A stretch of DNA of 64,000 bases from the NCBI RefSeq assembly GCF_011046735.1, contig NZ_CP049258.1, positions 5,722,001-5,786,000 of the forward strand. Direction: 5' to 3'. Source of the stretch: Nordella sp. HKS 07 (lineage in GTDB: Bacteria > Pseudomonadota > Alphaproteobacteria > Rhizobiales > Aestuariivirgaceae). The position numbers and the translations under genes are program-made. Positions 1 to 64,000 of this stretch are shown here, in pieces (within the stretch, counting starts at the first letter, position 1; each line of letters begins with the position of its first letter). The notes beneath the pieces were generated by a model. It ran no database searches. It was not told where the DNA came from and saw only the letters and a list, made by a program, of their open reading frames with translations.

Positions 1-23
1 GGCTGATTTTTCAGGGCCGTACC

Positions 24-866
24 ATGTGTTTCAGAACGATTCTTGCCTGTCTCAATGAGACAGCCAACAACCTGGCGGTCGCTGCCACGGCGAGCACCCT
101 TGCGTGCGAATTCGAAGCACATTTGACCGGCCTCTATGTGATTCCAGCCGCCCCCATTTATCCATCGGCTCATTATGAGCCCATACCGGAACTGTTTGAG
201 GCTCACCGGAAACATTTCAATCGCCAGTCTCATTCGGTCAGGGCGGCCTTCAAGGCCACGTTTCTCAATAACACGCTTCGCCATCAGCTGCGGATCGAGA
301 ATTCGCCCAGTCCGCTGATTGGCGATTGCGTCATAGAGCAGGGGCGCAGCTTCGATCTGATCTTGGTGAGCCAGACCGAGACAGCCTCCAAATTAGGCGT
401 CGAATTGGACTTCGTGCCGCGAGTTGCGGTGGCGGTCGGCCGGCCAGTAATGGTCATCCCGTTCAACGCGCCTCTGGAATCCATCCCGGAAACGGTGATC
501 ATCGGATGGAACGGTTCTCGTGAGGCCGCTCGCGCCGTGTTCGACAGCCTGCCTATTTTGAAACGGGCGACGAAAATCCATATTGTTTGGATCGACCCGC
601 CTGCCGAGCGGCAAAAGTCGGAAGCTATTCCGGGAGAAAGAATCGCTCGATCGTTAGAATCGCAGGGCATCAAGGTCGTTGTCGATCCGGTCAACAGCGG
701 CGCAGACAGCACGGGGGATGCTCTCTTGAAAAAGGCCGCGGATTTGCGGGCCGGGATGTTGGTCATCGGCGCCTATGGCCGCTCGCGCTTGAGTGAGTTC
801 GTCCTCGGCGGCGTCACTCGAACAGTGATGCAGAAGATGAGGTGTCCGGTTCTACTTTCGCATTGA
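24..866 (+). CDS. Universal stress protein, tandem UspA domains
   Basis: The 280-residue product has two Usp folds, about residues 3-150 and 155-280. The second carries the ATP-binding signature G-x2-G-x9-G near residues 249-263 (GAYGRSRLSEFVLGG), so it probably binds ATP. The first half lacks a clear copy of this motif, as is common in tandem-type proteins. Usp proteins are cytoplasmic and are induced under starvation, hypoxia or redox stress. The gene lies 12 bp ahead of a cytochrome c gene and shares the neighbourhood with flavodoxin, cupredoxin and Hsp20 genes, which fits a low-oxygen stress locus. The ATG at 24 follows a weak AGGG-like ribosome site. The promoter lies outside the window or in its first 20 bases. 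Confidence 0.9.
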   Translation: MCFRTILACLNETANNLAVAATASTLACEFEAHLTGLYVIPAAPIYPSAHYEPIPELFEAHRKHFNRQSHSVRAAFKATFLNNTLRHQLRIENSPSPLIGDCVIEQGRSFDLILVSQTETASKLGVELDFVPRVAVAVGRPVMVIPFNAPLESIPETVIIGWNGSREAARAVFDSLPILKRATKIHIVWIDPPAERQKSEAIPGERIARSLESQGIKVVVDPVNSGADSTGDALLKKAADLRAGMLVIGAYGRSRLSEFVLGGVTRTVMQKMRCPVLLSH

Positions 867-878
867 GAGGTTAGCACT

Positions 879-1276
879 ATGAAATACATTCCGGGAAGGT
901 GTCCCGCTGAGTTTGCTCTGTTTACTAAGTCAATAGATAACTTGAAAACCCAGACTGTCTTGATCGGATGGCTAGGCCTGATGCTAAGCTCCTTAATTCC
1001 GGCACCCGCGCTAAGCCAACAAATTGGCGATGCTGAGAAAGGTCGGCAGTACGCCTTAAAGTTCTGCACACAGTGTCACGCGGTGCGCCCTGCGCAGCCG
1101 CGATCACCCTGCCGGAGGCCCCGCGGTTTGAGGATGTCGCCAACACCCCCGGAATGACCGCGATTTCACTCGCGGCATGGTTTCAGACATCACATCCAAC
1201 GATGCCAAATATTGTCATGACAGATGCACAGACGCGGGACGTTATTCAATACATCCTCAGCTTGAAGAATGACTAA
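879..1276 (+). pseudogene. Cytochrome c, class I, single frameshift
   Basis: The first frame (from ATG 879, behind GAGAGG) encodes a hydrophobic signal segment ending in an ALS-like site, then the haem-binding motif CTQCH near residue 65. The frame then goes off and the rest of the domain continues in another frame (APRFEDVANTPGM, then a PTMPN Met-ligand loop and a final helix ending LKND). The shift lies between about 1085 and 1112 and fits loss of one base. If repaired, this is a periplasmic monohaem cytochrome of about 130 residues. It sits directly behind the Usp gene. Either a true lesion or a base-call error is possible; every other conserved element is present. Confidence 0.8.
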
Positions 1277-1452
1277 GCGCGAAATTACTCGCCGCGCCGC
1301 GAGCCGGACGACGTCGTTATGAACACTCATCATGCGGGTACCCTTCCCAAAATGATATAGCTGTCCGACAGGCTGGAACAAATCTACTGGCAGTTGTTCT
1401 GATGTTCGTGCAAAGCTGGTAGTCTGCACGAGGCTCACATGGGATGGATATC

Positions 1453-1977
1453 ATGAGAATCCTGGTTGCCTTCGGAACATTGGAGGGGCAGACGCGGAAA
1501 ATAGCGGAGGCTGTTGCAGATCGTGTGCGTAACCTTGGTCATGACGCTCACCTGTTTAACACCGCTGACAGCCCCGCTGACGTGCATGTGGATTTATATG
1601 ACAAGATCGTCGTCACAGGATCAGTGCATCATAAACGGCATCAAGAGTCTGTCGAAGATTTTGTTACGGCGAATTTGGCCGAACTCCGAAAGAGGCCAAC
1701 GCTTTTCCTATCTGTCAGTCTCTCGGCTGCGTTCCCCGAGGGTATGACGGAAGCACAGAGCTATGTTCACGCGTTTCTCGCCAGTTCCGGTTGGAATCCT
1801 ACACAGTCCCATCTGGTCGCCGGGGCGTTACAGTACACAGAATACGACTACTTCCAGGAACAGGTCATTGAACATATTGTATTGAAGGGCCGTAAGGTTG
1901 AAGGACCAAAGGGGGACCTTGAATTCACGGACTGGGCCGCCTTGTCCCGGGTCGTCGACTCCTTTGTTCGGTCATAG
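1453..1977 (+). CDS. Flavodoxin-domain protein (HemG-like)
   Basis: The 174-residue protein opens with MRILVAFGT and the FMN phosphate-loop pattern T-x-E-G-Q-T-x-K-I-A, typical of the flavodoxin/protoporphyrinogen-oxidase HemG group. The later stretch VVTGSVHHKRHQ fits the second flavin loop. It probably binds FMN and acts in cytoplasmic electron transfer; a HemG role is only one possibility. ATG 1453 is preferred over ATG 1444 because a decayed paralogue at 2813-2963 starts at the equivalent codon and a GGGATGG ribosome site precedes it. It stands alone between the broken cytochrome and the convergent cupredoxin gene. Confidence 0.8.
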   Translation: MRILVAFGTLEGQTRKIAEAVADRVRNLGHDAHLFNTADSPADVHVDLYDKIVVTGSVHHKRHQESVEDFVTANLAELRKRPTLFLSVSLSAAFPEGMTEAQSYVHAFLASSGWNPTQSHLVAGALQYTEYDYFQEQVIEHIVLKGRKVEGPKGDLEFTDWAALSRVVDSFVRS

Positions 1978-2218
1978 AAGGGGCGTGCCAAACGTTGCTT
2001 TTTTTGACAACGATCCCAGGAAGAGGGCCGCAGAAGTGCAACGTCCAGATGAGCAGGCAACTGAGACCCGGGGCATCGTCGTGGCGAGGCGACAGTAGAC
2101 AGATCTCTGGCCCGCGACGTTGCCACATTGAGGCGATTCAAACATTAATGAGCATCAGCGCGAGCGAAAGTTGTACAAGCATGTCTGCTGGTCCCTCACT
2201 CTTCTTGATTGAACCGCG

Positions 2219-2713
2219 TTATCTAACTTTCAGTGTGGTCCACATGCCCGCCATGTAGTGGCCGGGAATATTGCAATACAGAATATAGAGCCCGGGCTTC
2301 ATTTCTACTGTCAGAGCACCCGACTTTCCGGGCTCGAGTTCGGAAACTTCGCCAAGGTGACCGGCTTTTTCTTCGTCCACACGGTTTTCATTCTCAACAA
2401 AAGGCAACACGACGTTTTCATTTGCTAGAGGTGCAACGACCATCTCGTGTATGGTTTCCTTCGATGCATTTGTTACTTCGAAGGTAACTTTACCGGCAGG
2501 TACACTCTTCGGGTCAATCTTGATGCTCATGATGGCCAATTTCATGTCGCCTTTCATGCCCATGCCCATGCCCATGGGCTTGCTCAAATCCATTACGCCA
2601 CCTTTGTCCAGCAAAGAGACTTTAACGACGGCATTTGCGAGGGCAGGAATAGACGATGCCGCAGCCAAAGCCACAGCGATCACGCAAGACACTAAGACGT
2701 TCCATTTAGACAT
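2219..2713 (-). CDS. Secreted cupredoxin-like copper protein
   Basis: The 164-residue protein has a Sec signal peptide (residues 1-27, ending ALA) followed by a Met-rich stretch (47-57) and a cupredoxin fold. The apparent type-1 copper ligands are His89 (TIHEM) and the terminal loop Cys147-x4-His152-x4-Met157 (CNIPGHYMAGM), resembling sulfocyanin/plastocyanin-type domains. It should be a periplasmic electron carrier. Start ATG 2713 is preceded by AAGGA at suitable spacing; an upstream in-frame ATG at 2779 would put the FNR box inside the gene. The box at 2779-2792 lies 66 bp upstream and suggests low-oxygen control. Confidence 0.85.
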   Translation of the reverse strand: MSKWNVLVSCVIAVALAAASSIPALANAVVKVSLLDKGGVMDLSKPMGMGMGMKGDMKLAIMSIKIDPKSVPAGKVTFEVTNASKETIHEMVVAPLANENVVLPFVENENRVDEEKAGHLGEVSELEPGKSGALTVEMKPGLYILYCNIPGHYMAGMWTTLKVR

Positions 2714-2778
2714 GGCATAATCCTTTTGCTGAGTTAACCTGTGCAGTGGCAGCATAGGGGCACTTTCGGCCGCTGGCA

Positions 2779-2792
2779 TTGACGCAAATCAA
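2779..2792. promoter_or_regulatory. FNR/FixK-type box upstream of cupredoxin
   Basis: TTGACGCAAATCAA matches the TTGA-N6-TCAA palindrome bound by FNR/FixK/FnrL regulators. Its near edge is 66 bp from the cupredoxin start codon, compatible with a class II promoter (centre near -41). A nearly identical box (TTGACGCAGATCAA) lies upstream of the hsp20 gene at 3482. Confidence 0.7.
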
Positions 2793-2812
2793 TGAGCGCT
2801 ACTGCGTTGGTT

Positions 2813-2963
2813 TTAGTTGTCGAAACTGCGCGCGCCTCCAGGGCTGCCAGCCGTCTCAAACAACGTGAACGTCACGACCTAGGTCATGCACGCGAGCTGC
2901 AACTGCCTCCGCTATTTTCCGAGTCTGACCCTCAGATGTTCCAAAGGCAAATAGGATTCTCAT
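2813..2963 (-). pseudogene. Remnant of a second flavodoxin gene
   Basis: From ATG 2963 (behind AGGAGAG) the minus strand encodes MRILFAFGTSEGQTRKIAEA and some 15 further residues that closely follow the start of the flavodoxin at 1453. A one-base shift near codon 34 then moves the match (LFETAGSP) into another frame, and similarity stops at a TAA near 2813. Only the first quarter of the gene remains. The two copies point towards each other on opposite strands, so this is an inverted duplication that has since decayed. No functional product is expected. Confidence 0.75.
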
Positions 2964-3361
2964 GAAATCTCTCCTATCGTGTGGAGCTTTCCGCGCACCG
3001 CAAATGACACCCACTGGTCCGGAGCCCTAGACTATTCGCGTCGACTCTTGCGCGACGAAGCACGATAAGCTGCATTTGCCACTCGTTTGTCGGGCCACTT
3101 AAAGGCTAGCGTGACACGCGTTCGTGATAGCTCAATGCGAGAATATTAATGGGCATCTCATCTTGTCCAACACTGACCATCGCCGAGAACAAATTGCGCG
3201 CAACCATGAATGGTCATATGCTCCCATGTCGAGCAATCCGGCTCTTGAATCATAGACCTTAGTCAACAGAACTTCCGCGCTTCATCACCAGGACGAGTGT
3301 CATATTAGGAACATGCATTGCGCGATCCTCTTTGAAGAAACACGCGAGAGTGCTCCGGAAT

Positions 3362-3375
3362 TTGACGCAGATCAA
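3362..3375. promoter_or_regulatory. FNR/FixK-type box upstream of hsp20 pair
   Basis: TTGACGCAGATCAA differs by one base from the box at 2779-2792. It lies 107 bp before the hsp20 start at 3482, so it would need a leader of about 65 nt or act with another promoter element. The rest of the 2964-3481 spacer contains no convincing gene. Confidence 0.65.
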
Positions 3376-3481
3376 AGCGCTGGGCGTTCATAGGGCTAGA
3401 TGGATGCATTGCGTCATTATTCCGCTAAATAGATGTCTCTTGCTTCTGACGTGGAATTTGGCGTTACAGGAGGTATGTGCG

Positions 3482-3907
3482 ATGGCTTCCAGCTTTAGCG
3501 ATCCGTTTGCGGCGCTGTTTGCTCTACAAAGAGCTTTAGATTCGCGCTTGGAAAGCAATTGGATGAGTGCCGGGACTGCTGGTAGGGGCAGCTACCCACC
3601 GATCAACATTTTCCAGCATGGAGACGATTTCGTTGCGGTCATTGAGCTACCAGGTATTGATAAGAACGACATTCAAATAGAGGCAAAGGAGAGCACGATC
3701 CGAATATCCGGCAAGAAGACGATCAATTACGACGCAGCGGCCAGCATGCACAGGCGGGAACGCACTTGGGGTGCTTTCGATAGGACGATCTCGATCCCAA
3801 CTCAGATTGATCCGAACAGCATCAGAGCGGAGTACGGCGACGGTGTGCTCGCTCTATTCATACCGCGGGCGGAAAGCCAGAAGCCGCGAGCGATTAAGGT
3901 CTCATGA
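3482..3907 (+). CDS. Small heat-shock protein, Hsp20 family
   Basis: The 141-residue protein has an alpha-crystallin domain from about residue 40 (YPPINIFQHGDDFVAVIELPGI) to the end, with the typical A-x-x-x-n-G-v-L pattern near the C-terminus (AEYGDGVLALFIPR). sHsps are ATP-independent holdases that form oligomers in the cytoplasm. ATG 3482 is preceded by a perfect AGGAGGT seven bases away; the open frame extends upstream to 3332 without support. A second hsp20 follows 21 bp downstream, so the pair is probably one operon. An FNR-type box lies upstream, suggesting oxygen control rather than classical heat control. Confidence 0.92.
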   Translation: MASSFSDPFAALFALQRALDSRLESNWMSAGTAGRGSYPPINIFQHGDDFVAVIELPGIDKNDIQIEAKESTIRISGKKTINYDAAASMHRRERTWGAFDRTISIPTQIDPNSIRAEYGDGVLALFIPRAESQKPRAIKVS

Positions 3908-3928
3908 CGATTAATGGGAGACGCTACC

Positions 3929-4324
3929 ATGGTTGAACAAGAACTGAGCGTTCAACAGAAACGTGAAGTTGAGAAGAAGCAAGAACGCACGATACCTGCA
4001 CGCGTATTCTTGCCGGTGACCGATATCTTCGAGACCGACGAAGCCCTGACAGTGGTTCTGGAGATGCCCGGCGTTGACAAGCAGAACGTGGACGTCATGG
4101 TCGAGAATGATGTTTTGACAATCGAGGGGCGGATTGACTTTTCAAAATACCAGGAGTTGCAACCAGTCTATACCGAATACAACATTGGCAATTATGCTCG
4201 CAGCTTCGAGATCTCGAGCAAGATCAAACAAGACGGAATCAGCGCAGAGCTGAAAGATGGCGTGATGACGCTCGTTCTGCCCAAAGCCGACACAGCAAAA
4301 GCTCGGAAGATTAAGGTGGGTTGA
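3929..4324 (+). CDS. Small heat-shock protein, Hsp20 family (second copy)
   Basis: The 131-residue alpha-crystallin-domain protein has a charged N-terminal arm (QKREVEKKQERT), then PVTDIFETDEALTVVLEMPG and the C-terminal motif ISAELKDGVMTLVLPKA. The sequence differs clearly from the copy at 3482, so the pair is not a recent duplication and may form hetero-oligomers. ATG 3929 is chosen because GGGAG lies eight bases upstream; an in-frame ATG at 3914 overlaps that ribosome site. It is the second gene of the hsp20 operon. Confidence 0.92.
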   Translation: MVEQELSVQQKREVEKKQERTIPARVFLPVTDIFETDEALTVVLEMPGVDKQNVDVMVENDVLTIEGRIDFSKYQELQPVYTEYNIGNYARSFEISSKIKQDGISAELKDGVMTLVLPKADTAKARKIKVG

Positions 4325-4449
4325 TTTACAGAAAGCGCGCAACAGCGCTCATATACGCTGACCCGTGGGCTACCATCGATGAGCTAAGCCGCTTGTTTGA
4401 TGAGTATGCAGAGGATGCCGTGATGGGCTTTTGCCAGCGGCAGCAGTAA
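4321..4449 (+). CDS. Possible small acidic protein
   Basis: A 42-codon frame begins with TTG overlapping the stop of the second hsp20 gene and reads to TAA at 4447. The C-terminal half is acidic and helix-prone (DELSRLFDEYAEDAVM). I recognise no family. The overlapping start would allow translational coupling, but there is no separate ribosome site, so it may be only a chance frame. Confidence 0.25.
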   Translation: MIYRKRATALIYADPWATIDELSRLFDEYAEDAVMGFCQRQQ

Positions 4450-4524
4450 GCGAGCATCACGCTGGGCCGCCGCGATCAAGATTAGCCTCTTATCCTCCGA
4501 TGCATTTCCGATGCATTATGTCGC

Positions 4525-5133
4525 TTACGCTCTACCTGGCATGAGCGTCCGCCGAAGACGCCACAATAATTGAATATCGGCTGCCTGTTCATAGGCCTGC
4601 GTTTTTTCATCGAATCGACTGGAGGTGTTCCAGCGCATTACGAGATCGCCCGTTAGGGCCGTGAACCAGCTGCCGTCGAGCAATTCGCCCGAATGGCGCA
4701 TCGGGCTGGTATGCCGGCCCAGTTCCAGGCAATCCTAAAGTCGAGTGCTGAGGACAGGAAGCTCGCGTGAAGTGCTTTGTTCTCCTCCTGGATGATTTTG
4801 ATCATCTGGGGGAAGAACTGGGCTGCGCGGCTGTTACCCTTGCCGGCTGACACGGCAAGGGAACGAACAAACAGCAGTCGCCATGGGCACGGAGATGCTC
4901 CTTTCACCGTCCTTGGCCCTAATCTGGGCGGTAGGTTTCCTCCAGTAGGATTTGCTTGAGTCGTTCCTCGCCAGGAGCCGGCAACTTGTTCTTCGCTCCC
5001 TTGGGCCGACCGCGAGGATTGCCGGATTGGCCCTTCCTGAAGCGATGCTGGGCAAGCGACCTGGCATGGCCCACGTCATATGCAGCGGGCCTGATGGCGA
5101 GTGCATTTCGTGCTTGTCGTGTTCGATGGTCAT
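4525..5133 (-). pseudogene. Remnant of DUF5681-type phage/ICE protein
   Basis: Several frames of the minus strand join into one broken protein. It would start at ATG 5133 (MTIEHDKHEM), shift to a frame with RFRKGQSGNPRGRPKGAKN, the hallmark of DUF5681, then shift again to RSLAVSAGKGNSRAAQFFPQ and finally DLVMRWNTSSRFDEKTQAYE ending at TAA 4525-4527. At least three frame changes make it non-functional. Such proteins accompany terminase-like or methylase genes in prophages and integrative elements of Rhizobiales. It follows the methylase remnant in the same direction. Confidence 0.7.
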
Positions 5134-5860
5134 TTTGCGGCCTCGACGACATGATACCTTCGCCCAGACCGCAGGCCAGCTGGACGGCCACGTTCTTCGC
5201 ATAGGGTTCCCATCGCCAAATTATGCGATCGCAATAGAGGGGAGCGTATTCGCAGAGATAGGCGCGCTTCCCCGTCTTAGGGGCTGCGATGAGGGGCGAA
5301 CCGCTGCTGCCGGAGAGATCGAGGACCATGCCGTTGCGGCCGGATACCTCCTTGATCGCGTCCGCAATCATTTGAGCCGGCTTGACGCTCGGGTGAAGTC
5401 GGGTTCGTCCAGGCGTCCCGCCTTGAGGGTGTTCAACCGCTTGTAGGTCCACACATTGGTTCTATAGCGGCCATGCTGACCTGTGCCCCTCTTAACGGCG
5501 AAGATCAGCTCATGGCGCGAGCGGTAGAACGTCCCCATGCCGCCATTGCGCTTGACCGAGGCAAGGAGGTTCTTTAACTCCTTATAGACCGCTTCGCCGG
5601 CAGCGATCATTTCAGCAGTATGGTGCCAGCCCATGTAAACGAAATGCACCGCGCAGTCCCTTGAGACTTGGCCCGCATTGCCGAGAGTAGCTTTCAGGAA
5701 TGCCTGGAACTCTGCCCCGACATTGCGCCAGTGACCCTGGCAAACTCGCGGTGGCGACTTTTGGCAACCGCGACCACGGATCTCACATTATAAGGCGGCT
5801 CCATAAAGGCGGCATGGCCAAACCTAAAACCCGTCGGACAAAGTCCACGTGCTTCCGCTG
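5134..5860 (-). pseudogene. Degraded DNA methylase (N-4/N-6 type)
   Basis: The recognisable parts in order are a degenerate catalytic motif EPPYN (5787-5801, where DPPY would be expected), a middle segment (FVYMGWHHTAEM, then GGMGTFYRSRHELIFAVKRG) and the C-terminal SAM-fold part HPSVKPAQMIADAIKEVSG with LDLSGSSGSPLIAA, where an F-x-G-x-G motif would be expected. These lie in at least three frames and the key motifs are mutated, so this is a decayed modification methylase like those linked to ParB-like domains in phage and ICE DNA. It sits between the primase remnant and the DUF5681 remnant, all in the same direction. Confidence 0.7.
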
Positions 5861-5909
5861 TCCGACAATTATTTCGTCATGCACTAATGATACCTTCATC
5901 GGCCGCCGG

Positions 5910-6425
5910 CTACTGGCCGCGCTTCAAAATTCGGCGACGGGATACGTTGTCGAAAGCTAGAACATGGCCGTTACTCGCCTCGATGAACAGGTTGTGATCG
6001 TTGCATGGCAAAGTCTGCGACGGCGCAGTGTTCGGATCGAGCAGCGACTGCAAAATCTTCAAGAAAGTGGCCTTGGTCGAGCCTGCTCCCCCGACAGCAC
6101 TAGCACCGGATAGGGTCCGCGGTCCCGCAGGCACGCCACCGCCCAGGCGATGACCAGGACGAAATCAGCATCAGAACGAACATTGGGGAACCGTCGCAGC
6201 ATATCGGCCGATCTGCCCCGAGCCGGCGCCGACAACACCTGCATTCGGAAGCACCACGAAAACGCACCGGCGGATTATCGACAACCCGCCGGCGTTGGCA
6301 TCGATATCTACAGCTTGCCGTGTGTCGTTGCGGAGCTCGAGATACAGACGTCCGACCAACTCTCCAAAACGCACATATAATCGTTCGCTCTGGCGCATGT
6401 ATCGCGCCTTGGCCTCGAACACGTT
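5910..6425 (-). pseudogene. Degraded primase/helicase-like ATPase
   Basis: Three frames give pieces of one protein. The N-terminal part is ARYMRQSERLYVRFGEL with GRLYLEL, the middle is FPNVRSDADFVLV and GPYPVLVLSGEQ, and the last is STKATFLKILQSLLDPNTAP with ASNGHVLAFDNVS. The order and motifs resemble the P-loop ATPase domain of prophage or plasmid primase-like proteins. The P-loop lies across a frame break. It is the first gene of a decayed three-gene block with the methylase and DUF5681 remnants. Assignment rests on remembered family features and is moderate. Confidence 0.55.
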
Positions 6426-7318
6426 GAGTGCCGAGTTCTGTGCCTCCGAAGTTTACATGGGACTTTAGGAGTCAACTTTTGCCCACATTTCCCCCTACCG
6501 ATGTAAACGTCTGTCAATATTCCGAACCGGCAATGTTAAACACTTCTGGTCTTCCGAGAGACAAAAGCGAGATGGAAGCGACGGCGGATGTTGTCATTAT
6601 GTTTACATAAGGTTGACAAAAACTCCCTCAGAAAAAATCTTGTTACGGATCAGCCGGTCTTTTCTCTCGTTCGCAGGCATAGAGTCCGACAAGGATTACT
6701 TCCGCGGCGACCGCGTTGACTTCAGCCGAATAGCAGACGCAACTATCTTGATCCGGTGGACGACGCGGCGGTTCAACTCGGTCTATCCATAGAGAAACGT
6801 TGGGCAAAACAACATTCGCAGAGAATGCGGAGCCGGTTATTCAATCGGCTCGTCCAATTGGTTCAACCCTTGAAAGTCACCTCAAAGTCAATCTCAATTC
6901 ACTCGAAAACGTCGAGAGGTCAGGCTGCGTCTCATCTCTGGAGAGATACATAAGAGGAGAGACCGATACAACCTGGCGCTGCTTTTGGGCTGCCTGCACG
7001 TGTCGGTCCGAGAACCATGCCTTTGCAAGTGGACCGAAAGAGCAGCTTTCGCTCATAAGCGCGATGCGCAGCCGATAGCGCCCCAAATTGCGTCAGGTCG
7101 CCTCTGATCGGATCCGATCGCAAGTAGCAATTCCCTTGCTTTCTACATTCTCGCGAGCCGGGGCGTTTCCCTGCGAGGCGAGGTCTCAATTACTGACCCC
7201 AGGCAATATTCATAGAGGCGAAGGCGGATAGCACCTGCAGAGGCCGCTCGATCGACGCTATATCGGCCAGAAGGAACGAGGGAGCCATCCCTCGCACCGT
7301 TACACATAAGGAGACCAC
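6426..7318. other. Gene-poor spacer with three GTTTACA motifs
   Basis: No convincing gene is seen in these 890 bases; the frames present are short and unlike proteins. The heptamer GTTTACA occurs at 6451-6457, inverted at 6502-6508, and again at 6601-6607 within the near-palindrome TATGTTTACATAA. A TTGACA follows at 6613-6618. This could be an operator region of a lost gene. The last bases hold the ribosome site AAGGAGA of the gene at 7319. Confidence 0.4.
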
Positions 7319-8266
7319 ATGCTTGAAGCCGATCGCCTGAGACAGTCGTTGCGGTGCGCTTCGCACATAAGGCGGGAACTGCTCGAAAATGAAAAAGAAC
7401 TCGTCCCACTGAAGTGGTTTGATTACCGTTTCGACACACCGCTGGACGCCACAGTGAAGTTCGCGGAAGCTTACGCTCTAGTCTACAAGGACAAATGGGC
7501 GGAGTCGTTTGATCGTGATGAAGCTAAAAGAAAGCGGGCGATCGTTGCGGGAGGCATTACGAATAACCGCAGAGAATTGTCCAGCTTCTGGCGAGTTCGC
7601 CAGATAGCAGACCTGATCGGAGTTCAGTATGACTCCTTTGTTCGAGCGGCGATGACTTGGCACCTTAGATCTCAATGGAAACGCCTTCCTCGACCAAATC
7701 AGCTTGTTTGCGAGGTCAAGGGCCAGTCGGTTGTCGAACATGTCCGCGCTTCCTGGGCCGCATCGGGAGAAAGTTTCCGATACTCACGCTTACCGCAATA
7801 CCGGGAGGAGAATTTCGTGGGTCTCCCAGCACAGCTCGCTCATCGAGAACATGTCATCCAGCAGATTAACGATCGGGTCAGGCCCGTCGAGCTCATCGGC
7901 CGGATGGTGTTTGGCGAACGGGTATTGTCGCATGACTTGGCAATTTCGTCTTTCGGGTATGACATTGTCGAGGAGGCTAAACGGGACTTTTGTCGAACGA
8001 CCGAGCCGGTGGTCAAGCTATCAACCGCCCAGTTCCGCCCAGCCTGCTATATGGTCCCGTATGCCTTTGACGAGTCCAGTTCTATGTGTGCTGACTGCCA
8101 GATTAAGCAGAGGTGCAAGGCCGCTGCCCGAGCGACCGACAAACATATCGCCTCTCGCCATGGGAGCCTGGATCCAGTAACGGCCAGGGAGAGACAGCTA
8201 AACCGTGAGCGGGTAGCCCGTTACCGGGCGAAGAAGAGGGGATCCAGCGTTAGTATGTCGGTCTGA
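7319..8266 (+). CDS. Unknown protein with C-terminal cysteine cluster
   Basis: A 315-residue protein of no family known to me, preceded by AAGGAGA at a good distance from ATG 7319. The N-terminal half is charged and helical (ATVKFAEAYALVYKDKWAES). The C-terminal quarter has FRPACYMVPYAF and then MCADCQIKQRC, i.e. Cys-x2-Cys-x5-Cys with a fourth Cys about 30 residues earlier, which could bind zinc or an iron-sulphur cluster. The very basic tail ends with VARYRAKKRG. It lies in the mobile-DNA region, so a plasmid, ICE or phage origin is likely. A basic tail plus a metal site suggests nucleic-acid contact, but this is inference. Confidence 0.7.
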   Translation: MLEADRLRQSLRCASHIRRELLENEKELVPLKWFDYRFDTPLDATVKFAEAYALVYKDKWAESFDRDEAKRKRAIVAGGITNNRRELSSFWRVRQIADLIGVQYDSFVRAAMTWHLRSQWKRLPRPNQLVCEVKGQSVVEHVRASWAASGESFRYSRLPQYREENFVGLPAQLAHREHVIQQINDRVRPVELIGRMVFGERVLSHDLAISSFGYDIVEEAKRDFCRTTEPVVKLSTAQFRPACYMVPYAFDESSSMCADCQIKQRCKAAARATDKHIASRHGSLDPVTARERQLNRERVARYRAKKRGSSVSMSV

Positions 8267-8291
8267 GCGGCTCTCGCCGGTTATCCGGAGG

Positions 8292-8355
8292 GTGTAATGG
8301 TTTCCAAGATCTCTCAACTTGTAAGTATTATATATATTATTGGAAGCCATTACAC
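8292..8355. repeat. Long inverted repeat with AT-rich centre
   Basis: The 16-bp arms GTGTAATGGTTTCCAA (8292-8307) and TTGGAAGCCATTACAC (8340-8355) pair with one mismatch around a 32-nt loop holding the AT-rich run TATTATATATATTATT. It follows the end of the gene at 7319-8266 by 25 bp. There is no T-tract directly after the second arm, so it is not a typical terminator. A further small hairpin TCCGGG/CCCGGA follows at about 8360-8380. A protein-bound site (origin, resolution or integration site) is possible. Confidence 0.6.
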
Positions 8356-8412
8356 TTAGACTCTCCGGGCGTGTGACCCGGATACTTCAGAGGAGCTATC
8401 TCCGGCCCGTGA

Positions 8413-8425
8413 TAGACGTGTCTAC
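8413..8425. promoter_or_regulatory. Operator-like palindrome, third copy
   Basis: TAGACGTGTCTAC is the same palindrome (arms TAGAC/GTCTA) as the tandem sites at 10864-10910. No complete gene is adjacent on either side, so this may be a stray operator of the same regulator or a remnant. Confidence 0.4.
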
Positions 8426-8596
8426 TCACTAAATTCTATTCTTTGCCAGCCACCGGGGGAACTCGACCAAGAAAACAGCCGGCACTGGGTCAAGCCTCTC
8501 GCATGCTCTTCTCCATCGGTAGTCATATCTACTAAGGCTAAGTTTCTTGGCAGACACTCGCCAATTGTAAACGGTCGACCGTGAACAATCTGCCTT

Positions 8597-9443
8597 TTAG
8601 GCTGGGAACGGCCTGTTTGCGCCGATAAGCAAGATCCCGAGCAGGCGCACAATCATCCTCAGCCAGTTGAGCAGGAGGCTGAAGTTGTAGCCGGCGGCGG
8701 CGAGGATGGCGTTGATGGCGTCGCCTCGTGTTCCGGCGAGATAGTTGCGACCCATGCGGTGTTCGTTCTTGATGTGGCCGATAACCGGCTCGACGGCGGC
8801 ACGCCGCTTCATCTCGCGCTTGATAGAGGGCGTCATCCGGCGCTTCTGGCCTGACGTGAAGACCCTGAACCTGTGCGAGAGCGGCGCATTGTGGCCCGGG
8901 TATCCGGCATCGGCGAGAAGGCGCTCGATGCCGTTGCCTATGGTCTTCTCCATGTTCGGTATGATCTCGGCCAAGGTATGGCCGTCATAGGGATTGCCGG
9001 GCAGCGCCTTGGCATGCAGCGCGAACTGGCCGCCCTTTGAGCGCTTGAGCGTGGTGGCGATCGACACCTTGACACCGAACTCGTAGGGGCCGATGCGCCT
9101 TGCCCTTGCCGATGCATTCCACTTCCGGCGCATGCAGGCTGCAGACCTTCCTGCCGCGCTGGTTCTGCCTCTGCTCGATAACCCGGTTGGCCAGGTAGAG
9201 GAGCCGCCGGAAGATGCCCTGAAGCTCGTCCTCGCCGGCAATCTGCTGGCCGATGTCGCGGATGGTGCGGCCGAGATAGGTCTTGAGCGTGCGCAGCGCC
9301 TTGCCGGCCCGCTTGAACTGCTTGGCGTGGGCGTAGCGCTGATACTTGACCAGCGCCAGCTTGCCCACCCGCGTATAGCTCTGGCGCAGGTCGAGGCCGA
9401 CCTTCTTGGCCAAGCTCACCAGCTTATCGAAAGCCCAAGAGCA
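8597..9443 (-). mobile_element. IS5-family transposase remnant
   Basis: Two overlapping frames hold the C-terminal two thirds of an IS5-type DDE transposase. The upstream part has KLVSLAKKVGLDLRQSYTRV, with KVCSLHAPEVECIGKGKAH. The downstream part has PYEFGVKVSIATTLKRSKGG, then the central catalytic region ADAGYPGHNAP and the last part EPVIGHIKNEHRMGRNYLAG. A frameshift near 9095-9105 separates them, and the N-terminal third is missing beyond about 9443. The element is dead and truncated on one side. I did not find two terminal inverted repeats. Confidence 0.8.
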
Positions 9444-9500
9444 AGCCACCACTGCAAATAGTCTTAGGCAGGCAGCGGATCTCTGCGGGTGACGATTTGG

Positions 9501-9956
9501 TCAGCTGTCGTCAGCATTTCGAATCAGGTTGGCCACCTTGGCCTTTTCAAGCGCAGCGCGAAAAGCGATGTTCGACAGTGCTCTCAGGCATGCAAATTTC
9601 TCCTCTGACATCCATGGAACAGTTGGATCGTCCATGAGAACGAGCTCTGCCCCGTCCTCAAAATCACCCTCTTCAAATGCCCTCTGTGCCTCCAGTAAGT
9701 CGTCCTCATCCTCCGACCATACTGAATGCACTTCGAATCCAGGAAGTTCCTGCGGTGACAGCAACGTTGCACCTTCAGCGTATTGAGAGACAACCACGAG
9801 GCCTAAGTGATCGTGATGTCCAACAACCTCAATAGTGTTTGGCATGGTCTTGTCGACCCGACAGCTCAAAAACCTTATGCTCTGATAGAAATCGGGAAGC
9901 TGTTCTAAGGTAATTTTAGAACAGTAGGTGTATGTCCAATCGTCGGAGATGTGCAT
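9501..9956 (-). CDS. Hypothetical acidic protein
   Basis: The 151-residue protein is rich in Asp/Glu, especially near the middle (SEDEDDLLEAQRAFEEGDFE), and has no signal peptide or membrane segment. I do not recognise a family. ATG 9956 follows AAAGGTC on the minus strand. It lies between the IS5 remnant and a 400-bp spacer, so it appears monocistronic. Its length and codon use look like a real gene. A regulatory or immunity-type role is possible, but nothing in the sequence shows it. Confidence 0.6.
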   Translation of the reverse strand: MHISDDWTYTYCSKITLEQLPDFYQSIRFLSCRVDKTMPNTIEVVGHHDHLGLVVVSQYAEGATLLSPQELPGFEVHSVWSEDEDDLLEAQRAFEEGDFEDGAELVLMDDPTVPWMSEEKFACLRALSNIAFRAALEKAKVANLIRNADDS

Positions 9957-10365
9957 GAGGCTTGACCTTTGCTGGGGTTATGTTGAACTGCATGAGATAT
10001 AGCGAAATGACGAGCGGATGCAGACTAGGCGCTTCTAGAGGTCCAAGTTTTGGCTCAGCCACCGCCTGACAACATTCGACCGCGCGTGCTACTCGCTCGC
10101 CCCTTCGTGAAGGGCTTGGTGGTGAGCTAAGCCTGAAATGCCTCGGCGGTAGGGAGGCACAACAGCGCCAAGGCCAGCCCCGAGACGAGCCCCTTGCTGT
10201 CAGCAAAAACGTTTACAGCGCCCTGGTCCTATCAGCATTTTGGCGGGCGAACACCCGTGCTTGCGGTCACCTCAACCCGTCTGTGGCATCCTGCTCGAAG
10301 CCATGCAGTTTCACCATTTCCGATAGATAGGAAGTGGCATAGGTGTGCGGTGCGTCGCCCGGCCA
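9957..10365. other. Spacer without a recognisable gene
   Basis: About 400 bases separate two minus-strand genes. The short frames on both strands resemble no protein known to me and have no ribosome sites. A mild inverted repeat around 10112-10136 (GAAGGGCTTGG with nearby complements) is the only structure noticed. Confidence 0.4.
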
Positions 10366-10854
10366 CTATTTCGAGTGCTTGGCCAACCAAGCCGGTAGCT
10401 TGTCCAAGAACGCTTGTTTCGGTGGCTGGCGACGCGTGTAGGCGCCCAACCAGGTAGGATCGAGCCGGCTGAAACCCAGTTCCTCGCAAACGTCTGCCGG
10501 CTTCAGACGCCGCCTATCCATAATGTCTTGGATGTCTGAACGAACCGACTTTAACAGGAGACCGTCGGTTCCGACCAGCGGGTGAATGCCGGTCCGCGGA
10601 GTTGGCAAGGGTCTCTTCGAGATCACCGAGAGAAGCCAGTTGAGAAACTGCTTCTTCTCAGCGGGCGTTGCCCTAAGAAAGTCGCTCTTGAGTCTTGCGA
10701 GCCGGGACTGCTCTTTCACTATCCCGGCAGCGATCGCAGCTGCCCGCACCGATGGATATTTCCCCGCCAGGAGGTCGTCATAGATCTTGGGCGCCTCCTT
10801 GGAGAGCCTCTTTTTTCGGTAGGCGCTGTCTCGCTTCTGTTTGACATTCGACAT
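10366..10854 (-). CDS. Unknown protein, possible DNA-binding, divergent from 10953 gene
   Basis: From ATG 10854 this is a 162-residue protein with a very basic N-terminus (KQKRDSAYRKKRLSKEAPK). A helix-turn-helix-like segment follows (YPSVRAAAIAAGIVKEQSRL), as seen in small phage or plasmid DNA-binding proteins. The middle and C-terminal parts (SDIQDIMDRRRLKPADVCEE) look like a second helical bundle. ATG codons at 10863 and 10890 are also in frame. The operator pair at 10864-10910 overlaps these alternative starts, so 10854 is preferred. The gene is divergent to the large unknown at 10953 and could encode the repressor that binds the shared operators; this is inference. Confidence 0.6.
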   Translation of the reverse strand: MSNVKQKRDSAYRKKRLSKEAPKIYDDLLAGKYPSVRAAAIAAGIVKEQSRLARLKSDFLRATPAEKKQFLNWLLSVISKRPLPTPRTGIHPLVGTDGLLLKSVRSDIQDIMDRRRLKPADVCEELGFSRLDPTWLGAYTRRQPPKQAFLDKLPAWLAKHSK

Positions 10855-10863
10855 GACGCGCAT

Positions 10864-10910
10864 CGTAGACACGTCTACGAAGAATGGCAATTACCGTAGA
10901 CACGTTTACG
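10864..10910. promoter_or_regulatory. Tandem operators in divergent promoter
   Basis: CGTAGACACGTCTACG (10864-10879) is a near-perfect palindrome with CGTAGAC/GTCTACG arms. CGTAGACACGTTTACG (10895-10910) repeats it with one change. The starts are 31 bp apart, about three helical turns, so a dimeric regulator could bind both on one face. The sites lie between two divergent genes, and a third half-matching palindrome is at 8413. Confidence 0.7.
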
Positions 10911-10914
10911 ATTA

Positions 10915-10928
10915 AGTCAATATTGACT
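10915..10928. promoter_or_regulatory. Perfect 14-bp palindrome before 10953 gene
   Basis: AGTCAATATTGACT is a perfect palindrome ending 24 bp before the ATG at 10953. It is unlike the CGTAGAC operators next to it, so a second regulator may act on the same promoter. Confidence 0.5.
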
Positions 10929-10952
10929 AACGTCGAGCGCTATATAGGTGAC

Positions 10953-12191
10953 ATGGCACTGACTATCCCCATAATCACCCGAAAATCGCTGACTGACCTT
11001 GAGCCACTCACCTATCGTGCGAAATATCTCGCCGGGTGCCAGCGAAGGCTCGATGGTCGCTGGCTTTTGCAACCGGACATTGATCTATCCAAGTTCACTT
11101 GCCGCGCTGTCATTGATTGGGTGGAGATCAATTTTGAGACCGTTTTGCCTACACGCATTTTGGAGCTTAGGAGGCTTATGGCGCCTGTTTTTGGAGGTAG
11201 AAAGCCGTATTGTGTCCCGATGCAAGACTCCGATACAACCCTGCCTCGCCTAGAGCGGTTCCGCAGGAAGTCTCATTTGTTTGTCCTGCGTGTCCAGGAG
11301 CCGGACTTTGCCCAGATCGCAGCGGCCCTGATTGCGATCGCCAGAAGGTATCAGTTGAGCGCTGATCCTCGGATCCCTGCGATTGAAGTCAGTATTGATT
11401 TCACTCCGAAGACGCCATGTGACCGGGACAGGTTGGCCATGGTGTTGGTCTTGGGCCGGCACCTGCTGCCAACCGCGCACGACGTTATCAGTTGCAAAGC
11501 CGACAGGGAGCGGTTCTCTTGGGGAGATAAGAAGTTCGATACGGTATCCTTCGGAACAGACCAAGAGAGGATCAATCGGGATGTTTTACCACTCTCCATA
11601 GCAGGCGATCAGGCGCCTTTTGCGGACGCCACCCTTTACCTCGGAGCCCAAAGCGGTCCGGTTATGTGGAGAATAATGGACAAGGTCATAGACCGACAGA
11701 ACCGGGGAAAGGGGACGGCCATAGTCCTCCCACCCGAGGAGCGACGCGCCAGGATCGAGGTCCAGCTTAGTGGCGAGTCGATGGATGAGTTTAGCTTTGA
11801 CGAATTTTCAAAACTGAGGACATTTCGATTCGAACGTTTGAGCCGATTCTTCCGATTTGAATTGACCACCTTCGAGGAAAGTGCTCCTCCAAAGCCTAGC
11901 GAGCCCCGAGCATGGGCCTCGAAGCGGCGGTGGGAAAAGTTTGCATTGACTGGCGTGCCGGGGTTGCTCGCGATGGACGAGGCTAAGCGCAAGGAGAGGG
12001 AGAGAGCACGATCGGCCCTTGTGAAGGCTAAGATTCCGACTCGCGATCGAGTGAGAGTAGGGAAGGGTGGTAAAGGCACTTTTGTGTCATATAAGGATTT
12101 GAACAAGGCCGTAGATACTGCCCTGCGCCACCTTTCGGAGAGAGTAAGACGGCAGGTGAAGCTTGGAACTTCTTCGCCCACGAGTTGCTGA
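10953..12191 (+). CDS. Large unknown accessory protein, possibly replication-type
   Basis: The 412-residue protein is counted from ATG 10953, behind AGGTGA. An earlier in-frame ATG at 10884 would place the operators inside the gene. I do not recognise a family with certainty. The alternation of short beta-like stretches (FTCRAVIDWVEINFET; PAIEVSIDFTPKTP) and the conserved-looking GRHLLPTAHDV segment recall rolling-circle or phage replication initiators, but a clear catalytic Tyr-Lys motif is not obvious. The C-terminal 80 residues are strongly basic. It is divergent from a possible small regulator and shares tandem operators with it, an arrangement common in plasmid or element control regions. 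Confidence 0.6.
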   Translation: MALTIPIITRKSLTDLEPLTYRAKYLAGCQRRLDGRWLLQPDIDLSKFTCRAVIDWVEINFETVLPTRILELRRLMAPVFGGRKPYCVPMQDSDTTLPRLERFRRKSHLFVLRVQEPDFAQIAAALIAIARRYQLSADPRIPAIEVSIDFTPKTPCDRDRLAMVLVLGRHLLPTAHDVISCKADRERFSWGDKKFDTVSFGTDQERINRDVLPLSIAGDQAPFADATLYLGAQSGPVMWRIMDKVIDRQNRGKGTAIVLPPEERRARIEVQLSGESMDEFSFDEFSKLRTFRFERLSRFFRFELTTFEESAPPKPSEPRAWASKRRWEKFALTGVPGLLAMDEAKRKERERARSALVKAKIPTRDRVRVGKGGKGTFVSYKDLNKAVDTALRHLSERVRRQVKLGTSSPTSC

Positions 12192-12468
12192 TGAGTCAAA
12201 GCGAACATGGAAGAGCAGATGAGGTGCTCCATTCTTTTGGATTGGTGAGAACCGGGGAACTCTCACTTCAAGTGCTAGGGCGGGTTGAAGGTGCATTGAC
12301 TAGTTATTAGATCGATACAAGCAAAAGACGCGATTTTCCTTTGATAACAGCCATTCCTAAGTGGCCAGCGCCTTCTCTTAGGTGGAAAAAAGTTGCCAAG
12401 TTGACACAGCGTAATGCGTGTGTTTTGAATGCGCGTGCGCTATGTCCAACCTCGCATCTTCAATCGCT

Positions 12469-12867
12469 CTAAGGGCGAATAGGAGAAGTCATTTTCAAGA
12501 GCTTCGTCAATGCCGCCTTAAGTGTCGGAGTCATCGTGGGAACTTCCCCGTGCGTTAAGGAGCGCACAACGTCCAGGAATGCCCATTCGTTCGTGGTCAG
12601 CACATCGCGGAAAATCGCACGAACGGTTCGTTCATGCTCGGGCCAATAGTCAGCCAGAGCGGTTCTGAAAAGCAAGCCAGGGTCGATCCGGAGAGTCTCC
12701 GCGAGTGCAGGAACCCTGTCCAAGGGAAGCCGCGCCTTACCGTGTTTGATCATTGACAGCATGTTCGGACGGTCGAATCCGGCTTTTCTTGCTATTTCGC
12801 TCTGCGTGATCTCACTCGCAAGAGATTCGATCGCACGCTTGATTAGCTTCGATGTCGCAGTTGTCAC
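12469..12867 (-). CDS. XRE-family transcriptional regulator
   Basis: The 132-residue protein has an N-terminal helix-turn-helix (EITQSEIARKAGFDRPNMLS, then MIKHGKARLPLDRVPALAETLRI) of the Cro/C1 type. A helical C-terminal half follows that may serve in dimerisation. It probably represses a nearby promoter. Upstream, at about 12895-12920, TGACA and TGTCA half-sites are arranged as an inverted repeat and could be its own operator. It is flanked by spacers and has no obvious toxin partner, so a lone regulator of the mobile region is the simplest reading. Confidence 0.8.
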   Translation of the reverse strand: MTTATSKLIKRAIESLASEITQSEIARKAGFDRPNMLSMIKHGKARLPLDRVPALAETLRIDPGLLFRTALADYWPEHERTVRAIFRDVLTTNEWAFLDVVRSLTHGEVPTMTPTLKAALTKLLKMTSPIRP

Positions 12868-13069
12868 TAGTCACCTCTAGATGAAATGTCTCAAGTGACA
12901 ATTTTATAGCTGTCAAAGTATGGGACAGATTTGGGAGATGTATGGATTTAAAGTTCGCTATTCGATCGAAGCCGGTACTGGTCTACTTCCCATAGGCGCC
13001 GTTTGAGCAGCCAGCAATTTAGGCCGTCCTGCGTGTTAGCCTAGTTTCGACGCCTAGAATGGTCACGAC

Positions 13070-13318
13070 TTATCGCTTTGAAACTTTGCGTTTGCGGCAA
13101 TATCTAACGGGTCTCGGAGACGACTTATGTGGCGGGTGCCTGCCGAATATGGATACCCACAGTCTGAAACCCTCGAGCAAGAGCTGCTTCCTCGTTATGC
13201 CCCGGTACGCCGCAGCTAAATCAATCGCACGCTTCTCGGCAGGCAAGATTTTCATATTGCAATCTTTTCTTGGTTTGCCGGCGTCATAGACGACGGTACG
13301 TCGGAGACGGCCTTTCAT
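13070..13318 (-). CDS. Small ribbon-helix-helix-like protein
   Basis: An 82-residue basic protein is counted from ATG 13318, ten bases after AAGGAG; an upstream GTG at 13369 is also open. The segment NMKILPAEKRAIDLAAAYRG and the following TRKQLLLEGF resembles the DUF1778/ribbon-helix-helix pattern of antitoxins and plasmid partition or relaxosome accessory proteins. The C-terminus is Arg/Lys-rich. No acetyltransferase or other toxin gene lies next to it, so an antitoxin role is unproven. A hairpin-rich spacer lies upstream. Confidence 0.5.
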   Translation of the reverse strand: MKGRLRRTVVYDAGKPRKDCNMKILPAEKRAIDLAAAYRGITRKQLLLEGFRLWVSIFGRHPPHKSSPRPVRYCRKRKVSKR

Positions 13319-14046
13319 CTGCGGTGTTCTCCTTCTTTGATTATCAGTCGACTTCATCTCGGGCCTCACGATGTTCGTAATGGCTGAGACTCGTCATAAT
13401 ACTGCAACTCGAAGTTGCGCGCAAGTTATTGATATAAAGCCGAAATAGCTAAATAGCGATTTCGCTAAATCGCCATAGGATTGTCATAGCCGCCTGATGA
13501 TGAATTCGTACCGGTGATACTATATTCTGTTGTTCTCCAGAACCGCATATGCCGTGGTAACCGCGATTAGACACGGCTCAGTATCTCGGGACCCGCGGAA
13601 TGTATGGATGGAAGTCCTAGAAAAAACCGTCGCAAGCGAACGGGATGGCTCGGGTGTCCATAACGCAGAAATGCCTGACCTTGACCAATATTGACGGCGT
13701 GCATTGCATCTTGCGGTCTCCAGCGGTTATCGGTCTGTGACCATCGATCGTAACTCAGACCCAGCGGTCGTTTCCAATACCCTAGTTCATGTGCTTGAGA
13801 CAGCTTGCGAAGTCTGATCCAATGCTAGGCGTTTCCCGGTTCGACCACGCGATGATCAATTGACTCGACCAATGCTTCATTCTCGGCGCGAACAGCGCTG
13901 GTGCCGATGCAGCACCGCGGGGAGCTGAAGATACACTGGCCGCCTGGCACGCTGATGCTAAGGTGGCGAGCGTTGTTACCTCTCGTGAGGGGAGGTCTGG
14001 CCTTCCCGGAGAGACCATCGGAAATAGACCGTCCGTTCGCTCAACT
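13319..14046. other. AT-richer spacer with hairpins
   Basis: About 730 bases carry no supported gene. The part 13400-13480 is AT-richer than its surroundings and holds short repeated words (TAGCTAAATAGCG; TCGCTAAATCGCC) and the hairpin listed at 13456. It could have been an origin or iteron-like region of a former element, but the repeats are too few to say. Confidence 0.35.
13456..13473. repeat. Small perfect hairpin in AT-rich spacer
   Basis: GCGATTT (13456-13462) and AAATCGC (13467-13473) pair perfectly around the loop CGCT. It lies about 140 bp upstream of the ribbon-helix-helix-like gene and may be a protein-binding site. Confidence 0.4.
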
Positions 14047-14272
14047 TCACAATGAGAAGCCGTCGAAGTGCACGTTCTCAATGGCTTCCTTCATTGCCTC
14101 TGTAGCCGAATCGTGGATGTAAATTGCTCCGAACGATGGGTCGTGAATTCCAGAGCCGGAAGGTTCGAGTATTGTCGATAGCGACTCTTTTCTTGCTAGT
14201 GAGAAGAAACCAACGCGAAATATACTGAGGGTAGGGTTGTTTCTCGATTTTCCCCGGCGCTGGCAGGATCAC
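14047..14272 (-). pseudogene. C-terminal remnant of a tyrosine integrase
   Basis: Minus-strand frames give PGKIEKQPYPQYISRWFLLT, then after a deletion FGAIYIHDSATEAMKEAIEN followed by VHFDGFSL and a stop at 14047-14049. These correspond closely to the C-terminus of the intact integrase at 33973-35652 (KIEKQPYSQFIPRWFLRTY; GATYIHDSAIEAMKDALEKV). The HxxR box lies in the deleted part and the frame is broken. The piece directly follows an XRE gene that also has a homologue near the intact integrase, so an old related element once sat here. Confidence 0.8.
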
Positions 14273-14526
14273 GCTGGACGTCCTAGGCGATCGAGAAAGC
14301 CAAGCAGCATATCAATCGAGAAGTTGCTGATATTGCCATTCATCAAGTCGGAGATGCGGGGCTGATCGGTCTTGAGGTGCTTGGCAGCCTCGGCCTGGGT
14401 CCAGCCCTTCTCCTTGAGCTTTTTCTGCACCATTATTAGGACCTTCGACTTGCACTCCATCGCCGCGGCGGCGATTGGGTCCTTCTCAATCGCATACCAG
14501 ACACTCCCACGAGTGATATGTGCCAT
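14269..14526 (-). CDS. XRE-family regulator, paralogue of 33514 gene
   Basis: An 85-residue helix-turn-helix protein with the pattern KGWTQAEAAKHLKTDQPRIS and then DLMNGNISNFSIDMLLGFLD, of the HTH_37/HigA-like kind. It aligns throughout with the gene at 33514-33771, including the N-terminal ITRGSVWYAI versus ITHGSVWNAL. The two genes also share about 110 bp of upstream DNA (14527-14645 compared with 33772-33880), which suggests a duplicated regulatory cassette. No toxin gene lies next to either copy. It probably regulates the integrase-type element of which fragments remain. Confidence 0.8.
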   Translation of the reverse strand: MAHITRGSVWYAIEKDPIAAAAMECKSKVLIMVQKKLKEKGWTQAEAAKHLKTDQPRISDLMNGNISNFSIDMLLGFLDRLGRPA

Positions 14527-14749
14527 GGCTTAAGCCTTTCTCAATTTGGCTGCGTGAACTATTGTCCCTTGTAATGGGCCTTGCCAGCATTGATACTTTT
14601 TTGTGGCGCCGTTTGGGCATGGGTCATCATTGCACCGACCAAAAGTGGCGATGACATCCAAGAAATCGCCCCGGCGAGTTTCCGCTTCTCTCCAGTTCCC
14701 AGACGAGATCATCCGTCCACTCATCCTGCCACTGAAGATAGGACGGGGA

Positions 14750-14941
14750 CTAGCCTTTGGACTTGGGCTTTGGAGTGCCACCAGGACCTGACGGATTAGT
14801 GCGACCAGCACTTGAGTGATTCTTCTCTGAGTCGCTATTCTGAACTTTGGCACCGAAATAGAAACCAATGATGGTTGAAAGTGCGTAAGTTAGAATCCGT
14901 AGTTGGCCGCTTATGGCGGGGCATCGGTGATTGGCGGACAC
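14750..14941 (-). CDS. Small single-span membrane protein or gene fragment
   Basis: The 63-residue frame has one hydrophobic segment (LRILTYALSTIIGFYFGAKV) followed by a flexible Ser/Gly/Pro-rich charged tail ending KPKSKG. The abrupt N-terminus and lack of a clear ribosome site suggest it may be the C-terminal piece of a longer membrane protein. Function unknown. Confidence 0.35.
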   Translation of the reverse strand: MSANHRCPAISGQLRILTYALSTIIGFYFGAKVQNSDSEKNHSSAGRTNPSGPGGTPKPKSKG

Positions 14942-14966
14942 AGCGTCCTCAAAAAGCTGTCATCGC

Positions 14967-15557
14967 CTATGTTTGAGGGACAAAACCCGGAACAGGAGCG
15001 CCTAGCGAGAGGTCGGATACGCGTCTCAGGCATGATGCACTTGTGGCCTTCACCTGGCTGGCAAATCCCCTGACGAGGAACGACACGGAATCGACCTGCG
15101 CAGCCGCATCTGCCGTATCATTCATCAATAGCCCGAATACAAAGCTTAAGCCATTTGGGGCGCTAGCCACCCCGTGCCAGTCGATTGATGTTTCATCTCG
15201 CCGTAGCCGAGCGCTCGCCGCAGTACGTGGGACACCGGGAGTGGTATCTAAAAATGGCTGCCAGTTGGTGCCGTCATAGTACTCCAAATGCACTCCGTTA
15301 GGCTGACTCGAGCTGGACATCGGAACTAGCCAGCGTTCGATGCTCCCAGCCTTTGTTGGAGAGATTTCTATTTCGATCGTAGGTTCTACGAATTTTAACC
15401 CAGTACTGGCACCCAACCGCTCGACCGGGAGGAGATCGACCTGAAGTTCATGCGATGCACTCGGATAAACGACTTGGTCAGACTGAACGACAACCAGTCT
15501 GCCAATCGTCAACAACCCTTCCATGCAACCAGCTTCCTCGATCAAAATCGTGACCAT
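14967..15557 (-). CDS. Hypothetical protein
   Basis: A 196-residue protein is counted from ATG 15557, preceded by GAGGG; ATG codons at 15590 and 15524 are alternatives. The sequence is rich in beta-prone stretches (VYPSASHELQVDLLPVERLG; IEIEISPTKAGSIERWLVPM) with an aromatic patch YYDGTNWQPFLDTTPG that resembles surface beta-sandwich domains. There is no signal peptide or clear membrane segment. I do not recognise a family. It stands between a small membrane gene and a broken cupin gene in the mobile region. Confidence 0.55.
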   Translation of the reverse strand: MVTILIEEAGCMEGLLTIGRLVVVQSDQVVYPSASHELQVDLLPVERLGASTGLKFVEPTIEIEISPTKAGSIERWLVPMSSSSQPNGVHLEYYDGTNWQPFLDTTPGVPRTAASARLRRDETSIDWHGVASAPNGLSFVFGLLMNDTADAAAQVDSVSFLVRGFASQVKATSASCLRRVSDLSLGAPVPGFVPQT

Positions 15558-15661
15558 GGCAACCCTCGAATGCTGGAAAAGAACGAGCAATACGCCTGCG
15601 GAAACAACTTGGCCAGCAGCTTCGTCATTGGCCCGATCGTCCCAGGGAGCATAGCAACCCG

Positions 15662-16104
15662 CTAATCAGTGGCTATTCCAGCGGGATTCACTTGGTCAGG
15701 ACTACAAGCGGCTTGCTTTTTATCGACGATATACGTAGCGAGCTCCGAACCATTGGCACTGCCGACGTTCTTCGCCCCGTGCTTCACTCCCGCCGGAATG
15801 AACAAGACGTCGCCGGCCTTGAGGATCGTCGCACCTTTGCCCTCGACATGATACTCCCATTCCCCTTCGAGTGCATAGATGATCTCTTCCCGGGATGTGA
15901 GTGCAGTGGGAACGTCACTGCTGGGTCAAGATCGACGCGCACTTGGATCATCTCGCGTCCGGGAACGCTGAGATCGTGTCGTTGGGGGCCAGTGCGGTTG
16001 ACTCCCTCATCCTGCGCTGATGCCGAGTGCATTGCCCAGCCGCTCGCGACGACGAGCACGGCTATCGGGATGTTTCCGGTTGCATTTATACCTATCGCTT
16101 TCAT
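15662..16104 (-). pseudogene. Secreted cupin-domain protein, one frameshift
   Basis: From ATG 16104 the frame encodes a signal peptide (about residues 1-29, ending ASA) and a cupin start with PGREMIQVRVDLDPAVTFPL and the HSHPG metal-binding motif. A one-base shift at about 15888-15898 then moves the domain into another frame: EEIIYALEGEWEY, KGATILKAGDVLFIPAGVKH, and a last stretch to TAG 15662-15664. Both cupin motifs are otherwise complete, so the lesion is recent or a base-call error. The product would be a periplasmic beta-barrel protein of about 147 residues. A partial isochorismatase gene lies 10 bp upstream, in the same direction. Confidence 0.75.
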
Positions 16105-16114
16105 GTGAATCTCC

Positions 16115-16504
16115 TTACTCGAGTTGACTCAGATCACTCCGCTGACGGTTCGCCTTGCTCACACTTCGGACGCCGAGTGCGGTGATAAGCTCATCGGTTG
16201 TAGTGATAGCGGGGGCGTAAGTAGGTCCGTTGATCGCGTGCGCAGCGCGCATCGCTTCAGCATTGAAGTCGGCTATGGCATCTTTGACCAAGGTGACATC
16301 GTAGCCGAGCTCCATCGCGAAGCGTCCGGTCGCATCTATGCAAGTATGGGCGATCATGCCGATAACAATCATGCGCCGGATGCCGAACTGCGTCGGCCGC
16401 CGCTCGTGGTTCACATCGTCGATGACGAACTTTACATGACCAGGCTTTGCGAAGCGCTTTGGCCTCGCGCGCGCATCACGCGGGCTGCGCCGCGCCGCTA
16501 GCAC
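16115..16504 (-). pseudogene. Partial isochorismatase-family hydrolase
   Basis: The C-terminal half of an isochorismatase-type hydrolase is clear: MIVIGMIAHTCIDATGRFAM with the nucleophile Cys, then LGYDVTLVKDAIADFNAEAM and AINGPTYAPAITTTDELITA. The N-terminal part with the first catalytic Asp is missing; what precedes residue 30 resembles nothing. Family members are about 180-200 residues, so roughly 90 residues are lost. It ends 10 bp before the broken cupin gene and may have formed an operon with it. Confidence 0.65.
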
Positions 16505-16888
16505 CCCTCGGGCCTCGGCTCAATGGCAGGGCTATGTCCGAATTTCAAGTCTGCTCGATCTCACTGGGCTCTATATAGCCGCGGTCTATGCACCATTCCG
16601 TAATGGCATCGCGAAGTGCCTGAGAACTAGTGCGCCAGGAGGAGGGACCTCAGCGGCGTAGCGTTTAAGTGCTCTAAAAAGTGGGGGCGAAAGCGGAGTC
16701 ATCACAAGCTCTAGTTCCATCATGCTCCAATTCCCTTTGCCTGTGTTTGGTGAGTATCACCCGGTTTGAAGTCGTTCGACGACATCAGTTCCCAATGGGA
16801 CAATCAATTTCGAGCCAGCGTTTGGTCCAACTAGGTCGGTAATGACAGAAAATGAGGTGGATCATTCCATCCCCGGCCGCTGGGCTCT
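16505..16888. other. Spacer without a recognisable gene
   Basis: About 380 bases lie between the isochorismatase remnant and the gene ending at 16889. No frame has a ribosome site or protein-like sequence, and I see no strong repeat. Confidence 0.4.
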
Positions 16889-17272
16889 CTAGTGGGTCGT
16901 CCTCTCGCCTTTCTTGGTGACCTTGGTCAGGCCCAATATGAGCTGATCGCTTGCCTCAGGGTCCAAAAGGAAGGAACGGAAAGTCTGGCCACTCCCGACT
17001 GCGAAGCAGATGAAGAGGCGCGTAGGATCTTCTCCGGTCTCCCGTCCGACCAACGCCGTAGAGACGTTCTCGAGCTGGCCTACAAACTTCAGCTGAGCAC
17101 CTGAAGGCACTGCATCGGGCATCCGGATCCATTGGAGGTCACCCACCAGCCGAGCCACCTCTCTTGGCATATTGATTGTGATTAGCCCGTCTGTGGTGGT
17201 GGCTTTGATCACAATCAAGGTGCCATTTTCGGTGAGCTCTAGGCTCACGGCACCGGTTATGAAAGAATCCAT
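16889..17272 (-). CDS. Hypothetical protein
   Basis: A 127-residue protein starts at ATG 17272, preceded by AGAGGGT; the open frame runs to 17413 without support. It looks like a small beta-rich domain (SLELTENGTLIVIKATTTDG; SGAQLKFVGQLENVSTALVG) and ends in a charged Lys-rich tail. No signal peptide, membrane segment or known motif is seen. The start region faces away from the small gene at 17419, with 146 bp between them. Confidence 0.5.
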   Translation of the reverse strand: MDSFITGAVSLELTENGTLIVIKATTTDGLITINMPREVARLVGDLQWIRMPDAVPSGAQLKFVGQLENVSTALVGRETGEDPTRLFICFAVGSGQTFRSFLLDPEASDQLILGLTKVTKKGERTTH

Positions 17273-17418
17273 TGGATTACCCTCTGCTTGGTGGAGTTTG
17301 GTAAGCCAGAAATCAATGAAAACGGGCCAAATTTGTTCCAAAGGTAAGTACCAGGGCCTCAGGCCGCAACCTTCGGGATCTGCTCCCAAGTTCCATTTCG
17401 TGCTAACCTGCAAGGGTT

Positions 17419-17658
17419 ATGGACAAGGACGCCTTTTTACGCTGTCTCGAAGAGGCCAGACATCGAGCTGACCACGAAGAGATGTTGATCGAGGCTCAAA
17501 AGCGGATTGTTGCCACGCTCACAGCCGCGAGAACCGATACTAAAGAAGCTCTGATCGTCCTCGATGCTTACGAGCGATCCCATGACCTCCACCTGGCAGA
17601 GATTGAAAAACTGCTGGATGTGCTCGACAAGCTTCCACCCAGCGAAGGCAAGGTCTAA
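17419..17658 (+). CDS. Small coiled-coil protein, paralogue of 29592 gene
   Basis: A 79-residue, fully helical, charged protein with heptad-like spacing (LEEARHRADHEEMLIEAQKR). It resembles the product at 29592-29831: the same length, an R-x-x-T/S-x-E/K-A segment in the middle, and HLAEI near the end. The gene begins just after a purine-rich stretch and stands alone. Function unknown; an accessory helical-bundle protein is all that can be inferred. Confidence 0.6.
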   Translation: MDKDAFLRCLEEARHRADHEEMLIEAQKRIVATLTAARTDTKEALIVLDAYERSHDLHLAEIEKLLDVLDKLPPSEGKV

Positions 17659-17916
17659 CCGCCAGAACTCCTCAACTGTAGAAAATGGCGCCGATAACGA
17701 TGAGTAGGCACACGCTGAACATGAAGATGTCCTTTATCTTCAGGTTCGCGAGCCAGCCCTGGCCGTCCTCGGACTCGCCAAGCTAGCCTAAGCCCGTCCA
17801 GAGGCGCGCAGGGGGGAGGAAGGAAGCGACAGTGAAGCCACGTGAGCTGCCGCGGGATGCGACCTTTTGCTGCTTCTCACCAGGGGACGAGCGCGGCGCG
17901 ACCCCGCGTGCCCCTA

Positions 17917-18276
17917 TCAGTCCGTCCCGAAGTGGGTGGGGCACGGCCACTTTCTCTTGAGCGCCCTCAAAGCAACGGAAGCAGCTGAGCTTGCGCGAGC
18001 TTGTGGTTGTACCTCCAACTCCTTCAAGACAACTTTTCGGAGCTTCTCCACCTTTGCTTTTGGAGGGAGGCAGATCGCCAATTTTTGTGTGGCAATGAGC
18101 GCTGCCTCATTTGCTGTATCAACAACTGCGGCAAGATAGGACGCACAGCGAGGGCCTGACCGACTGCACTCGGTATAAAGCTTGTTGCTGTTCCACATGC
18201 TTTTTGCTGCAGCGGGTGGTGCCAGCGTCAGACACACGAGCACCCCAAAAGCGGCGACTGTCCTAACCCACGACAT
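17917..18276 (-). CDS. Rap1a/Tai-like secreted protein
   Basis: A 119-residue protein from ATG 18276 (GGGGACA upstream) has a signal peptide (TVAAFGVLVCLTLAPPAAA) and then a domain with NSNKLYTECSRSGPRCASYL, the pattern ICLPPKAKVEKLRKVVLKEL and the ending ALKRKWPCP. This cysteine arrangement and the CLP/WPCP motifs match the Rap1a/Tai immunity-protein family known from type VI secretion, many members of which occur as orphans. No T6SS effector gene lies nearby, so the protective role is unproven. It should be periplasmic. Confidence 0.7.
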   Translation of the reverse strand: MSWVRTVAAFGVLVCLTLAPPAAAKSMWNSNKLYTECSRSGPRCASYLAAVVDTANEAALIATQKLAICLPPKAKVEKLRKVVLKELEVQPQARASSAASVALRALKRKWPCPTHFGTD

Positions 18277-18359
18277 TGAGATGTCCCCGTGCGACAGAGT
18301 TCCACCGAAGGAGCATCGACGCAAACGCGTCTACTTGGGGTGTAACCCTCAGTGAGCGT

Positions 18360-18599
18360 TCACTGACCCGTCCCGTCACGCGGCGGCCCCGCGTCGAACC
18401 TATCTACGTAGGATAGCTCTCCGAGCGAGAGTACCATCATTCCTATGCCGGCGAGTGGGGGATACATCAAATTCAGAAGTTGACTGATCAGCCACAAAGT
18501 CACGAGCAGCCAAATGGCCAAGAGAAACAGAAAGAGCACTCTTTGCCAGTCGAAAGCATCCGGCGTGTCCTCCGCGTCATGCTGAGAGTTCGAATGCAT
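18360..18599 (-). CDS. Small membrane protein
   Basis: A 79-residue protein with an acidic N-terminus and two hydrophobic segments, about residues 21-42 (VLFLFLLAIWLLVTLWLISQ) and 47-60. It is therefore predicted to be in the inner membrane. No family recognised. It lies 83 bp upstream of the Rap1a-like gene in the same direction and could be cotranscribed with it. Confidence 0.55.
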   Translation of the reverse strand: MHSNSQHDAEDTPDAFDWQRVLFLFLLAIWLLVTLWLISQLLNLMYPPLAGIGMMVLSLGELSYVDRFDAGPPRDGTGQ

Positions 18600-18633
18600 T
18601 GCCTACCTTGGCCCTATTCCGATCGAGTTCAGC

Positions 18634-18843
18634 TCAGAACGCTCGGCGTACAGGCATCGCGAACTGAGCGAGGAGTTTGTTGTAAGCAGCCACCGGAATC
18701 GGCAGATGGAGCTCTAATCCATCCTCTAAGACAAAACGGATTTGCGTTGGTCGTCCGCCTGCTGGAAGGGCTAAGCCTAGATAGCCTACAACAGCAGGTA
18801 TCACGAGCGGACCATCGCCAGATAGTTGAACGCGCATTGCCAT
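18634..18843 (-). CDS. Hypothetical small protein
   Basis: A 69-residue protein starts at ATG 18843, eight bases after GGGAGAC. It has a beta-rich look (RVQLSGDGPLVIPAVVGYLG; RPTQIRFVLEDGLELHLPIP) and no signal peptide. A competing frame at 18629-18880 lacks a ribosome site. It precedes the small membrane gene at 18360-18599 by 34 bp, so the three minus-strand genes from 18843 down to 17917 may form one transcript. Function unknown. Confidence 0.5.
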   Translation of the reverse strand: MAMRVQLSGDGPLVIPAVVGYLGLALPAGGRPTQIRFVLEDGLELHLPIPVAAYNKLLAQFAMPVRRAF

Positions 18844-19660
18844 CGCTGTCTCCCAACTGGTGGCGACATTCGACCAGCAAACCACCTATGCGGCAATATA
18901 TCTTTCGATATCGAGCATTGAGCTAGCGCCGGCTTTAGTCCGCCAAATCAACAGTAGATCTCTACCGCTTCCCGCGCACATCGGTCGCGGGCACCCTCTG
19001 TATGAGTGGTGCCTGAAGAAGGGCCGGACAGTAGCTGCCACGGTTTGCCATCACAACGATCCATCACTGAAGCATAAGCAAGAGACTTTCTTCGCTGGTC
19101 CATGCACCAGCCTGTGCAAGTGCTGCCACGACGGCCAGGCTCAACAGATCGAGGTACGAGGCTATTTGACTGAGGTACGCACTGATGGATGGCCCAGCGG
19201 ACGGCGCGACACCCGGCGAACGCTGAATGGCCCGGGGGGCCGTCAAAAGTCTGGAAGGCCTTTTAAGCGGACCCGCGCCCCCCTTGCATTCGGAGAATTT
19301 TTTTCACGCGTGATTAAATCGCAGAACTGGCCGGAATATCAGGTCGAGCTCCGCGCGCTCTTCGCGCTGAAATCCTGAGAAAACGCTCGTACCCCATTCC
19401 GCAGAGCAGGTCGGCGGCTGCTCGGCGTCGAAAGTACAGTGAACAGGAGGAAAGTTTACATGACGACTGACTGACGGTCCGCCAATTTGCCCGAGGCTTA
19501 TGTCAAGGTCCGAAATGCGTGGCAATGAGTGCGAACCAGAACATTCAGGGAGCCAACGCCACTGAAGTGCGCCGAAGCGGGAACTTTCGTCGGACAAATA
19601 TTGCGGCGCAGCTTCGGCGTGTCTATTTATGCGTATGATGATCTCCGATCGCGAGTTCCT
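18844..19660. other. Gene-poor region
   Basis: A long plus-strand open frame (18860-19378) has no ribosome site, odd composition and no family resemblance, so I do not call it. At 19446-19463 a good AGGAGGAAA lies ahead of an ATG whose frame stops after four codons, which may be the start of a lost gene. No strong repeats were seen. Confidence 0.4.
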
Positions 19661-20596
19661 ATGGTGAGGCGTAGCGGTAGTGCCGATTTACCGCTCCATG
19701 GCGGGCACGTGCCGTCATGGCTGGCTGATCGCATGGCGGTCTTGGGCAGCGTAATTTGCCAGGCGATTGTCCACCATTATGGCCGCGACGAGTTTCTCAG
19801 GCGGCTTTCGCACCCATTCTGGTTTCAATCCTTCGGCGCCCTCATGGGGATGGACTGGCATTCCTCGGGCATCACGACCAGTGTTATCGGCGCTCTAAAG
19901 CGCGGCCTTGCCCCGCTCGGACGGGAACTCGGCATTCACGTCTGCGGTGGCCGCGGTCGGCATTCCCGAAAGACGCCGGAGGAACTGACGATGCTGGGCG
20001 ACCAACTAGGTCTCGACGCCGCGGCGCTCACGCGTGCAAGCCGGCTCGTGGCGAAAGTGGACAGCGCGGCCGTCCAGGACGGCTTCGATCTTTACCTGCA
20101 CGGCTTCTTTGTGACGGATGAGGGGCTGTGGACCGTCGTTCAACAAGGAATGAACGGCGACAAGCGCCAAGCCCGCCGCTATCATTGGCACTCGCAGGGT
20201 CTGGTGAGCTTCGTCGATCAACCACACACCGCGATCGATGGTCCCGCGCAGGGTGAGATCATCAACCTTACCGACCAGCGCGCCGAACGGTCGCGTAGCG
20301 CCCAGGTCGATCTTCTTGCCGTTTGGGGACCGGACCGCATCATCGATGAATGGCGCACCTTGAACCATGCGGCAGAGGACGAGCAGCCGATATTGCCGCA
20401 TCTCGTCATGCCGGCCCATCATGATGTTCGCTCCAGCATGATTTGCGGAAACTTAAACTCCCCGCACTGCCAAGTCACGATGGTTGAGACCACCCAAACC
20501 GCCTGTGCGCAGTGGCTGCTTGTTCTGGAGGAGAAAGACCGAGCAGCTAGTGACATCAGGGTATACTGCTTTCCATTGCTCCCAGACAAACACTAG
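19661..20596 (+). CDS. DUF763 family protein, C-terminally altered
   Basis: A 311-residue protein from ATG 19661 begins as family members do (RRSGSADLPLHGGHVPSWLA). It has the conserved blocks FWFQSFGALMGMDWHSSGIT, VCGGRGRHSRKTPEEL, VAKVDSAAVQDGFDLYLHGF and QARRYHWHSQGLVSFV. The biochemical role of DUF763 is unknown to me. After about residue 255 (PAHHDV) the match ends: the usual helix-hairpin-helix-like tail is replaced by unrelated residues, so the 3' end was probably lost by rearrangement. Whether the shortened protein is active is uncertain. Confidence 0.75.
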   Translation: MVRRSGSADLPLHGGHVPSWLADRMAVLGSVICQAIVHHYGRDEFLRRLSHPFWFQSFGALMGMDWHSSGITTSVIGALKRGLAPLGRELGIHVCGGRGRHSRKTPEELTMLGDQLGLDAAALTRASRLVAKVDSAAVQDGFDLYLHGFFVTDEGLWTVVQQGMNGDKRQARRYHWHSQGLVSFVDQPHTAIDGPAQGEIINLTDQRAERSRSAQVDLLAVWGPDRIIDEWRTLNHAAEDEQPILPHLVMPAHHDVRSSMICGNLNSPHCQVTMVETTQTACAQWLLVLEEKDRAASDIRVYCFPLLPDKH

Positions 20597-20718
20597 TCAT
20601 TTCGTGATCTTCCTCGCCGCGAACGCGAACACTCGATTCTCTCGGCTAATCCTGCTTACTCGTCCCCCCTGGCCACGATCTTGATCATGTCGGCTGGCGA
20701 GGCCTAACTGAAGCTAGA

Positions 20719-20742
20719 AAGGCCTCCCCTAAGGGAGGCCTT
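20719..20742 (-). terminator. Intrinsic terminator of Gly-rich secreted gene
   Basis: Perfect 10-bp arms AAGGCCTCCC and GGGAGGCCTT enclose the loop CTAA. On the minus strand, TTTCT follows the stem. It lies 13 bp after the stop of the gene at 20756-21034. Confidence 0.85.
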
Positions 20743-20755
20743 GGTAGTACGGCGC

Positions 20756-21034
20756 TTAGTTGCCGCCGCCGCTGCCCGAATCCTGGCCGCCACCGCTGCC
20801 CTCGCCGGGTGTTGGAGTTGGCGTTCCACCGCCGCCCTCACCGCCACCCCCGATGCCGCTGTCACCGCCAGAGCCACGGCCGTCGGGCGCGCCGCCGTTG
20901 CTGCCACGGCCATCAGGGGCTCCGCCACTGTTGATGCCGCTGTCACCGCCAGGTCCACGGCCATCGGCGAGAGCGGGCTGAATCGCTGCGAACAATGCCA
21001 ATACCGCTGCACCGGCGAGAATAGTCTTCTTCAT
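20756..21034 (-). CDS. Secreted Gly-rich low-complexity protein
   Basis: The 92-residue protein has a standard signal peptide (residues 1-23, ending ALA). The mature part is made of imperfect Gly-Asp-Ser repeats (GRGPGGDSGINSGGAPDGRG and variants) with a short TPTPTP linker. ATG 21034 follows AGGAGA. It has its own terminator, so it is a complete monocistronic gene. Secreted or surface location is likely; the repeat unit PDGRGS-like suggests a disordered extracellular chain. It bears no similarity beyond Gly-richness to the peptide gene at 38445. Confidence 0.7.
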   Translation of the reverse strand: MKKTILAGAAVLALFAAIQPALADGRGPGGDSGINSGGAPDGRGSNGGAPDGRGSGGDSGIGGGGEGGGGTPTPTPGEGSGGGQDSGSGGGN

Positions 21035-21291
21035 AGCTTCTCCTCTGTCAGATGATTTTCTGACTCAGTGAGCCGTCCCACAACCGCAAGTGTGCGAAAC
21101 AATGCAGCGAAAATACGACAGGTTGTATCATTCGTTGGAACTTGCAGAATAACGCCGCGTCAAAACTGAAACAAGTTCCAGCTACTTGCCGCTACGTCCA
21201 AGCAGCGCAAGCCGCAATTGCCAAGAGAGCATACCGCTGAGCGCTCACTATATTCGAAACATACCGAGCGTTTTGCATTTGGGGACAGAAC

Positions 21292-21543
21292 ATGCCCCGC
21301 TTCTACGTCACTAAAACCTGGGATAACTGGCCCGAGTGCGCAAGCTTCGGGACGATAGTCGAGGAGACTGCGAAGAAGCAGACCGGCTGACCCTCAAGGA
21401 GATGGCTGATAGCCGGGCCGATAGTCATGACGATGAGGATCTCGGCAAATCCCGACCATTGGCTCGAGTCCGAGGCTCGCAACTGGCACACGGTTGATTG
21501 CTTCGACTTGGATGAATTTATCGGGAGGGAGAGAAAGAAATGA
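21292..21543 (+). pseudogene. Small hypothetical gene with two frame changes
   Basis: The frame from ATG 21292 reads RFYVTKTWDNWPECASFGTI and stops at TGA 21388. The adjacent frame gives ADRLTLKEMADSRADSHDDE, which continues the sense of the protein. The original frame then resumes with HWLESEARNWHTVDCFDLDE and ends at TGA 21541. Repair of two compensating shifts would give one protein of about 83 residues. I recognise no function. This is a broken gene or a place of base-call errors. Confidence 0.45.
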
Positions 21544-21932
21544 GCCGCGCTTTTATGTCGCCCAACGGTCGTCCGATCATCGGGGGCGCCCATTTGACAT
21601 GCAGTGCAAACGACGCCTGCGGGGGCTTCCGGTGCATGAAGATTGCATGCACCCGGACATCCGCCAATGTCATAGGTTAGGTGCGGTTAATTGCCATAAC
21701 TAGACCGAAACGAACACCCTCCGCGTCCCCTTGCAGTCCGTGCAGATCCTCGTCACCCCGTCCCGTCTCGGTGATGCGGCCATAGGCCTGATCCGTCACA
21801 TTCCAGGCAGCGAAATCCGGCCAGCTTTTCCCTCGATGATCTCGACCTAGCGCGCGACCGGCGTCTCACCATTCTCGCGGGCGTAGGACGGTTATTTTAG
21901 CTTTCATCGCCGACGCCAACTCCCCACGTAGA
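21544..21932. other. Spacer with a weak minus-strand gene trace
   Basis: No intact gene is seen. On the minus strand, around 21700-21850, frames give IIEGKAGRISLP and RICTDCKGTRRVFVSV (a CxxCxG-type motif), separated by stops. This suggests the remains of a small gene, but evidence is thin. Confidence 0.3.
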
Positions 21933-22022
21933 GTGGCCCGCCAGGGACTGGGTAGCAGCGAAGTGATCACCTGACGGGCCTTGGGCTGCCTGCCGGGGAG
22001 ACAGGCCACAAGCAACGAAATG
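21933..22022. repeat. Structured dispersed repeat, copy A
   Basis: About 90 bases align with 24952-25037. Shared parts are GTGGCCCGCCAGGG, then AGCGAAGTGATC, an arm complementary to the first (CCTGACGGGCC), a second small stem (GCCTGCC/GGCAGGC-like) and CAACGA. The outer arms form a stem of about 11 bp. The region 22023-22429 between this repeat and the ROSE element holds no supported gene. Confidence 0.7.
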
Positions 22023-22429
22023 CAATGTTAAAATGTTCCGTTCGTTGGATGCGGCGGCTATTTCGACAATGTAGGGCGCCCGCCGGACTGGGAGGCAATC
22101 CGTAGCCCGACGGGCTAGATGGCCATGAATTGAGCGCAATCATGGCCATCTTCGTAATGCGGATGGTCGTTAAATGGTTCCGGGTCTGCAGTTGAGTGCG
22201 AAGCCCGTCGGTGCTTAGGGTTTGGGGGTAAGCTTGCCGACGGCCACGTGGTGGGAGCGCTGCCGGATTCGGACCCGGGAACCTAAAATGTCGCACATCG
22301 TTCGCCGCGCGCCAATGTCATAGATTAAATGGGGCCTCTGGCCGTCGTTCACGGAAGGAACTCACGATAAAATTTTTGCGAAGGAGATCTTGAAGGTCCC
22401 TGTGGTCGAACTAGATCAAATTTCGCCGG

Positions 22430-22516
22430 ATCAATTGGGTATTAGGTTCCGGTGCGGGCACCGGCGGACGTCTGGTGCGCTGCTCGTACCCATGTTGCTC
22501 AATGGAGGATATGGCT
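22430..22516 (+). promoter_or_regulatory. ROSE-type RNA thermometer of hsp20
   Basis: The leader of the hsp20 gene ends with GCTCGTACCCATGTTGCTC, a loop AATG, then GAGGATATGGCTATG. This has the layout of the Bradyrhizobium ROSE element: a TTGCT anti-ribosome-site segment facing GGAGGAT, with the characteristic G.G and U.U mismatches, closed by CCAT/ATGG. An upstream perfect hairpin CCGGTGC/GCACCGG (22449-22464) provides the 5' stem. Known ROSE RNAs melt at heat-shock temperature and expose the ribosome site, so the gene should be translated mainly when warm. Confidence 0.88.
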
Positions 22517-22960
22517 ATGCGCAACTACGACCTATCGACTTTCTCGCGTTCGAGCGTGGGCTTTGAACCCTTTTTCAGTCTTCTGAGCGGCGCTCACAAC
22601 CGCCTCGAGTCAGAGGGAAATTTTCCTCCCTATGACATCATTCGGAAAGACGAGACGAATTATGTTATCCGCCTCGCTGTCGCGGGCTTCGCCCCGCGCG
22701 ACATCAATATCACTACTCAGCAAAACCTCTTGACCGTTGCTGGCCGGAAAGAGCCGGAGCAGGGGCACCACTACCTGCATGAAGGTATCACGAGCAACGA
22801 TTTCGAGCGTCAGTTCAGCCTGGCCGACAAAGGCGAAGTGACGAATGCCAATTATGAGAACGGTATTCTCGAAATTGAGCTGCATAAGGAGATCCCTGAG
22901 GCAGCGAAGCCGCGCAAAATCTCCATAAAAGGGGGCGGCGCACACAAGCTCCTTTCGTGA
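22517..22960 (+). CDS. Small heat-shock protein, IbpA-type Hsp20
   Basis: The 147-residue protein begins MRNYDLSTFSRSSVGFEPFF, the class A rhizobial sHsp start, and has the alpha-crystallin domain (YDIIRKDETNYVIRLAVAGF; LTVAGRKEPEQG; ANYENGILEIELHKEIPE). ATG 22517 is eight bases after GGAGG and is the start expected from the ROSE leader; in-frame ATGs at 22502 and 22511 lie in the thermometer hairpin. It should act as a cytoplasmic holdase under heat. Unlike the pair at 3482-4324, which has an FNR-type box, it is under thermal translational control. A 109-residue gene follows 9 bp later. Confidence 0.95.
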   Translation: MRNYDLSTFSRSSVGFEPFFSLLSGAHNRLESEGNFPPYDIIRKDETNYVIRLAVAGFAPRDINITTQQNLLTVAGRKEPEQGHHYLHEGITSNDFERQFSLADKGEVTNANYENGILEIELHKEIPEAAKPRKISIKGGGAHKLLS

Positions 22961-22969
22961 GGTGGCGCC

Positions 22970-23299
22970 ATGCGAGGAATGAAGATGGCAAGGAAAATCC
23001 CTTGCGAGCTCAATCTTGATGGCGTCCTGCGACCTGCGGACGCCTTCATGCACCCTAATGAGGTTGCGTGCGACCCTGATCTTTCGATCAACGAGAAGCG
23101 GGCAATTCTTGCTTCCTGGGCCTCTGACGCCAGCGCCGTCGAATCTGTTCCCGAACTTCGCAGGGCGCCGGCCGGCACGACCGTGACATTCGATGAAATC
23201 ATGGACGCGCTCAGAGAGCTGGATGAACAGGCCCGGCAGGGTCTCAAGCGAACGCCGGCCTATCGAAGGTGGGTGAGGCAGAGCGACCTACGGAGCTAA
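22970..23299 (+). CDS. Hypothetical protein in hsp20 operon
   Basis: A 109-residue protein (ATG 22970; ATG 22985 is an alternative giving MARKIPCELN). It contains ADAFMHPNEVACDPDLSINE and then KRAILASWASDASAVESVPE with TFDEIMDALRELDE, a pattern I remember from small conserved proteins of Rhizobiales often found near stress genes. The function is unknown. It starts 9 bp after hsp20 and ends just before two hairpins, so the two genes probably form one heat-inducible transcript. Confidence 0.7.
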   Translation: MRGMKMARKIPCELNLDGVLRPADAFMHPNEVACDPDLSINEKRAILASWASDASAVESVPELRRAPAGTTVTFDEIMDALRELDEQARQGLKRTPAYRRWVRQSDLRS

Positions 23300-23304
23300 C
23301 CCCA

Positions 23305-23377
23305 CCGAGGGTCCGCTCACCGCCCTCGGGCGGCTCTCGGAGAGCCTGCCGCAGAGCACCACAGCGGCGGCAGGCTC
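23305..23377 (+). terminator. Double hairpin, probable end of hsp20 operon
   Basis: CCGAGGG/CCCTCGG (23305-23329) is followed by GAGCCTGCCGC/GCGGCAGGCTC (23342-23377), an 11-bp stem. Only a short ACTTAATT follows, so termination may be Rho-assisted rather than classical. Confidence 0.55.
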
Positions 23378-23403
23378 ACTTAATTCACAGAAGCAATTTC
23401 CCG

Positions 23404-23754
23404 ATGAAACTGCACCACGTATTGCTACGGCATGCTGCGACGCTTGCCAGCAGTCAGACCGTGCGTAGGGTCGAAATCTACGCCGAAATTGGCCGGCGCC
23501 GAGCCTATCCGCTCACCGATAGGGATGTGGAGGAAATCGCAGCACTGGAAGCGGACGCGGAAAATTGCCGCCAGGCGCTGCGTCGGTTCGGCACTTTCCG
23601 CCCAGACAACGATCCGACATGCTTCTATTGTTGGATTGTAAGGGGCGAGCCCTCACCACTATCGGAGGGGGCGCGGCCAGAGCTGCATCGCTGCTCGAAG
23701 TGCGATGCTCAATGGGCTTGTGTTTCCAGACAGGAACCGAACTGTGCAAATTAG
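23404..23754 (+). CDS. Small protein with two CxxC pairs
   Basis: A 116-residue protein from ATG 23404. The last 50 residues carry CFYCW and later HRCSKCDAQW, two Cys-x2-Cys knuckles about 30 residues apart that could form one zinc ribbon. The N-terminal half is charged and helical (DRDVEEIAALEADAENCRQA). No strong ribosome site is seen and the open frame extends further upstream, so the start is uncertain. Function unknown. Confidence 0.5.
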   Translation: MKLHHVLLRHAATLASSQTVRRVEIYAEIGRRRAYPLTDRDVEEIAALEADAENCRQALRRFGTFRPDNDPTCFYCWIVRGEPSPLSEGARPELHRCSKCDAQWACVSRQEPNCAN

Positions 23755-23792
23755 CGTTGCCAGATCACCGTCAACCTCCGATCAGGTGAGAC

Positions 23793-23999
23793 ATGGCACG
23801 CAAGACTTCGAAGAGCGCCTCCAAGGACGTGAAACGGGCGATGCATAAGCGCAAGGAGGGCACGCTAAAGAGTGGCCGAAGCGGAAAGACAGTGAAGAGC
23901 CGAAAGCAGGCCATTGCCATCGGGCTGTCGGAAGCGCGCCAGAAAGGCAAGAAGATCGCCCCCAAGAAACGCTCAAAAACGAAGACCTCTCGCAAGTAG
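23793..23999 (+). CDS. Very basic small protein (DUF6496-like)
   Basis: The 68-residue protein is about 40% Lys/Arg, starting MARKTSKSASKDVKRAMHKR and containing GTLKSGRSGKTVKSRKQAIA with IGLSEARQKGKK. The R-K-Q-A-I-A-I-G-L-S-E-A-R segment is the mark of a small family annotated as DUF6496 in many bacteria. A nucleic-acid-binding role is likely from charge alone. ATG 23793 follows a purine-rich AGGTGAG. It stands alone downstream of the zinc-knuckle gene. Confidence 0.75.
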   Translation: MARKTSKSASKDVKRAMHKRKEGTLKSGRSGKTVKSRKQAIAIGLSEARQKGKKIAPKKRSKTKTSRK

Positions 24000-24534
24000 A
24001 CCCTTCGCGTCTGTTATCACGGTTGCCCGCATATGCGAGGCCCAGTCTGTTTCCGACGGAATTGAGGGAAACCGGCTCCTTTAGAAAGGGGCGCGCACTT
24101 GCTTCAAAAATGCTCCCTCGGATTGAGGTTGGCTTGCCGTCCAGCACTGCATCATGTCACCATCAATCAGAGGCGGCAGAACGGAGTACAATGGGCATTC
24201 AGCGGTGGCCCGCCAGGTTTGCATCCGAGGACCAGAGAGGAAGCCTTGGCCTGACGGGCCGTGCTGAGCATGAACAAAATCGCCCACGAGCTGAAAGGTT
24301 CCCAATTCGCGCTGTAGTATCATCAAATTCAGGGGGGTGGACGGCCCCAGGTCGACGTTAGCGTGTGCCCTATGAGCAACGCATTAGCAATCCAGCGGAG
24401 CGCTGGCGTTGCCTATGACCTCGCTTAGTGAGAATAGCCGCCTACGTACTCAAGGCGGCCCTTGCTCCCCATTCGTCGGCATAAGCCCGGACATACTCAG
24501 CGCCAAAAAGAACGATTTGAAATGTATAATAGAC
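24000..24534. other. Spacer with repeat copy C
   Basis: About 530 bases hold no supported gene; the long plus-strand frame at 24023-24361 lacks a ribosome site and protein-like content. The hairpin repeat at 24205-24260 is the only structure. Confidence 0.4.
24205..24260. repeat. Related hairpin repeat, copy C
   Basis: GTGGCCCGCCAGG and CCTGACGGGCC form the same outer stem as the repeats at 21933 and 24952, but the loop sequence is different. It may be a divergent member of the same family. Confidence 0.5.
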
Positions 24535-24735
24535 TCAGATGAGGATGGCCACGATCGAACCAGCCGCGCCATACGTGGATTCAAGGCCCCTGTCGTAGAA
24601 GCTGATCAGGAATCGACCAACTTCAAACAGGGCGGCGGTTAACAGCGCGCCAGGTAGAATGTCGCTCCAGCTTGTGCTCGCATCTGGCAGCCATTTGAAC
24701 ATTGCGGAAAATATCGCAGCGGACACCGCAAGGGT
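24535..24735 (-). pseudogene. Fragment of YihY/BrkB membrane protein
   Basis: The frame encodes MFKWLPDASTSWSDILPGAL, LTAALFEVGRFLISFY and LESTYGAAGSIVAILI, matching the central part of YihY/BrkB (formerly RNase BN) inner-membrane proteins. The real protein is about 280-300 residues, so both ends are missing. It is a stranded fragment without a promoter or partner. Confidence 0.7.
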
Positions 24736-24951
24736 GGTCGGTTGCTAAGAAAATTCTGCTACGGCGCAGATCCAATCTGCTGACGAGACTGAGAAGGACG
24801 CATGCGGATGCTTAGCAGACCACGCGCGACAATCAATTCGGTAGTGGAAACAATGTTCTGCGGTTGCTGGTGTTCTAGATACTATTTCAAAGTTGAAGCG
24901 CGTGCCGCCGCGGGCCGGAAGGCGCCATATCGGGAAGCGGGGCACTTGTCA
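24736..24951. other. Spacer before repeat copy B
   Basis: No gene or strong structure is seen. Together with repeat B and the leader of the glycosyltransferase gene it forms a 470-bp non-coding stretch. Confidence 0.35.
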
Positions 24952-25037
24952 GTGGCCCGCCAGGGCTGGGCATAGCGAAGTGATCTCCTGGCGGGCCTAG
25001 GGGCTACCTGCCGCGTGGCAGGCAACAGGCAACGAGG
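24952..25037. repeat. Structured dispersed repeat, copy B
   Basis: This aligns over about 85 bases with 21933-22022. The arms GGCCCGCCAGG and CCTGGCGGGCC are here perfectly complementary (11 bp), followed by a second stem CCTGCC/GGCAGG. The two copies differ mainly in loops, and copy B keeps the stem where copy A has a mismatch, which suggests that the folded form matters. Confidence 0.7.
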
Positions 25038-25211
25038 AGCCGCTTCGGTTGTTCCGTCCGCGGCAGATTGGGGCCACGAAAGTCGTCATTTTCGCTGACC
25101 CCAGCCCTATCGGGAAGTCCACGGTATTACAAAGACCTGTGCTGATTTAATAGGAACAACGGGCTGATCTAATCGTTGGAGATCCGTACTGAGCTATAGC
25201 TGAGATTGACC

Positions 25212-26321
25212 GTGAAGATTGCGCAAGTTGCACCTTTAATGGAAAGCGTACCGCCCAAGCTCTATGGCGGCACCGAGCGTATCGTGTTCTACCTCACCGA
25301 GGAACTGATTCGGCAAGGCCACGAGGTCACGTTGTTTGCGTCCGGCGATTCGCGAACAAGTGCGACACTCGTAGCGGGGAGCAGAATGGCCTTGCGCCTC
25401 AGCGAGGATCGCCAGGATCCATTATTGCAGCATCTTTTGATGCTCGAGAAATTGCGCGACCGGTACGAGGATTTCGACGTCATCCATTTTCATATGGATC
25501 TTCTGCAATTTCCGTTCCTACGAAGTCTGAACTGCCCATCGGTTACCACACTACACGGTCGCCTCGACGGACCGGGTATTTCTCCCTTCTATCGCGAATT
25601 CAACGAAGCCCAGCTCGTCACCATCTCCCGGTCTCAGCGTCGTAGCCTCCCAGATGAAGCTCAGGCATCTCTCGTTTATCACGGTCTGCCGCAGGATTTA
25701 CTTCATTATGGCAAAGGGCAAGGTGGCTACCTCGCTTTCCTCGGCCGCATTTCCCCGGAGAAAGGGCCGGCAGATGCGATCGCCATCGCCCTAGCGGCAG
25801 GCCTTCCGCTCAAAATCGCTGCAAAGATCGACAAGGTGGACGCGGACTTTTGGCGTGACGTTGTCAAGCCGTTGGTCGATAAGAATGCGAGCATTGAGTT
25901 TGTTGGAGAGATTTCGGAACGCGAGAAGGGAGAGTTCCTCGGCAATGCGTCAGCTCTTCTCTTTCCCATCGACTGGCCGGAGCCTTTTGGCCTGGTCATG
26001 ATCGAAGCCATGGCATGCGGAACGCCGATCATCGCCTATCCGATGGGATCGGTACCGGAGATCGTCGAGGAAGGGCGATCCGGTTACATCGTAGGCAGCC
26101 GGGAGGCCGCGGTTGCCGCCGTGGAAAGGCTGGATGAGATCGACCGCCGCGTCGTCCGGCAGTGTTTCGATCATCGTTTCACGGCGACGCGCATGAGCGC
26201 GGATTATCTGAAGCTCTATGCTAAGCTGACCCGGCCCAAAGGTGTGAACGGACATGTCTATGGACCGCCTCTCGCCGTGGCCGACCGCCGCCCGGATCTG
26301 CGATCAGAGCTGGCTCTGTAA
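25212..26321 (+). CDS. Glycosyltransferase family 4
   Basis: A GT-B type glycosyltransferase of 369 residues. The N-terminal Rossmann half has the acceptor loop LYGGTERIVFYLTEEL and FDVIHFHMD. The C-terminal half has LAFLGRISPEKGP and the donor-binding EPFGLVMIEAMACGTPIIA (the E-x7-E motif) with GSVPEIVEEG. It would transfer a sugar from a nucleotide donor in the cytoplasm. The start is probably GTG 25212 (KIAQVAPL follows), with TTG 25206 as alternative. It stops 15 bp before the debranching-type glucosidase start, and the pair is probably an operon acting on glucan or a compatible solute. Confidence 0.88.
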   Translation: MKIAQVAPLMESVPPKLYGGTERIVFYLTEELIRQGHEVTLFASGDSRTSATLVAGSRMALRLSEDRQDPLLQHLLMLEKLRDRYEDFDVIHFHMDLLQFPFLRSLNCPSVTTLHGRLDGPGISPFYREFNEAQLVTISRSQRRSLPDEAQASLVYHGLPQDLLHYGKGQGGYLAFLGRISPEKGPADAIAIALAAGLPLKIAAKIDKVDADFWRDVVKPLVDKNASIEFVGEISEREKGEFLGNASALLFPIDWPEPFGLVMIEAMACGTPIIAYPMGSVPEIVEEGRSGYIVGSREAAVAAVERLDEIDRRVVRQCFDHRFTATRMSADYLKLYAKLTRPKGVNGHVYGPPLAVADRRPDLRSELAL

Positions 26322-26336
26322 TTGCCAGGGACCCTG

Positions 26337-28517
26337 ATGCTGCAGGATCGCAAATACCCGCGCGCGGGAGGCGACGAGCAATTCCAGGTCAGCGCCTTTT
26401 TTTCGCTGCAGGAACGGCGTCCGCGCATTCTCAAGCGGGACGATACTTTCGCCGTCATCGATCCCAATGGCGACCTTCTTTCCGGCTTCGGCAGTTCGGA
26501 CGGGATCTACTACCGCGACACGCGATATCTCTCCCATTACGAACTGCTGATCGGCGGCGTGCGGCCCATCCTCTTGTCGTCGTCTCTTACGGACGATAGC
26601 TCCATGCTGGTCTCGGATCTCGCCAATCCCGACATCTTCGCCGAGCAGAAGCTCGTGCTTCGGCACGATTCAATTCATATCCGGCGCTCCAAGTTCCTGC
26701 AGGACGGAGTTTGTCACGAGCGCGTCGTCGTCCGCAATTTCGCCGATGTCGTGATAGCGCTTCCGATCGAGTTTCGCTTCCAGGCGGATTTTGCCGACAT
26801 CTTCGAAGTGCGCGGTCTCGAGCGGCCGCGCCGGGGCGCCTTTCTCGATCCGGTCCTGGACGGCGGCAGCGTAGTGCTTTCCTATAATGGCCTCGACGGA
26901 CGGCGCCTCACCACGACACTGATACTGGACCCCGTTCCAGACACGCTCGAGGGCAATCACGCCATATTTATCCTGCCCTGCGCGCCGCGCGAGCACCGCA
27001 TCATCTTCGTGACCATGTCCTGCGTCGGCATTCCGCCACCACCGCCGCGTGAGAATTATCTGCGCTCGCTGGTCGCCATCCGCCGGCAGAACAGAGCCGA
27101 AAGACCACGTTCGGCCACAATCGACTCGTCGAACGAAATTTTCAACGAGGCGATCCGGCGGGCTCAGTGCGATATCGAGATGCTGACTTCGCACACGCCG
27201 CACGGCCCCTATGTCTATGCGGGCATTCCGTGGTTCAGCACGGTCTTCGGACGTGACGCGCTCATCACGGCGCTCCTGACCTTGTGGAGCAATCCGGTGC
27301 TGGCGCGCGGGGTCCTGTCCTATCTGGCGGCACACCAGGCGGTGGATGAGAATCCTTTGAGTGACGCAGAGCCCGGCAAGATTCTTCATGAAATCAGGAA
27401 TGGCGAGATGGCCCTCCTGGGCGAGGTTCCCTTCCGCCGCTATTACGGCAGCGTCGATTCCACCTTGCTTTTCGTCATCCTGGCCGGGGCTTATTGCGAG
27501 GCGACGGCGGACATGGACTTCACCCGCCAGATCTGGACCAATGTGGAGCGGGCCATGAGCTGGGCCGCGACCTATGGCGATATCGATGGCGACGGCTTCA
27601 TCGAGTATCGCCGCAAGAGTGAAGGCGGACTTGTCAATCAAGGCTGGAAGGACAGTCACGATTCCATCTTCCATCGGGACGGTGCAATCGCCGAGCCGCC
27701 CATCGCGCTGTGCGAAGTGCAGGCTTATTATTATGGCGCGCTTCTGGCCGCTGCAGCGATGGCGGGGCGTCTCGGCCATGCGGAAGCCGCCGCGACGCAT
27801 CGACAAAAGGCGACCGGGCTCAGACGCAACTTCAATGAAGCGTTCTGGTGCGAGGAGCTTGATACCTTCGCGCTCGCGCTGGATGGAAAGAAGAGGCGGT
27901 GTGCCGTCCGCTCTTCAAATGCCGGGCATGCGCTGTTGACAGGCCTCGCCGATTTCGAGCTGGCGCGGCGGACGGCGAGGACCTTGATGGATGCAAGCTC
28001 GATGTCGGGATGGGGCATCCGCACGATCGCTACGACGGAGCTGCGCTACAACCCGATGTCCTATCACAATGGATCGGTGTGGCCGCATGACAATGCGCTC
28101 ATCGCCCTGGGTTTCGCGCGCTACGGCTACAAATCGCAAGTCGTGCGCATATTCGAAGGCTTGTTCAGCGCCGCCTCCTATATCGATCTGCGCCGCCTGC
28201 CGGAATTGTTCTGCGGCTTTCCGCGCCGGCCGGCCCGCGGTCCGACCTTCTATCCGGTCGCCTGTTCGCCGCAGGCCTGGGCGGCCGCCTCTCTCCTCAG
28301 CCTCGTGCAGTCATCGCTCGGGCTCGATATCGATCCCGAAACGCGCGAAATAAGGCTTGAGCGGCCGATCTTGCCGCAGTTCCTCGACGAGATCACCTTG
28401 TGTCGCGTCCAGGCGGGTGGTGGTCTTCTCGATCTCACCTTGCGCCGCGCCGGTCAGGAGGTCGCGGCCAATGCCGTCCACCGCGCTGGCGGCGCCCGTC
28501 TGGTCCTGAAAAGCTGA
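26337..28517 (+). CDS. Amylo-alpha-1,6-glucosidase (glycogen debranching type)
   Basis: A 726-residue protein. The N-terminal beta-sandwich domain (GDE_N type; FAVIDPNGDLLSGFGSSDGI with YYRDTRYLSHYELLIGG) is followed by the six-hairpin catalytic domain (GIPWFSTVFGRDALITALLT; WKDSHDSIFHRDG; YNPMSYHNGSVWPHDNALIA). The Asp and Glu catalytic positions expected in the GRD and hairpin segments are present. Family members hydrolyse alpha-1,6 branches of glycogen-like glucan and release glucose, which would feed the polyphosphate glucokinase encoded at 49.7 kb. ATG 26337 follows AGGG; an upstream TTG at 26322 is possible. Cytoplasmic. Confidence 0.88.
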   Translation: MLQDRKYPRAGGDEQFQVSAFFSLQERRPRILKRDDTFAVIDPNGDLLSGFGSSDGIYYRDTRYLSHYELLIGGVRPILLSSSLTDDSSMLVSDLANPDIFAEQKLVLRHDSIHIRRSKFLQDGVCHERVVVRNFADVVIALPIEFRFQADFADIFEVRGLERPRRGAFLDPVLDGGSVVLSYNGLDGRRLTTTLILDPVPDTLEGNHAIFILPCAPREHRIIFVTMSCVGIPPPPPRENYLRSLVAIRRQNRAERPRSATIDSSNEIFNEAIRRAQCDIEMLTSHTPHGPYVYAGIPWFSTVFGRDALITALLTLWSNPVLARGVLSYLAAHQAVDENPLSDAEPGKILHEIRNGEMALLGEVPFRRYYGSVDSTLLFVILAGAYCEATADMDFTRQIWTNVERAMSWAATYGDIDGDGFIEYRRKSEGGLVNQGWKDSHDSIFHRDGAIAEPPIALCEVQAYYYGALLAAAAMAGRLGHAEAAATHRQKATGLRRNFNEAFWCEELDTFALALDGKKRRCAVRSSNAGHALLTGLADFELARRTARTLMDASSMSGWGIRTIATTELRYNPMSYHNGSVWPHDNALIALGFARYGYKSQVVRIFEGLFSAASYIDLRRLPELFCGFPRRPARGPTFYPVACSPQAWAAASLLSLVQSSLGLDIDPETREIRLERPILPQFLDEITLCRVQAGGGLLDLTLRRAGQEVAANAVHRAGGARLVLKS

Positions 28518-28551
28518 AACACCGGAAAGAAGTCTTGAACTGGCAGAAACG

Positions 28552-29115
28552 TTGAATCTCTTCCCGCCTGCCGAGGGCGCGCCGCCGGGATTTCGCTATG
28601 AGGAAGACTTCATTTCGCGCGAAGAGGAGCAGCAGCTCATCGCTCACATCCGCGAGCTTCCGTTGCAGCCTTTCCAGTTCGGCGCGTATGAGGGAAAAAG
28701 GCGCGTCGTTTCCTTTGGTTCCCGCTACGATTATACGCGGCACGCCGTGAAGGACGCCCTGCCGCCGCCCGATTGGACGCTGAGCATCATCGCAAGAGTC
28801 GAGCAATTCGGGGGACCGGGCTCAGCGCCGATCCGCCAAGTCCTCTGCACCGAGTATGAGGAGGGCGTGGGAATAGGCTGGCATCGCGACAAGGCTCATT
28901 ATGGCGACGTGTTCGGCCTGTCACTCGCGTCGGAATGCACATTCCGCTTTCGCCGCGCCGCGGGTAAAGGATGGCAGCGCTTTCATCTCGATGTCGAGCC
29001 GCGCTCCCTCTATATGATGAGCGACGAATCCCGACATGTCTGGGAACATAGCATCCCGCCCGTCGCCAGCATTCGCTTCTCGATGACGTTCAGGACACTG
29101 GCGGCAGGCAATTGA
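28552..29115 (+). CDS. AlkB-like 2-oxoglutarate/Fe(II) dioxygenase
   Basis: The 187-residue protein has the AlkB fold with iron ligands His111-x-Asp113 (GWHRDKAHYG) and His166 (RHVWEHSI), and the 2-oxoglutarate-binding R175-x5-R181 (RFSMTFR). It lacks the long nucleotide-recognition lid of E. coli AlkB and resembles the shorter group of AlkB homologues (ABH4/7-like or bacterial 2B types). It could repair alkylated DNA or RNA, or hydroxylate a protein. The start is TTG 28552, 34 bp after the glucosidase stop; cotranscription is possible. Confidence 0.85.
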   Translation: MNLFPPAEGAPPGFRYEEDFISREEEQQLIAHIRELPLQPFQFGAYEGKRRVVSFGSRYDYTRHAVKDALPPPDWTLSIIARVEQFGGPGSAPIRQVLCTEYEEGVGIGWHRDKAHYGDVFGLSLASECTFRFRRAAGKGWQRFHLDVEPRSLYMMSDESRHVWEHSIPPVASIRFSMTFRTLAAGN

Positions 29116-29227
29116 AACGAAGGCCGGACCCCGCCGGCTCTTAGCATGTGGCGAAAAGGCCGCGGAAAAATTCGCCCAAAATGGGTCTTTTTAGCTCCTT
29201 GCCCGTTGTCTCGGATAGGTGAACCAC

Positions 29228-29332
29228 ATGCACTCGGAACCGCAATCTAATATGCACGTGTATATCGCCCTTGGCGCGATGGTGATGATCTGCGTCGCAA
29301 TTCTCATCGGATTGGCAGCCGCCATAGCCTAG
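29228..29332 (+). CDS. Small single-span membrane protein
   Basis: A 34-residue frame from ATG 29228, preceded by AGGTGA at good spacing, encodes a short polar head (MHSEPQSN) and one hydrophobic helix (IALGAMVMMICVAILIGLAA). The ribosome site, TAG stop and membrane-like composition support a real small protein. No family is known to me. Confidence 0.5.
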   Translation: MHSEPQSNMHVYIALGAMVMICVAILIGLAAAIA

Positions 29333-29591
29333 GATGCAACTACGGTCGGACGGAGCACTATGCCTGTGCTGTGCGTCGGGATCATGGGCGTTGTTGCGCG
29401 GACTTGTAAGAGGGCAACTCTCTCTAAAGGCTTACGCTTCCACGCTTCGTCTGTTGTTAACCAGCCAGAGCCCTTCCATGTGGCGTCTCAGCATCGTTTC
29501 GGCGGCGTCGCGATCAGCTGTTCCCTGGTGAACTTTCCTCCGCGACAGGAGCGTCTGCCATACGAAATCGACAAGCCCTAGCGAGGGGCGA

Positions 29592-29831
29592 ATGAGCAAG
29601 TCATTACTTCTGGAACAGTTTGCTAAGGCCCACCAAAAAGCGGAGGCGGCCCATCTTGAAACAATCCTTAAGAGCGACACAGTCACTAGGCTGGCCACCA
29701 ACGGGCGCGATTCGACAGAGGCCGAGCGGCGATTGTCGCTTGCGAAGATGGCCGATCAAAAGCATCTTGCGGAGATCTACTGGGTACTCAACCAGCTAGA
29801 ACAAATCGGAGCAAAAGCTGACAACGGCTAA
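29592..29831 (+). CDS. Small coiled-coil protein, paralogue of 17419 gene
   Basis: A 79-residue helical protein (LLLEQFAKAHQKAEAAHLET; ERRLSLAKMADQKHLAEIYW). It shares length, the internal R-D-S-T-E-A/T-D-T-K-E-A segment and the final HLAEI pattern with the product at 17419. ATG 29592 follows GAGGGGCG. Function unknown. The presence of two copies suggests that it is a repeated accessory gene. Confidence 0.6.
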   Translation: MSKSLLLEQFAKAHQKAEAAHLETILKSDTVTRLATNGRDSTEAERRLSLAKMADQKHLAEIYWVLNQLEQIGAKADNG

Positions 29832-30093
29832 TGGCCGACGTCGCCACGCGGGATAGGGCGGCGAGCATGATGGCCAACGGCACGGTATCACCAGGCGGGC
29901 GGCGAAAGAGATCCGCGTCTGGCTGCCGTATCGAGGCCGTAAGTTTTCCTTTAGCCAGGAGCAGGATTCGCAGCGCGAGTTACTGGCGGCGTTTCGGCGA
30001 AAAATCGGGCCTAACCCGGTCGCCGCCCCGTGCAATTATGAGCCTTCACAATTCTGTTCCGGCATCTAGGCTCAACAGGGATGGAGGCAACCA

Positions 30094-30537
30094 ATGAGAG
30101 TTTTGCTAGTCGCCGCCCTTCTGTGCAGCACATGGTCGCCTTTGGCGCTCGCTGAGGACGAGCCCACAACATACATCTGCAAGACGGACCAAACGACGGG
30201 CTTTTCATACAAGAACGGCGTCTGGAAACCGCAGAATGAATGGAAGCAATCGACGTTTGTCCTCCAGTACATGGGGGGCATGCCCGAAAAGTCGTATTGG
30301 GTTCTCACAAGGCTCGGATTCCCTCTTGCGTTGGCTGATTGTGATGACAGCTATCTCGACTCATCCAAAAAAAAGCGGGTGCGGGGCCCCCTTATCAGCT
30401 GCACCGGCATCTCGGAGATGGAGATGAACACAACGACGCGGGCATTCATCTACTCGAACATCCAAAACTTTGTGGATGATTTCGATCAGGAAAATACAAC
30501 GCCAACACTCAGCACAGGCAAGTGCTCGCCATTCTGA
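30094..30537 (+). CDS. Secreted hypothetical protein
   Basis: A 147-residue protein with a clear signal peptide (MRVLLVAALLCSTWSPLALA, cleaved before EDEP) and a mature domain with four cysteines: YICKTDQTTGFSYKNGVWKP, ALADCDDSYLD, LISCTGISEMEMNT and the last TGKCSPF. Two disulphides are likely, so it should be periplasmic. ATG 30094 follows GGGATGGAGG. The lysine run SSKKKR in the middle is unusual for a secreted protein. No function is recognised. Confidence 0.7.
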   Translation: MRVLLVAALLCSTWSPLALAEDEPTTYICKTDQTTGFSYKNGVWKPQNEWKQSTFVLQYMGGMPEKSYWVLTRLGFPLALADCDDSYLDSSKKKRVRGPLISCTGISEMEMNTTTRAFIYSNIQNFVDDFDQENTTPTLSTGKCSPF

Positions 30538-30649
30538 TCTTGCAATAATCCATTCGGGAGCCTCGCCAATTGGTAAAGTTGGGAAAAAGGGTACCATCCC
30601 ACAATGCACATGGCGTCGAGCGGTTCACCATGGGAGCTGTGAAAAAGAC

Positions 30650-31369
30650 GTGGCTCGACGACCGATCATAGCCGCCGTTGGCGGTAGCAAGAACTTCGAG
30701 GAAGGAAAGGAATTCGGGCGCGAGGTCACCCGCCGGCAATGGATCCTGCTGACGGGCGGAGAGCTTCGCGATGAGAGAGACGTGGCGCGGGGAGGGGCGC
30801 TGAAGGAGTCTTCAATGCTTGGAGCCGCGGAGGAAGGCGTACCGCGTCGGCCGGCGCGTCTCGTGGGGATCATTCCAGACGGGCAACCTCCGCCGCTGCC
30901 TTGGATGGCCGAGGGTCGGCATTTCTTCCTGAGGACCGGGCTGCTCCACAATATCCGCAACGTCATCAACGCGCGTACGCCGGACCTCGTCGTCGCTTTC
31001 GGGGGCGGCGCGGGTACGCTGGCCGAAATCGCCTTCGCGCTACAGGCGGGACGCCCTGTCATGGTGCATCGAGGCTGGAACCGGCTTCAGCGGAACATTG
31101 AAAGGTATTTCGGGCGGCCACTTTTGCTGCAGGAATATCTTGGCGATCCTCTGATGGCTTATCCCGAGGCCGGCGACATGCACCATCTCCATGCCTTACT
31201 GCAGGAGTTCTTCGCGACGACCGCGCCGGCGGAGGTCTCAGCCGAGAGTTTGCTCGACACGATCGCACAGACGTTGAATGTGGCTAGCCCGACGGGCTTC
31301 CCGGGATTGCCGGGGTGTCCGGGAAGCAAGGACGAGTTCGAGCGCGTCATCAGGGCGATCTCACGATGA
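30650..31369 (+). CDS. LOG/SLOG Rossmann-fold protein
   Basis: From GTG 30650 the protein has 239 residues with RRPIIAAVGGSKNFEEGKEF, ILLTGGELRDERDVARGGAL and the nucleotide-binding VVAFGGGAGTLAEIAFALQA. The GGGxGTxxE motif defines the LOG/SLOG superfamily, which includes cytokinin-activating phosphoribohydrolases and nucleotide-sensing domains. The frame continues upstream to 30470, but the sequence before RRPII looks random, so a start near 30650 is likeliest, though no ideal ribosome site is visible. It may hydrolyse a nucleotide 5'-monophosphate. Confidence 0.75.
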   Translation: MARRPIIAAVGGSKNFEEGKEFGREVTRRQWILLTGGELRDERDVARGGALKESSMLGAAEEGVPRRPARLVGIIPDGQPPPLPWMAEGRHFFLRTGLLHNIRNVINARTPDLVVAFGGGAGTLAEIAFALQAGRPVMVHRGWNRLQRNIERYFGRPLLLQEYLGDPLMAYPEAGDMHHLHALLQEFFATTAPAEVSAESLLDTIAQTLNVASPTGFPGLPGCPGSKDEFERVIRAISR

Positions 31370-31632
31370 TTTCTTGGCTATGTGCGCGGTGATCCTCGCG
31401 GTGGCGGCGCTCACCGTGGCGCGCCCCAAGGCCGCCATGGCGAGAGCCCCAGCGCCGGTGCCCCAGCGAAATATTCGCATGATTGGCCGATCCTAAATCT
31501 CGCGATAACTCGGCCGAGCCGCACAAGCCGGAACCATTGCCTCATGTGAAGGTTGGTTTCGAGATACCGCGCAGCGGTTGTTTGCGCGCGTCAATGTTGC
31601 GCGTGTCTCGATCCCGAATAATGGAGGTGCCT

Positions 31633-32088
31633 GTGAAGCCGGTTCCTGAAGGATTTCATACCGTAACCCCTTATCTGACCATTCGTGGCGTTGATAAGGT
31701 CATGGACTTTATCCGTCAGGCCTTCAACGCGGAAGTCTCGCATGAGCCGATCAAGCGCCCGGACGGTAAGATCATGCATGCTCAGGTCAAGATCGGAGAC
31801 TCCTGCGTCATGCTCGGGGAAGAAAGCGAAGAGGCGAAGGCGACTACTTCCACGCTCTACCTCTATGTGCCCGATGTGGATCGGGTCTATCAGCAAGCGG
31901 TCAAGGCCGGCGGTAAATCGGTAATGGAACCCACCGATATGTTTTATGGCGACCGCTATGGCGGCGTGAAGGATTCATCCGGCAACAGCTGGATGATCGC
32001 GACGCACAAAGAAGATGTGGCGCTGCCGGAAATGCAGCGACGTGCCGATGAATTCATGAAGCAGCACAATAAGGGCAAGGCCGCCTGA
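31633..32088 (+). CDS. VOC-family protein (glyoxalase/PhnB-like)
   Basis: The 151-residue protein has two beta-alpha-beta-beta-beta modules, with PEGFHTVTPYLTIRGVDKVM at the start and TLYLYVPDVDRVYQQAVKAG followed by DMFYGDRYGGVKDSSGNSWM. This is the PhnB-like branch of the vicinal oxygen chelate superfamily. Possible metal ligands are His in GFHTVT and Asp/Glu positions near the end. Substrate unknown. GTG 31633 is five bases after GGAGG; ATG 31621 is a less well placed alternative. It is monocistronic. Confidence 0.85.
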   Translation: MKPVPEGFHTVTPYLTIRGVDKVMDFIRQAFNAEVSHEPIKRPDGKIMHAQVKIGDSCVMLGEESEEAKATTSTLYLYVPDVDRVYQQAVKAGGKSVMEPTDMFYGDRYGGVKDSSGNSWMIATHKEDVALPEMQRRADEFMKQHNKGKAA

Positions 32089-32470
32089 GCCGCGAGGGCG
32101 CGCGGGGGGCCGGTGGTCCCCACATCCTGCATCCGTGCGGTGGCACTTCGCATCCGAGCCAACTCAGACTGATGTGAGTGATGCGAAAATGTCACTCAAG
32201 ACAGAACGTTAAGCAAGGAATTTGCGCGCACTTAACGCGGCGTGCGGATTCCCGCTAGGGTGGTGGTGTCTGCCTCGCCAATGCCCGCGGAGGGGCCGAC
32301 AACCCCGCCCTGGCTGCACTAGCCTTGGCGGAAGATCCGCACCTTCACCGTCGCCGCCAATCGCGACCGAGAGTGGCGGCGAAAGGTTGGCTGTCCGAAT
32401 CGCGGGAATTTGGTTACTGTTGAATTGCCGGCGAGGAATTTGCCCCATTCTCCGGCAAGCTTCACATCGA

Positions 32471-32506
32471 AGCCCCGTCGATGCCTCCCTTGGCGGCGGG
32501 GCTTTT
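32471..32506 (+). terminator. Intrinsic terminator without an upstream gene
   Basis: AGCCCCG (32471-32477) and CGGGGCT pair, followed by TTT. The nearest upstream plus-strand gene ends at 32088, 380 bp before, and the stretch between shows no supported gene, so a non-coding transcript may end here. Confidence 0.65.
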
Positions 32507-32545
32507 CTATTTGCGGTCCCTTGCCCATTTCAGAGGTTAAGTTCC

Positions 32546-32866
32546 ATGGCCGATACCACCCCGTTTGAGTACAGCCTTAAATCCTATCAAAAGGTGCTCG
32601 ATGATGTTGACCAACCCAAATTCATGGACATCGTGACGAAGGGCAGCGCGACCGTCGAGCAGTTGCTTGATCGGGTGCTTGGCTTCGCTCATGTTCGCCG
32701 CTGGGCACCTCAACATTTGCTCGATCACTGCTTCGTCGCGCACTACCTGCTAGGCAATAACCTCGCCATAACCGGTTACCCGGGGAATGATCCAGTGCCG
32801 CCTTCGCTCGACCGCTTTCTTCGCGTCTTTAGAATTCTCGCGATCACCTATCGCGCCACCAATTAA
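32546..32866 (+). CDS. Hypothetical protein
   Basis: The 106-residue protein from ATG 32546 (AGAGGTTAA upstream) is mostly helical: EYSLKSYQKVLDDVDQPKFM, ATVEQLLDRVLGFAHVRRWA and SLDRFLRVFRILAITYRATN. There is no signal peptide or metal motif. The open frame goes back to 32222 through a terminator and has no support there. I do not know the family. It is convergent with the broken secreted gene at 32896. Confidence 0.5.
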   Translation: MADTTPFEYSLKSYQKVLDDVDQPKFMDIVTKGSATVEQLLDRVLGFAHVRRWAPQHLLDHCFVAHYLLGNNLAITGYPGNDPVPPSLDRFLRVFRILAITYRATN

Positions 32867-32895
32867 AAGTTGTTTGGGCCGAGAGCTTTTGCCAT

Positions 32896-33354
32896 CTACC
32901 GCTTGAGCGCTTGCAGGTCTGCGTAATTGCATGTCGCAGCTTTGGGAACGTCTGCCCCGGCTTCTAAATCTTTGCGGATCGCTTCGAGCGCCGCCTCGAG
33001 CTCGGCCTCGCGGTCGTCTTTCTCTGTCGCTATGTGTCAGGCGTGGCCTTATCTTCAATCCGACTTCTTGATCGAGCAAGGGCCAGAGCTTTTTTTGGCA
33101 TTGGCTTATTGCAGACGCCTCTGCTTCCGCTTTGGACGGATAACCCCAGGCCATGCCGCAGGCAATTCCCGAAACTCCGCCAGAACTCGGGTTCGTTACC
33201 GCGAAAGCCCTATGCTTCGGTTTCGTCTGAAATTGCATTCTTTGTGCCAATGCGGAATTTGTAGCGCCAAGCCAAGGTCGAAAGGAAGAGCAACGTGCAA
33301 AAGAATGATGCTTGCGCTAAGTGCAGCGTCAATCGTCCGGCGTCTCGTTTGCAT
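32896..33354 (-). pseudogene. Secreted hypothetical protein, several frameshifts
   Basis: ATG 33354 opens a signal-like region (AALSASIILLHVALPF). In the next frame an ALAQ-type cleavage site is followed by KHRAFAVTNPSSGGVSGIAC and WGYPSKAEAEASAISQCQKK, which resembles small secreted proteins with DUF4189-like GYS/A-CK patterns. A run of seven A's near 33091-33097 marks another shift. A third frame holds REAELEAALEAIRKDLEAGA and ends at 32896-32898. At least two frame changes make it a broken gene of about 150 residues. Confidence 0.5.
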
Positions 33355-33513
33355 GCGTTTCACCCCCTTGCGTAGCGAAACGGCCCACGAAATTAGGCAT
33401 GTAGGATCAGAAAAGCTTTCGGGTTTTCCGCCAATCTTTGCGATTTGCTGCCAGCGCCAACCAAAGATGGCGGTGATAGAGGTGCACGCTCTAAAATAGC
33501 GCGTCTGGCCGGA

Positions 33514-33771
33514 TCAGGTCGACTGCCCAAGGTGATCGAGATAGCCGAGCAGCGAATCAACCGTGAACTTGCTGATCTTGCCGGATTTGAGGTCGGACAT
33601 GCGCGACTGATCGACGCCAAGTTTCTTGGCAGCCTCGTTCTGGGTCCAGCCTTTTCTATTGAGCTCCTCCTGCACCTTCATCAGAAGAAGCGACCGACGC
33701 TCCATCGCCATTGCTTCGATGGGATCATCATAGAGTGCGTTCCAGACGCTCCCATGAGTGATGTATGACAT
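33514..33771 (-). CDS. XRE-family regulator, paralogue of 14269 gene
   Basis: An 85-residue helix-turn-helix protein (RKGWTQNEAAKKLGVDQSRM followed by SDLKSGKISKFTVDSLLGYL) of the HTH_37/HigA-like type. ATG 33771 is chosen because the homologue at 14526 starts at the same place; an upstream ATG at 33807 is open. About 110 bp of its leader is shared with the other copy. It lies just downstream of the intact integrase in the same direction, so it probably controls that element. No toxin gene is adjacent. Confidence 0.82.
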   Translation of the reverse strand: MSYITHGSVWNALYDDPIEAMAMERRSLLLMKVQEELNRKGWTQNEAAKKLGVDQSRMSDLKSGKISKFTVDSLLGYLDHLGQST

Positions 33772-33972
33772 GGTTGAAGCCTTTCTCGATCTGGCTACGT
33801 GAGCCATTGTCCCCTACATGCGTCTTGCCCATATTGATACGTTTTTTTGGCATGGGTTATCATTTCGTCGACCAAAAGTAGCAAGTGAGGCAAAGAACTT
33901 AGTCTAGCTTCTCAGCCTACTATTAGACGTTTCAGAAAGTGGCTCTATTAGTATGTTAGTCGCTAGCAGGAC

Positions 33973-35652
33973 TCACAGGGGGAAGCCGTCGAAGTGAACC
34001 TTCTCCAAGGCGTCCTTCATAGCCTCAATTGCTGAATCGTGAATATAGGTTGCGCCCGACGATGAATCATCATGACCGGTGATATCATCGCTGATGGAGC
34101 GGGGAACGCCGGCCCTGGAAAGCGCGGTCTTGAGGGTATGCCGGAAGCTATGAAATTTTTTCCGGGCATCATCGACCCCGACTGTTTTCTTGTAGGTCCG
34201 GAGGAACCACCGGGGAATAAACTGAGAGTAGGGTTGTTTTTCGATCTTCCCCGCAGCCTTGGCGCGGGCCAGTTGATCCTGGCCTTGCCCATACCACCCA
34301 GGAAACAGGTGCGTCTCGCCGGCTTTCCTCAGCTGAGCTATCCGCTTTGCGAGCCCCAAGCGGACCAAAATGCTATGAACCGGCACAATCCGGAGAGACT
34401 GGCCGTTCTTTGTCTCCTCCTCGATCGCAAATGCCAGGATCTGGCGTTCATGCCGAACGCTATCGAGTTTGATCTGGGCAATCTCACTTGCCCGCATGCC
34501 GGAAAACAGCGCAATCAACAACGCCCATTGGCGTTCCGTAGTGAGCCTGTCCTTCCTAAACTCGGGAGGGGCGAAGATCCGGCTGAGATCGCCGGGCGTG
34601 AACGGAACGCGACTAGGCCGGTTCTCGCCTTTCTTTCTAGCGACTTTAACGCCGCTCGCCGGGTTGTCTGGGATCACCGCGTTGTCGACGGACCATTTAA
34701 GGACGGTATGAACGCGCGGGAGCCATTTCTCATTGATCGTGGTGACGTTCAGAGTTGGGAAGGGGACTGTTCGCGCCTCATTCTGAGCGATCGCGTCGGG
34801 CAATTTTGTACCAGGGAAGCGCTTTGTGTAGTTGGATGGAGTCTTTAGCAGGGCATCCTTGAAGCCGAGAACGTCCAGCCGTGTAATTTTATAGATGGGC
34901 TTCGCCTCTCCCAGGTGCTCCTCGAACATGCGGACGGCCGTCTCATACTCATAGTTGGTCGCGGACTTTGCGCCTTTCTCCTGGGTGACAAGGTCGACAA
35001 TATCGCTAAGGGGCTTCGTGCTGTTCGGGCCGATTTTCCTTGCGCGGATCGCGGCGGACGCATGATCAGGCTCGTCTATGAGCAAGGGGTGCTCCGGCTT
35101 AGCTGAAAAGTCGCCGTCGTCGCGGGCGGCCGTGATCCGCACATGCTCTAGTTCAGCAATGGCGAGTGTCCGGGCAAGTTCTCGCCATTCGGGCGTATTT
35201 TCGACTACGCCTGTATGGGCCTTGGCTTGAAAGGTTTGCACGATCCAGCCGACAGTCTCACCAAGTTCGGCATTGGAAGCGGTGCCGGCGATAGCTCTAC
35301 GGAGCGCCGCAACGTAGCTGTCATCTATGCCGACCGACGCATATGCGCTGTTTGAGTTTCGGAAGGCCTCATCAAGGCCGGTCTGTTCGTCAAAGTGAGC
35401 CCGAGCCATCTGGCGCGGGGTGAGGGGCCTCCCCGCTGGCGCGGGCCTTTTCACCCAAGCACGCGCCTCATCCAGGCGCGCCTGCATGCCGGCGACAGCA
35501 GCCGGCAATCTCCGGAGTGCAGTCCGCCTATCGCCGCCCAGGGGCTCTAGAAGCTCACGCTTACCGACAATCGGCCTAAGGGCTTCCGGAACCCCCAGCC
35601 TCGCAAAATGCCGCCCATCGCGAACAAGTAGATATCGAACCTTTGCCGCCAT
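33973..35652 (-). CDS. Tyrosine-recombinase integrase
   Basis: The 559-residue protein starts MAAKVRYLLVRDGRHFARLG with the DUF6538-like N-terminal domain (residues 1-60). A SAM-like core-binding region follows, and then the catalytic domain has all parts: SGMRASEIAQIKL (Arg I), HSFRHTLKTAL (His-x-x-Arg), DDITGHDDSSSGATYIHDS with the final His and the Tyr nucleophile. It should catalyse site-specific insertion or excision. Start 35652 is preceded by GGTGGCAGGA; the open frame to 35721 has no support. A tRNA-like 3' end lies 114 bp upstream (35766-35788), the normal place for an attachment site. Confidence 0.9.
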   Translation of the reverse strand: MAAKVRYLLVRDGRHFARLGVPEALRPIVGKRELLEPLGGDRRTALRRLPAAVAGMQARLDEARAWVKRPAPAGRPLTPRQMARAHFDEQTGLDEAFRNSNSAYASVGIDDSYVAALRRAIAGTASNAELGETVGWIVQTFQAKAHTGVVENTPEWRELARTLAIAELEHVRITAARDDGDFSAKPEHPLLIDEPDHASAAIRARKIGPNSTKPLSDIVDLVTQEKGAKSATNYEYETAVRMFEEHLGEAKPIYKITRLDVLGFKDALLKTPSNYTKRFPGTKLPDAIAQNEARTVPFPTLNVTTINEKWLPRVHTVLKWSVDNAVIPDNPASGVKVARKKGENRPSRVPFTPGDLSRIFAPPEFRKDRLTTERQWALLIALFSGMRASEIAQIKLDSVRHERQILAFAIEEETKNGQSLRIVPVHSILVRLGLAKRIAQLRKAGETHLFPGWYGQGQDQLARAKAAGKIEKQPYSQFIPRWFLRTYKKTVGVDDARKKFHSFRHTLKTALSRAGVPRSISDDITGHDDSSSGATYIHDSAIEAMKDALEKVHFDGFPL

Positions 35653-35765
35653 TCCTGCCACCGTCAGACATTTTAATTTTGTAGCAGATTTTGTAGCAGA
35701 GAAGTGGAAATAAGAAAGCAAAAAGAATAACTTGTATAAAAATCAGCGCCTTATATATGAGCGGC

Positions 35766-35788
35766 GGAATCTCCCTCCGTCTCCGCCA
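35766..35788 (+). other. Candidate attachment site (tRNA 3'-end-like)
   Basis: The sequence from GGAATCTCCC to TCTCCGCCA has the form of the T-stem and acceptor end of a serine-type tRNA or tmRNA including CCA. No complete tRNA is present, so it could be the displaced 3' end left by integrase-mediated insertion. The intact integrase begins 114 bp away. I found no second copy in the window. Confidence 0.5.
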
Positions 35789-36087
35789 ACCAACCTTTCG
35801 CCGTTGGCCACACATCACCGAAAACCCCTGAATTTACTGCATTTCTGGTGCGGCTGCCTTCCGCTTATTCTCGCGCCTTTTCGACTTATGCCCGGGGGTC
35901 AGAAGCGCCTTGACCGGGTGCTTTGAAGGAAAGGCATGCAATGCTTGCAGACGTCCGAATTCGCAAGATGAAAACCTGCTGGCAAACCGTAAAGATGGCG
36001 GAAGGTGGCGGGTTTCGTCTATTCGTCAGCCATCGGGCGGAAAACAGTCTCCGGCCATTGGCCTGTCAGGCGGCCGCCAACACTAGA
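35789..36087. other. Spacer between att-like site and peptide operon
   Basis: Nearly 300 bases separate the att-like sequence from the nucleotidyltransferase stop. The short frames are not convincing. If the att-like site is real, this is the first host-side DNA beyond the element. Confidence 0.35.
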
Positions 36088-37221
36088 TCAATCATGCTTC
36101 CAGAGCCGGCGTAGCCGACGAACGCCACGACGGTGATATCCGGTAGACCAAATGTTCGCCGCGAGATGCTCGCGCTCCTCGCGCAGCCTGAAGAGCTTGT
36201 CGATCCTGGTCCATCCGAACCAGACAAGCCGGCGTAGCCGGCCATTCTCATCCAGCTGTTCCAGCCCTAAGAGCGCGCGCGTTTCCAGGTTATCGATCAA
36301 GCCGCCGTCTCGCGGGCGAGCGACATAGTCGGGAAAGAGACGGGCAGCGAGACCAAGCTGCGTCCACGCCCATCTCCTGACACCCTCGCTGGCGAAGCGA
36401 TCGAGCAACTGTCGCGTATGGTCCTGGTTGCGGCAAAGAAGGGCCGTCTCGAAGATACTGCGCAGGAGAAACATCCTGGATCGGGACAGATAGCGGTCGA
36501 AACGGTCATGTCCGATCAATTGCGCGAGCTGATCAACGATGTCCGGTATCCTTACCTGTGTGCCATCAAGGTCGACAAGCGTCGATCTCGCCTGCACACC
36601 TTCCGCGCCACACAACCCATGCCGGCTTGACAGGGGTTCGGAATGGATCTCGATCACCGCGGCATCACCGTCTCGTCTGAGCGGGGGTAGATGCTTATAC
36701 TGTGTCGACCATTCGGCGACGTTCTCCTGAAAGCCGTAGCCCAGAGAGCTCAGGCAAGCCACCGCTTCGGGCAGGCGGTCGCGAGGAATGAGCAGATCGA
36801 GATCGCGCATGAAGCGCCAACCGGGATCCGGGTAGAGGCCGTCGACCAGCCGAATGGCGCCCTTCAGGAGAACAGGTTGGATGCCGACTTCGTTGAGGCG
36901 GGCCGCGGCTTCAGCGAGCTGCAGGCGTAGCGTTTCGTTGCGACTACTGTTCTGGGCGTGCATGAACTCCAGATATGTCCTGAAGTCCTCGGGCAACAAC
37001 GGCCCGATCTCCGGGTCCGCGATACAGGCTGCAAGCATCGGCGTGACGAGATGGCGCCCGGCCAGTTGCGCGAAGCTGACGAGATCGGTTGCTGGGTTGA
37101 TCAGAGCCGCTGCTGTAGCGGTATCCAGGCGTCGCCCGCGCTGCCCGGCCGAGAGACACGCACAAAGGAGGTCCAGCGGCCGGAGATCGCGATGGGGCGC
37201 CAAGCCGCGGCCCGGGCTCAA
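36088..37221 (-). CDS. Nucleotidyltransferase family protein (NTP_transf_5 type)
   Basis: A 377-residue protein with the minimal nucleotidyltransferase core: LLKGAIRLVDGLYPDPGWRF followed by MRDLDLLIPRDRLPEAVACL. The Asp140-x-Asp142 pair is the likely metal site and LKG (119-121) the expected first motif. Such proteins recur beside HPr-kinase-like and PqqD-like proteins in bacterial peptide-modification gene sets, including some lasso-peptide clusters. Its start overlaps the stop of the PqqD-HPrK gene by four bases (ATGA), so the two are translationally coupled. It might nucleotidylate the modified peptide or a small molecule; the reaction is unknown. Confidence 0.82.
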   Translation of the reverse strand: MSPGRGLAPHRDLRPLDLLCACLSAGQRGRRLDTATAAALINPATDLVSFAQLAGRHLVTPMLAACIADPEIGPLLPEDFRTYLEFMHAQNSSRNETLRLQLAEAAARLNEVGIQPVLLKGAIRLVDGLYPDPGWRFMRDLDLLIPRDRLPEAVACLSSLGYGFQENVAEWSTQYKHLPPLRRDGDAAVIEIHSEPLSSRHGLCGAEGVQARSTLVDLDGTQVRIPDIVDQLAQLIGHDRFDRYLSRSRMFLLRSIFETALLCRNQDHTRQLLDRFASEGVRRWAWTQLGLAARLFPDYVARPRDGGLIDNLETRALLGLEQLDENGRLRRLVWFGWTRIDKLFRLREEREHLAANIWSTGYHRRGVRRLRRLWKHD

Positions 37222-38423
37222 TGCTCAGGCCCGAACACAGGCGGTGGGACAGCAGCCGCCAGTTCGTCGTGGGACTGGTGAATCGTATCCCAGAGGGAGC
37301 GTACTACGCGAACCGCGTCGTCCAAGCGGCCGTAGGAAATCTCGTAGGCCGCAAGCCCGCGCCACCAGGCGAGGAATTCGGCAAGCCCAGCGTCGGTGGA
37401 GGGCAGTATGCTGCCTCCCTCTCCCAGCAAGGTGAGGGAGCGAAGGTGATCAAGCCGGGTCAGCTTGACCGGCGTACCCTTCACATAGCGCGGAAATAGG
37501 ACTGCGGCTGCCGGACGACCGGCCGCATCAGCTGAAGCGGTACCGTTCCTGGGCCAAAGGAAGCGCATCCTCCGAGCGCCGAGGCGGACGGCCGGCGCCT
37601 CGGCGAGTTCCGGAAACATAGCCCCGATGACGGGCCAGCTGCCCTGCTTGATGCTGATCGCCAGCGGCACAGGCCGAATGAGCCTGGTACCCTTCTCAAG
37701 CGGCACGATATCGTCGGCGACGAACCCGAAGCCCGCGTGGAGCAGACTTGCCAGCAGAGTGCTCTTGCCGGCACCGCTGTCGCCGCAGACCAGCAGACAT
37801 CCCGTCGGAGTCGCCACAGCACCGGCGTGCAGCAAAGCAAGCCAGGAGCGCCGGCTTCCAGCCGAAACGAGCTGCCGGACCACAGCCCATCGCGCCACGG
37901 GTGCCGTGGCCAAACGGTCAATGACGCGGCCGTCGCGCGCAAGTACAAACGCGCCGCGATCGCGGTATAGGGTCAGGCAAACCTCGGGGGCAGTTCCATC
38001 AGTGACGATTGCGGGAGCGGCAAGGGGGGCGAATGCGGCGGCAACGTTGGCAGAATGGCAGACCACTCTGACCACGACCTCGCCGACCCGGTACGCAGCA
38101 TCAAGTGCCGGCGATTCTTGTGGCGGGTCGGCCACGACGACGTCCAGATCAGTTGTCGCGCGTGGTCTGAGAAGTCCCGCTTCGTGCACCGCGGCAATAA
38201 ACGCCTCAAGGTCGCGCTGAACCGCAGCCGCATCGCTTCCATGCTCCCGCGCGAGATCAGAAACGATCGCCGCCTCGCGACCGCCCTCTCGCAGCAATAC
38301 CCACGCGCGCGCGGCAGTATGGTTCAAGTGAAACAATCTGCCCGTCAGTGCCTCGTAGATCACAGCCCCGTCACAGTACGGTGCAGTAGCGATCCGGTCG
38401 GGCTGATCGACAAAGCCGTGCAT
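37218..38423 (-). CDS. PqqD-like / HPr-kinase-like fusion protein
   Basis: The 401-residue protein joins two domains. Residues 14-86 form a PqqD-type winged helix (YEALTGRLFHLNHTAARAWV; VQRDLEAFIAAVHEAGLL), the domain that binds leader peptides of ribosomal peptide precursors. Residues 195-400 form an HPr-kinase-like domain with the P-loop GDSGAGKS (214-221) and VADDIVPL (Asp237/238). HPrK-like kinases without a PTS occur with PqqD proteins in peptide-modification systems (the HPr-rel-A type arrangement) and as lasso-peptide kinases. A PqqD-kinase fusion in one chain suggests that the leader is recognised and the core phosphorylated by the same protein. The Gly-rich peptide gene ends 21 bp upstream. 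Confidence 0.85.
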   Translation of the reverse strand: MHGFVDQPDRIATAPYCDGAVIYEALTGRLFHLNHTAARAWVLLREGGREAAIVSDLAREHGSDAAAVQRDLEAFIAAVHEAGLLRPRATTDLDVVVADPPQESPALDAAYRVGEVVVRVVCHSANVAAAFAPLAAPAIVTDGTAPEVCLTLYRDRGAFVLARDGRVIDRLATAPVARWAVVRQLVSAGSRRSWLALLHAGAVATPTGCLLVCGDSGAGKSTLLASLLHAGFGFVADDIVPLEKGTRLIRPVPLAISIKQGSWPVIGAMFPELAEAPAVRLGARRMRFLWPRNGTASADAAGRPAAAVLFPRYVKGTPVKLTRLDHLRSLTLLGEGGSILPSTDAGLAEFLAWWRGLAAYEISYGRLDDAVRVVRSLWDTIHQSHDELAAAVPPPVFGPEH

Positions 38424-38444
38424 ATCTCGCGAGAACGCCTCGTG

Positions 38445-38723
38445 TCAGGGCTTCTTGTTCTGACCGGGCGGACCAGTATGCGTGTGGTTCTTGTCGCCAA
38501 AGCCATTCCCCGGCTTCGTGCCGCCGCCGCCGCCGCCTCCACCGCCACCGCCACCGCCATAACCGGCCTGCGCCCGCTTGGGCTGGGCTAGCAAGGCTAA
38601 CGCTGGTGCTGCGTATGCGAAGCGCCCGATCTTTTTCAGTACGGCGCGGCGTGCCACTTCGTGGCCATCACCGGACTCTTGCTGCGGGGGCGCGTGGTCT
38701 TCATCTCTGCGGGAGGTACTCAT
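38445..38723 (-). CDS. Gly-rich exported peptide, likely substrate of the operon
   Basis: A 92-residue protein. Residues 1-24 are acidic and polar. Then comes a twin-arginine-like signal (RRAVLKKIGRFAYAAPALAL, from residue 25) and AQA at 51-53 as possible cleavage site. The rest is GYG, a run of 13 glycines (56-68) and a tail of 24 residues with KPGNGFGDKNHTHTGPPGQN. The tail holds two Thr, two His and several Lys/Asn as possible modification points. It is the first gene of the three-gene operon, with the PqqD-HPrK fusion 21 bp later. By position it is the obvious substrate, though an ordinary structural Gly-rich protein is the alternative. Confidence 0.65.
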   Translation of the reverse strand: MSTSRRDEDHAPPQQESGDGHEVARRAVLKKIGRFAYAAPALALLAQPKRAQAGYGGGGGGGGGGGGGTKPGNGFGDKNHTHTGPPGQNKKP

Positions 38724-39250
38724 ATTTGCCCTCTTACTTCGCTATTTTTACGAAGAATTGCCTCATAATCTGGGGCAAATGCATTGAGCTATCAATATAT
38801 CGAACGATTTAGTCGTTCCGTTGGAAAAAGCGGAAATAAATCAGATGCTTGATCGCAGGCAAGCCGAGCCGCGGAAGTTTTTGGCTGTATCCAGCCAGGA
38901 AGACCGACACCGCAATGTGGTTCTTCCCGCTGTCTTATTTCCCGACCAGGTGCTTATGAATCAAGTCAAAAGGTAAGTTGTCGCCTTGAGGTCACATTGG
39001 TCCAAGCTCATCCCGGCTGGGATGCCGCTGCCGTTCCAGCTCGTCGCGGGCTGAGCAGGCCTAATGCTGTCTCACAAGAAGTGCTCTTCAGTTTGTTTGA
39101 ATAGCAAAACGTCTTGGGAAGGCAAAGCCGCATCGCAATGTTCAGATCCAACTAGTCGACTGCTCCGCGGACGCGACGTCTGTTCGCACGCCGGGGAGCG
39201 CCAGCTCGCGATCGTGGAGCTGCTTCAGCCACGATCGCGTCGGCTCGGAA
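38724..39250. other. Leader region of the peptide operon
   Basis: About 530 bases without a gene. The first 100 bases upstream of the peptide start are AT-rich (38740-38850) and probably contain the promoter. The rest holds no supported frame or strong repeat. Confidence 0.4.
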
Positions 39251-40088
39251 CTATTTGCCCGCAAGAAGCGCGTCGAGCGCGGCCTTGGTTTCCGCACTGA
39301 CGGGCGTCTTGTTGGCGGCCGCATTGAGAGCATCCGTCTCGGCTTGACTGGCCTCTTGGGCCGCCGCCAATGCTGCCTGCGCGGCAGGATCGGCCGCCAC
39401 CGCATCGGCTTTGGCTTGTTCTTCGGCAGATTGCGCGTCCGCAGCGATATTCGTCGCGTCTTCTACGGCCTGCTCCGCAGCGGCGATGGCCGCCGGCGTT
39501 GCGGCTGGGTCAGCCTTGAGATCGGCGAGCGTCTGCTGCGCAGCTGCCAGGTTCGCGTCGGCCTGGTCCGACGCGGCGATAGCTGCCTGCGCGCCCGGAC
39601 TTGCCGCTATCGCGGCAGCGACGGCCGCCGCTGCAGCTTTCTCTGCTTGCGTCGCCGCCTCAGCCGCCGCCTTGTAGGCCGCGATCTTGCCGACTCGCGA
39701 ATTGGGGGGATGCGTTGGCCAGGGCCGTGGGAGATGCATGGGCCGCATTCAGCGCGCCAAGCTGGCTTGAGATATTGCCCTTACCCTTGGTCTTTGCTTT
39801 GTTCGTCGAACCGCTTTGCAGTGAGGCGCTCTTGCTATGGCCGACTGCCTTCCCTTGAGCGCCCGCGGACTTGCCCTGACTGCCATTGCCGCCATTGCCG
39901 CCATTGCCATTACCGGCGCCGCCATTCCCCTTGCCCCCGCCGTTGCCCTTGCCGCCACCATTACCGCCCTTGGCGGCATAGGCCTGGTCATAGGAAACCA
40001 GTTTGCCGGCATTGAACAATGAAGGCGCAGCGACGAGCAGGGTGGTCAGTGAAACAACGAGCAATGCATGGCGTGATTTCAGTTTCAT
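39251..40088 (-). pseudogene. Secreted Gly-rich/Ala-rich protein, frameshift in a G6 run
   Basis: From ATG 40088 the frame has a signal segment (HALLVVSLTTLLVAAPSLFN), a KGNGGG-type Gly/Asn/Lys-rich region, and LGALNAAHASPTALANA, at which point the frame is lost. In the other frame the protein continues as PNSRVGKIAAYKAAAEAATQ and a long Ala-rich coiled coil to LDALLAGK at 39251. The shift lies in a run of six G's (39704-39709 on +). The repaired protein has about 278 residues and follows a known rhizobial layout of a Gly-rich head and Ala-rich helical tail. A homopolymer error or phase-variable tract are both possible. Confidence 0.7.
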
Positions 40089-40192
40089 GAAAGGCCCTCG
40101 TACTATTTTCGATTTGTGCCATCCACTTTCACAACCTTATCTCGATTTGGAGGCGCGGGCTATAGTGGAGCGACATCACCCGGGGATCTCCG

Positions 40193-40402
40193 TCAGACAG
40201 TCATTTTGTCCAACATCAGGGCAATGAGAAAGCTCGCCAATGTCCACCATTCGCCGATGACTACGCCCGTACAAATGCGGCGGCCAGCCGCCTGATCGAC
40301 CTTGCACTTCGTACTTGATCCGTCTGGTCGACACTTCGTTCCGGGCGCCAAGTCGGCGCCTGAATAGTAATCGTGTTGATCGTCAATGCGTTTCGCTCTC
40401 AT
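40193..40402 (-). CDS. Possible small membrane protein
   Basis: A 69-residue frame from ATG 40402 has four cysteines or cysteine-like contexts (GTKCRPDGSSTKCKVD; GRRICTG) and a C-terminal hydrophobic helix (GVVIGEWWTLASFLIALMLD). The composition is protein-like but no strong ribosome site precedes it. No family recognised. It is divergent from the phosphoketolase gene. Confidence 0.35.
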   Translation of the reverse strand: MRAKRIDDQHDYYSGADLAPGTKCRPDGSSTKCKVDQAAGRRICTGVVIGEWWTLASFLIALMLDKMTV

Positions 40403-40524
40403 TTCCAACTCGCTGAGTGTGATATGCTTATCGAGTGAGCAGCATTTTTGCTCTTCCTGTGATTTGAGACGTCGACGGAATGGCATGGACCTATCCCGGT
40501 GACGCGGCATCGAAGGAGAAAGCA

Positions 40525-42930
40525 ATGGCAAATACGCTGTCTGGCAACGAAGAGAAGCTCTTGGACGCGTACTGGCGGGCCGCCAATTATCTGTCTGTCG
40601 GCCAGATCTATCTCTATGACAACCCGCTCATGAAGAAGCCGCTGACGAAGGAGCACATCAAGCCGCGTCTCCTGGGACACTGGGGAACTACGCCGGGTTT
40701 AAACTTCATCTATGTCCACCTGAACAGGGTGATAAGGCAGAACGACCTGGACATGATCTATATCACCGGTCCTGGGCATGGCGGCCCCGGGCTGGTGGCG
40801 AATGCATATTTAGAGGGAACCTACAGCGAAGTTTATCCGAATATCAGCCAGGACGAAGCGGGCATGAAGCGCCTCTTCACGCAGTTCTCGTTTCCAGGCG
40901 GCATTCCAAGTCACGTGGCACCTGAGACGCCCGGTTCAATTCATGAGGGAGGCGAACTCGGCTACGCGCTCTCCCACGCCTATGGGGCAGCCTTCGACAA
41001 TCCCGATCTGGTCGTCACCTGTGTCGTCGGCGATGGTGAGGCGGAGACCGGGCCGCTGGCGACAAGCTGGCACTCCAACAAGTTCCTCAACCCGGTGACC
41101 GACGGTGTGGTTTTGCCGATCCTGCATCTCAACGGCTACAAGATCGCCAATCCTTGCGTTCTCGCGCGCATCAGTCACGAAGAGCTGGATCAGCTGTTCC
41201 GTGGCTACGGCTATACGCCGTATTTCGTCGAAGGGGACGATCCGAAGAAGATGCACGAGCTTATGGCGAGCACGCTGGACAAAGTCTTCGGCGCGATCCG
41301 GCGGATCAAGGCCGATGCGAGCCGCAACGGTTTTACGAAGCGTCCCCGCTGGCCGATGATCGTGCTGCGCACGCCGAAAGGGTGGACTTGTCCAAAGGAA
41401 ATCGACGGCAAACGCACCGAGGGCTATTGGCGCTCTCACCAGGTGCCGATGGGTGCGATGCACGAGAATGACGCTCATGTTCGTATTCTCGAGGACTGGA
41501 TGAAGAGCTACCAGCCCGAGAAGCTCTTCGACGAGAGTGGGCGTCTGCGGCCCGATTTGGCGGACCTCGCGCCTCGAGGCGACCGCCGCATGAGCGCCAA
41601 CCCGCATGGCAATGGCGGCCTGCTGCTCCGTGACCTCCGCCTCCCGGATTTCCGTGACTACGCCGTCGAGGTGACGGCACCTGGGGCGGTTACGGCCGAA
41701 TCCACGCGGGTCATGGGCCGGTTTCTGCGCGACGTGATGAAACTCAACATGGAGGAGCGAAATTTCCGCCTGTTCAGTCCAGACGAGAATAATTCGAACC
41801 GCTGGCAGGATGTGCTCGAGGTCACCAATCGTGCCTGGGTCGCGGAAACCCATCCCTGGGACGATCACCTCGCACCCGACGGGCGGGTCATGGAGATGTT
41901 GAGCGAACATCAGTGCCAAGGATGGCTGGAGGGTTATCTTCTCACCGGCCGGCACGGCTTCTTCTCATGCTACGAGGCGTTCATTCATATCATCGACTCG
42001 ATGTTCAACCAGCACGCCAAGTGGCTTAAGGTGTGCAATCATATACCGTGGCGTCGTCCTATCGCTTCGCTGAACTATCTCTTGTCGAGCCACGTCTGGC
42101 GCCAGGATCACAATGGCTTCAGTCATCAGGATCCCGGGTTCATAGATCATGTCGTCAATAAGAAAGCCGAAGTCATTCGCGTCTATCTGCCTCCCGACGC
42201 CAATTGCCTGCTTTCGGTGACAGATCACTGCCTGCGCAGCCGGAATTACGTCAATGTCGTCGTGGCCGGCAAGCAGCCGGCGCCTCAATGGCTGACGATG
42301 GATCAGGCGGTCAAGCACTGCACCGCCGGGCTCGGAATCTGGGAGTGGGCCAGCAATGACCGCGGCGCTGAACCCGATGTGGTGATGGCGTGTTGTGGCG
42401 ATGTGCCGACGCTCGAGACCCTAGCCGCGGTGGACCTTCTTCGCAAATACGCGCCTGAGCTGAAAGTCCGCGTCATCAATGTCGTCAATCTGATGAAACT
42501 GCAGCCGCCGAGGGAACACCCTCATGGCCTTTCAGATAAGGATTTCGACACGCTGTTCACGACCGACAAGCCGGTCATCTTCGCCTTCCACGGCTATCCA
42601 TGGCTGATTCATCGGCTGACATATCGGCGAACCAATCACGAAAACATCCATGTGCGCGGTTATAAGGAAGAGGGTACCACAACGACACCGTTCGACATGT
42701 GCGTGCTGAATGATCTCGATCGCTTCCATCTTGTCAACGATGTGATTGACCGGGTGCCGAAGCTCGGCGAGCGTGCCGCCTATGCGAAGCAGGCGATCCG
42801 CGACAAGCTCCTCGACCACCGGGAGTTCATCACGCGCCACGGTGACGACATGCCCGAGATTACCGGTTGGAAGTGGGGGCAGGAGGCAACGGGCGCAGAT
42901 GTCCGTTCGACGGAGGCCGACAACGTCTGA
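40525..42930 (+). CDS. xfp: Xylulose-5-phosphate/fructose-6-phosphate phosphoketolase
   Basis: The 801-residue thiamin-diphosphate enzyme has the family landmarks [40 protein letters not shown], the ThDP-binding [20 protein letters not shown] and, late in the chain, [20 protein letters not shown]. Full length for the family. It cleaves xylulose 5-phosphate (and often fructose 6-phosphate) with phosphate to acetyl phosphate and an aldose phosphate. ATG 40525 follows GGAG. It is convergent with the transketolase gene of the pentose-phosphate operon. No acetate kinase gene is seen. The last 12 codons recur, diverged, at 53891-53929. Confidence 0.96.
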
Positions 42931-43035
42931 ATTCGGTTCGCGGTCAGGACTGACCGATGATCGACATATCAAACCATTCGCGGGTGGTACCTGACATGGA
43001 AGGAGGCAAGGTGGTCAGCATCGGCAACGAGGGCA
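42893..43035 (+). repeat. Direct repeat copy 1: xfp 3' end and downstream DNA
   Basis: The end of xfp (VRSTEADNV, stop) and the next bases (TGAATTCGGTT..CGGTCA, GATCATCGACAT-like, GTGGTACCTGACA, GGAGGCAAGGTGGTCA) recur at 53891-54081 in the same orientation, with an insertion of about 70 bases in copy 2. Copy 1 runs into a non-coding stretch. Confidence 0.75.
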
Positions 43036-43374
43036 GCAAGGTCGTCCGCTGGATGGGCTGGTACAGGCCGCGATAGCGCTGACGAATTTCAAAAACTGAG
43101 TCGAGCGGACGATGGTCTAGAGCATCGGACCGAAAAGTGCGAAGCGGTTTTCGGATAATCCGATGCGCAATTCGAAGAGTTAGAGCGTCGGACCGATTCT
43201 ATGTGAGCGTCCGGCGCTCTAAGGGATGCTGGGGAGGACTTGACTGCTTCATGGCCGTCCTGGTGCAAAATGACGACGATCTTCATGACTTGCCCGCCCT
43301 TGTCGACGATGAAGCGATAGTTCCGCTGGATGGCAACGAGCGGGTGCAAGACGCGAGTCATTGTTCGACCTGTG
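43036..43374. other. Non-coding region with palindromic repeat
   Basis: Between xfp and tkt stops. It contains the RPE-like repeat at 43116-43220. A minus-strand frame at 43230-43340 (MTRVLHPLVAIQRNYRFIVD with MKIVVILHQDGHEAV) might be a fragment of a gene, but it is short and has no support. Confidence 0.4.
43116..43220. repeat. Rhizobial palindromic intergenic repeat
   Basis: Two adjoining hairpins. The first has GCATCGGA (43122-43129) with TCCGATGC (43159-43166) and inner CCGAAAA/TTTTCGG. The second has AGAGCGTCGGAC (43182-43193) with GTCCGGCGCTCT (43209-43220), one mismatch. The core CGGACCGAAAAGTG is a widespread intergenic repeat in Rhizobiales. It lies between two converging genes and could help terminate both. 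Confidence 0.8.
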
Positions 43375-45444
43375 TTAGGTGACGTCCTCTTGCTTCGAGA
43401 GCTGATCTTTGGCAGCAGCAACGACGTTCTCAACCGTGAACCCGAATTCCTGCTGCAACGCCTTGAGTGGCGCGGAGGCACCAAATGTGTGCATTCCGAT
43501 CGTGTGGCCTTGGCGGCCGACATAGCGCTCCCAGCCAAAGGTGGATGCCTGCTCGATTGCTACGCGGCTCCGCACATGAGGGGGCAGCACGCTATGGCGA
43601 TAGGCCTCCGATTGCCGTTCATACAGATCCCACGATGGCATCGATACGACACGCGAGTGAATGCCTTCGGCGACGAGGGCGGTGTGCGCCTGCACGGCAA
43701 GACTCAACTCACTGCCGCTGGCGATGAGGATGACTTCGGGCTTGCCCCCGGCAGCATCAGCGAGAACATAAGCGCCGAGCGCGACACGATCCGATTGTGA
43801 GGCTTCCCCTCTATCGAGGGTCGGAAGTGGTTGGCGCGACAAGGCGAGCACAGCTGGTCTGTGTTTGAGCTGCATGATGCAGCGATAGGCTTCGACAACT
43901 TCGTTGGCGTCACCAGGCCTGATCAAGGTAAGGCCGGGAACTGCGCGCAACGATGCGAGCTGTTCGATCGGCTGGTGCGTGGGCCCATCCTCGCCGTCAC
44001 CCATCGCGTCATGCGTCAAGACGAAAATCGTAGGCAGCTCCATCAAAGCGGAGAGCCGGATCGCCGGCCGCGCGTAGTCGCTGAAAATGAAGAATGTGGC
44101 GCCGAACGGCCGCAGCTTGGAGAGGGAAAGTCCATTCAGCATGGCACCCATTGCGTGTTCTCGAATCCCGAAATGTAGGTTTTTTCCGCCCGGACTGTTC
44201 GCCTGGAAATCACCGGCACCGTCATACTTTAGCGTGGTTTTGTTCGAAGGGCCTAGATCTGCTGAACCGCCTAGAAACCACGGGATATTCTGGGCAAGAA
44301 CATTGAGCACCTGGCCCGAGGCGTCGCGGCCAGCAATACCCTTCGGATCGACGTCGAAGTGCGGAAGATTACGATCCCAGCCGGCGGGGAGTTCGCGTCG
44401 CTGCATCTGGTCGATCTCGGCCGCGAGCCCAGGGTACTTCGATTTATAGGCGGAAAAGACCTCATCCCACTGGCGGTGTCGCTGACCTCCGCGCGCTCCC
44501 ACACCCTCCGCAAAGTGCTCGACAACACCGTCAGGAACTAGAAATTTCGCATCTTCTGGCCAACCATAGGCACGCTTGGTGAGGCGGATCTCGTCTTCGC
44601 CCAGCGGCTCTCCGTGCGCTGCGGCAGTATCCTGGCGGTGTGGGGAGCCATAGCCGATATGGCTGTCGAGGATGATAAGGGTGGGGCGGCCTTTTGTCTG
44701 TCAGAATACCCGCAACGCATTCTCGATACCATCAATATCGTTGGCGTCGCCGACGCGCAGGACGTTCCAGTGATAACCGAGGAATCGTGCCGCGATGTCT
44801 TCGGTGAAGGCGATACTCGTGTTTCCTTCGATGGTGATGTGGTTGTTGTCATAGATCCAGCACAGGTTGTCCAGACCGAGATGGCCGGCTAGCGACGCGG
44901 CTTCCGACCCGACTCCTTCCATCAAGCAACCGTCGCCGCATACGCCATAGATGTCGTAGTCAAATATCTCAAAGCCCGTTTGATTGTAGCGGCTGGCGAG
45001 CCAGCGGCGGGCGATCGCCATGCCGACGCTCGTTGCGATTCCTTGTCCCAAGGGACCGGTCGTCGCCTCGACGCCCGAGACCAAGTGGTACTCAGGGTGA
45101 CCAGGCGCCTTGCTGCCCAATTGCCGGAAGCGGCGAATATCTTCGAGTGTCACCGCCGGCCGTCCCAGTTTCTCATAGTCAGCATTGACGGCCTGAACCT
45201 GAGCGAGATGCAGTACTGACCAAAGAAGCATCGACGCGTGACCGTTGGAAAGGATGAATCTGTCGCGGTTGGGCCAGATCGGATCCTTCGGATCGAAGCG
45301 CATCACCCGGTTCCAGAGTGTGTAGACAAGCGGAGCAAGCGCCATTGGCGTGCCCGGATGGCCGGAATTGGCGGCCTGCACCGCGTCGATCGACAGGGTG
45401 CGAATGGTGTTGATCGATAGTTGATCCAATTGCTCGGTGGTCAT
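43375..45444 (-). pseudogene. tkt: Transketolase with an in-frame TGA
   Basis: Both parts are in one frame and together give a full-length transketolase of about 689 codons. The N-terminal part has IDAVQAANSGHPGTPMALAP and the ThDP motif GDGCLMEGVGSEAASLAGHL, with YDNNHITIEG. The C-terminal part has FGIREHAMGAMLNGLSLSKL and DYARPAIRLSAL. A single TGA at 44701-44703 follows ENALRVF, where the family normally continues into TKGRPTLI. A CGA-to-TGA change would explain it. Transketolase moves two-carbon units between pentose and triose phosphates. It is the last gene of the operon. Unless the stop is read through or is an error, no full protein is made. Confidence 0.85.
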
Positions 45445-45523
45445 TTCGATTTCCCCTGGAAAGTGTCAGGAAATCGCGGTTCCGCAGGCACTCTTCGGTC
45501 GGCGTCCGCGAGCACTTCGATCC

Positions 45524-46927
45524 TCATTGGCGTTTCACCTCTTCCGGCGTCGCGCCCGCCAGCATTGGATTATTCCATCCCCCAGGCGGCGACACGGTGT
45601 CGGCTTCACTGGGCCCCCAGTTACCAGGCTCGTACTCATGGATCGGCGTGTTTGCGGCGATCACCGGATCGACGATTCGCCACGCCTCCTCCACATAGTC
45701 TTCGCGGGCGAAAAGCGTAGCGTCGCCGTGCATCGCATCTCCCAGCACCCGCTCATAGGCATCCATCTCGCCGGCGCGGGGATGTTGGCTCGCAACCATC
45801 TCGATCGGAAGGCCGACATCGTCCTTGTCCGGAGACAGCGTCATCATGCCGATCGCAATCGTGACGTCCGGGCTGATCCGAAAGCGTACGTGGTTCGGCA
45901 CTACATTCGTCGCCTTGTAGACCGTGGGAGGTCGCCGCAAGCGAACGAGTACTTGGGTGCAAGTCAGCGGCAGACACTTTCCGGCACGGATGTAGAATGG
46001 CACACCTTGCCAGCGCCAGGAATCGACGTTCAGCCGCACAGCCGCGAAGGTTTCAACCGTCGAGTTTGCCGCAACACCAGGTTCATTCCGGTAGCCGTGA
46101 AACTGCCCCCGCAGAATACTCTTTTCATCGAGAGTGGGAATTGCTTTCAGAACCTTTACCTTTTCGTCGCGGATCGACTCGCTGTCGGTCCTTACCGGGG
46201 GCTCCATGGTCAGGTTGGCCAGCACCTGGAACAGGTGGTTCTGGATCACGTCACGAATGGCGCCCGTCGCGTCGTAGAACGCACCGCGACCCTGGACGCC
46301 AAAATCCTCCGCCATCGTGATCTGGACACTCTCGATGTAGTTGCGGTTCCAGAATGGTTCGAGGAGGGCATTTGCGAAGCGGAAAAAGAGCATGGCGTGC
46401 ACCGGCCCTTTTCCAAGATAGTGGTCGATGCGGAATATCCGCCTCTCATCGAATGTCTCGAGCAGGATTGCGTTGAGTTTGCGAGCTGACTCCCGATCAT
46501 GCCCAAAGGGCTTCTCGATGATCACACGCGCATTGTCGGTACATCCTGCCTTCGTCAGCTGCTCGACGACCATGCCGAACAAAGCGGGCGGGATCGCCAG
46601 GTAAAACGCCGGCCGTTGCGCATTGGCGAGTTCCTTGCGCAGCGCGAGGAAAGTCCCGGGATCGGCGTAGTCTCCGTCGACGTATCGCAGGAGCGTGACG
46701 AGCTTCTTGAAAGCCGCGGGGTCGAGACCGCCATGTTTCTCCAGGCTGTCCTGCGCCCGAGCACGAAACTGGTCGAGGTCCCAGCCGGACTTCGCTACGC
46801 CGATCACTGGCACATCGAGGTGGCCGCGCTTCAGCATCGCCTGCAGCGACGGGAAAATCTTCTTGTATGCCAGATCTCCGGTGGCGCCGAAAAAGACCAG
46901 CGCGTCGGAGCGTCCGTCGCTCATCAT
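45524..46927 (-). CDS. zwf: Glucose-6-phosphate 1-dehydrogenase
   Basis: The 467-residue protein has the NADP-binding [20 protein letters not shown], the active-site [20 protein letters not shown] and the coenzyme and substrate elements [20 protein letters not shown]. It oxidises glucose 6-phosphate to 6-phosphogluconolactone. ATG 46927 is five bases after GAGAGG; the open frame to 46987 overlaps gnd and is not needed. It lies between gnd (19 bp gap) and tkt (79 bp gap) in the operon. Length is slightly short for the family but all motifs are present. Confidence 0.95.
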
Positions 46928-46946
46928 GTTGACCTCTCGCGGTCGA

Positions 46947-47966
46947 TCATTTGCCGGACGCCTTTTCCAGATGACCGCCAAATTCATAGCGCATCGCCGA
47001 CATTACCTTGTTCTGGAATTCCGCGTCGCCGCGCGAGCTGAAGCGTTCATAGAGAGCGGTGGAGAGGACGGGCACCGGCATGGCTTCGTCTATCGCCGCC
47101 TTGATGGTCCAACGCCCTTCGCCCGAATCCGAGACCCGGCCCGCGAACTTTTCAAGTGCTGGATCCTCGACAAGAGCGGCAGCCGTCAGATCCAGAAGCC
47201 ACGAGGCGATCACGCTTCCGCGCCGCCAGAGCTCGGCGATATCGGTGAGGTTGAGATCATACTGATAGTGCTCGGGGTTTCGCAGCGGTGTCGTCTCGGC
47301 GTCAACGTCGCCCTGTTTTGCACCGACATTCGCGGCGCGCAGGATGCTCAGCCCTTCGGCATAAGATGCCATGAGTCCGTATTCGATGCCATTGTGGACC
47401 ATCTTGACGAAATGGCCGGCGCCGCTGGCTCCGCAATGCAGGTAACCCAGCTCGGCCGTGCCAGTGAGCTTGTCCCGTCCCGGTGTGCGGTCAATCTGGC
47501 CCGTGCCTGGCGCCAGCGCTTTAAAAATGGGATCGAGGCGCTGCACCGGCTCTTTGGGGCCGCCGATCATCATGCAGTAGCCCCGTTCAACACCCCATAT
47601 GCCGCCGCTGGTGCCCACGTCCACATAATCTATGCGCTTGACCGTGAGCTCGCTCGCTCGCCGAATATCGTCTATGTAATAGGAATTGCCGCCGTCGATC
47701 AGAGTATCGCCAGGCTCCAGATTTGGCATCAGATCGGCAATCGTCTTGTCTACTGCTGCTGCCGGCACCATAAGCCAGACGGCGCGCGGCTTGGAGAGTT
47801 TCTTCACCAGATCGGCTAACGATGTCGCACCTGCCGCCTTTTCCTGTACCAGCGCCTCCACCGCTTTCGAGGACCTATCGTATACAACACACTGATGGCC
47901 GTTCTCGAGGAGTCGCCGCACCATATTGGCGCCCATCCGGCCTAGTCCGATCATTCCGAGTTGCAT
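46947..47966 (-). CDS. gnd: 6-phosphogluconate dehydrogenase, decarboxylating (short type)
   Basis: The 339-residue protein begins with the Rossmann motif [20 protein letters not shown] and has [20 protein letters not shown], the catalytic-lysine segment [20 protein letters not shown] and a helical C-terminal domain. The length is that of the shorter YqeC/GntZ group rather than the 470-residue enteric enzyme. This group often uses NAD. It converts 6-phosphogluconate to ribulose 5-phosphate and CO2. It is 68 bp after pgi and 19 bp before zwf, in the same operon; no 6-phosphogluconolactonase gene is present. Confidence 0.95.
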
Positions 47967-48034
47967 GATGAGATTCCTCGCCAGGTTCAGGTCGGTGAAA
48001 CTATTCGTCGGGCGACTATGTGTTCAAGGCCGCT

Positions 48035-49682
48035 TCACGTCTCCCGGTCTCTCAGGTTCCGATAGCGCGTGATCAGCGTGGTGGTTGAACTGTCGTGTTG
48101 CAGCTTGGACGCGGTCTTGGACTCAAGCTCCGGTATGATGCGCTGGGCTAATACCTTGCCAAGTTCGACGCCCCACTGATCGAATGAATCGATGTTCCAG
48201 ATCACTCCCTGCGTGAACACGCTGTGCTCGTAGAGGGCCACGAGTTTGCCCAACGCATTCGGCGTCAGCCGGTCCAGCAGGATTGTGTTCGACGGGCGAT
48301 TTCCCTCGAACACCCGGTGTGGCACGAGCCAATCCGGCATACCCTCCGCTTTGACCTGTTCCGATGACTTACCGAATGCGAGCGCCTCCGTCTGGGCAAA
48401 GACATTCGCAAGTAGCATGTCGTGATGCCGGCCCAGAGGATTAAGAGTCTTGGCAAAGGCAATGAAGTCACAGGGAATGAACCGGGTTCCCTGATGAATC
48501 AATTGGTAGAAGGAGTGCTGACCATTTGTTCCCGGCTCGCCCCAATAGATGGGGCCGGTCGGGTAGGTGACCTGTCTCCCGTCGAGATGGACGTGTTTGC
48601 CGTTGCTCTCCATCGTCAACTGCTGCAAATAGGCCGGAAACCGCTTCAGATATTGTTCGTAGGGCAATACGGCGACCGTTTCGGCACCGAAGAAGTCGTT
48701 GTGCCAGAGTGCTATGAGGCCCATCAGGACGGGCAGGTTGCGCTCGAACGGCGTCGCGCGGAAGTGTTCGTCTATCTCGCGGAAGCCGTCCAGCATGGCG
48801 TGGAAATTGTCCGGCCCAATGGCGAGCATCGTCGAAAGGCCTATGGCCGCGTCCATGGAATAGCGGCCCCCGACCCAGTCCCAGAAACCGAACATATTGG
48901 CGACGTCGATTCCAAATTCGGAGACCTTCTGATCATTGGTCGAAACCGCCACAAAGTGTTTGGCCACGGCGCCGGCATCGCCTCCGAGCCTCGCGAGCGA
49001 CCACTTGCGCGCGCTCTCGGCGTTCGTCATCGTTTCGAGTGTTGTGAAGGTCTTCGATGAGACAATGAAAAGGGTTTCCGCCGGATCAAGGTCGCGGGTG
49101 GCTTCAACGAGGTCGGTCCCATCGATGTTCGAGACAAAACGGAATGTCATCGCCCGGTCGCTATAGGCCTTGAGAGCCTCATAGGCCATCACCGGCCCCA
49201 GGTCAGAGCCTCCGATTCCGATGTTGATGACATTCCGCATGCGCTTGCCGGTGTGACCTTTCCAGGCACCGCTCCGTACACGGTGGGAAAAATCCATCAT
49301 CTTATCGAGAACGGCATGGACTTTCGGAACCACGTTCTGGCCGTCGACGACAATCGATGCGTCCTTCGGTGCGCGAAGCGCGACGTGCAGCACCGCGCGA
49401 CCTTCTGTGATGTTAATCTTCTCACCACTGAACATCGCATCGATGCGCGCGCGCAGACCGCACTCCTCCGTCAATTGCAGCAGCAGCGCAAGTGTCTCGT
49501 CCACGATGCGGGTTCTTCGAATAGTCGAGATAGATGCCCGCCGCCTCGATTGCCATGCGTTCGCCGCGTGTGGGATCATCGGCGAAGAGCTTCCGCAGAT
49601 GCAGCCCGCGCATCTTCTTATGGTGGGATTTGAGAGCCTTCCATGCTGGTCGGGCTGTGAGTGACGAGGAACCGGCCGTCAT
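48035..49682 (-). pseudogene. pgi: Glucose-6-phosphate isomerase, single frameshift near the start
   Basis: ATG 49682 starts [20 protein letters not shown] and reaches [11 protein letters not shown], where the frame changes near 49512-49520. The main frame then goes on with [20 protein letters not shown] and all Pgi motifs: [46 protein letters not shown], and [14 protein letters not shown] at the end. An extra C (AAGAACCCGC) explains the shift. Repaired length is about 549 residues. The enzyme interconverts glucose and fructose 6-phosphates. ATG 49682 overlaps the ppgK stop by four bases. If the shift is real, only internal reinitiation could give product. Confidence 0.9.
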
Positions 49683-50398
49683 GCTCGTACCCTACCGGGG
49701 TTCGCTGGCCGAGAGGAATTGATTTCGCATGCACTGGGTTTGCCTGGTGCAGCTTTCTCCCAAAGACGAAACCCACCGGCAAACGCGTTGGCATTGTCTC
49801 CCGCCCGGCAACCGGTGGGCAGCTTCCCAAGCTTCTTGACATTGCCACCGCCGATCACAACGTCATCCGGTTGAAGGGCGGCGACCAGGAGTTCGATCAC
49901 CTCGGCCACATTCTTTCGCCACTTCTTTTTGCCCAGCTTGTCGAATCCGCAGTTGCCCGCATAGTCCTCATAGGTTGCATCCTTGTAAGGGAGATGGCCC
50001 AGCTCCATCGGTTCGATGATGCCGTCTACAATGAGAGTGGTGCCGAGGCCGGTTCCCAGACCAAGAAACAACATCTTGCCGCCCTTGTAGCTTCCCAGGG
50101 CTTGCATGGCGGCATCGTTGACGACTTTGACCGGTCGTCCGAATGACTGTTGAAAGTCGAATCCCACCCACCCCGGTGCGAGATTGTGTGGCTCGTGTAC
50201 GGGCCGGTTGTGGAGAACCGGCCCGGGATAGCCGATCGTCACCGTATCATATTTCCAGCCCCCGGCGATTTCCTTTACACCGGCAACCATCTTCGCCGCT
50301 GTCAGCGTTGGGCCGGAGGGAAACTTTCGGGGCTCATCCTCTCCGGTGGCGAGAATCTTGACGTCGCTGCCTCCCACATCGATGACCATCACGTTCAT
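49679..50398 (-). CDS. ppgK: Polyphosphate glucokinase, ROK family
   Basis: The 239-residue ROK-type kinase has [20 protein letters not shown], the substrate loop [16 protein letters not shown], and the nucleotide or polyphosphate site [18 protein letters not shown]. The short length and YPGPV/GWVGFDF segments match polyphosphate-using glucokinases (PpgK) more than ATP-glucokinases, but polyphosphate use is inferred. It makes glucose 6-phosphate from glucose. Both ends overlap neighbours by four bases (tal and pgi), so translation of tal, ppgK and pgi is coupled. Confidence 0.88.
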
Positions 50399-51489
50399 GC
50401 CGCACCTCCGACCTTCTCGAGGGTAGCGCTCTTTGAAGCGATGACGCCCATGAGCTCGTTCCAGGAGGTGACGAAAGCGGCCGCCCCTTCATCCTGGAGT
50501 CTGGCGGAAAGGGCATCGATGTCGATACCGGCCTTGGCAAACTGACCCAGCACGATCTCGCTATCGCCGCCATCGCCAGACATGGCTGCGCCAACCTCGC
50601 CATGATCGGCAAACGCCTTCAACGTGCTCTCCGGCATCGTGTTTACGGTATATGGGGCGGCGAGCGCCCTGATATACAGAACGTCGGATGCCTCGGGGTC
50701 TTTCGTCCCCGTACTCGCCAGCAGCAGCCGCTGCGGGCGGGCGCCCGCATTCAGCACACGCAGATAGCGTGATGAGCCGATCAACTGGCAATAAGCCTTA
50801 TAGCAGCGTTGACCGATAGCGATCCCGAGCCGATTCCTGAGCGCCGCGGGAACCTTGCCCATCACCGCGGCATCCCATCGGCTGATGAAAACAGACGCGA
50901 CCGAGCTCACATCTGGTCGGAGTCTGGCCGCGATACGTCGCTCGATTCCTCGCAAGTAGGCCTCAGCAGCGGCGAGATAGTGCTCGCGGGAGAAGAGCAG
51001 TGTCACATTCACAGGAACGCCCGCGAAGATCGCCTCTTCAATTGCGGGGAGGCCCTCCTTGGTTCCGGGGATTTTGATGAAAAGATTTGGTCGTTCGGCC
51101 CGAGCGTGCAGCTCCTTGGCCTCTGCCAGCGTCGTCGTGGTATCGTGCGCGAGCAGTGGGGAGACTTCCAGAGAGACCCAGCCATCGACGCCGCTGGTCC
51201 GTTCATAGATGGGGCGGAACATGTCGGCGGCGCGGGTGATATCCTGGAGAGCTAGTCCAAAAAACAGTCGCTCTCCTGACCTGCCCTCAGCCAGCTTTCG
51301 GCGAATGTCGGCATCGTAATCGGTGCTATTCTTGATGGCGTGGTCGAAGATCGTCGGATTGGACGTCAGCCCGGTGATCGATAATTCATCGATGTAGTGA
51401 TTGAGTGTACCGCCATCGAGCAGGCTGCGCGTGATGTTGTCGAGCCAAAGACTTTGACCGATATCCTGAAGCTTTTCTGTCGCATTCAT
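50395..51489 (-). CDS. tal: Transaldolase
   Basis: The 364-residue protein shows the TalB/C pattern with QSLWLDNITRSLLDGGTLNH, GLTSNPTIFDHAIKNSTDYD, the Schiff-base lysine in NLFIKIPGTKEGLPAIEEAI and VFISRWDAAVMGKVP. Length fits the actinobacterial or cyanobacterial-type transaldolases of about 360-370 residues. It moves a dihydroxyacetone unit between sugar phosphates. The gene overlaps ppgK by four bases and follows the phosphatase fragment by 16 bp. Confidence 0.95.
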   Translation of the reverse strand: MNATEKLQDIGQSLWLDNITRSLLDGGTLNHYIDELSITGLTSNPTIFDHAIKNSTDYDADIRRKLAEGRSGERLFFGLALQDITRAADMFRPIYERTSGVDGWVSLEVSPLLAHDTTTTLAEAKELHARAERPNLFIKIPGTKEGLPAIEEAIFAGVPVNVTLLFSREHYLAAAEAYLRGIERRIAARLRPDVSSVASVFISRWDAAVMGKVPAALRNRLGIAIGQRCYKAYCQLIGSSRYLRVLNAGARPQRLLLASTGTKDPEASDVLYIRALAAPYTVNTMPESTLKAFADHGEVGAAMSGDGGDSEIVLGQFAKAGIDIDALSARLQDEGAAAFVTSWNELMGVIASKSATLEKVGGAA

Positions 51490-51505
51490 CGCGAGATCCT
51501 TAAGA

Positions 51506-51784
51506 TTATGTCATGGGAGCCGCGGCGGGTGGATCATGTCTTTGATCCAGTTCGGCCACGGCGCCATGGCCAGCCAAATCGCTGGTCCGGGCCACTGGTT
51601 GCAACGGACTCGTGAAGACTTGCTGGAATGTCAGCCCACGCAAAAGCTCCGGAAGACGGACGACATCACGCTCGCCACGCTCGGTGAGCGGCGGGTCCGT
51701 AACCCCGATATGCTGGCCTGAGAGACTCCAAGCGGTCTCCCCGTGTCTGGCCAGATAGATCGATGGTAGGCCTTCGGTCATCAC
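51506..51784 (-). pseudogene. Histidine phosphatase (phosphoglycerate-mutase-like), truncated
   Basis: The frame has the N-terminal catalytic motif YLARHGETAWSLSGQHIGVT and TERGERDVVRLPELLRG, with the expected SPLQPVARTSDLAG, then ends after about 92 residues. The family has about 190-200 residues and needs a second His in the missing half. The last residues (RHDPPAAAPMT) are unrelated, so the 3' part has been lost by deletion or rearrangement. It is the first reading frame of the sugar-phosphate operon, with tal 16 bp downstream. Confidence 0.75.
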
Positions 51785-51995
51785 ATCACCGCAGGGCGAG
51801 ACTACAATTGCCGCGTTCCCTTATTCAGGCCGATGCGAACGATGCGACAGATTCAATGCCTTGTAAAGATCTTGCCGATGATAGTTTCTGTGATTGTCAG
51901 AGCAACGTCCATGCCTGAGAAATGGCTGTGGGAACTCCTTTTGCGTGCCGATTGATGGAGTGCAGTGGTAAAATGGTTGCCAGGGAGGCATTCCC

Positions 51996-53758
51996 ATGGT
52001 CTCGCCAACATCAACCAGTGACAAAGCAGGCTTGCAAGGTCGAGTTTCCGCGGGCGTCAGGCAGCAGGCCCAAGCACTGTTCAACGTACTCGCCCACTCA
52101 CCCGGGCGGACACGGCTGCTACTCCTGGCGATCGGCATCGCGATCGTGATCAGCGCGACAGCCGCAGCCCAACTCAGATTAAACGCCTGGAACAAGCCAT
52201 TTTACAACGCAATCCAGGAAAGGGTGGTGACGCCTTTATCTCGCAACTGATCGTCTTCGGAGCGATCGCCGGCAGCCTCCTAATCTTGAATGTTTCCCAG
52301 GCATGGCTCGATCAAACCGCAAAGTTGGAAATGCGTGATTGGCTCACGCGAGACCTGTTGGCTCAGTGGATGGCGCCAAAACGCGCCTTTCTTCTGGCTG
52401 CCGCTGGATTGATCTCTCCTGGAGCAGATGTCGCTGCCAATCCCGATCAGCGAATTCATGATGATACCCGGCGTTTGACTGAAATGACCGGCTCACTTGC
52501 TATCGGATGTTTTCAGTCGACATTGCTACTCGCGAGCTTTGTCGGCGTGCTCTGGTCGCTGTCGCAGGGCTTTGTCCTCACCGTCGGTGGACGAAGTGTC
52601 GTCATACCCGGATTTATTCTGTGGTGCGCATTGATCTACGCCGCATCCGGATCATTGTTGAGCCGGTTCATCGGCCGGCCATTGATTGAAATCGGCAAGA
52701 CACGCGCCGCTCGAGAAGGTGATCTTCGCTTTGCGCTCGTTCGTGCAAGTGAAGGAGTGGATGGAATTACCCTTGCTGGTGGCAACTCGGAGGAACAGCA
52801 GCGCCTCGAACACGAGCTCGCTAAGGTCATCAACGTCATGCGCCGCTTCGCGGGGTGGATAGCCGGCCTGACGTCGGTGACCGCTGGTTATGGTTGGGCC
52901 GCTCTTGTTGTCCCAATTGTCGTCGCCGCTCCCGCCTATTTTTCGGGGCAGCTCACATTCGGTGAGCTCATGGTGACGGTCGGCGCGTTCAATCAGGTTC
53001 AACAATCCCTGCGCTGGTTTGTCGACAATTCGAGCGCAATTGCGGACTGGCGGGCCGCGCTTGCCCGGGTCATGGACTTCCGCCAGGCGCTTCTCTCGAT
53101 TGACGAAGTGGAGAAGTCCAAAGACCAAATCGAAGTTTCTGAAAACGCGAAAAGCCTCATATTGAACGGGGTCATCGCGCGCATGACCGATTCCGAGATC
53201 GGTCTTGATGTGCCTGCTTTAGAAATACAGTCGGGCGAGCATGTCGTTATATTCGCGAAGACCGGTATGTGGAACAAGGTGTTTTTCCGAGCGATCGCGG
53301 GATTGTGGCCGTGGGGAAGAGGTAAGATTGCACTACCGCCGAGGACCAGTATGACTTTCCTCCTTGCGCAACCCTACGTCCCGACGGGTTCTCTGCGAGA
53401 GGTTCTAGCCTATCCAGACCATCCAGAGAAGTTTCGGGCAACCGACGTGATATATGCCCTCGAGCGGACAAATCTGGGACATCTGGTCCCGGCACTCGAG
53501 CGAGTGACACGGTGGGATAAGATGTTGAACCTCGATGAGCGTCTGCATCTGTCATTAGCGCAACTTATTCTTCGGAAGCCTTGGTGGATTATTACCGATG
53601 AGTCAATCGCTCGGCTCAACGAGCATTCCCGCAAGATGGTGCTCTCGGTGTTCGAGAACGAACTGGCAAACTCTGCCCTCATCAGCATAACGAGCGATGA
53701 CACGCGGGATGTGTTCTATTCGCGGGCATTTCACCCGGTCACACATGGAGCGCCATAA
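51996..53758 (+). pseudogene. ABC exporter (SbmA/BacA-YddA type) with frameshift and degenerate ATPase
   Basis: The N-terminal frame (ATG 51996) has a first membrane helix (RLLLLAIGIAIVISATAAAQ) and RLNAWNKPFYNAIQE. It then shifts near 52222-52232 to the main frame, with DAFISQLIVFGAIAGSLLIL and the family core LTEMTGSLAIGCFQSTLLLA. The ATPase domain is odd: the Walker A position reads VIFAKTGMWNKV (53244-53290) without GKS/T, the signature is LHLSLAQL in place of LSGGEQQ, and Walker B is WWIITDES. Even if the frame were repaired, ATP hydrolysis would be unlikely. It would be an inner-membrane peptide or lipid transporter of about 586 residues. Divergent from the tal operon. Confidence 0.8.
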
Positions 53759-54078
53759 TCGCACTGACAAAGCGCTTCCGGCTATGAGCTTGAATCTCTT
53801 GTTGAGCACCAGGTGAATCCGATTTTTAAACGACAAGGCAACTCTTGCTGATTGGATTCGAGTGTAGGCGACACCGGCTTACATCAACTGGCGCAGAAGT
53901 CCGTTCGACGAAGGCGGACAACGTTTGAATTCGGTTTACGGTCAAGTCTGGAAGATCATCGACATGCACATGCCATTTGCTGGTGACACCATGTTGAATT
54001 GCAGCTAGTGTTACCCAACGTCTGGTTACGCTTTGGCGTGGTACCTGACAGGGGGCGGAGGCAAGGTGGTCAACACCG
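53759..54078. other. Spacer containing direct repeat copy 2
   Basis: About 320 bases between the ABC gene and the methyltransferase gene. Apart from the xfp-tail repeat listed separately, no gene or structure is evident. Confidence 0.4.
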
Positions 54079-54081
54079 ATG
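53891..54081 (+). repeat. Direct repeat copy 2: decayed xfp tail
   Basis: GCGCAGAAGTCCGTTCGACG and the next bases translate as AEVRSTKADNV and stop, matching the last codons of xfp ([11 protein letters not shown]). The downstream TGAATTCGGTT and, after an extra block, GTGGTACCTGACA with GGAGGCAAGGTGGTCA also match copy 1. It runs into the start of the methyltransferase gene. Confidence 0.75.
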
Positions 54082-55131
54082 AGCCGCGCACCCGTAGTCG
54101 CTGCCATGGAAGGCAGTGGATTTTATAATCGGAACTCCTCTCTGCAGGCGGCGGGAATTGCCGCGGTATTGCCCCTGTGGGAGGCTGCAATCCAATCCGC
54201 GGATCCCGGGGGCGGCGACCTGGTCATTGCCGATTATGGTTCCTCGCAGGGCCGAAACTCAATGTTGCCGATACGAATGGCGATCGACGCGTTGCGCGCC
54301 AAGGTTGGAAACAACATTCCGGTGCAGGTCATCCATACCGATCTGCCTTCCAACGACTTTGCCTCATTGTTCAAGGCACTCGAGGAAGACGCGGACAGCT
54401 ACATGGCGAGAAACTCGCATATCTTTCCATCGGCGATTGGACGCTCGTACTTTGATCCCATTATCCCGGCAGGCCGGGTTACGCTCGGATGGAATTCATG
54501 GACATTGCAATGGATGAGCCGAACGATAGAAGCTCCCGATCATGTCTTCGCGAGGTTCAGCAACTCTCCTGCTGTGGTTGATGCTGTGGCAAAACAGCAG
54601 GCGGACGATTGGCAACGATTTCTGCGAGCCCGGGCTTTCGAGCTGCGGCCGGGCGGGAAGCTCTTGAGCCTGTTTGTCGCTGATGATCCCGGTCATCGAA
54701 GCTGGCGATGGATCGGAGGGGAATTCTGGGGAGCAATCGCCGATATGGGCGATTCCGGACTTTTGTCAGAGCGCGAACGGCTGTCCCTGACATTTCCCAC
54801 AAACGCGCGATCCTTGGAGGAAATTGAGGCACCCTTCCTGAACGACGGACAATTCGCCGGGTTGAGGATTGAGCGTCTCGAGTTGATGAAGGGGAGCGAT
54901 CCTTTCTGGGGTGATTTCGAGGCGACTGGAGACGCCAATAAACTTGGCCAATCCTGGGCAGATACGATGAAAGCCGTGTTCAAGCCGACCGCCTTGCGCG
55001 CCATAAGTCCTGACCGGAATGGCGAGGAACTGGTTGAAGAGCTCTTCTCTCGCTTCGCTTCACGCGTGGCTGCAAGTCATCAAGAACATGAACACTATCT
55101 CGCTGCTGTGGTCCTGGCGAAGTCGTCGTAG
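54079..55131 (+). CDS. SAM-dependent carboxyl methyltransferase (SABATH-like)
   Basis: A 350-residue protein with the SABATH opening MEGSGFYNRNSSLQAAGIAA, the SAM-binding VIADYGSSQGRNSM, and the aromatic substrate region SWTLQWMSRTIEAP followed by QADDWQRFLRARAFELRPGG. In plants this family methylates carboxyl groups of small acids such as salicylate and jasmonate; bacterial members are less known. The substrate here is unknown. The ATG follows GGAGGCAAGG of the repeat, so its promoter or leader has come from the xfp downstream region. Confidence 0.85.
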   Translation: MSRAPVVAAMEGSGFYNRNSSLQAAGIAAVLPLWEAAIQSADPGGGDLVIADYGSSQGRNSMLPIRMAIDALRAKVGNNIPVQVIHTDLPSNDFASLFKALEEDADSYMARNSHIFPSAIGRSYFDPIIPAGRVTLGWNSWTLQWMSRTIEAPDHVFARFSNSPAVVDAVAKQQADDWQRFLRARAFELRPGGKLLSLFVADDPGHRSWRWIGGEFWGAIADMGDSGLLSERERLSLTFPTNARSLEEIEAPFLNDGQFAGLRIERLELMKGSDPFWGDFEATGDANKLGQSWADTMKAVFKPTALRAISPDRNGEELVEELFSRFASRVAASHQEHEHYLAAVVLAKSS

Positions 55132-55414
55132 ACCCAGCCATCCTGTTTCAAGGGGATAGAACTCCAGTCGCTGGCAGGCTTGCCAGGTTTAAGCAGGACA
55201 TAAGCCGTTGGTCGGACAAGGGGAATCGATCAAGTGCGACCGACCGTCTTGGCCGTGGCCAAGGAAGTTTGGACACCACGTTAGGCACGATGTCCGGCCG
55301 CATATAGGGCCTTGGTCCAACTATCCGCCCCACCTGTTTTTAGGACAGAATTCGTTCGCCCGGCACTCGTTGCCGCAGGTATAAGAAGTGGTGTCTTTTC
55401 AGGAGGCTCCGGTT
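55132..55414. other. Spacer before DUF3300 gene
   Basis: About 280 bases without a gene; the promoter of the DUF3300 operon probably lies here. No strong palindrome was seen. Confidence 0.4.
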
Positions 55415-56761
55415 ATGCCCTTGTCCAGTTGGATAAAGCCTTTGGGAGCCGTCGTCGCGCTCTCTGCCCTTATGGCGGCGCAGCCCATAGATCGCGGCCA
55501 GGCGCAGACCTCGACCGACCAGACGGCCGCCGCCCCGCAGGCTGCCGCTCAGCCGGAGCTTCTGCAGGCGGATGAGCTCGAAACCTTGGTGGCGCGCATC
55601 GCGCTCTATCCCGATGATCTCGTGGCTCTGGTGCTTGCGGGCTCTCTCTATCCGCTGCAGATCGTTCAGGCGGATCGCTATCTGAACGACGTCAAGTCGA
55701 AGCCGAACCTCAAGCCCGATGCGTCATGGGACGGCAGCATCGTGTCGCTGCTCAATTACCCGCAGATCGTCAAGATGATGAATGACGACCTGAAGTGGAC
55801 GCAGGAAATCGGAGAGGCAGTCGTCAACCAGCAGAAAGACGTGCTCGTCGCCATCCAGCAATTGCGCGACAAGGCGGTCGCCGATGGCATAATCAAGAGC
55901 GACGACAAGGTAATCGTCGAGGAGCAGAACGATAACGTCGTCATCAGGCCGGCGAAGAAGGAAGTGGTCTATGTCCCGCAATATGACCCGGAGATCCTGA
56001 CCAGCCCGACCTATGTCGCCTCGCAGCCGATTTATTACGGCGATCCCTATCCTTCCTACTATTATCCCTATGCGCCCTATTGGGCTGGATTCGTCACGGG
56101 CGCGGTGTTCGGCGCGGCGATCGACTGGGATAACTGGCATTCCTGGGGGGGCGATACCAATATCGATATCGATATCAACAACATCAACAGAAATGACTTC
56201 AAATGGGACAGGAACAACATCAACAACATCAATTGGGACAATAAGAAATTCAATTTCGATCGCGACTCGATCAACAATAACCTGAGGCAGAACAACCTGG
56301 ACCGTCTCGACCGCAAGCCCAATCTCGACCGCTCGAAAATCTCCAATCTGCCGGGCGGCGGGAATATCTCCGGGCGTGATGTCCGCCGCGATGTCCAGCA
56401 AGGCCTGAAGGACAGGGGTGGTCAGGGCCCCGGCAAAAACCTCTCCGGCCAGACCAAGAACAACATCGCTGGCAAGAACAACATCGCTGGGAAGAATCGT
56501 CCCGCCCAAGGTGCCAAGAATCTCGGCGGCCAGACCTCCAAGGCGAACCGGCCACAGCAGCGCAACAAGGCGGCCAACGCCAACCGTCCGACAAAGCGGC
56601 CGGCGGCCAAGGTCGACAATCGCCCGCGGGAGATGTCAGGCTTCGGCGACTATGGCCGTGGCAGCGACGCACGTTCCTTCTCGCAGCGCGGCAATTTCAG
56701 TCGCGGCGGCGGTGGAAGAGGCGGTGGTGGTGGTGGCGGCCATCGCGTGCGGCGGCGCTGA
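55415..56761 (+). CDS. DUF3300 family secreted protein
   Basis: The 448-residue protein starts at ATG 55415, nine bases after AGGAGG. It has a signal peptide (about residues 5-31), then the DUF3300 domain (ELLQADELETLVARIALYPD; VLAGSLYPLQIVQADRYLND; PKKEVVYVPQYDPEIL-like), a Tyr/Pro-rich segment with PYPSYYYPYAPYW, an Asn/Asp/Ile-rich stretch with IDIDINNINRND, and an Arg/Gly-rich basic tail ending in RGGGGGGGHRVRRR. Such proteins are exported and low-complexity in the tail. DUF3300 has no assigned function. The DUF2950 gene follows 42 bp later; the two domains are regularly adjacent. Confidence 0.9.
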   Translation: MPLSSWIKPLGAVVALSALMAAQPIDRGQAQTSTDQTAAAPQAAAQPELLQADELETLVARIALYPDDLVALVLAGSLYPLQIVQADRYLNDVKSKPNLKPDASWDGSIVSLLNYPQIVKMMNDDLKWTQEIGEAVVNQQKDVLVAIQQLRDKAVADGIIKSDDKVIVEEQNDNVVIRPAKKEVVYVPQYDPEILTSPTYVASQPIYYGDPYPSYYYPYAPYWAGFVTGAVFGAAIDWDNWHSWGGDTNIDIDINNINRNDFKWDRNNINNINWDNKKFNFDRDSINNNLRQNNLDRLDRKPNLDRSKISNLPGGGNISGRDVRRDVQQGLKDRGGQGPGKNLSGQTKNNIAGKNNIAGKNRPAQGAKNLGGQTSKANRPQQRNKAANANRPTKRPAAKVDNRPREMSGFGDYGRGSDARSFSQRGNFSRGGGGRGGGGGGGHRVRRR

Positions 56762-56803
56762 ATGTCCCGGCAATAGACGCCCAGTTATTCCAGGAGGATA
56801 CAT

Positions 56804-57730
56804 ATGTATCGCAAATCTCTCCTCTCGCTCCTCACCGCGGCGCTTCTCGTAGGAACCGCGAGCGTTTCCACCGTTTGGGCAGCCACCAAGGCGATCGAGC
56901 GCTTCTTGGGTGCCGAGCCTGAAAGCTTCAAGGAAGCCTCCGAGGCGATAGACGCCTTCAAGGCGAAGATGATCGCCAAGGACGTGCCGGGATTAGCCCA
57001 TCTCATCGGTCTCAACGAAAAGGAAATCGGCAAGAGCGATGATTTCGATGCCCGCCTGACGCAGCTGCAGGCCGCAACCAAGGAACGTGTCGGCATCGAG
57101 GAACCGGCGCCGGACCGCCGGGTGATCGTGCTTGGCAATCTGCTCTGGCCGTTCCCTTTCCCGCTGGTGAAGACCGACAAGGGCTGGCAGTTCGACACTC
57201 CCGCGGGTCTGGAAGAAATCCTCGCCCGCCGCATCGGCGAGAATGAGCTCGAGGCGATCGCCAATGTCCGCAATTACATAGAAGCCCAGCAGGAATATGC
57301 GAGCGACGACCGCGACGGCGACAATGTGCTGGAGTTCGCCCAGAAGCTCATCAGCACCGAGGGCACGCATGACGGGCTCTATTGGCCGAGCGAGAATGGC
57401 GAAGAAAGCCCGGCCGGCCCCTTCGTCGTCGAGGCGAAGCTGAAGGGGGCGCCCGACCAGGGCTATTTCGGCTATCGCTATCGCATCCTGAAGAGCCAGG
57501 GCAAGAACATCGCCGGCGGTCAGTATGACTATGTGATCAACGGCAATATGATCGCCGGCTACGCGCTCATCGCCTGGCCGGCGCGTTATGGCGAGACGGG
57601 CATCAAGACTTTCGTCGTCAATCACCAAGGCACGATCTATGAAAAGGATCTGGGGCCGGAGACCGCCAAGCTTGCCGAACAGATCACGCGCTTCAACCCC
57701 GACAAGACCTGGGACGAGGTCGACGACTGA
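56804..57730 (+). CDS. DUF2950 family secreted protein
   Basis: The 308-residue protein has a signal peptide (LLSLLTAALLVGTASVSTVW, ending AWAA). The DUF2950 domain follows, with EPAPDRRVIVLGNLLWPFPF, KTDKGWQFDTPAGLEEILAR, DDRDGDNVLEFAQKLISTEG and GTHDGLYWP near the middle, and GGQYDYVINGNMIAGYALIA later. ATG 56804 follows AGGAGG. It is periplasmic, and its function is unknown. It is the second gene of the DUF3300-DUF2950-FGE-HdeD-HAD run, which is on one strand with short gaps. Confidence 0.92.
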   Translation: MYRKSLLSLLTAALLVGTASVSTVWAATKAIERFLGAEPESFKEASEAIDAFKAKMIAKDVPGLAHLIGLNEKEIGKSDDFDARLTQLQAATKERVGIEEPAPDRRVIVLGNLLWPFPFPLVKTDKGWQFDTPAGLEEILARRIGENELEAIANVRNYIEAQQEYASDDRDGDNVLEFAQKLISTEGTHDGLYWPSENGEESPAGPFVVEAKLKGAPDQGYFGYRYRILKSQGKNIAGGQYDYVINGNMIAGYALIAWPARYGETGIKTFVVNHQGTIYEKDLGPETAKLAEQITRFNPDKTWDEVDD

Positions 57731-57744
57731 AAGGATGCTTGGAC

Positions 57745-58740
57745 ATGAGCGCGCTTGACGACACGGCTGGCGCGGCGGACCATAAGGACATGGCAGGTCA
57801 AGAGACAGCGCCACTGGCGGGCATGCTCTGGATTCCGGGCGGCACCTTCCTCATGGGTTCGGACCATCACTATCCCGAGGAGGCCCCCAGCCACAAGGTG
57901 AGCGTGGGCGGCTTCTGGATGGATGCCCGCGCTGTCACCAATGATGAGTTCAGCCGCTTTGTCGAGGCGACCGGCTATATTACATCGGCCGAAAAGCCTG
58001 CGGACCCTCGCGATTATCCCGGTGCCAAGCCCGAGCTCCTGGCGCCGTCCTCGGTGGTGTTCAAGAAGGCCGCGCAGCGCGTCGATCTCACCAATCGCTA
58101 CAATTGGTGGATCTATGTGCGCGGCGCCGATTGGCGCCATCCGCGCGGACCGGCCAGCAGTATCAAGGGTCTTGGCGATCACCCGGTGGTTCATGTCGCT
58201 TATGAGGATGTGGAAGCCTATGCGAAATGGGCGGGCAAGGACATCCCGACCGAGGCCGAATGGGAGTTCGCCGCGCGAGGCGGCCTCGAGGGAGCGGAAT
58301 ATTGCTGGGGAAACGACTTCACGCCGGACGGGCAGCATCTGGCCAACACCTGGCAGGGCGAATTCCCATGGCAGAACAAGCTCGAGGATGGCTATGAATG
58401 GACTGCACCCGTCGGCTCCTTCCCGGCCAATGGCTACGGCCTTCACGATATGGCCGGGAATGTGTGGGAGTGGACGTCGGACTGGTACCAGACCCATGGC
58501 AGCATCGACAGCCCGTGCTGCACGCTGGAAAATCCGCGCGGCGGCACGCGCGAGGCCAGCATCGCGACCGACCAGCCTGAGATCAAAATTCCGCGCAAGG
58601 TGATGAAGGGCGGCTCCTATCTGTGCGCGCCCAATTATTGCCGCCGCTACCGGCCGGCGGCGCGCATGGCGCAGCCCATCGACACCTCGACCTGCCATTT
58701 GGGTTTTCGCTGCATTCTGCGCAAGCCGAGCCCGGCGTGA
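57745..58740 (+). CDS. Formylglycine-generating enzyme (SUMF1/FGE family)
   Basis: The 331-residue protein has the FGE start GMLWIPGGTFLMGSDHHYPE, VGGFWMDARAVTNDEFSRFV, the calcium/structural DMAGNVWEWTSDWYQ and the catalytic MKGGSYLCAPNYCRRYRPAA, in which both active-site cysteines (Cys-x4-Cys) are present. Many SUMF1-fold proteins lack them, so this one probably is a true copper-dependent oxygenase that turns a sulfatase cysteine into formylglycine. ATG 57745 follows AAGGA; the TTG at 57739 is not needed. No sulfatase gene lies in the window, so the client is elsewhere or unknown. Confidence 0.9.
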   Translation: MSALDDTAGAADHKDMAGQETAPLAGMLWIPGGTFLMGSDHHYPEEAPSHKVSVGGFWMDARAVTNDEFSRFVEATGYITSAEKPADPRDYPGAKPELLAPSSVVFKKAAQRVDLTNRYNWWIYVRGADWRHPRGPASSIKGLGDHPVVHVAYEDVEAYAKWAGKDIPTEAEWEFAARGGLEGAEYCWGNDFTPDGQHLANTWQGEFPWQNKLEDGYEWTAPVGSFPANGYGLHDMAGNVWEWTSDWYQTHGSIDSPCCTLENPRGGTREASIATDQPEIKIPRKVMKGGSYLCAPNYCRRYRPAARMAQPIDTSTCHLGFRCILRKPSPA

Positions 58741-58787
58741 CGGCCTTGTAATGCTGAAATGATCGCTCAATCGAGGAGAAGCGCGAC

Positions 58788-59375
58788 ATGACAAAGCAAG
58801 AGGAAGCCTCCCTGAGATTACCGGTTGCGGGACTGCATGCGCTGGCGAAGAACTGGTGGATCGTCCTGCTGCGCGGCATCGCGGGCATTTTGTTCGGTGT
58901 CCTGGCCTTCGCCTGGCCGGGAATAACTCTTCTCTCCCTGGTTATCCTCTATGGCGCCTATGCCCTGATCGACGGGTTCTTCGCCATCCTCGCCGGCATA
59001 AAGGGAGGCGGTGCGGAATCGAGATGGTGGCTGATCCTGATCGGCTTGCTCGGCGTCGGCGCCGGATTGCTCACCTTCTTCTGGCCGGCCATCACGGCGC
59101 TGGTGCTCACGATATTCATCGGCGCCTGGGCGCTCATCCACGGCATCTTCGAAATCGTCGGCGCCATCAAGATCCGCAAGGAAATCGACAATGAGTGGTG
59201 GCTCATTCTGTCGGGGGCCATCTCCGTCCTCTTCGGTCTCATCATTCTGGTCAGGCCGGGCGCCGGCGCTCTGGCGCTTGTCTGGCTCATCGGCGCCTAT
59301 GCGATCATCTTTGGCGGCTTGCTGGTCGGCTTCGCCTTCCGGCTCAAGAAGCATCTCCGCGCCGACAAGTCATAG
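58788..59375 (+). CDS. HdeD/DUF308 family membrane protein
   Basis: The 195-residue protein has six hydrophobic segments in three pairs: WWIVLLRGIAGILFGVLAFA, ITLLSLVILYGAYALIDGFF, WWLILIGLLGVGAGLLTFFW, ITALVLTIFIGAWALIHGIF, WWLILSGAISVLFGLIILVR and ALALVWLIGAYAIIFGGLLV. Each pair starts with a W-W-l-i motif, the internal repeat of DUF308. HdeD of enterobacteria is linked to acid resistance, but the exact role is not known. ATG 58788 follows GGAGAA. It is the fourth gene of the run. Confidence 0.92.
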   Translation: MTKQEEASLRLPVAGLHALAKNWWIVLLRGIAGILFGVLAFAWPGITLLSLVILYGAYALIDGFFAILAGIKGGGAESRWWLILIGLLGVGAGLLTFFWPAITALVLTIFIGAWALIHGIFEIVGAIKIRKEIDNEWWLILSGAISVLFGLIILVRPGAGALALVWLIGAYAIIFGGLLVGFAFRLKKHLRADKS

Positions 59376-59392
59376 GTAACGGCGAGGGGGGC

Positions 59393-60406
59393 ATGATGCC
59401 CGATTTCAACAGGCGACACCTTCTGGTCGCCATGGCGGCGGGCGCCCTGAGCGGCATTGCGGGACGAGCTGCGCGCGCGCAAGCCGACGTCTTGCCGTCC
59501 TGGAGCGACGGCCCGGTGAAGCAGTCGATCCTCGACTTCGTGAAGCGCGTCAGTCAGGAGGGGACGGCGGATTTCGTGCCGGTCCCGGAGCGCATCGCCG
59601 TCTTCGACAATGACGGAACTTTGTGGTCCGAGCAGCCGGTCTATTTCCAGTTCGCCTTCGCGCTCGACCGGGTAAAGGCGCTGGCGCCCGAGCATCCGGA
59701 GTGGAAAACGACCGAACCTTTCAAGAGCGTCCTCGCCGGCGATCTCAAGGGACTTGTCGCTTTGGGCGAGAAGGGGCTGCTCGAGATCGTGGGAGCAACC
59801 CACAGCGGCATGACCATCGAGGCCTTCACGAAGACCGTCACGGATTGGCTCGCCACTGCGCGTCATCCGCGCTTCGATCGCCCCTATACCGATCTCGTTT
59901 ACCAGCCGATGCTGGAGCTCACCGCATTTTTGCGCGGCCAGGGTTTCAAGACCTTCATCGTGTCCGGTGGCGGCATCGAGTTCATGCGGCCCTGGACGGA
60001 GAAGGTATACGGCATTCCGCCTGAGCAGGTGGTCGGCTCTTCAGGGGTCGTGAAGTTCGAGATGGATGCCGACGGCAAGCCGGTGCTCATGAAGGAGCCC
60101 AAGATCGAGTTCATCGATGACGGTCCGGGCAAGCCGGTCGGCATCAACCGCTTCATCGGACGACGCCCGATCTTCGCCTTCGGCAATTCGGACGGCGACC
60201 AGCAGATGCTGGAATGGACCGCGGCGAGGCAGGGCGCGAGCTTCATGGGGCTGGTTCATCATACTGATGCCGAGCGCGAATGGGCCTATGACCGGCAGTC
60301 TCATATCGGCAAGCTCGACAAGGCCCTCGACGAGGCGAATGCCAAAGGCTGGACGGTCGCCGACATGAAGCGCGACTGGAAGCGGATCTACCCCTTTGAA
60401 AAGTGA
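59393..60406 (+). CDS. HAD-family phosphatase with Tat-like signal
   Basis: The 337-residue protein has a twin-arginine-like start (NRRHLLVAMAAGALSGIAG, ending ARAQ) and the HAD motifs: RIAVFDNDGTLWSEQP (motif I, Asp-x-Asp), TFIVSGGGIEFMRPW (motif II) and RPIFAFGNSDGDQQML (motif III). It would be an exported phosphomonoesterase of the SerB-like branch. ATG 59393 is preceded by AGGGGG. The preceding open frame overlaps the HdeD gene and is not used. As it is the fifth in the run, it may act on a phosphorylated periplasmic compound, but nothing shows which. Confidence 0.85.
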   Translation: MMPDFNRRHLLVAMAAGALSGIAGRAARAQADVLPSWSDGPVKQSILDFVKRVSQEGTADFVPVPERIAVFDNDGTLWSEQPVYFQFAFALDRVKALAPEHPEWKTTEPFKSVLAGDLKGLVALGEKGLLEIVGATHSGMTIEAFTKTVTDWLATARHPRFDRPYTDLVYQPMLELTAFLRGQGFKTFIVSGGGIEFMRPWTEKVYGIPPEQVVGSSGVVKFEMDADGKPVLMKEPKIEFIDDGPGKPVGINRFIGRRPIFAFGNSDGDQQMLEWTAARQGASFMGLVHHTDAEREWAYDRQSHIGKLDKALDEANAKGWTVADMKRDWKRIYPFEK

Positions 60407-60417
60407 AGGTGTGCCGA

Positions 60418-61266
60418 TCACGCGCCGGCCCAGCCCTTCCGGATGTTCCTGATGCCGTCGCGATAGACGCTTTCGGGGTTGGGGAAGAAATCGCGCCAGA
60501 CTCTTGTCGCTGCGGCGAGCGCCGGAAGCGAGCGTCCGAACGCCTCGATGGTGAGCCATCCGTCATATTTGGCAGCCTTGAGCGCCTTGTAGGTCGAGGT
60601 CCAGTCGATATGGCCCTTACCCGGAGTGCCGCGGTCATTCTCCGAAATATGCACATGGCTCATATGGCGACGGATCGTGCGGATCGCCTTGATCGGATCG
60701 GCTTCCTCGATATTGGCGTGGAAAGTGTCGTACATGCCGCTGACCGCCGGATGATCGACCTCGTCGAGATAGTCTGCGAGCCCCTGCATGGTGGTCAGGA
60801 AATAGCATTCGAAACGGTTGAGCGCCTCGACCGCCAGCCGGATATTCTTCTTTGCGGCATAATCGCCGGCCTTGCGGTGGAAGGCCAATGCGCGCTTGCG
60901 TTCGTCCGCTGTCGGGCCTTTTCCGGTAAAATGCCCGTGGACGGAGTGAATGGGGCCGCCGATGGTCGGTGCGCCAAGCGCCGCACTGCAGTCGATGAAC
61001 CATTTGGCGTGATCGAACGCTGCCTTGCGTATTTGCGCATCGCCGCTCAGCGGATCCTTGTCGAGCGACGGCATAATGGTGACGACGGTGCGTTCGAGGC
61101 CGATTTCGTCGAGCATCTGGCCGAGCCTGGCATAGTAAACCGGATCTCCCTGGAATACGGGGACCTCGACGCCGTCATAGCCGGCTTTTTTGATGTCGCG
61201 CAGCAACGAGCGATGCTCATCGCCGACATGTCCGGTCCAGAGGAGGAGATTGAAACCGATTTTCAT
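60418..61266 (-). CDS. Sugar isomerase/epimerase, TIM-barrel (xylose-isomerase-like)
   Basis: A 282-residue TIM-barrel protein starting MKIGFNLLLWTGHVGDEHRS. The metal-binding residues of the hydroxypyruvate isomerase/D-tagatose 3-epimerase family are visible: Glu in LAVEALNRFECYFL, Asp in GMYDTFHANIEEAD, His in SHVHISENDRGTPG and Glu in LTIEAFGRSLPA. It should catalyse aldose-ketose isomerisation or C3 epimerisation. ATG 61266 follows GGAGGAGA-like purines. It is convergent with the HAD gene and follows an aminotransferase gene by 32 bp on the same strand. Confidence 0.88.
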   Translation of the reverse strand: MKIGFNLLLWTGHVGDEHRSLLRDIKKAGYDGVEVPVFQGDPVYYARLGQMLDEIGLERTVVTIMPSLDKDPLSGDAQIRKAAFDHAKWFIDCSAALGAPTIGGPIHSVHGHFTGKGPTADERKRALAFHRKAGDYAAKKNIRLAVEALNRFECYFLTTMQGLADYLDEVDHPAVSGMYDTFHANIEEADPIKAIRTIRRHMSHVHISENDRGTPGKGHIDWTSTYKALKAAKYDGWLTIEAFGRSLPALAAATRVWRDFFPNPESVYRDGIRNIRKGWAGA

Positions 61267-61298
61267 GCTGGTCAGTCTCCTCTATCCGTTTCGCTTGG

Positions 61299-62465
61299 CT
61301 AGCCCTGACTTTCGATCAGTCGGGCCACGACATCCGGCATCAAGCCCGCTTCGACATTGGCGAAGGCGAGGCGCAGATATTGTTCCTGGCCCGGACCGAA
61401 CATGCTGCCCGGCAAGGCGAGAAGATCATGCTTCTGCGCCAGCCGCATGGCCACGCTCTTGGCGTCTTCCGAGAACGGGTGCTGGATATAGGCAAAGAAC
61501 GCACCGGCGCTCAGAAGCTTGTAGTCGAGGCCCGGTTGCATGAAGGCGTTGCGTAGCGCAACCGCTTTCTCCTTCGCCATCGCGAGCTTCTGGTTTTTCC
61601 AGTCCTCGAGTGCGCGCAGCCCATACAGGGCAGCACCTTGCGAAATGGTGGGCGCGCAAATGGCGACGCAGTCGAGGATTTTCTCGAGTTCGGCGAGAAA
61701 GACCGGGCTCGCCGTGACCGAGCCGACGCGATAGCCGGTCAACGCGAAGACCTTCGAGAAGCTGTAAAGGTGGATGAAGTTGTCGCCCCAGTCCTTTTGA
61801 TTGAAAAGGCCGTGCGGCGAGGCCGGATCGGCGCGGAAGTCCTTGTAGGTTTCATCGACGACGAGGGCGATGCCGTGTTTCCTGGCAAGCGCATGAAATT
61901 CCTCGATCGTCCCGGCCGGATAGATGGCGCCGGTCGGGTTGTTGGGGCTGCACAGCACGATCGCCCTCGTCCGCTCATCGATCAGCGGAGCCGCATCGGC
62001 TGCCACTGGCGTGGTGCCCCCGCCCTTGATCGCCTGCAGATAACGCGGCCTGATGCCGAGCATCTCCAGCCACATATGGTGGTTGAAATAATAGGGGACG
62101 GGCAGGACGACATTGTCGCCGGCTTCGGCGAGCGCCATCATCGTCGCCGCGAAGGCCTGGTTGCAGCCGGCGGTGATCGCGATGTTCTCCGGCAGGATCC
62201 GTGCCTGGTAGTCCGCCGACAGGCTCGACGCGAGCGCTTCGCGCAAGGCCGGGATGCCCAGTATCTCGGAATAGAGGCTGGTCTCCGGCAGCTTGGCGAG
62301 ACGCCCGACTTCGTCGGCCAGGCTTTCCGCCGGCGGGTAGCTCGGAACGGCCTGGCAGAGATTGATGAGCGCGCGGTTGCTGGGGGTCGAGCTGATCCAG
62401 CTCATCGCTTCGGCGATAGGGGGAGCTTCGATGCCTCTGATGGTCTTGCTGGCGAGAGATTTCAT
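61299..62465 (-). CDS. PLP-dependent aminotransferase, class I/II
   Basis: The 388-residue protein shows the fold-type I layout: NLCQAVPSYPPAESLADEVG, the cofactor-contact GCNQAFAATMMALAEAGDNV, VLCSPNNPTGAIYPAGTIEE, VVDETYKDFR (PLP Asp) and the Schiff-base lysine in LYSFSKVFALTGYRVGSVT. The C-terminal Arg (LRLAFANVE) that binds substrate carboxylate is present. The exact amino donor is unknown; PLP aminotransferases of this group take aspartate, alanine or aromatic amino acids. It is 32 bp upstream of the isomerase gene, and the two probably form an operon. Confidence 0.92.
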   Translation of the reverse strand: MKSLASKTIRGIEAPPIAEAMSWISSTPSNRALINLCQAVPSYPPAESLADEVGRLAKLPETSLYSEILGIPALREALASSLSADYQARILPENIAITAGCNQAFAATMMALAEAGDNVVLPVPYYFNHHMWLEMLGIRPRYLQAIKGGGTTPVAADAAPLIDERTRAIVLCSPNNPTGAIYPAGTIEEFHALARKHGIALVVDETYKDFRADPASPHGLFNQKDWGDNFIHLYSFSKVFALTGYRVGSVTASPVFLAELEKILDCVAICAPTISQGAALYGLRALEDWKNQKLAMAKEKAVALRNAFMQPGLDYKLLSAGAFFAYIQHPFSEDAKSVAMRLAQKHDLLALPGSMFGPGQEQYLRLAFANVEAGLMPDVVARLIESQG

Positions 62466-62680
62466 GAGACTTTGATTTTAGCGGAATCTTCGATGATTGG
62501 TCTTCAAATCCGGCGTTGGCCGTCTTTCCGGGAATTGCAAGCTACTGGACGGTTTGACATTTCAGACCGATAGGGTGGAATGGCGTAAAGACAACGGCGG
62601 CTGCAGCTTGCCTTTAAGGGCAGTGTGCGGAAAAGTCGAACTGGAAATTTTGCTGATTCAACTGCCGATGAGGTGATACG

Positions 62681-63658
62681 GTGCGCACGAAAACCATACA
62701 AATCGCGGAGAACGGCGGCCCGGAGGTTATGCGCCTGGTGGAGACTGACGTTCCGTCTCCCGGCAAGGGCGAGATCACGTTGCGCCAGACCGCCATCGGT
62801 CTCAATTACATCGATACCTATCACCGCTCGGGGCTCTATCAGCTGCCGCTGCCGGCTAGCCTGGGCATGGAAGCGGCAGGGGTCGTCGAGGCAGTCGGCG
62901 AAGGCGTGAAGGGCATTAAGGTGGGCGATCGGGTTGCCTATGGCTTGGGGCCGCGCGGGGCCTATGCCGAATTTCGCAATGTGCCGGCTGTGCGCGTAGC
63001 CAAGCTTCCCAAAGCCATCAGCAATGAGACCGCTGCCGGCATGATGCTGAAGGGGCTGACGGTGCGGGCCTTGCTGCGCTCCGTCTATAAGGTCAAGCGT
63101 GGCGAAACCATCCTGTTTCACGCGGCGGCTGGTGGGGTCGGCGTGATCTTCACCCAATGGGCCAAGGCGCTCGGCGTCAAGGTGATCGGCACAGTGGGTT
63201 CGGACGACAAAGTCGCGGTCGCCAAGGCGTATGGCTGTGCCCATGTGATCAACTACCGTACTGACGATGTCGTGGCGCGGGTCAAGGAAATCACCAAAGG
63301 GGCAGGGGTACCCGTTGTCTATGACGGCGTAGGTCAGGCGACCTTCATGACCTCGCTGGACTGCCTGAAGCCGCGCGGCCTTCTGGTGTCTTTCGGCAAT
63401 GCGTCGGGGCCGGTGAAGTCCTTCGAGCTGGGACTTCTGGCGGCCAAGGGCTCGCTCTATGTGACGCGCCCGACGGTGATGAACTACATGGCCGACGATA
63501 CGGAATTGGCGGAAGCTTCGCGCGATCTGATCGAGGTCGTGAGGAGCGGCAAGGTCCGCATCCCGATCAACCAGCGCTACAGCCTGTCGGACGTGGCGAA
63601 GGCGCATCGTGATCTGGAATCGCGTGCCACCACGGGAACAACGATCCTGCTGCCCTGA
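62681..63658 (+). CDS. Zinc-free quinone oxidoreductase (MDR family)
   Basis: A 325-residue medium-chain reductase with NYIDTYHRSGLYQLPLPASL, LGMEAAGVVEAVGEGV, MLKGLTVRALLRSVYKVKRG and the NADPH site ILFHAAAGGVGVIFTQWAKA (A-A-x-G-G-V-G). The zinc ligands of alcohol dehydrogenases are absent, so it belongs to the zeta-crystallin/QOR group that reduces quinones with NADPH. The start is GTG 62681, after GATGAGGTG. Monocistronic, between two minus-strand genes. Confidence 0.94.
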   Translation: MRTKTIQIAENGGPEVMRLVETDVPSPGKGEITLRQTAIGLNYIDTYHRSGLYQLPLPASLGMEAAGVVEAVGEGVKGIKVGDRVAYGLGPRGAYAEFRNVPAVRVAKLPKAISNETAAGMMLKGLTVRALLRSVYKVKRGETILFHAAAGGVGVIFTQWAKALGVKVIGTVGSDDKVAVAKAYGCAHVINYRTDDVVARVKEITKGAGVPVVYDGVGQATFMTSLDCLKPRGLLVSFGNASGPVKSFELGLLAAKGSLYVTRPTVMNYMADDTELAEASRDLIEVVRSGKVRIPINQRYSLSDVAKAHRDLESRATTGTTILLP

Positions 63659-64000
63659 CTAGCTCGAGGAGGGCCGGCAGCTCTGGACCGACTGGGTGGA
63701 CAGAGACTTCCAACGCGGCGAGCAGGACGTCTGCGAGCAGAGGAAGTCGGCGAGGCTGGAACTCGGCACGGCGTGAGCCAGGTTCAGCGGCCGGCCATTG
63801 CCGTCCGACAATGTGCTGACCACCATGCCCGTGAGTTGGCCCGAGCCGTTGAAGACGGGGCCGCCGGATTCACCCTTCTTGGTGTTCATCCTGAGCACCA
63901 TCGCGTCGGGGTAGCCAAAGCCATTGTAGCTGACGGCCCTGCCGAAACTCATGGACTCGACCTGGCCCAGACGCGCCGTGTCGCCCTGCGCATGCGGCTT
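63659..64000 (-). CDS. Trypsin-like serine protease, partial
   Basis: The C-terminal part of a chymotrypsin-fold protease, running off the window's end. It includes RMNTKKGESGGPVFNGSGQL, with the catalytic Ser in GESGGP, and GMVVSTLSDGNGRPLNLAHA. His and Asp of the triad lie outside. A cysteine pair near the end (CSQTSCS) suggests an exported protein. The stop is TAG 63659-63661, directly after the reductase stop on the other strand. Confidence 0.8.
   Translation of the reverse strand, partial: KPHAQGDTARLGQVESMSFGRAVSYNGFGYPDAMVLRMNTKKGESGGPVFNGSGQLTGMVVSTLSDGNGRPLNLAHAVPSSSLADFLCSQTSCSPRWKSLSTQSVQSCRPSSS

Follow-up and report, generated by a model that had tools for sequence, protein, structure and literature searches.

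A minus-strand locus of Nordella sp. HKS 07 encodes a small peptide, a kinase fused to a PqqD-type RRE domain, and a nucleotidyltransferase (NT). It lies in a stretch of 64,000 nucleotides of contig NZ_CP049258.1 (hereafter the window). The best reading of these genes is a linear phospho-RiPP pathway akin to that of the linear polyphosphorylated peptides (LPPs) of Bacillota, for which an RRE, an HprK-like kinase and an NTP transferase were described in May 2026 (accessible text of PMC13381572); modification, export and the use of a tyrosine would be features of such a pathway here. The peptide and the fused kinase belong together, and similar gene sets recur among other soil and plant-associated bacteria. 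The locus probably specifies a RiPP-type peptide-tagging system, in which an RRE-held precursor would be phosphorylated, decorated by the NT and exported by the Tat route; binding, chemistry, step order and export are what we infer.

Gene organisation and domain content

All three open reading frames lie on the minus strand where a preliminary description had placed them (ORF and sequence check; Table 1), and the coordinates bear out the 21-bp gap between the peptide and kinase genes. The kinase/NT overlap, given there as ATGA, is actually TTGA, the NT starting with TTG on the TGA stop of the kinase. The 24-residue tail is as described, while the 13 glycines hold as an uninterrupted run but not as a total, the peptide having 22 Gly. 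Positions 38519-38818 of the window are 84% identical to the region of a paralogue at 1.19 Mb (G000:C1:1187265-1187564). A phage-type integrase adjoins the locus, and sugar-metabolism genes are abundant around it. Synteny comparison with four congeners demonstrated neither an empty site nor island borders; only separate pieces aligned, the integrase piece at 77% in one congener (G003) and flanks elsewhere. The matches listed comprise 32 repeat copies besides the window's own.

Table 1. Features of the precursor-kinase-nucleotidyltransferase locus (window positions)
Feature	Position	Strand	Basis
Precursor peptide gene, 92 aa	38445..38723	-	same family as peptides of 54 public loci; 4 copies in genome
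RRE (PqqD)-HPrK fusion kinase, 401 aa	37218..38423	-	ORF, Pfam, conservation, fold
Nucleotidyltransferase (NT), PF14907, 377 aa	36088..37221	-	PF14907 E 1.5e-32
Conserved leader RRAVLKKIGRFAYAAPALALLAQPKRAQA, residues 25-53	38565..38651	-	paralogue comparison
YAAPAL, residues 37-42	38598..38615	-	matches [Y/W]xxPx[L/V/I/F/A] RRE-binding motif in accessible text of PMC13381572
Tyr55, candidate acceptor	38559..38561	-	two residues past AQA; Ser in relatives
13-Gly run	38520..38558	-	residue census
Core tail TKPGNGFGDKNHTHTGPPGQNKKP, 24 residues	38448..38519	-	motif common to precursors at other loci
RRE domain spanning residues 11-86, which include Asp71 and Phe75	38166..38393	-	TbiB1-leader complex 5v1u, TM 0.81-0.84 by target
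HPrK-like kinase domain, residues 194-382	37278..37844	-	invariant residues; PEPCK/HprK fold (predicted)
P-loop GDSGAGKST, residues 214-222	37758..37784	-	sequence reading, conservation
Shine-Dalgarno-like AGAGGG ahead of peptide ATG	38729..38734	-	read from sequence
Upstream region in common with paralogue at 1.19 Mb	38724..38818	-	84% identity stretch

The kinase had been described as a fusion of PqqD and HPr kinase (HPrK) domains. Pfam confirms the PqqD part (PF05402, E 1.9e-11, above cut-off), and the HPrK part is recognisable yet below the curated cut-offs (PF07475, 22.9 of 33.3 bits; TIGR04352, 74.9 of 200 bits). Structure comparison of the modelled HPrK domain suggests a PEPCK/HprK fold. 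The P-loop reads as intact, as had been claimed, and H199, G217, G219, K220, L227, D237, K259 and R280 are kept in 40/40 fusion proteins. The RRE is modelled like TbiB1, a lasso leader-binding B1 protein solved with its leader, with which it shares 34-35% identity over about 80 columns. The genome encodes a single fused kinase, which the kinase tree groups with the protein of locus L052 (support 89/0). The fused label requires four changes on the weak backbone of this tree, and a single origin of the fusion is possible. This genome and three of its genus also have long frames in which an HPrK-like domain is encoded, in this genome joined to glycosyltransferase domains.

The NT covers positions 3-249 of the 249 of PF14907, so that its earlier designation as minimal is not apt. 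Like the catalytic residues of the kinase, those of the NT do not vary in the set compared (K120, D140 and D142 in 35/35), and the NT model has an NTase-type fold (best structural match E 5e-3).

A conserved leader with a variable core

Three elements mark the precursor leader: RRxxL, which is a twin-arginine motif, a segment of the YxxPxL type, and an AxA site resembling those of signal peptidase, after which the sequence becomes variable. Conserved leaders with divergent cores are seen both among four paralogues in this genome, whose near-identical leaders differ at 0 to 3 residues, and among 70 distinct family peptides. Between the window leader and paralogue P2 there are 10 synonymous and no non-synonymous changes, and paralogue dN is far below dS over the RR-to-AQA stretch. 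The peptide is more than a chance reading frame, because this leader is common to the four paralogues, with non-synonymous far below synonymous change, and to relatives. A core motif, G[FW]GDxNHxHxGPPG, is shared by the window tail and precursors at four other loci (L092, L100, L113 and L116), and GDxNHxHxGPPG reaches distant genera. Comparison of the window precursor with Pfam and NCBIfam models gave no match, nor did tblastn against plasmids with the low-complexity filter on, and the peptide family seems to be without a name.

RRxFL, a hydrophobic stretch and then AxA recur throughout the family, and TatC is encoded in the genome. However, the NCBIfam Tat model TIGR01409 misses the window peptide and matches 1/10 family members, weakly. 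Pfam found neither an SpI-like peptidase nor an MsbA-like exporter among 21 window proteins, and visual inspection of the 30 neighbour clusters that recur most often in 60 neighbourhoods, part of which were also searched against families, revealed no recognisable peptidase, exporter or cyclase. The lasso leader-peptidase family PF13471 has no match genome-wide, in agreement with the earlier claim that a lasso protease is absent, and a lasso topology is rejected on this ground. No asparagine-synthetase-like lasso cyclase occurs among the 21 window proteins scanned.

Co-occurrence of peptide and fused kinase

Fifty-four peptide loci, three of which had supplied the query, were found by a contig search with an alignment built from relatives' peptides (A3); such a search recovers leaders related to the A3 type and passes over those resembling the window's. 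The fused kinase and NT lie within 6 kb of the peptide at 32/54 loci (29/51 without the three query loci), the adjacency recurring in differing gene orders and strands. All 16 genomes that hold the 21 kinase-less loci encode a full-length fused kinase elsewhere. Among 385 genomes of the class, the peptide (E<=1e-5) is present in 9/10 with the fused kinase versus 5/375 others (Fisher p 4e-14, which is no true probability since the genomes are related). In each genome, these searches of the class evaluated only a small number of candidates (4 in one search, 13 in another), so absences are not exhaustive; in genome G118 they found the peptide and no fused kinase, and genome G317 has the fused kinase with the peptide only as a contig-cut start. 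At loci with unfused kinases, a similar RR...PxV...AxA precursor was found nearby at 6/10, and the precursor scan found none at 4/10. The neighbourhood and co-occurrence data thus support a conserved partnership between the peptide and the PqqD-HPrK/NT pair, homologous pairs being accompanied by a conserved small peptide gene rather than devoid of one.

Leader recognition and the candidate acceptor residue

In the LPP complex, an Asp of LppB is hydrogen-bonded to the leader Tyr (accessible text of PMC13381572). This Asp corresponds to D71 of the window RRE, and the leader-pocket Asp and Phe of the window align with those of TbiB1. D71 is found in 1/40 fusion proteins, that of the window, and F75 in 2/40. 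Every leader (70/70) has the pattern x-x-x-P, the first position being V, I, A, L or Y, and only 4/70 carry the aromatic residue that the published motif calls for, in each case a Tyr (YxxPxL) in a peptide from this genome. RRE Asp and leader Tyr co-vary, in one lineage only.

Two positions beyond AxA, a hydroxyl-bearing residue is almost constant (Ser in 61/70, Tyr in four including that of the window), and the position has Ser or Thr in 6/6 precursors picked beside unfused relatives. The LPP kinase phosphorylates core Ser3, directly past the peptidase site, and in the sections available LppK left S3T and S3Y variants unphosphorylated (PMC13381572), which makes Tyr55 a doubtful acceptor. The preliminary description had put the modification on the tail; conservation favours the residue after AxA first, and [ST][RK]PG in the tail becomes the second candidate.

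Proposed pathway and alternatives

The 92-aa peptide would be a precursor whose YxxPxL segment is gripped by the RRE and presented to the fused HPrK-like kinase. This kinase would phosphorylate a hydroxyl residue close behind AxA, which is Ser in relatives and Tyr55 in the window peptide (with Thr69 as an alternative), and the NT may add a nucleotidyl or glycosyl-type group via the phosphorylated residue; the LPP NTP transferase had no effect in a heterologous host, according to the text available (PMC13381572). Exit by the general Tat pathway and signal peptidase would explain why a dedicated protease or exporter was not seen in the loci, and a cell-surface role is conceivable for the product. 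Within this scheme a single kinase/NT pair would serve several unlinked precursors. A broader proposal, that the products are an unnamed, widespread alphaproteobacterial group of linear Tat-exported phospho(glyco)peptides whose scattered precursors are decorated by a single fused RRE-kinase and a single NT, and that the kinase of the window lineage is now a tyrosine kinase acting on Tyr55, is tentative and on the whole unlikely.

The leader might instead be an RRE tag only, with RRxxL as a recognition site and the modified peptide staying in the cytoplasm or leaving via an unlinked exporter. A lone signal peptide is expected to be less conserved than the RR-to-AxA stretch, which accords with this possibility, as does the failure of TIGR01409. 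Published LPPs likewise employ an MsbA-like exporter and an SpI peptidase (PMC13381572, in part). However, the RRxFL-hydrophobic-AxA arrangement recurs family-wide, and such an exporter or peptidase was recognised neither among recurrent neighbours nor among the scanned window proteins, so we regard this reading as unlikely, though a serious competitor. It is rather improbable that the kinase/NT pair acts on another molecule, such as a sugar or polysaccharide precursor, with the peptide as a secreted partner or regulator. The rml (dTDP-rhamnose) genes adjoining several Bradyrhizobium loci, the glycosyltransferase-joined HPrK-like frames and the surrounding sugar-metabolism genes could be so understood, but the RREs of solved homologues bind leader peptides, RRE and leader co-vary, and the kinase is still encoded where the precursors of a genome are unlinked to it. 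Twin-arginine leaders are common, the core is Gly-rich and of low complexity and an integrase is adjacent, but an ordinary exported small protein hitch-hiking near the operon, functionally unlinked to it, is rejected on co-occurrence and made most implausible by the recurrent adjacency in varied arrangements and the core motif in distant genera.

The peptide-tagging reading supplies a candidate substrate for RRE/HPrK/NT sets, of which that on pSymB of Sinorhizobium meliloti Ak57 (kinase LZK74_19180) is annotated merely as 'serine kinase', 'nucleotidyltransferase family protein' and 'hypothetical protein'; S. meliloti 4H41 carries the locus as well. It would extend a linear phospho-RiPP logic, reported from Bacillota only in the source text available, to Gram-negative soil and symbiotic bacteria open to culture and knockout. 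Which residue is the acceptor, and what the PF14907 enzyme does, thereby become directly testable.

Comparison with known systems

The HPr-rel-A system (TIGR04352/TIGR04353) also has an HPrK-related kinase, a PqqD-family domain and a neighbouring PF14907-type NT, which we take to belong to it. The window proteins score below both cut-offs (74.9 of 200 bits for TIGR04352, 29.9 of 35 for TIGR04353), and the kinase and PqqD domains are fused. The SynChlorMet models ScmC and ScmD (TIGR04249 and TIGR04248) match 8/40 and 4/40 fusion proteins, respectively, whereas the window protein matches neither (E<=1e-3 throughout). With the lasso B1 RREs (TbiB1, TfuB1) the window RRE shares its predicted fold, the identity to TbiB1 and the aligned pocket Asp and Phe, but it is joined to a kinase.

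Phosphorylated lasso peptides (paeninodin, and pseudomycoidin with PsmK/PsmN) also combine an HprK-like kinase and a nucleotidyltransferase acting on a RiPP, and PsmN is required for hexose addition to the phospho-Ser of pseudomycoidin (PMC9266682, in the portion available). In contrast, the window genome has no lasso leader-peptidase family and no cyclase was recognised among recurrent neighbours, and a linear product is expected.

The product type, earlier thought new, is not wholly so, because LPPs (LppA/K/B/N/S/D) with an RRE, an HprK-like kinase and an NTP transferase are already reported (PMC13381572, in part). LPPs are stated there to be restricted to Bacillota, whereas the window system is alphaproteobacterial, and no report of the set or its precursors outside Bacillota appeared among the matches listed, by titles and abstract starts, in the open-licence literature. 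As far as the available text goes, LPPs have a discrete RRE protein, an SpI peptidase and an MsbA-like exporter; the window RRE is kinase-fused, neither of the latter was seen in the loci, the leader is twin-arginine and precursors are unlinked. Of the LPP leader YxxPxVLxHQxIxFETxxS, the window has the YxxPx[L] part without HQxIxFETxxS, and Tyr stands where LPPs have a near-N-terminal, poly-phosphorylated core Ser. Nevertheless, the two systems share the RRE, kinase and transferase components, a linear precursor with a conserved leader, a [Y/W]xxPx[V/L]-type motif and a variable C-terminus, and a candidate hydroxyl directly past a signal-peptidase-type site.

Operon and protein models

The preliminary description of a three-gene operon holds for the genes themselves, but the second overlap is TTGA, not ATGA. 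The PqqD part of the fusion, a leader-binding domain (RRE), is above the Pfam cut-off, with the lasso-peptide PqqD model NF033530 as its top NCBIfam match (45.1 of 70 bits). Against HprK_rel_A, the kinase part scores 74.9 of 200 bits, and the nucleotidyltransferase (NT) matches PF14907 (E 1.5e-32). The window peptide matched no Pfam or NCBIfam model at E<=0.1, and ten members of peptide alignment A2 gave weak model matches only (best PF02738 0.0083, TIGR01409 0.013, TIGR04117 0.014).

An AlphaFold2 model of the fusion (40 sequences, mean pLDDT 89.9) matched the lasso leader-binding protein TbiB1 with its bound leader (5v1u; TM 0.81-0.84 by target), and its remainder resembles structures of PEPCK (best E 3.3e-6) and of HprK (best E 3.2e-4), two proteins with a common fold. 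The nearest structures to the NT model (pLDDT 82.3) were nucleotidyltransferase-like proteins and ANT(2'')-Ia, none at E 1e-3 or better; a very weak match to FKRP (E 0.37) can be taken as no more than a lead. Kinase residues H199, G217, G219, K220, L227, D237, K259 and R280 are kept in 40/40 fusion proteins, and NT residues K120, D140 and D142 in 35/35 (the window and 34 of 46 NT ORFs listed, two from unfused loci).

Coordinates of the operon and of other elements (window positions unless a locus is named)
Feature	Position	Strand	Details
Precursor peptide	38445-38723	minus	92 aa
PqqD-HPrK fusion	37218-38423	minus	401 aa; 21-bp gap after peptide gene
PF14907 nucleotidyltransferase	36088-37221	minus	377 aa; TTG start overlaps kinase stop
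Phage-type tyrosine integrase	33973-35721	minus	adjoins operon
HTH protein	33514-33807	minus	adjoins operon
Two adjacent low-complexity genes	39251-40088	minus	Gly/Asn-rich, 142 aa; Ala-rich, 165 aa
Transketolase in two ORFs	43375-45444	minus	N-terminal domain 44701-45444; C-terminal domains 43375-44502
Dispersed repeat	43117-43223		~105 bp
ROSE RNA thermometer RF00435	22426-22523	plus	52.4 bits, gathering 45
Small heat-shock protein ORF	22475-22960		IbpA-like below cut-off; ROSE element at its start
Duplicated segment	30000-30539		96% identical copy at 624 kb
Duplicated segment	32341-32964		90% identical copy at 4.99 Mb
HPrK-like/glycosyltransferase protein	L168:3576-6818	minus	1080 aa; G000:C1:2334146 region
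Three tandem precursors, Cys-rich cores	L185:1136-2047	minus	genome G083

Leader and core peptides

From 82 HMM matches, 70 distinct fused-family peptides were retained. Excluded were 5 matches from four loci whose contigs were already represented, one match without the twin-arginine (RR) motif, two duplicate rows, three that came from unfused loci and one truncated by a contig end. In all 70, a residue that precedes xxP lies 12-13 positions beyond the first RR arginine; this residue is V in 40, I in 11, A in 11, L in 4 and Y in 4, the four Tyr being those of the four copies in the window genome (G000). When Ser was scored if any A-x-[AVT] at least 24 positions after RR had Ser two after, that position held Ser in 61/70 peptides and Tyr in four (all G000); the remaining five comprise four with Ser nearby at other spacing and one masked. 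Of ten unfused loci (seven that exceed the TIGR04352 cut-off and three from outside the sample that gave those seven), six yielded a precursor: the HMM gave four, and the other two (L068, L070) came from a regular expression alone, with the choice made by eye among pattern matches. In these six, the corresponding place is Ser four times and Thr twice. By HMM, regular expression and eye, no precursor was accepted at L061, L066, L067 and L069. Core types in the family are NNG[WFY]GNGxxDGxPG, His-rich, TPT-rich and Cys-rich (L185), and the window tail type [ST][RK]PGxG[FW]GDxNHxHxGPPG is common to L092, L100, L113 and L116.

Besides the window copy, G000 has two at 6.62 Mb and another at 1.19 Mb; all four share the leader pattern RRAVLxxIxRFAYAAPALALLAQPKRAQA and have divergent cores. 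Over the RR-AQA stretch, 10/24.7 synonymous and 0/62.3 non-synonymous sites differ between the window copy and its paralogue P2, and the six paralogue pairs have dN of 0 to 0.05 and dS of 0.13 to 0.60. G000 encodes one fused kinase; its second match is an HPrK-glycosyltransferase protein, in which an HPrK-like N-terminal part is joined to family-2 glycosyltransferase domains. In 3/4 other genus genomes, similar matches lie in long open frames.

In the solved complex of the linear polyphosphorylated peptides (LPP) of Bacillota, LppB D70 hydrogen-bonds the leader Tyr and F74 packs on Pro (PMC13381572). D71 and F75 are their counterparts by spacing in the window RRE, and alignment also pairs these two with an Asp and a Phe in TbiB1. 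In an alignment of the window RRE with those of 39 of 47 distinct fused ORFs (near-duplicates and one cut piece omitted), Asp at 71 occurs in the window only and Phe at 75 in the window and L052 only (n=40); position 79 is Trp in 31/40 and Val in the window. Thus, the sole RRE with the Tyr-binding Asp (n=40) belongs to the sole genome with Tyr leaders (n=70 peptides), a pairing that fits direct binding of the YxxPxL leader segment, but is seen in one lineage and with residues matched by spacing and alignment rather than from a complex.

Co-occurrence and linkage

A protein search across the 385 class genomes found the fused kinase in ten (G000, G083, G091, G190, G237, G317, G352, G365, G374, G387), counting G374, where it is in two contig-end pieces, and G352, where its N-terminus is incomplete. 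The seven fused homologues that were aligned share 22-31% identity with the window protein. The peptide HMM matched 14/385 genomes at E<=1e-5, including 9/10 with the fused kinase (weakly in G083, 1.9e-7); G317 has the fused kinase, but the peptide only as a start cut by a contig end. The peptide was found in 5/375 genomes outside these ten: G011 and G097 have an unfused HprK_rel_A above cut-off, G126 has split kinase, PqqD and NT, G298 has a weak peptide match, and G118 has a clear peptide with no fused kinase found. Fisher's test gave p 4e-14 (1e-12 without the window genome), which is an indication and not a probability, since the genomes are related and the first searches were shallow, scoring only 4 and 13 candidates in each genome. 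At family scope, 1/69 genomes has strong peptide matches (E<=1e-10) and the fused kinase, and five others have weak peptide matches (best 3.9e-5). As background, at 27 loci surrounding weak HPrK-like matches (L025-L051), the iterated peptide HMM matched 0/986 ORFs.

Five relatives' peptides (alignment A3) were searched against a contig collection in which each of 84,980 species is represented by one genome. The 54 loci obtained are from Sinorhizobium/Ensifer, Bradyrhizobium, Mesorhizobium, Azospirillum, Afipia, Tardiphaga, Microvirga, Reyranella, Vineibacter, Dongia and Tistlia, with further records being MAGs labelled as alphaproteobacteria or their families/orders, and L092 labelled only 'Bacterium'. 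The fused kinase and NT both lie within 6 kb at 32/54 loci; since L125-L127 among these supplied four of the five query peptides, the independent count is 29/51. One locus contains just a kinase fragment at the end of its contig, and 21 lack the kinase, five of them close to a contig end. Genomes were searched for 19 of these 21 (the remaining two, L104 and L128, have the same record prefixes as L098 and L120), and a full-length fused kinase was present elsewhere in 16/16 genomes, so precursors can be unlinked. On pSymB of Sinorhizobium meliloti Ak57, the genes annotated in order as 'serine kinase', 'nucleotidyltransferase family protein' and 'hypothetical protein' are by HMM the fused kinase, NT and precursor.

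Genomic surroundings

Clustering of 733 ORFs of at least 90 aa from 60 neighbourhoods, including the window, returned three widely recurrent clusters and no others: NT in 33 loci, the fused kinase in 28 and the peptide in 20. No peptidase, cyclase or exporter was recognised among the 30 clusters listed, most assessed by eye, or among 21 window proteins scanned with Pfam (25.2-51.5 kb), which include sugar metabolism proteins (glycosyltransferase, glycogen debranching, phosphoketolase, transketolase, G6PD, transaldolase). TatC is encoded in G000. Genes for dTDP-rhamnose recur in 6 to 9 loci, mainly Bradyrhizobium, with rmlA, rmlB, rmlC and rmlD above NCBIfam cut-offs in L096. In the Bradyrhizobium loci L093, L095, L096, L101, L103 and L105, rml genes are close to the kinase/NT, and five of these six have a second, Gly-rich precursor on the opposite strand.

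The integrase region beside the operon is 77% identical to DNA of genome G003. Sequence related to the two low-complexity genes is held by G002 and G003, and no fused kinase was found in either. The dispersed repeat has at least 32 further G000 copies (88-97% identity) and is present in all four other genus genomes; two strong hairpins are predicted (z -4.7 on the plus strand), and it matched no Rfam family at the gathering threshold.

Proposed mechanism and comparison with known systems

The leader would be caught by the RRE, the fused kinase would place a phosphate on the hydroxyl directly after the signal-peptidase-like AxA site, NT would build on that phosphate, and the product would be released by Tat and signal peptidase. 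Precedents are LPP, in which core Ser3 is modified by the kinase and SpI cuts just before it (PMC13381572), and pseudomycoidin, in which PsmK acts first and then PsmN (reviewed in PMC9266682). The LPP NT is reported to have had no effect in the host used (PMC13381572). S3Y and S3T variants were not phosphorylated by LppK (PMC13381572), which speaks against carrying the LPP rule over unchanged. For the window peptide, it suggests that the kinase has a changed specificity, that Thr69 is modified instead, or that this copy is unphosphorylated.

LPP, described by its authors as restricted to Bacillota (PMC13381572), is the nearest described kind. No description of this RRE-HPrK/NT/precursor set was found in the literature searched (open-licence papers), and, unlike in LPP, no peptidase or exporter was seen with this set. 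The gene set appears undescribed in that literature and is filed here as a new variant, differing further from LPP in its RRE-kinase fusion, its phylum, its leader type and its unlinked precursors.
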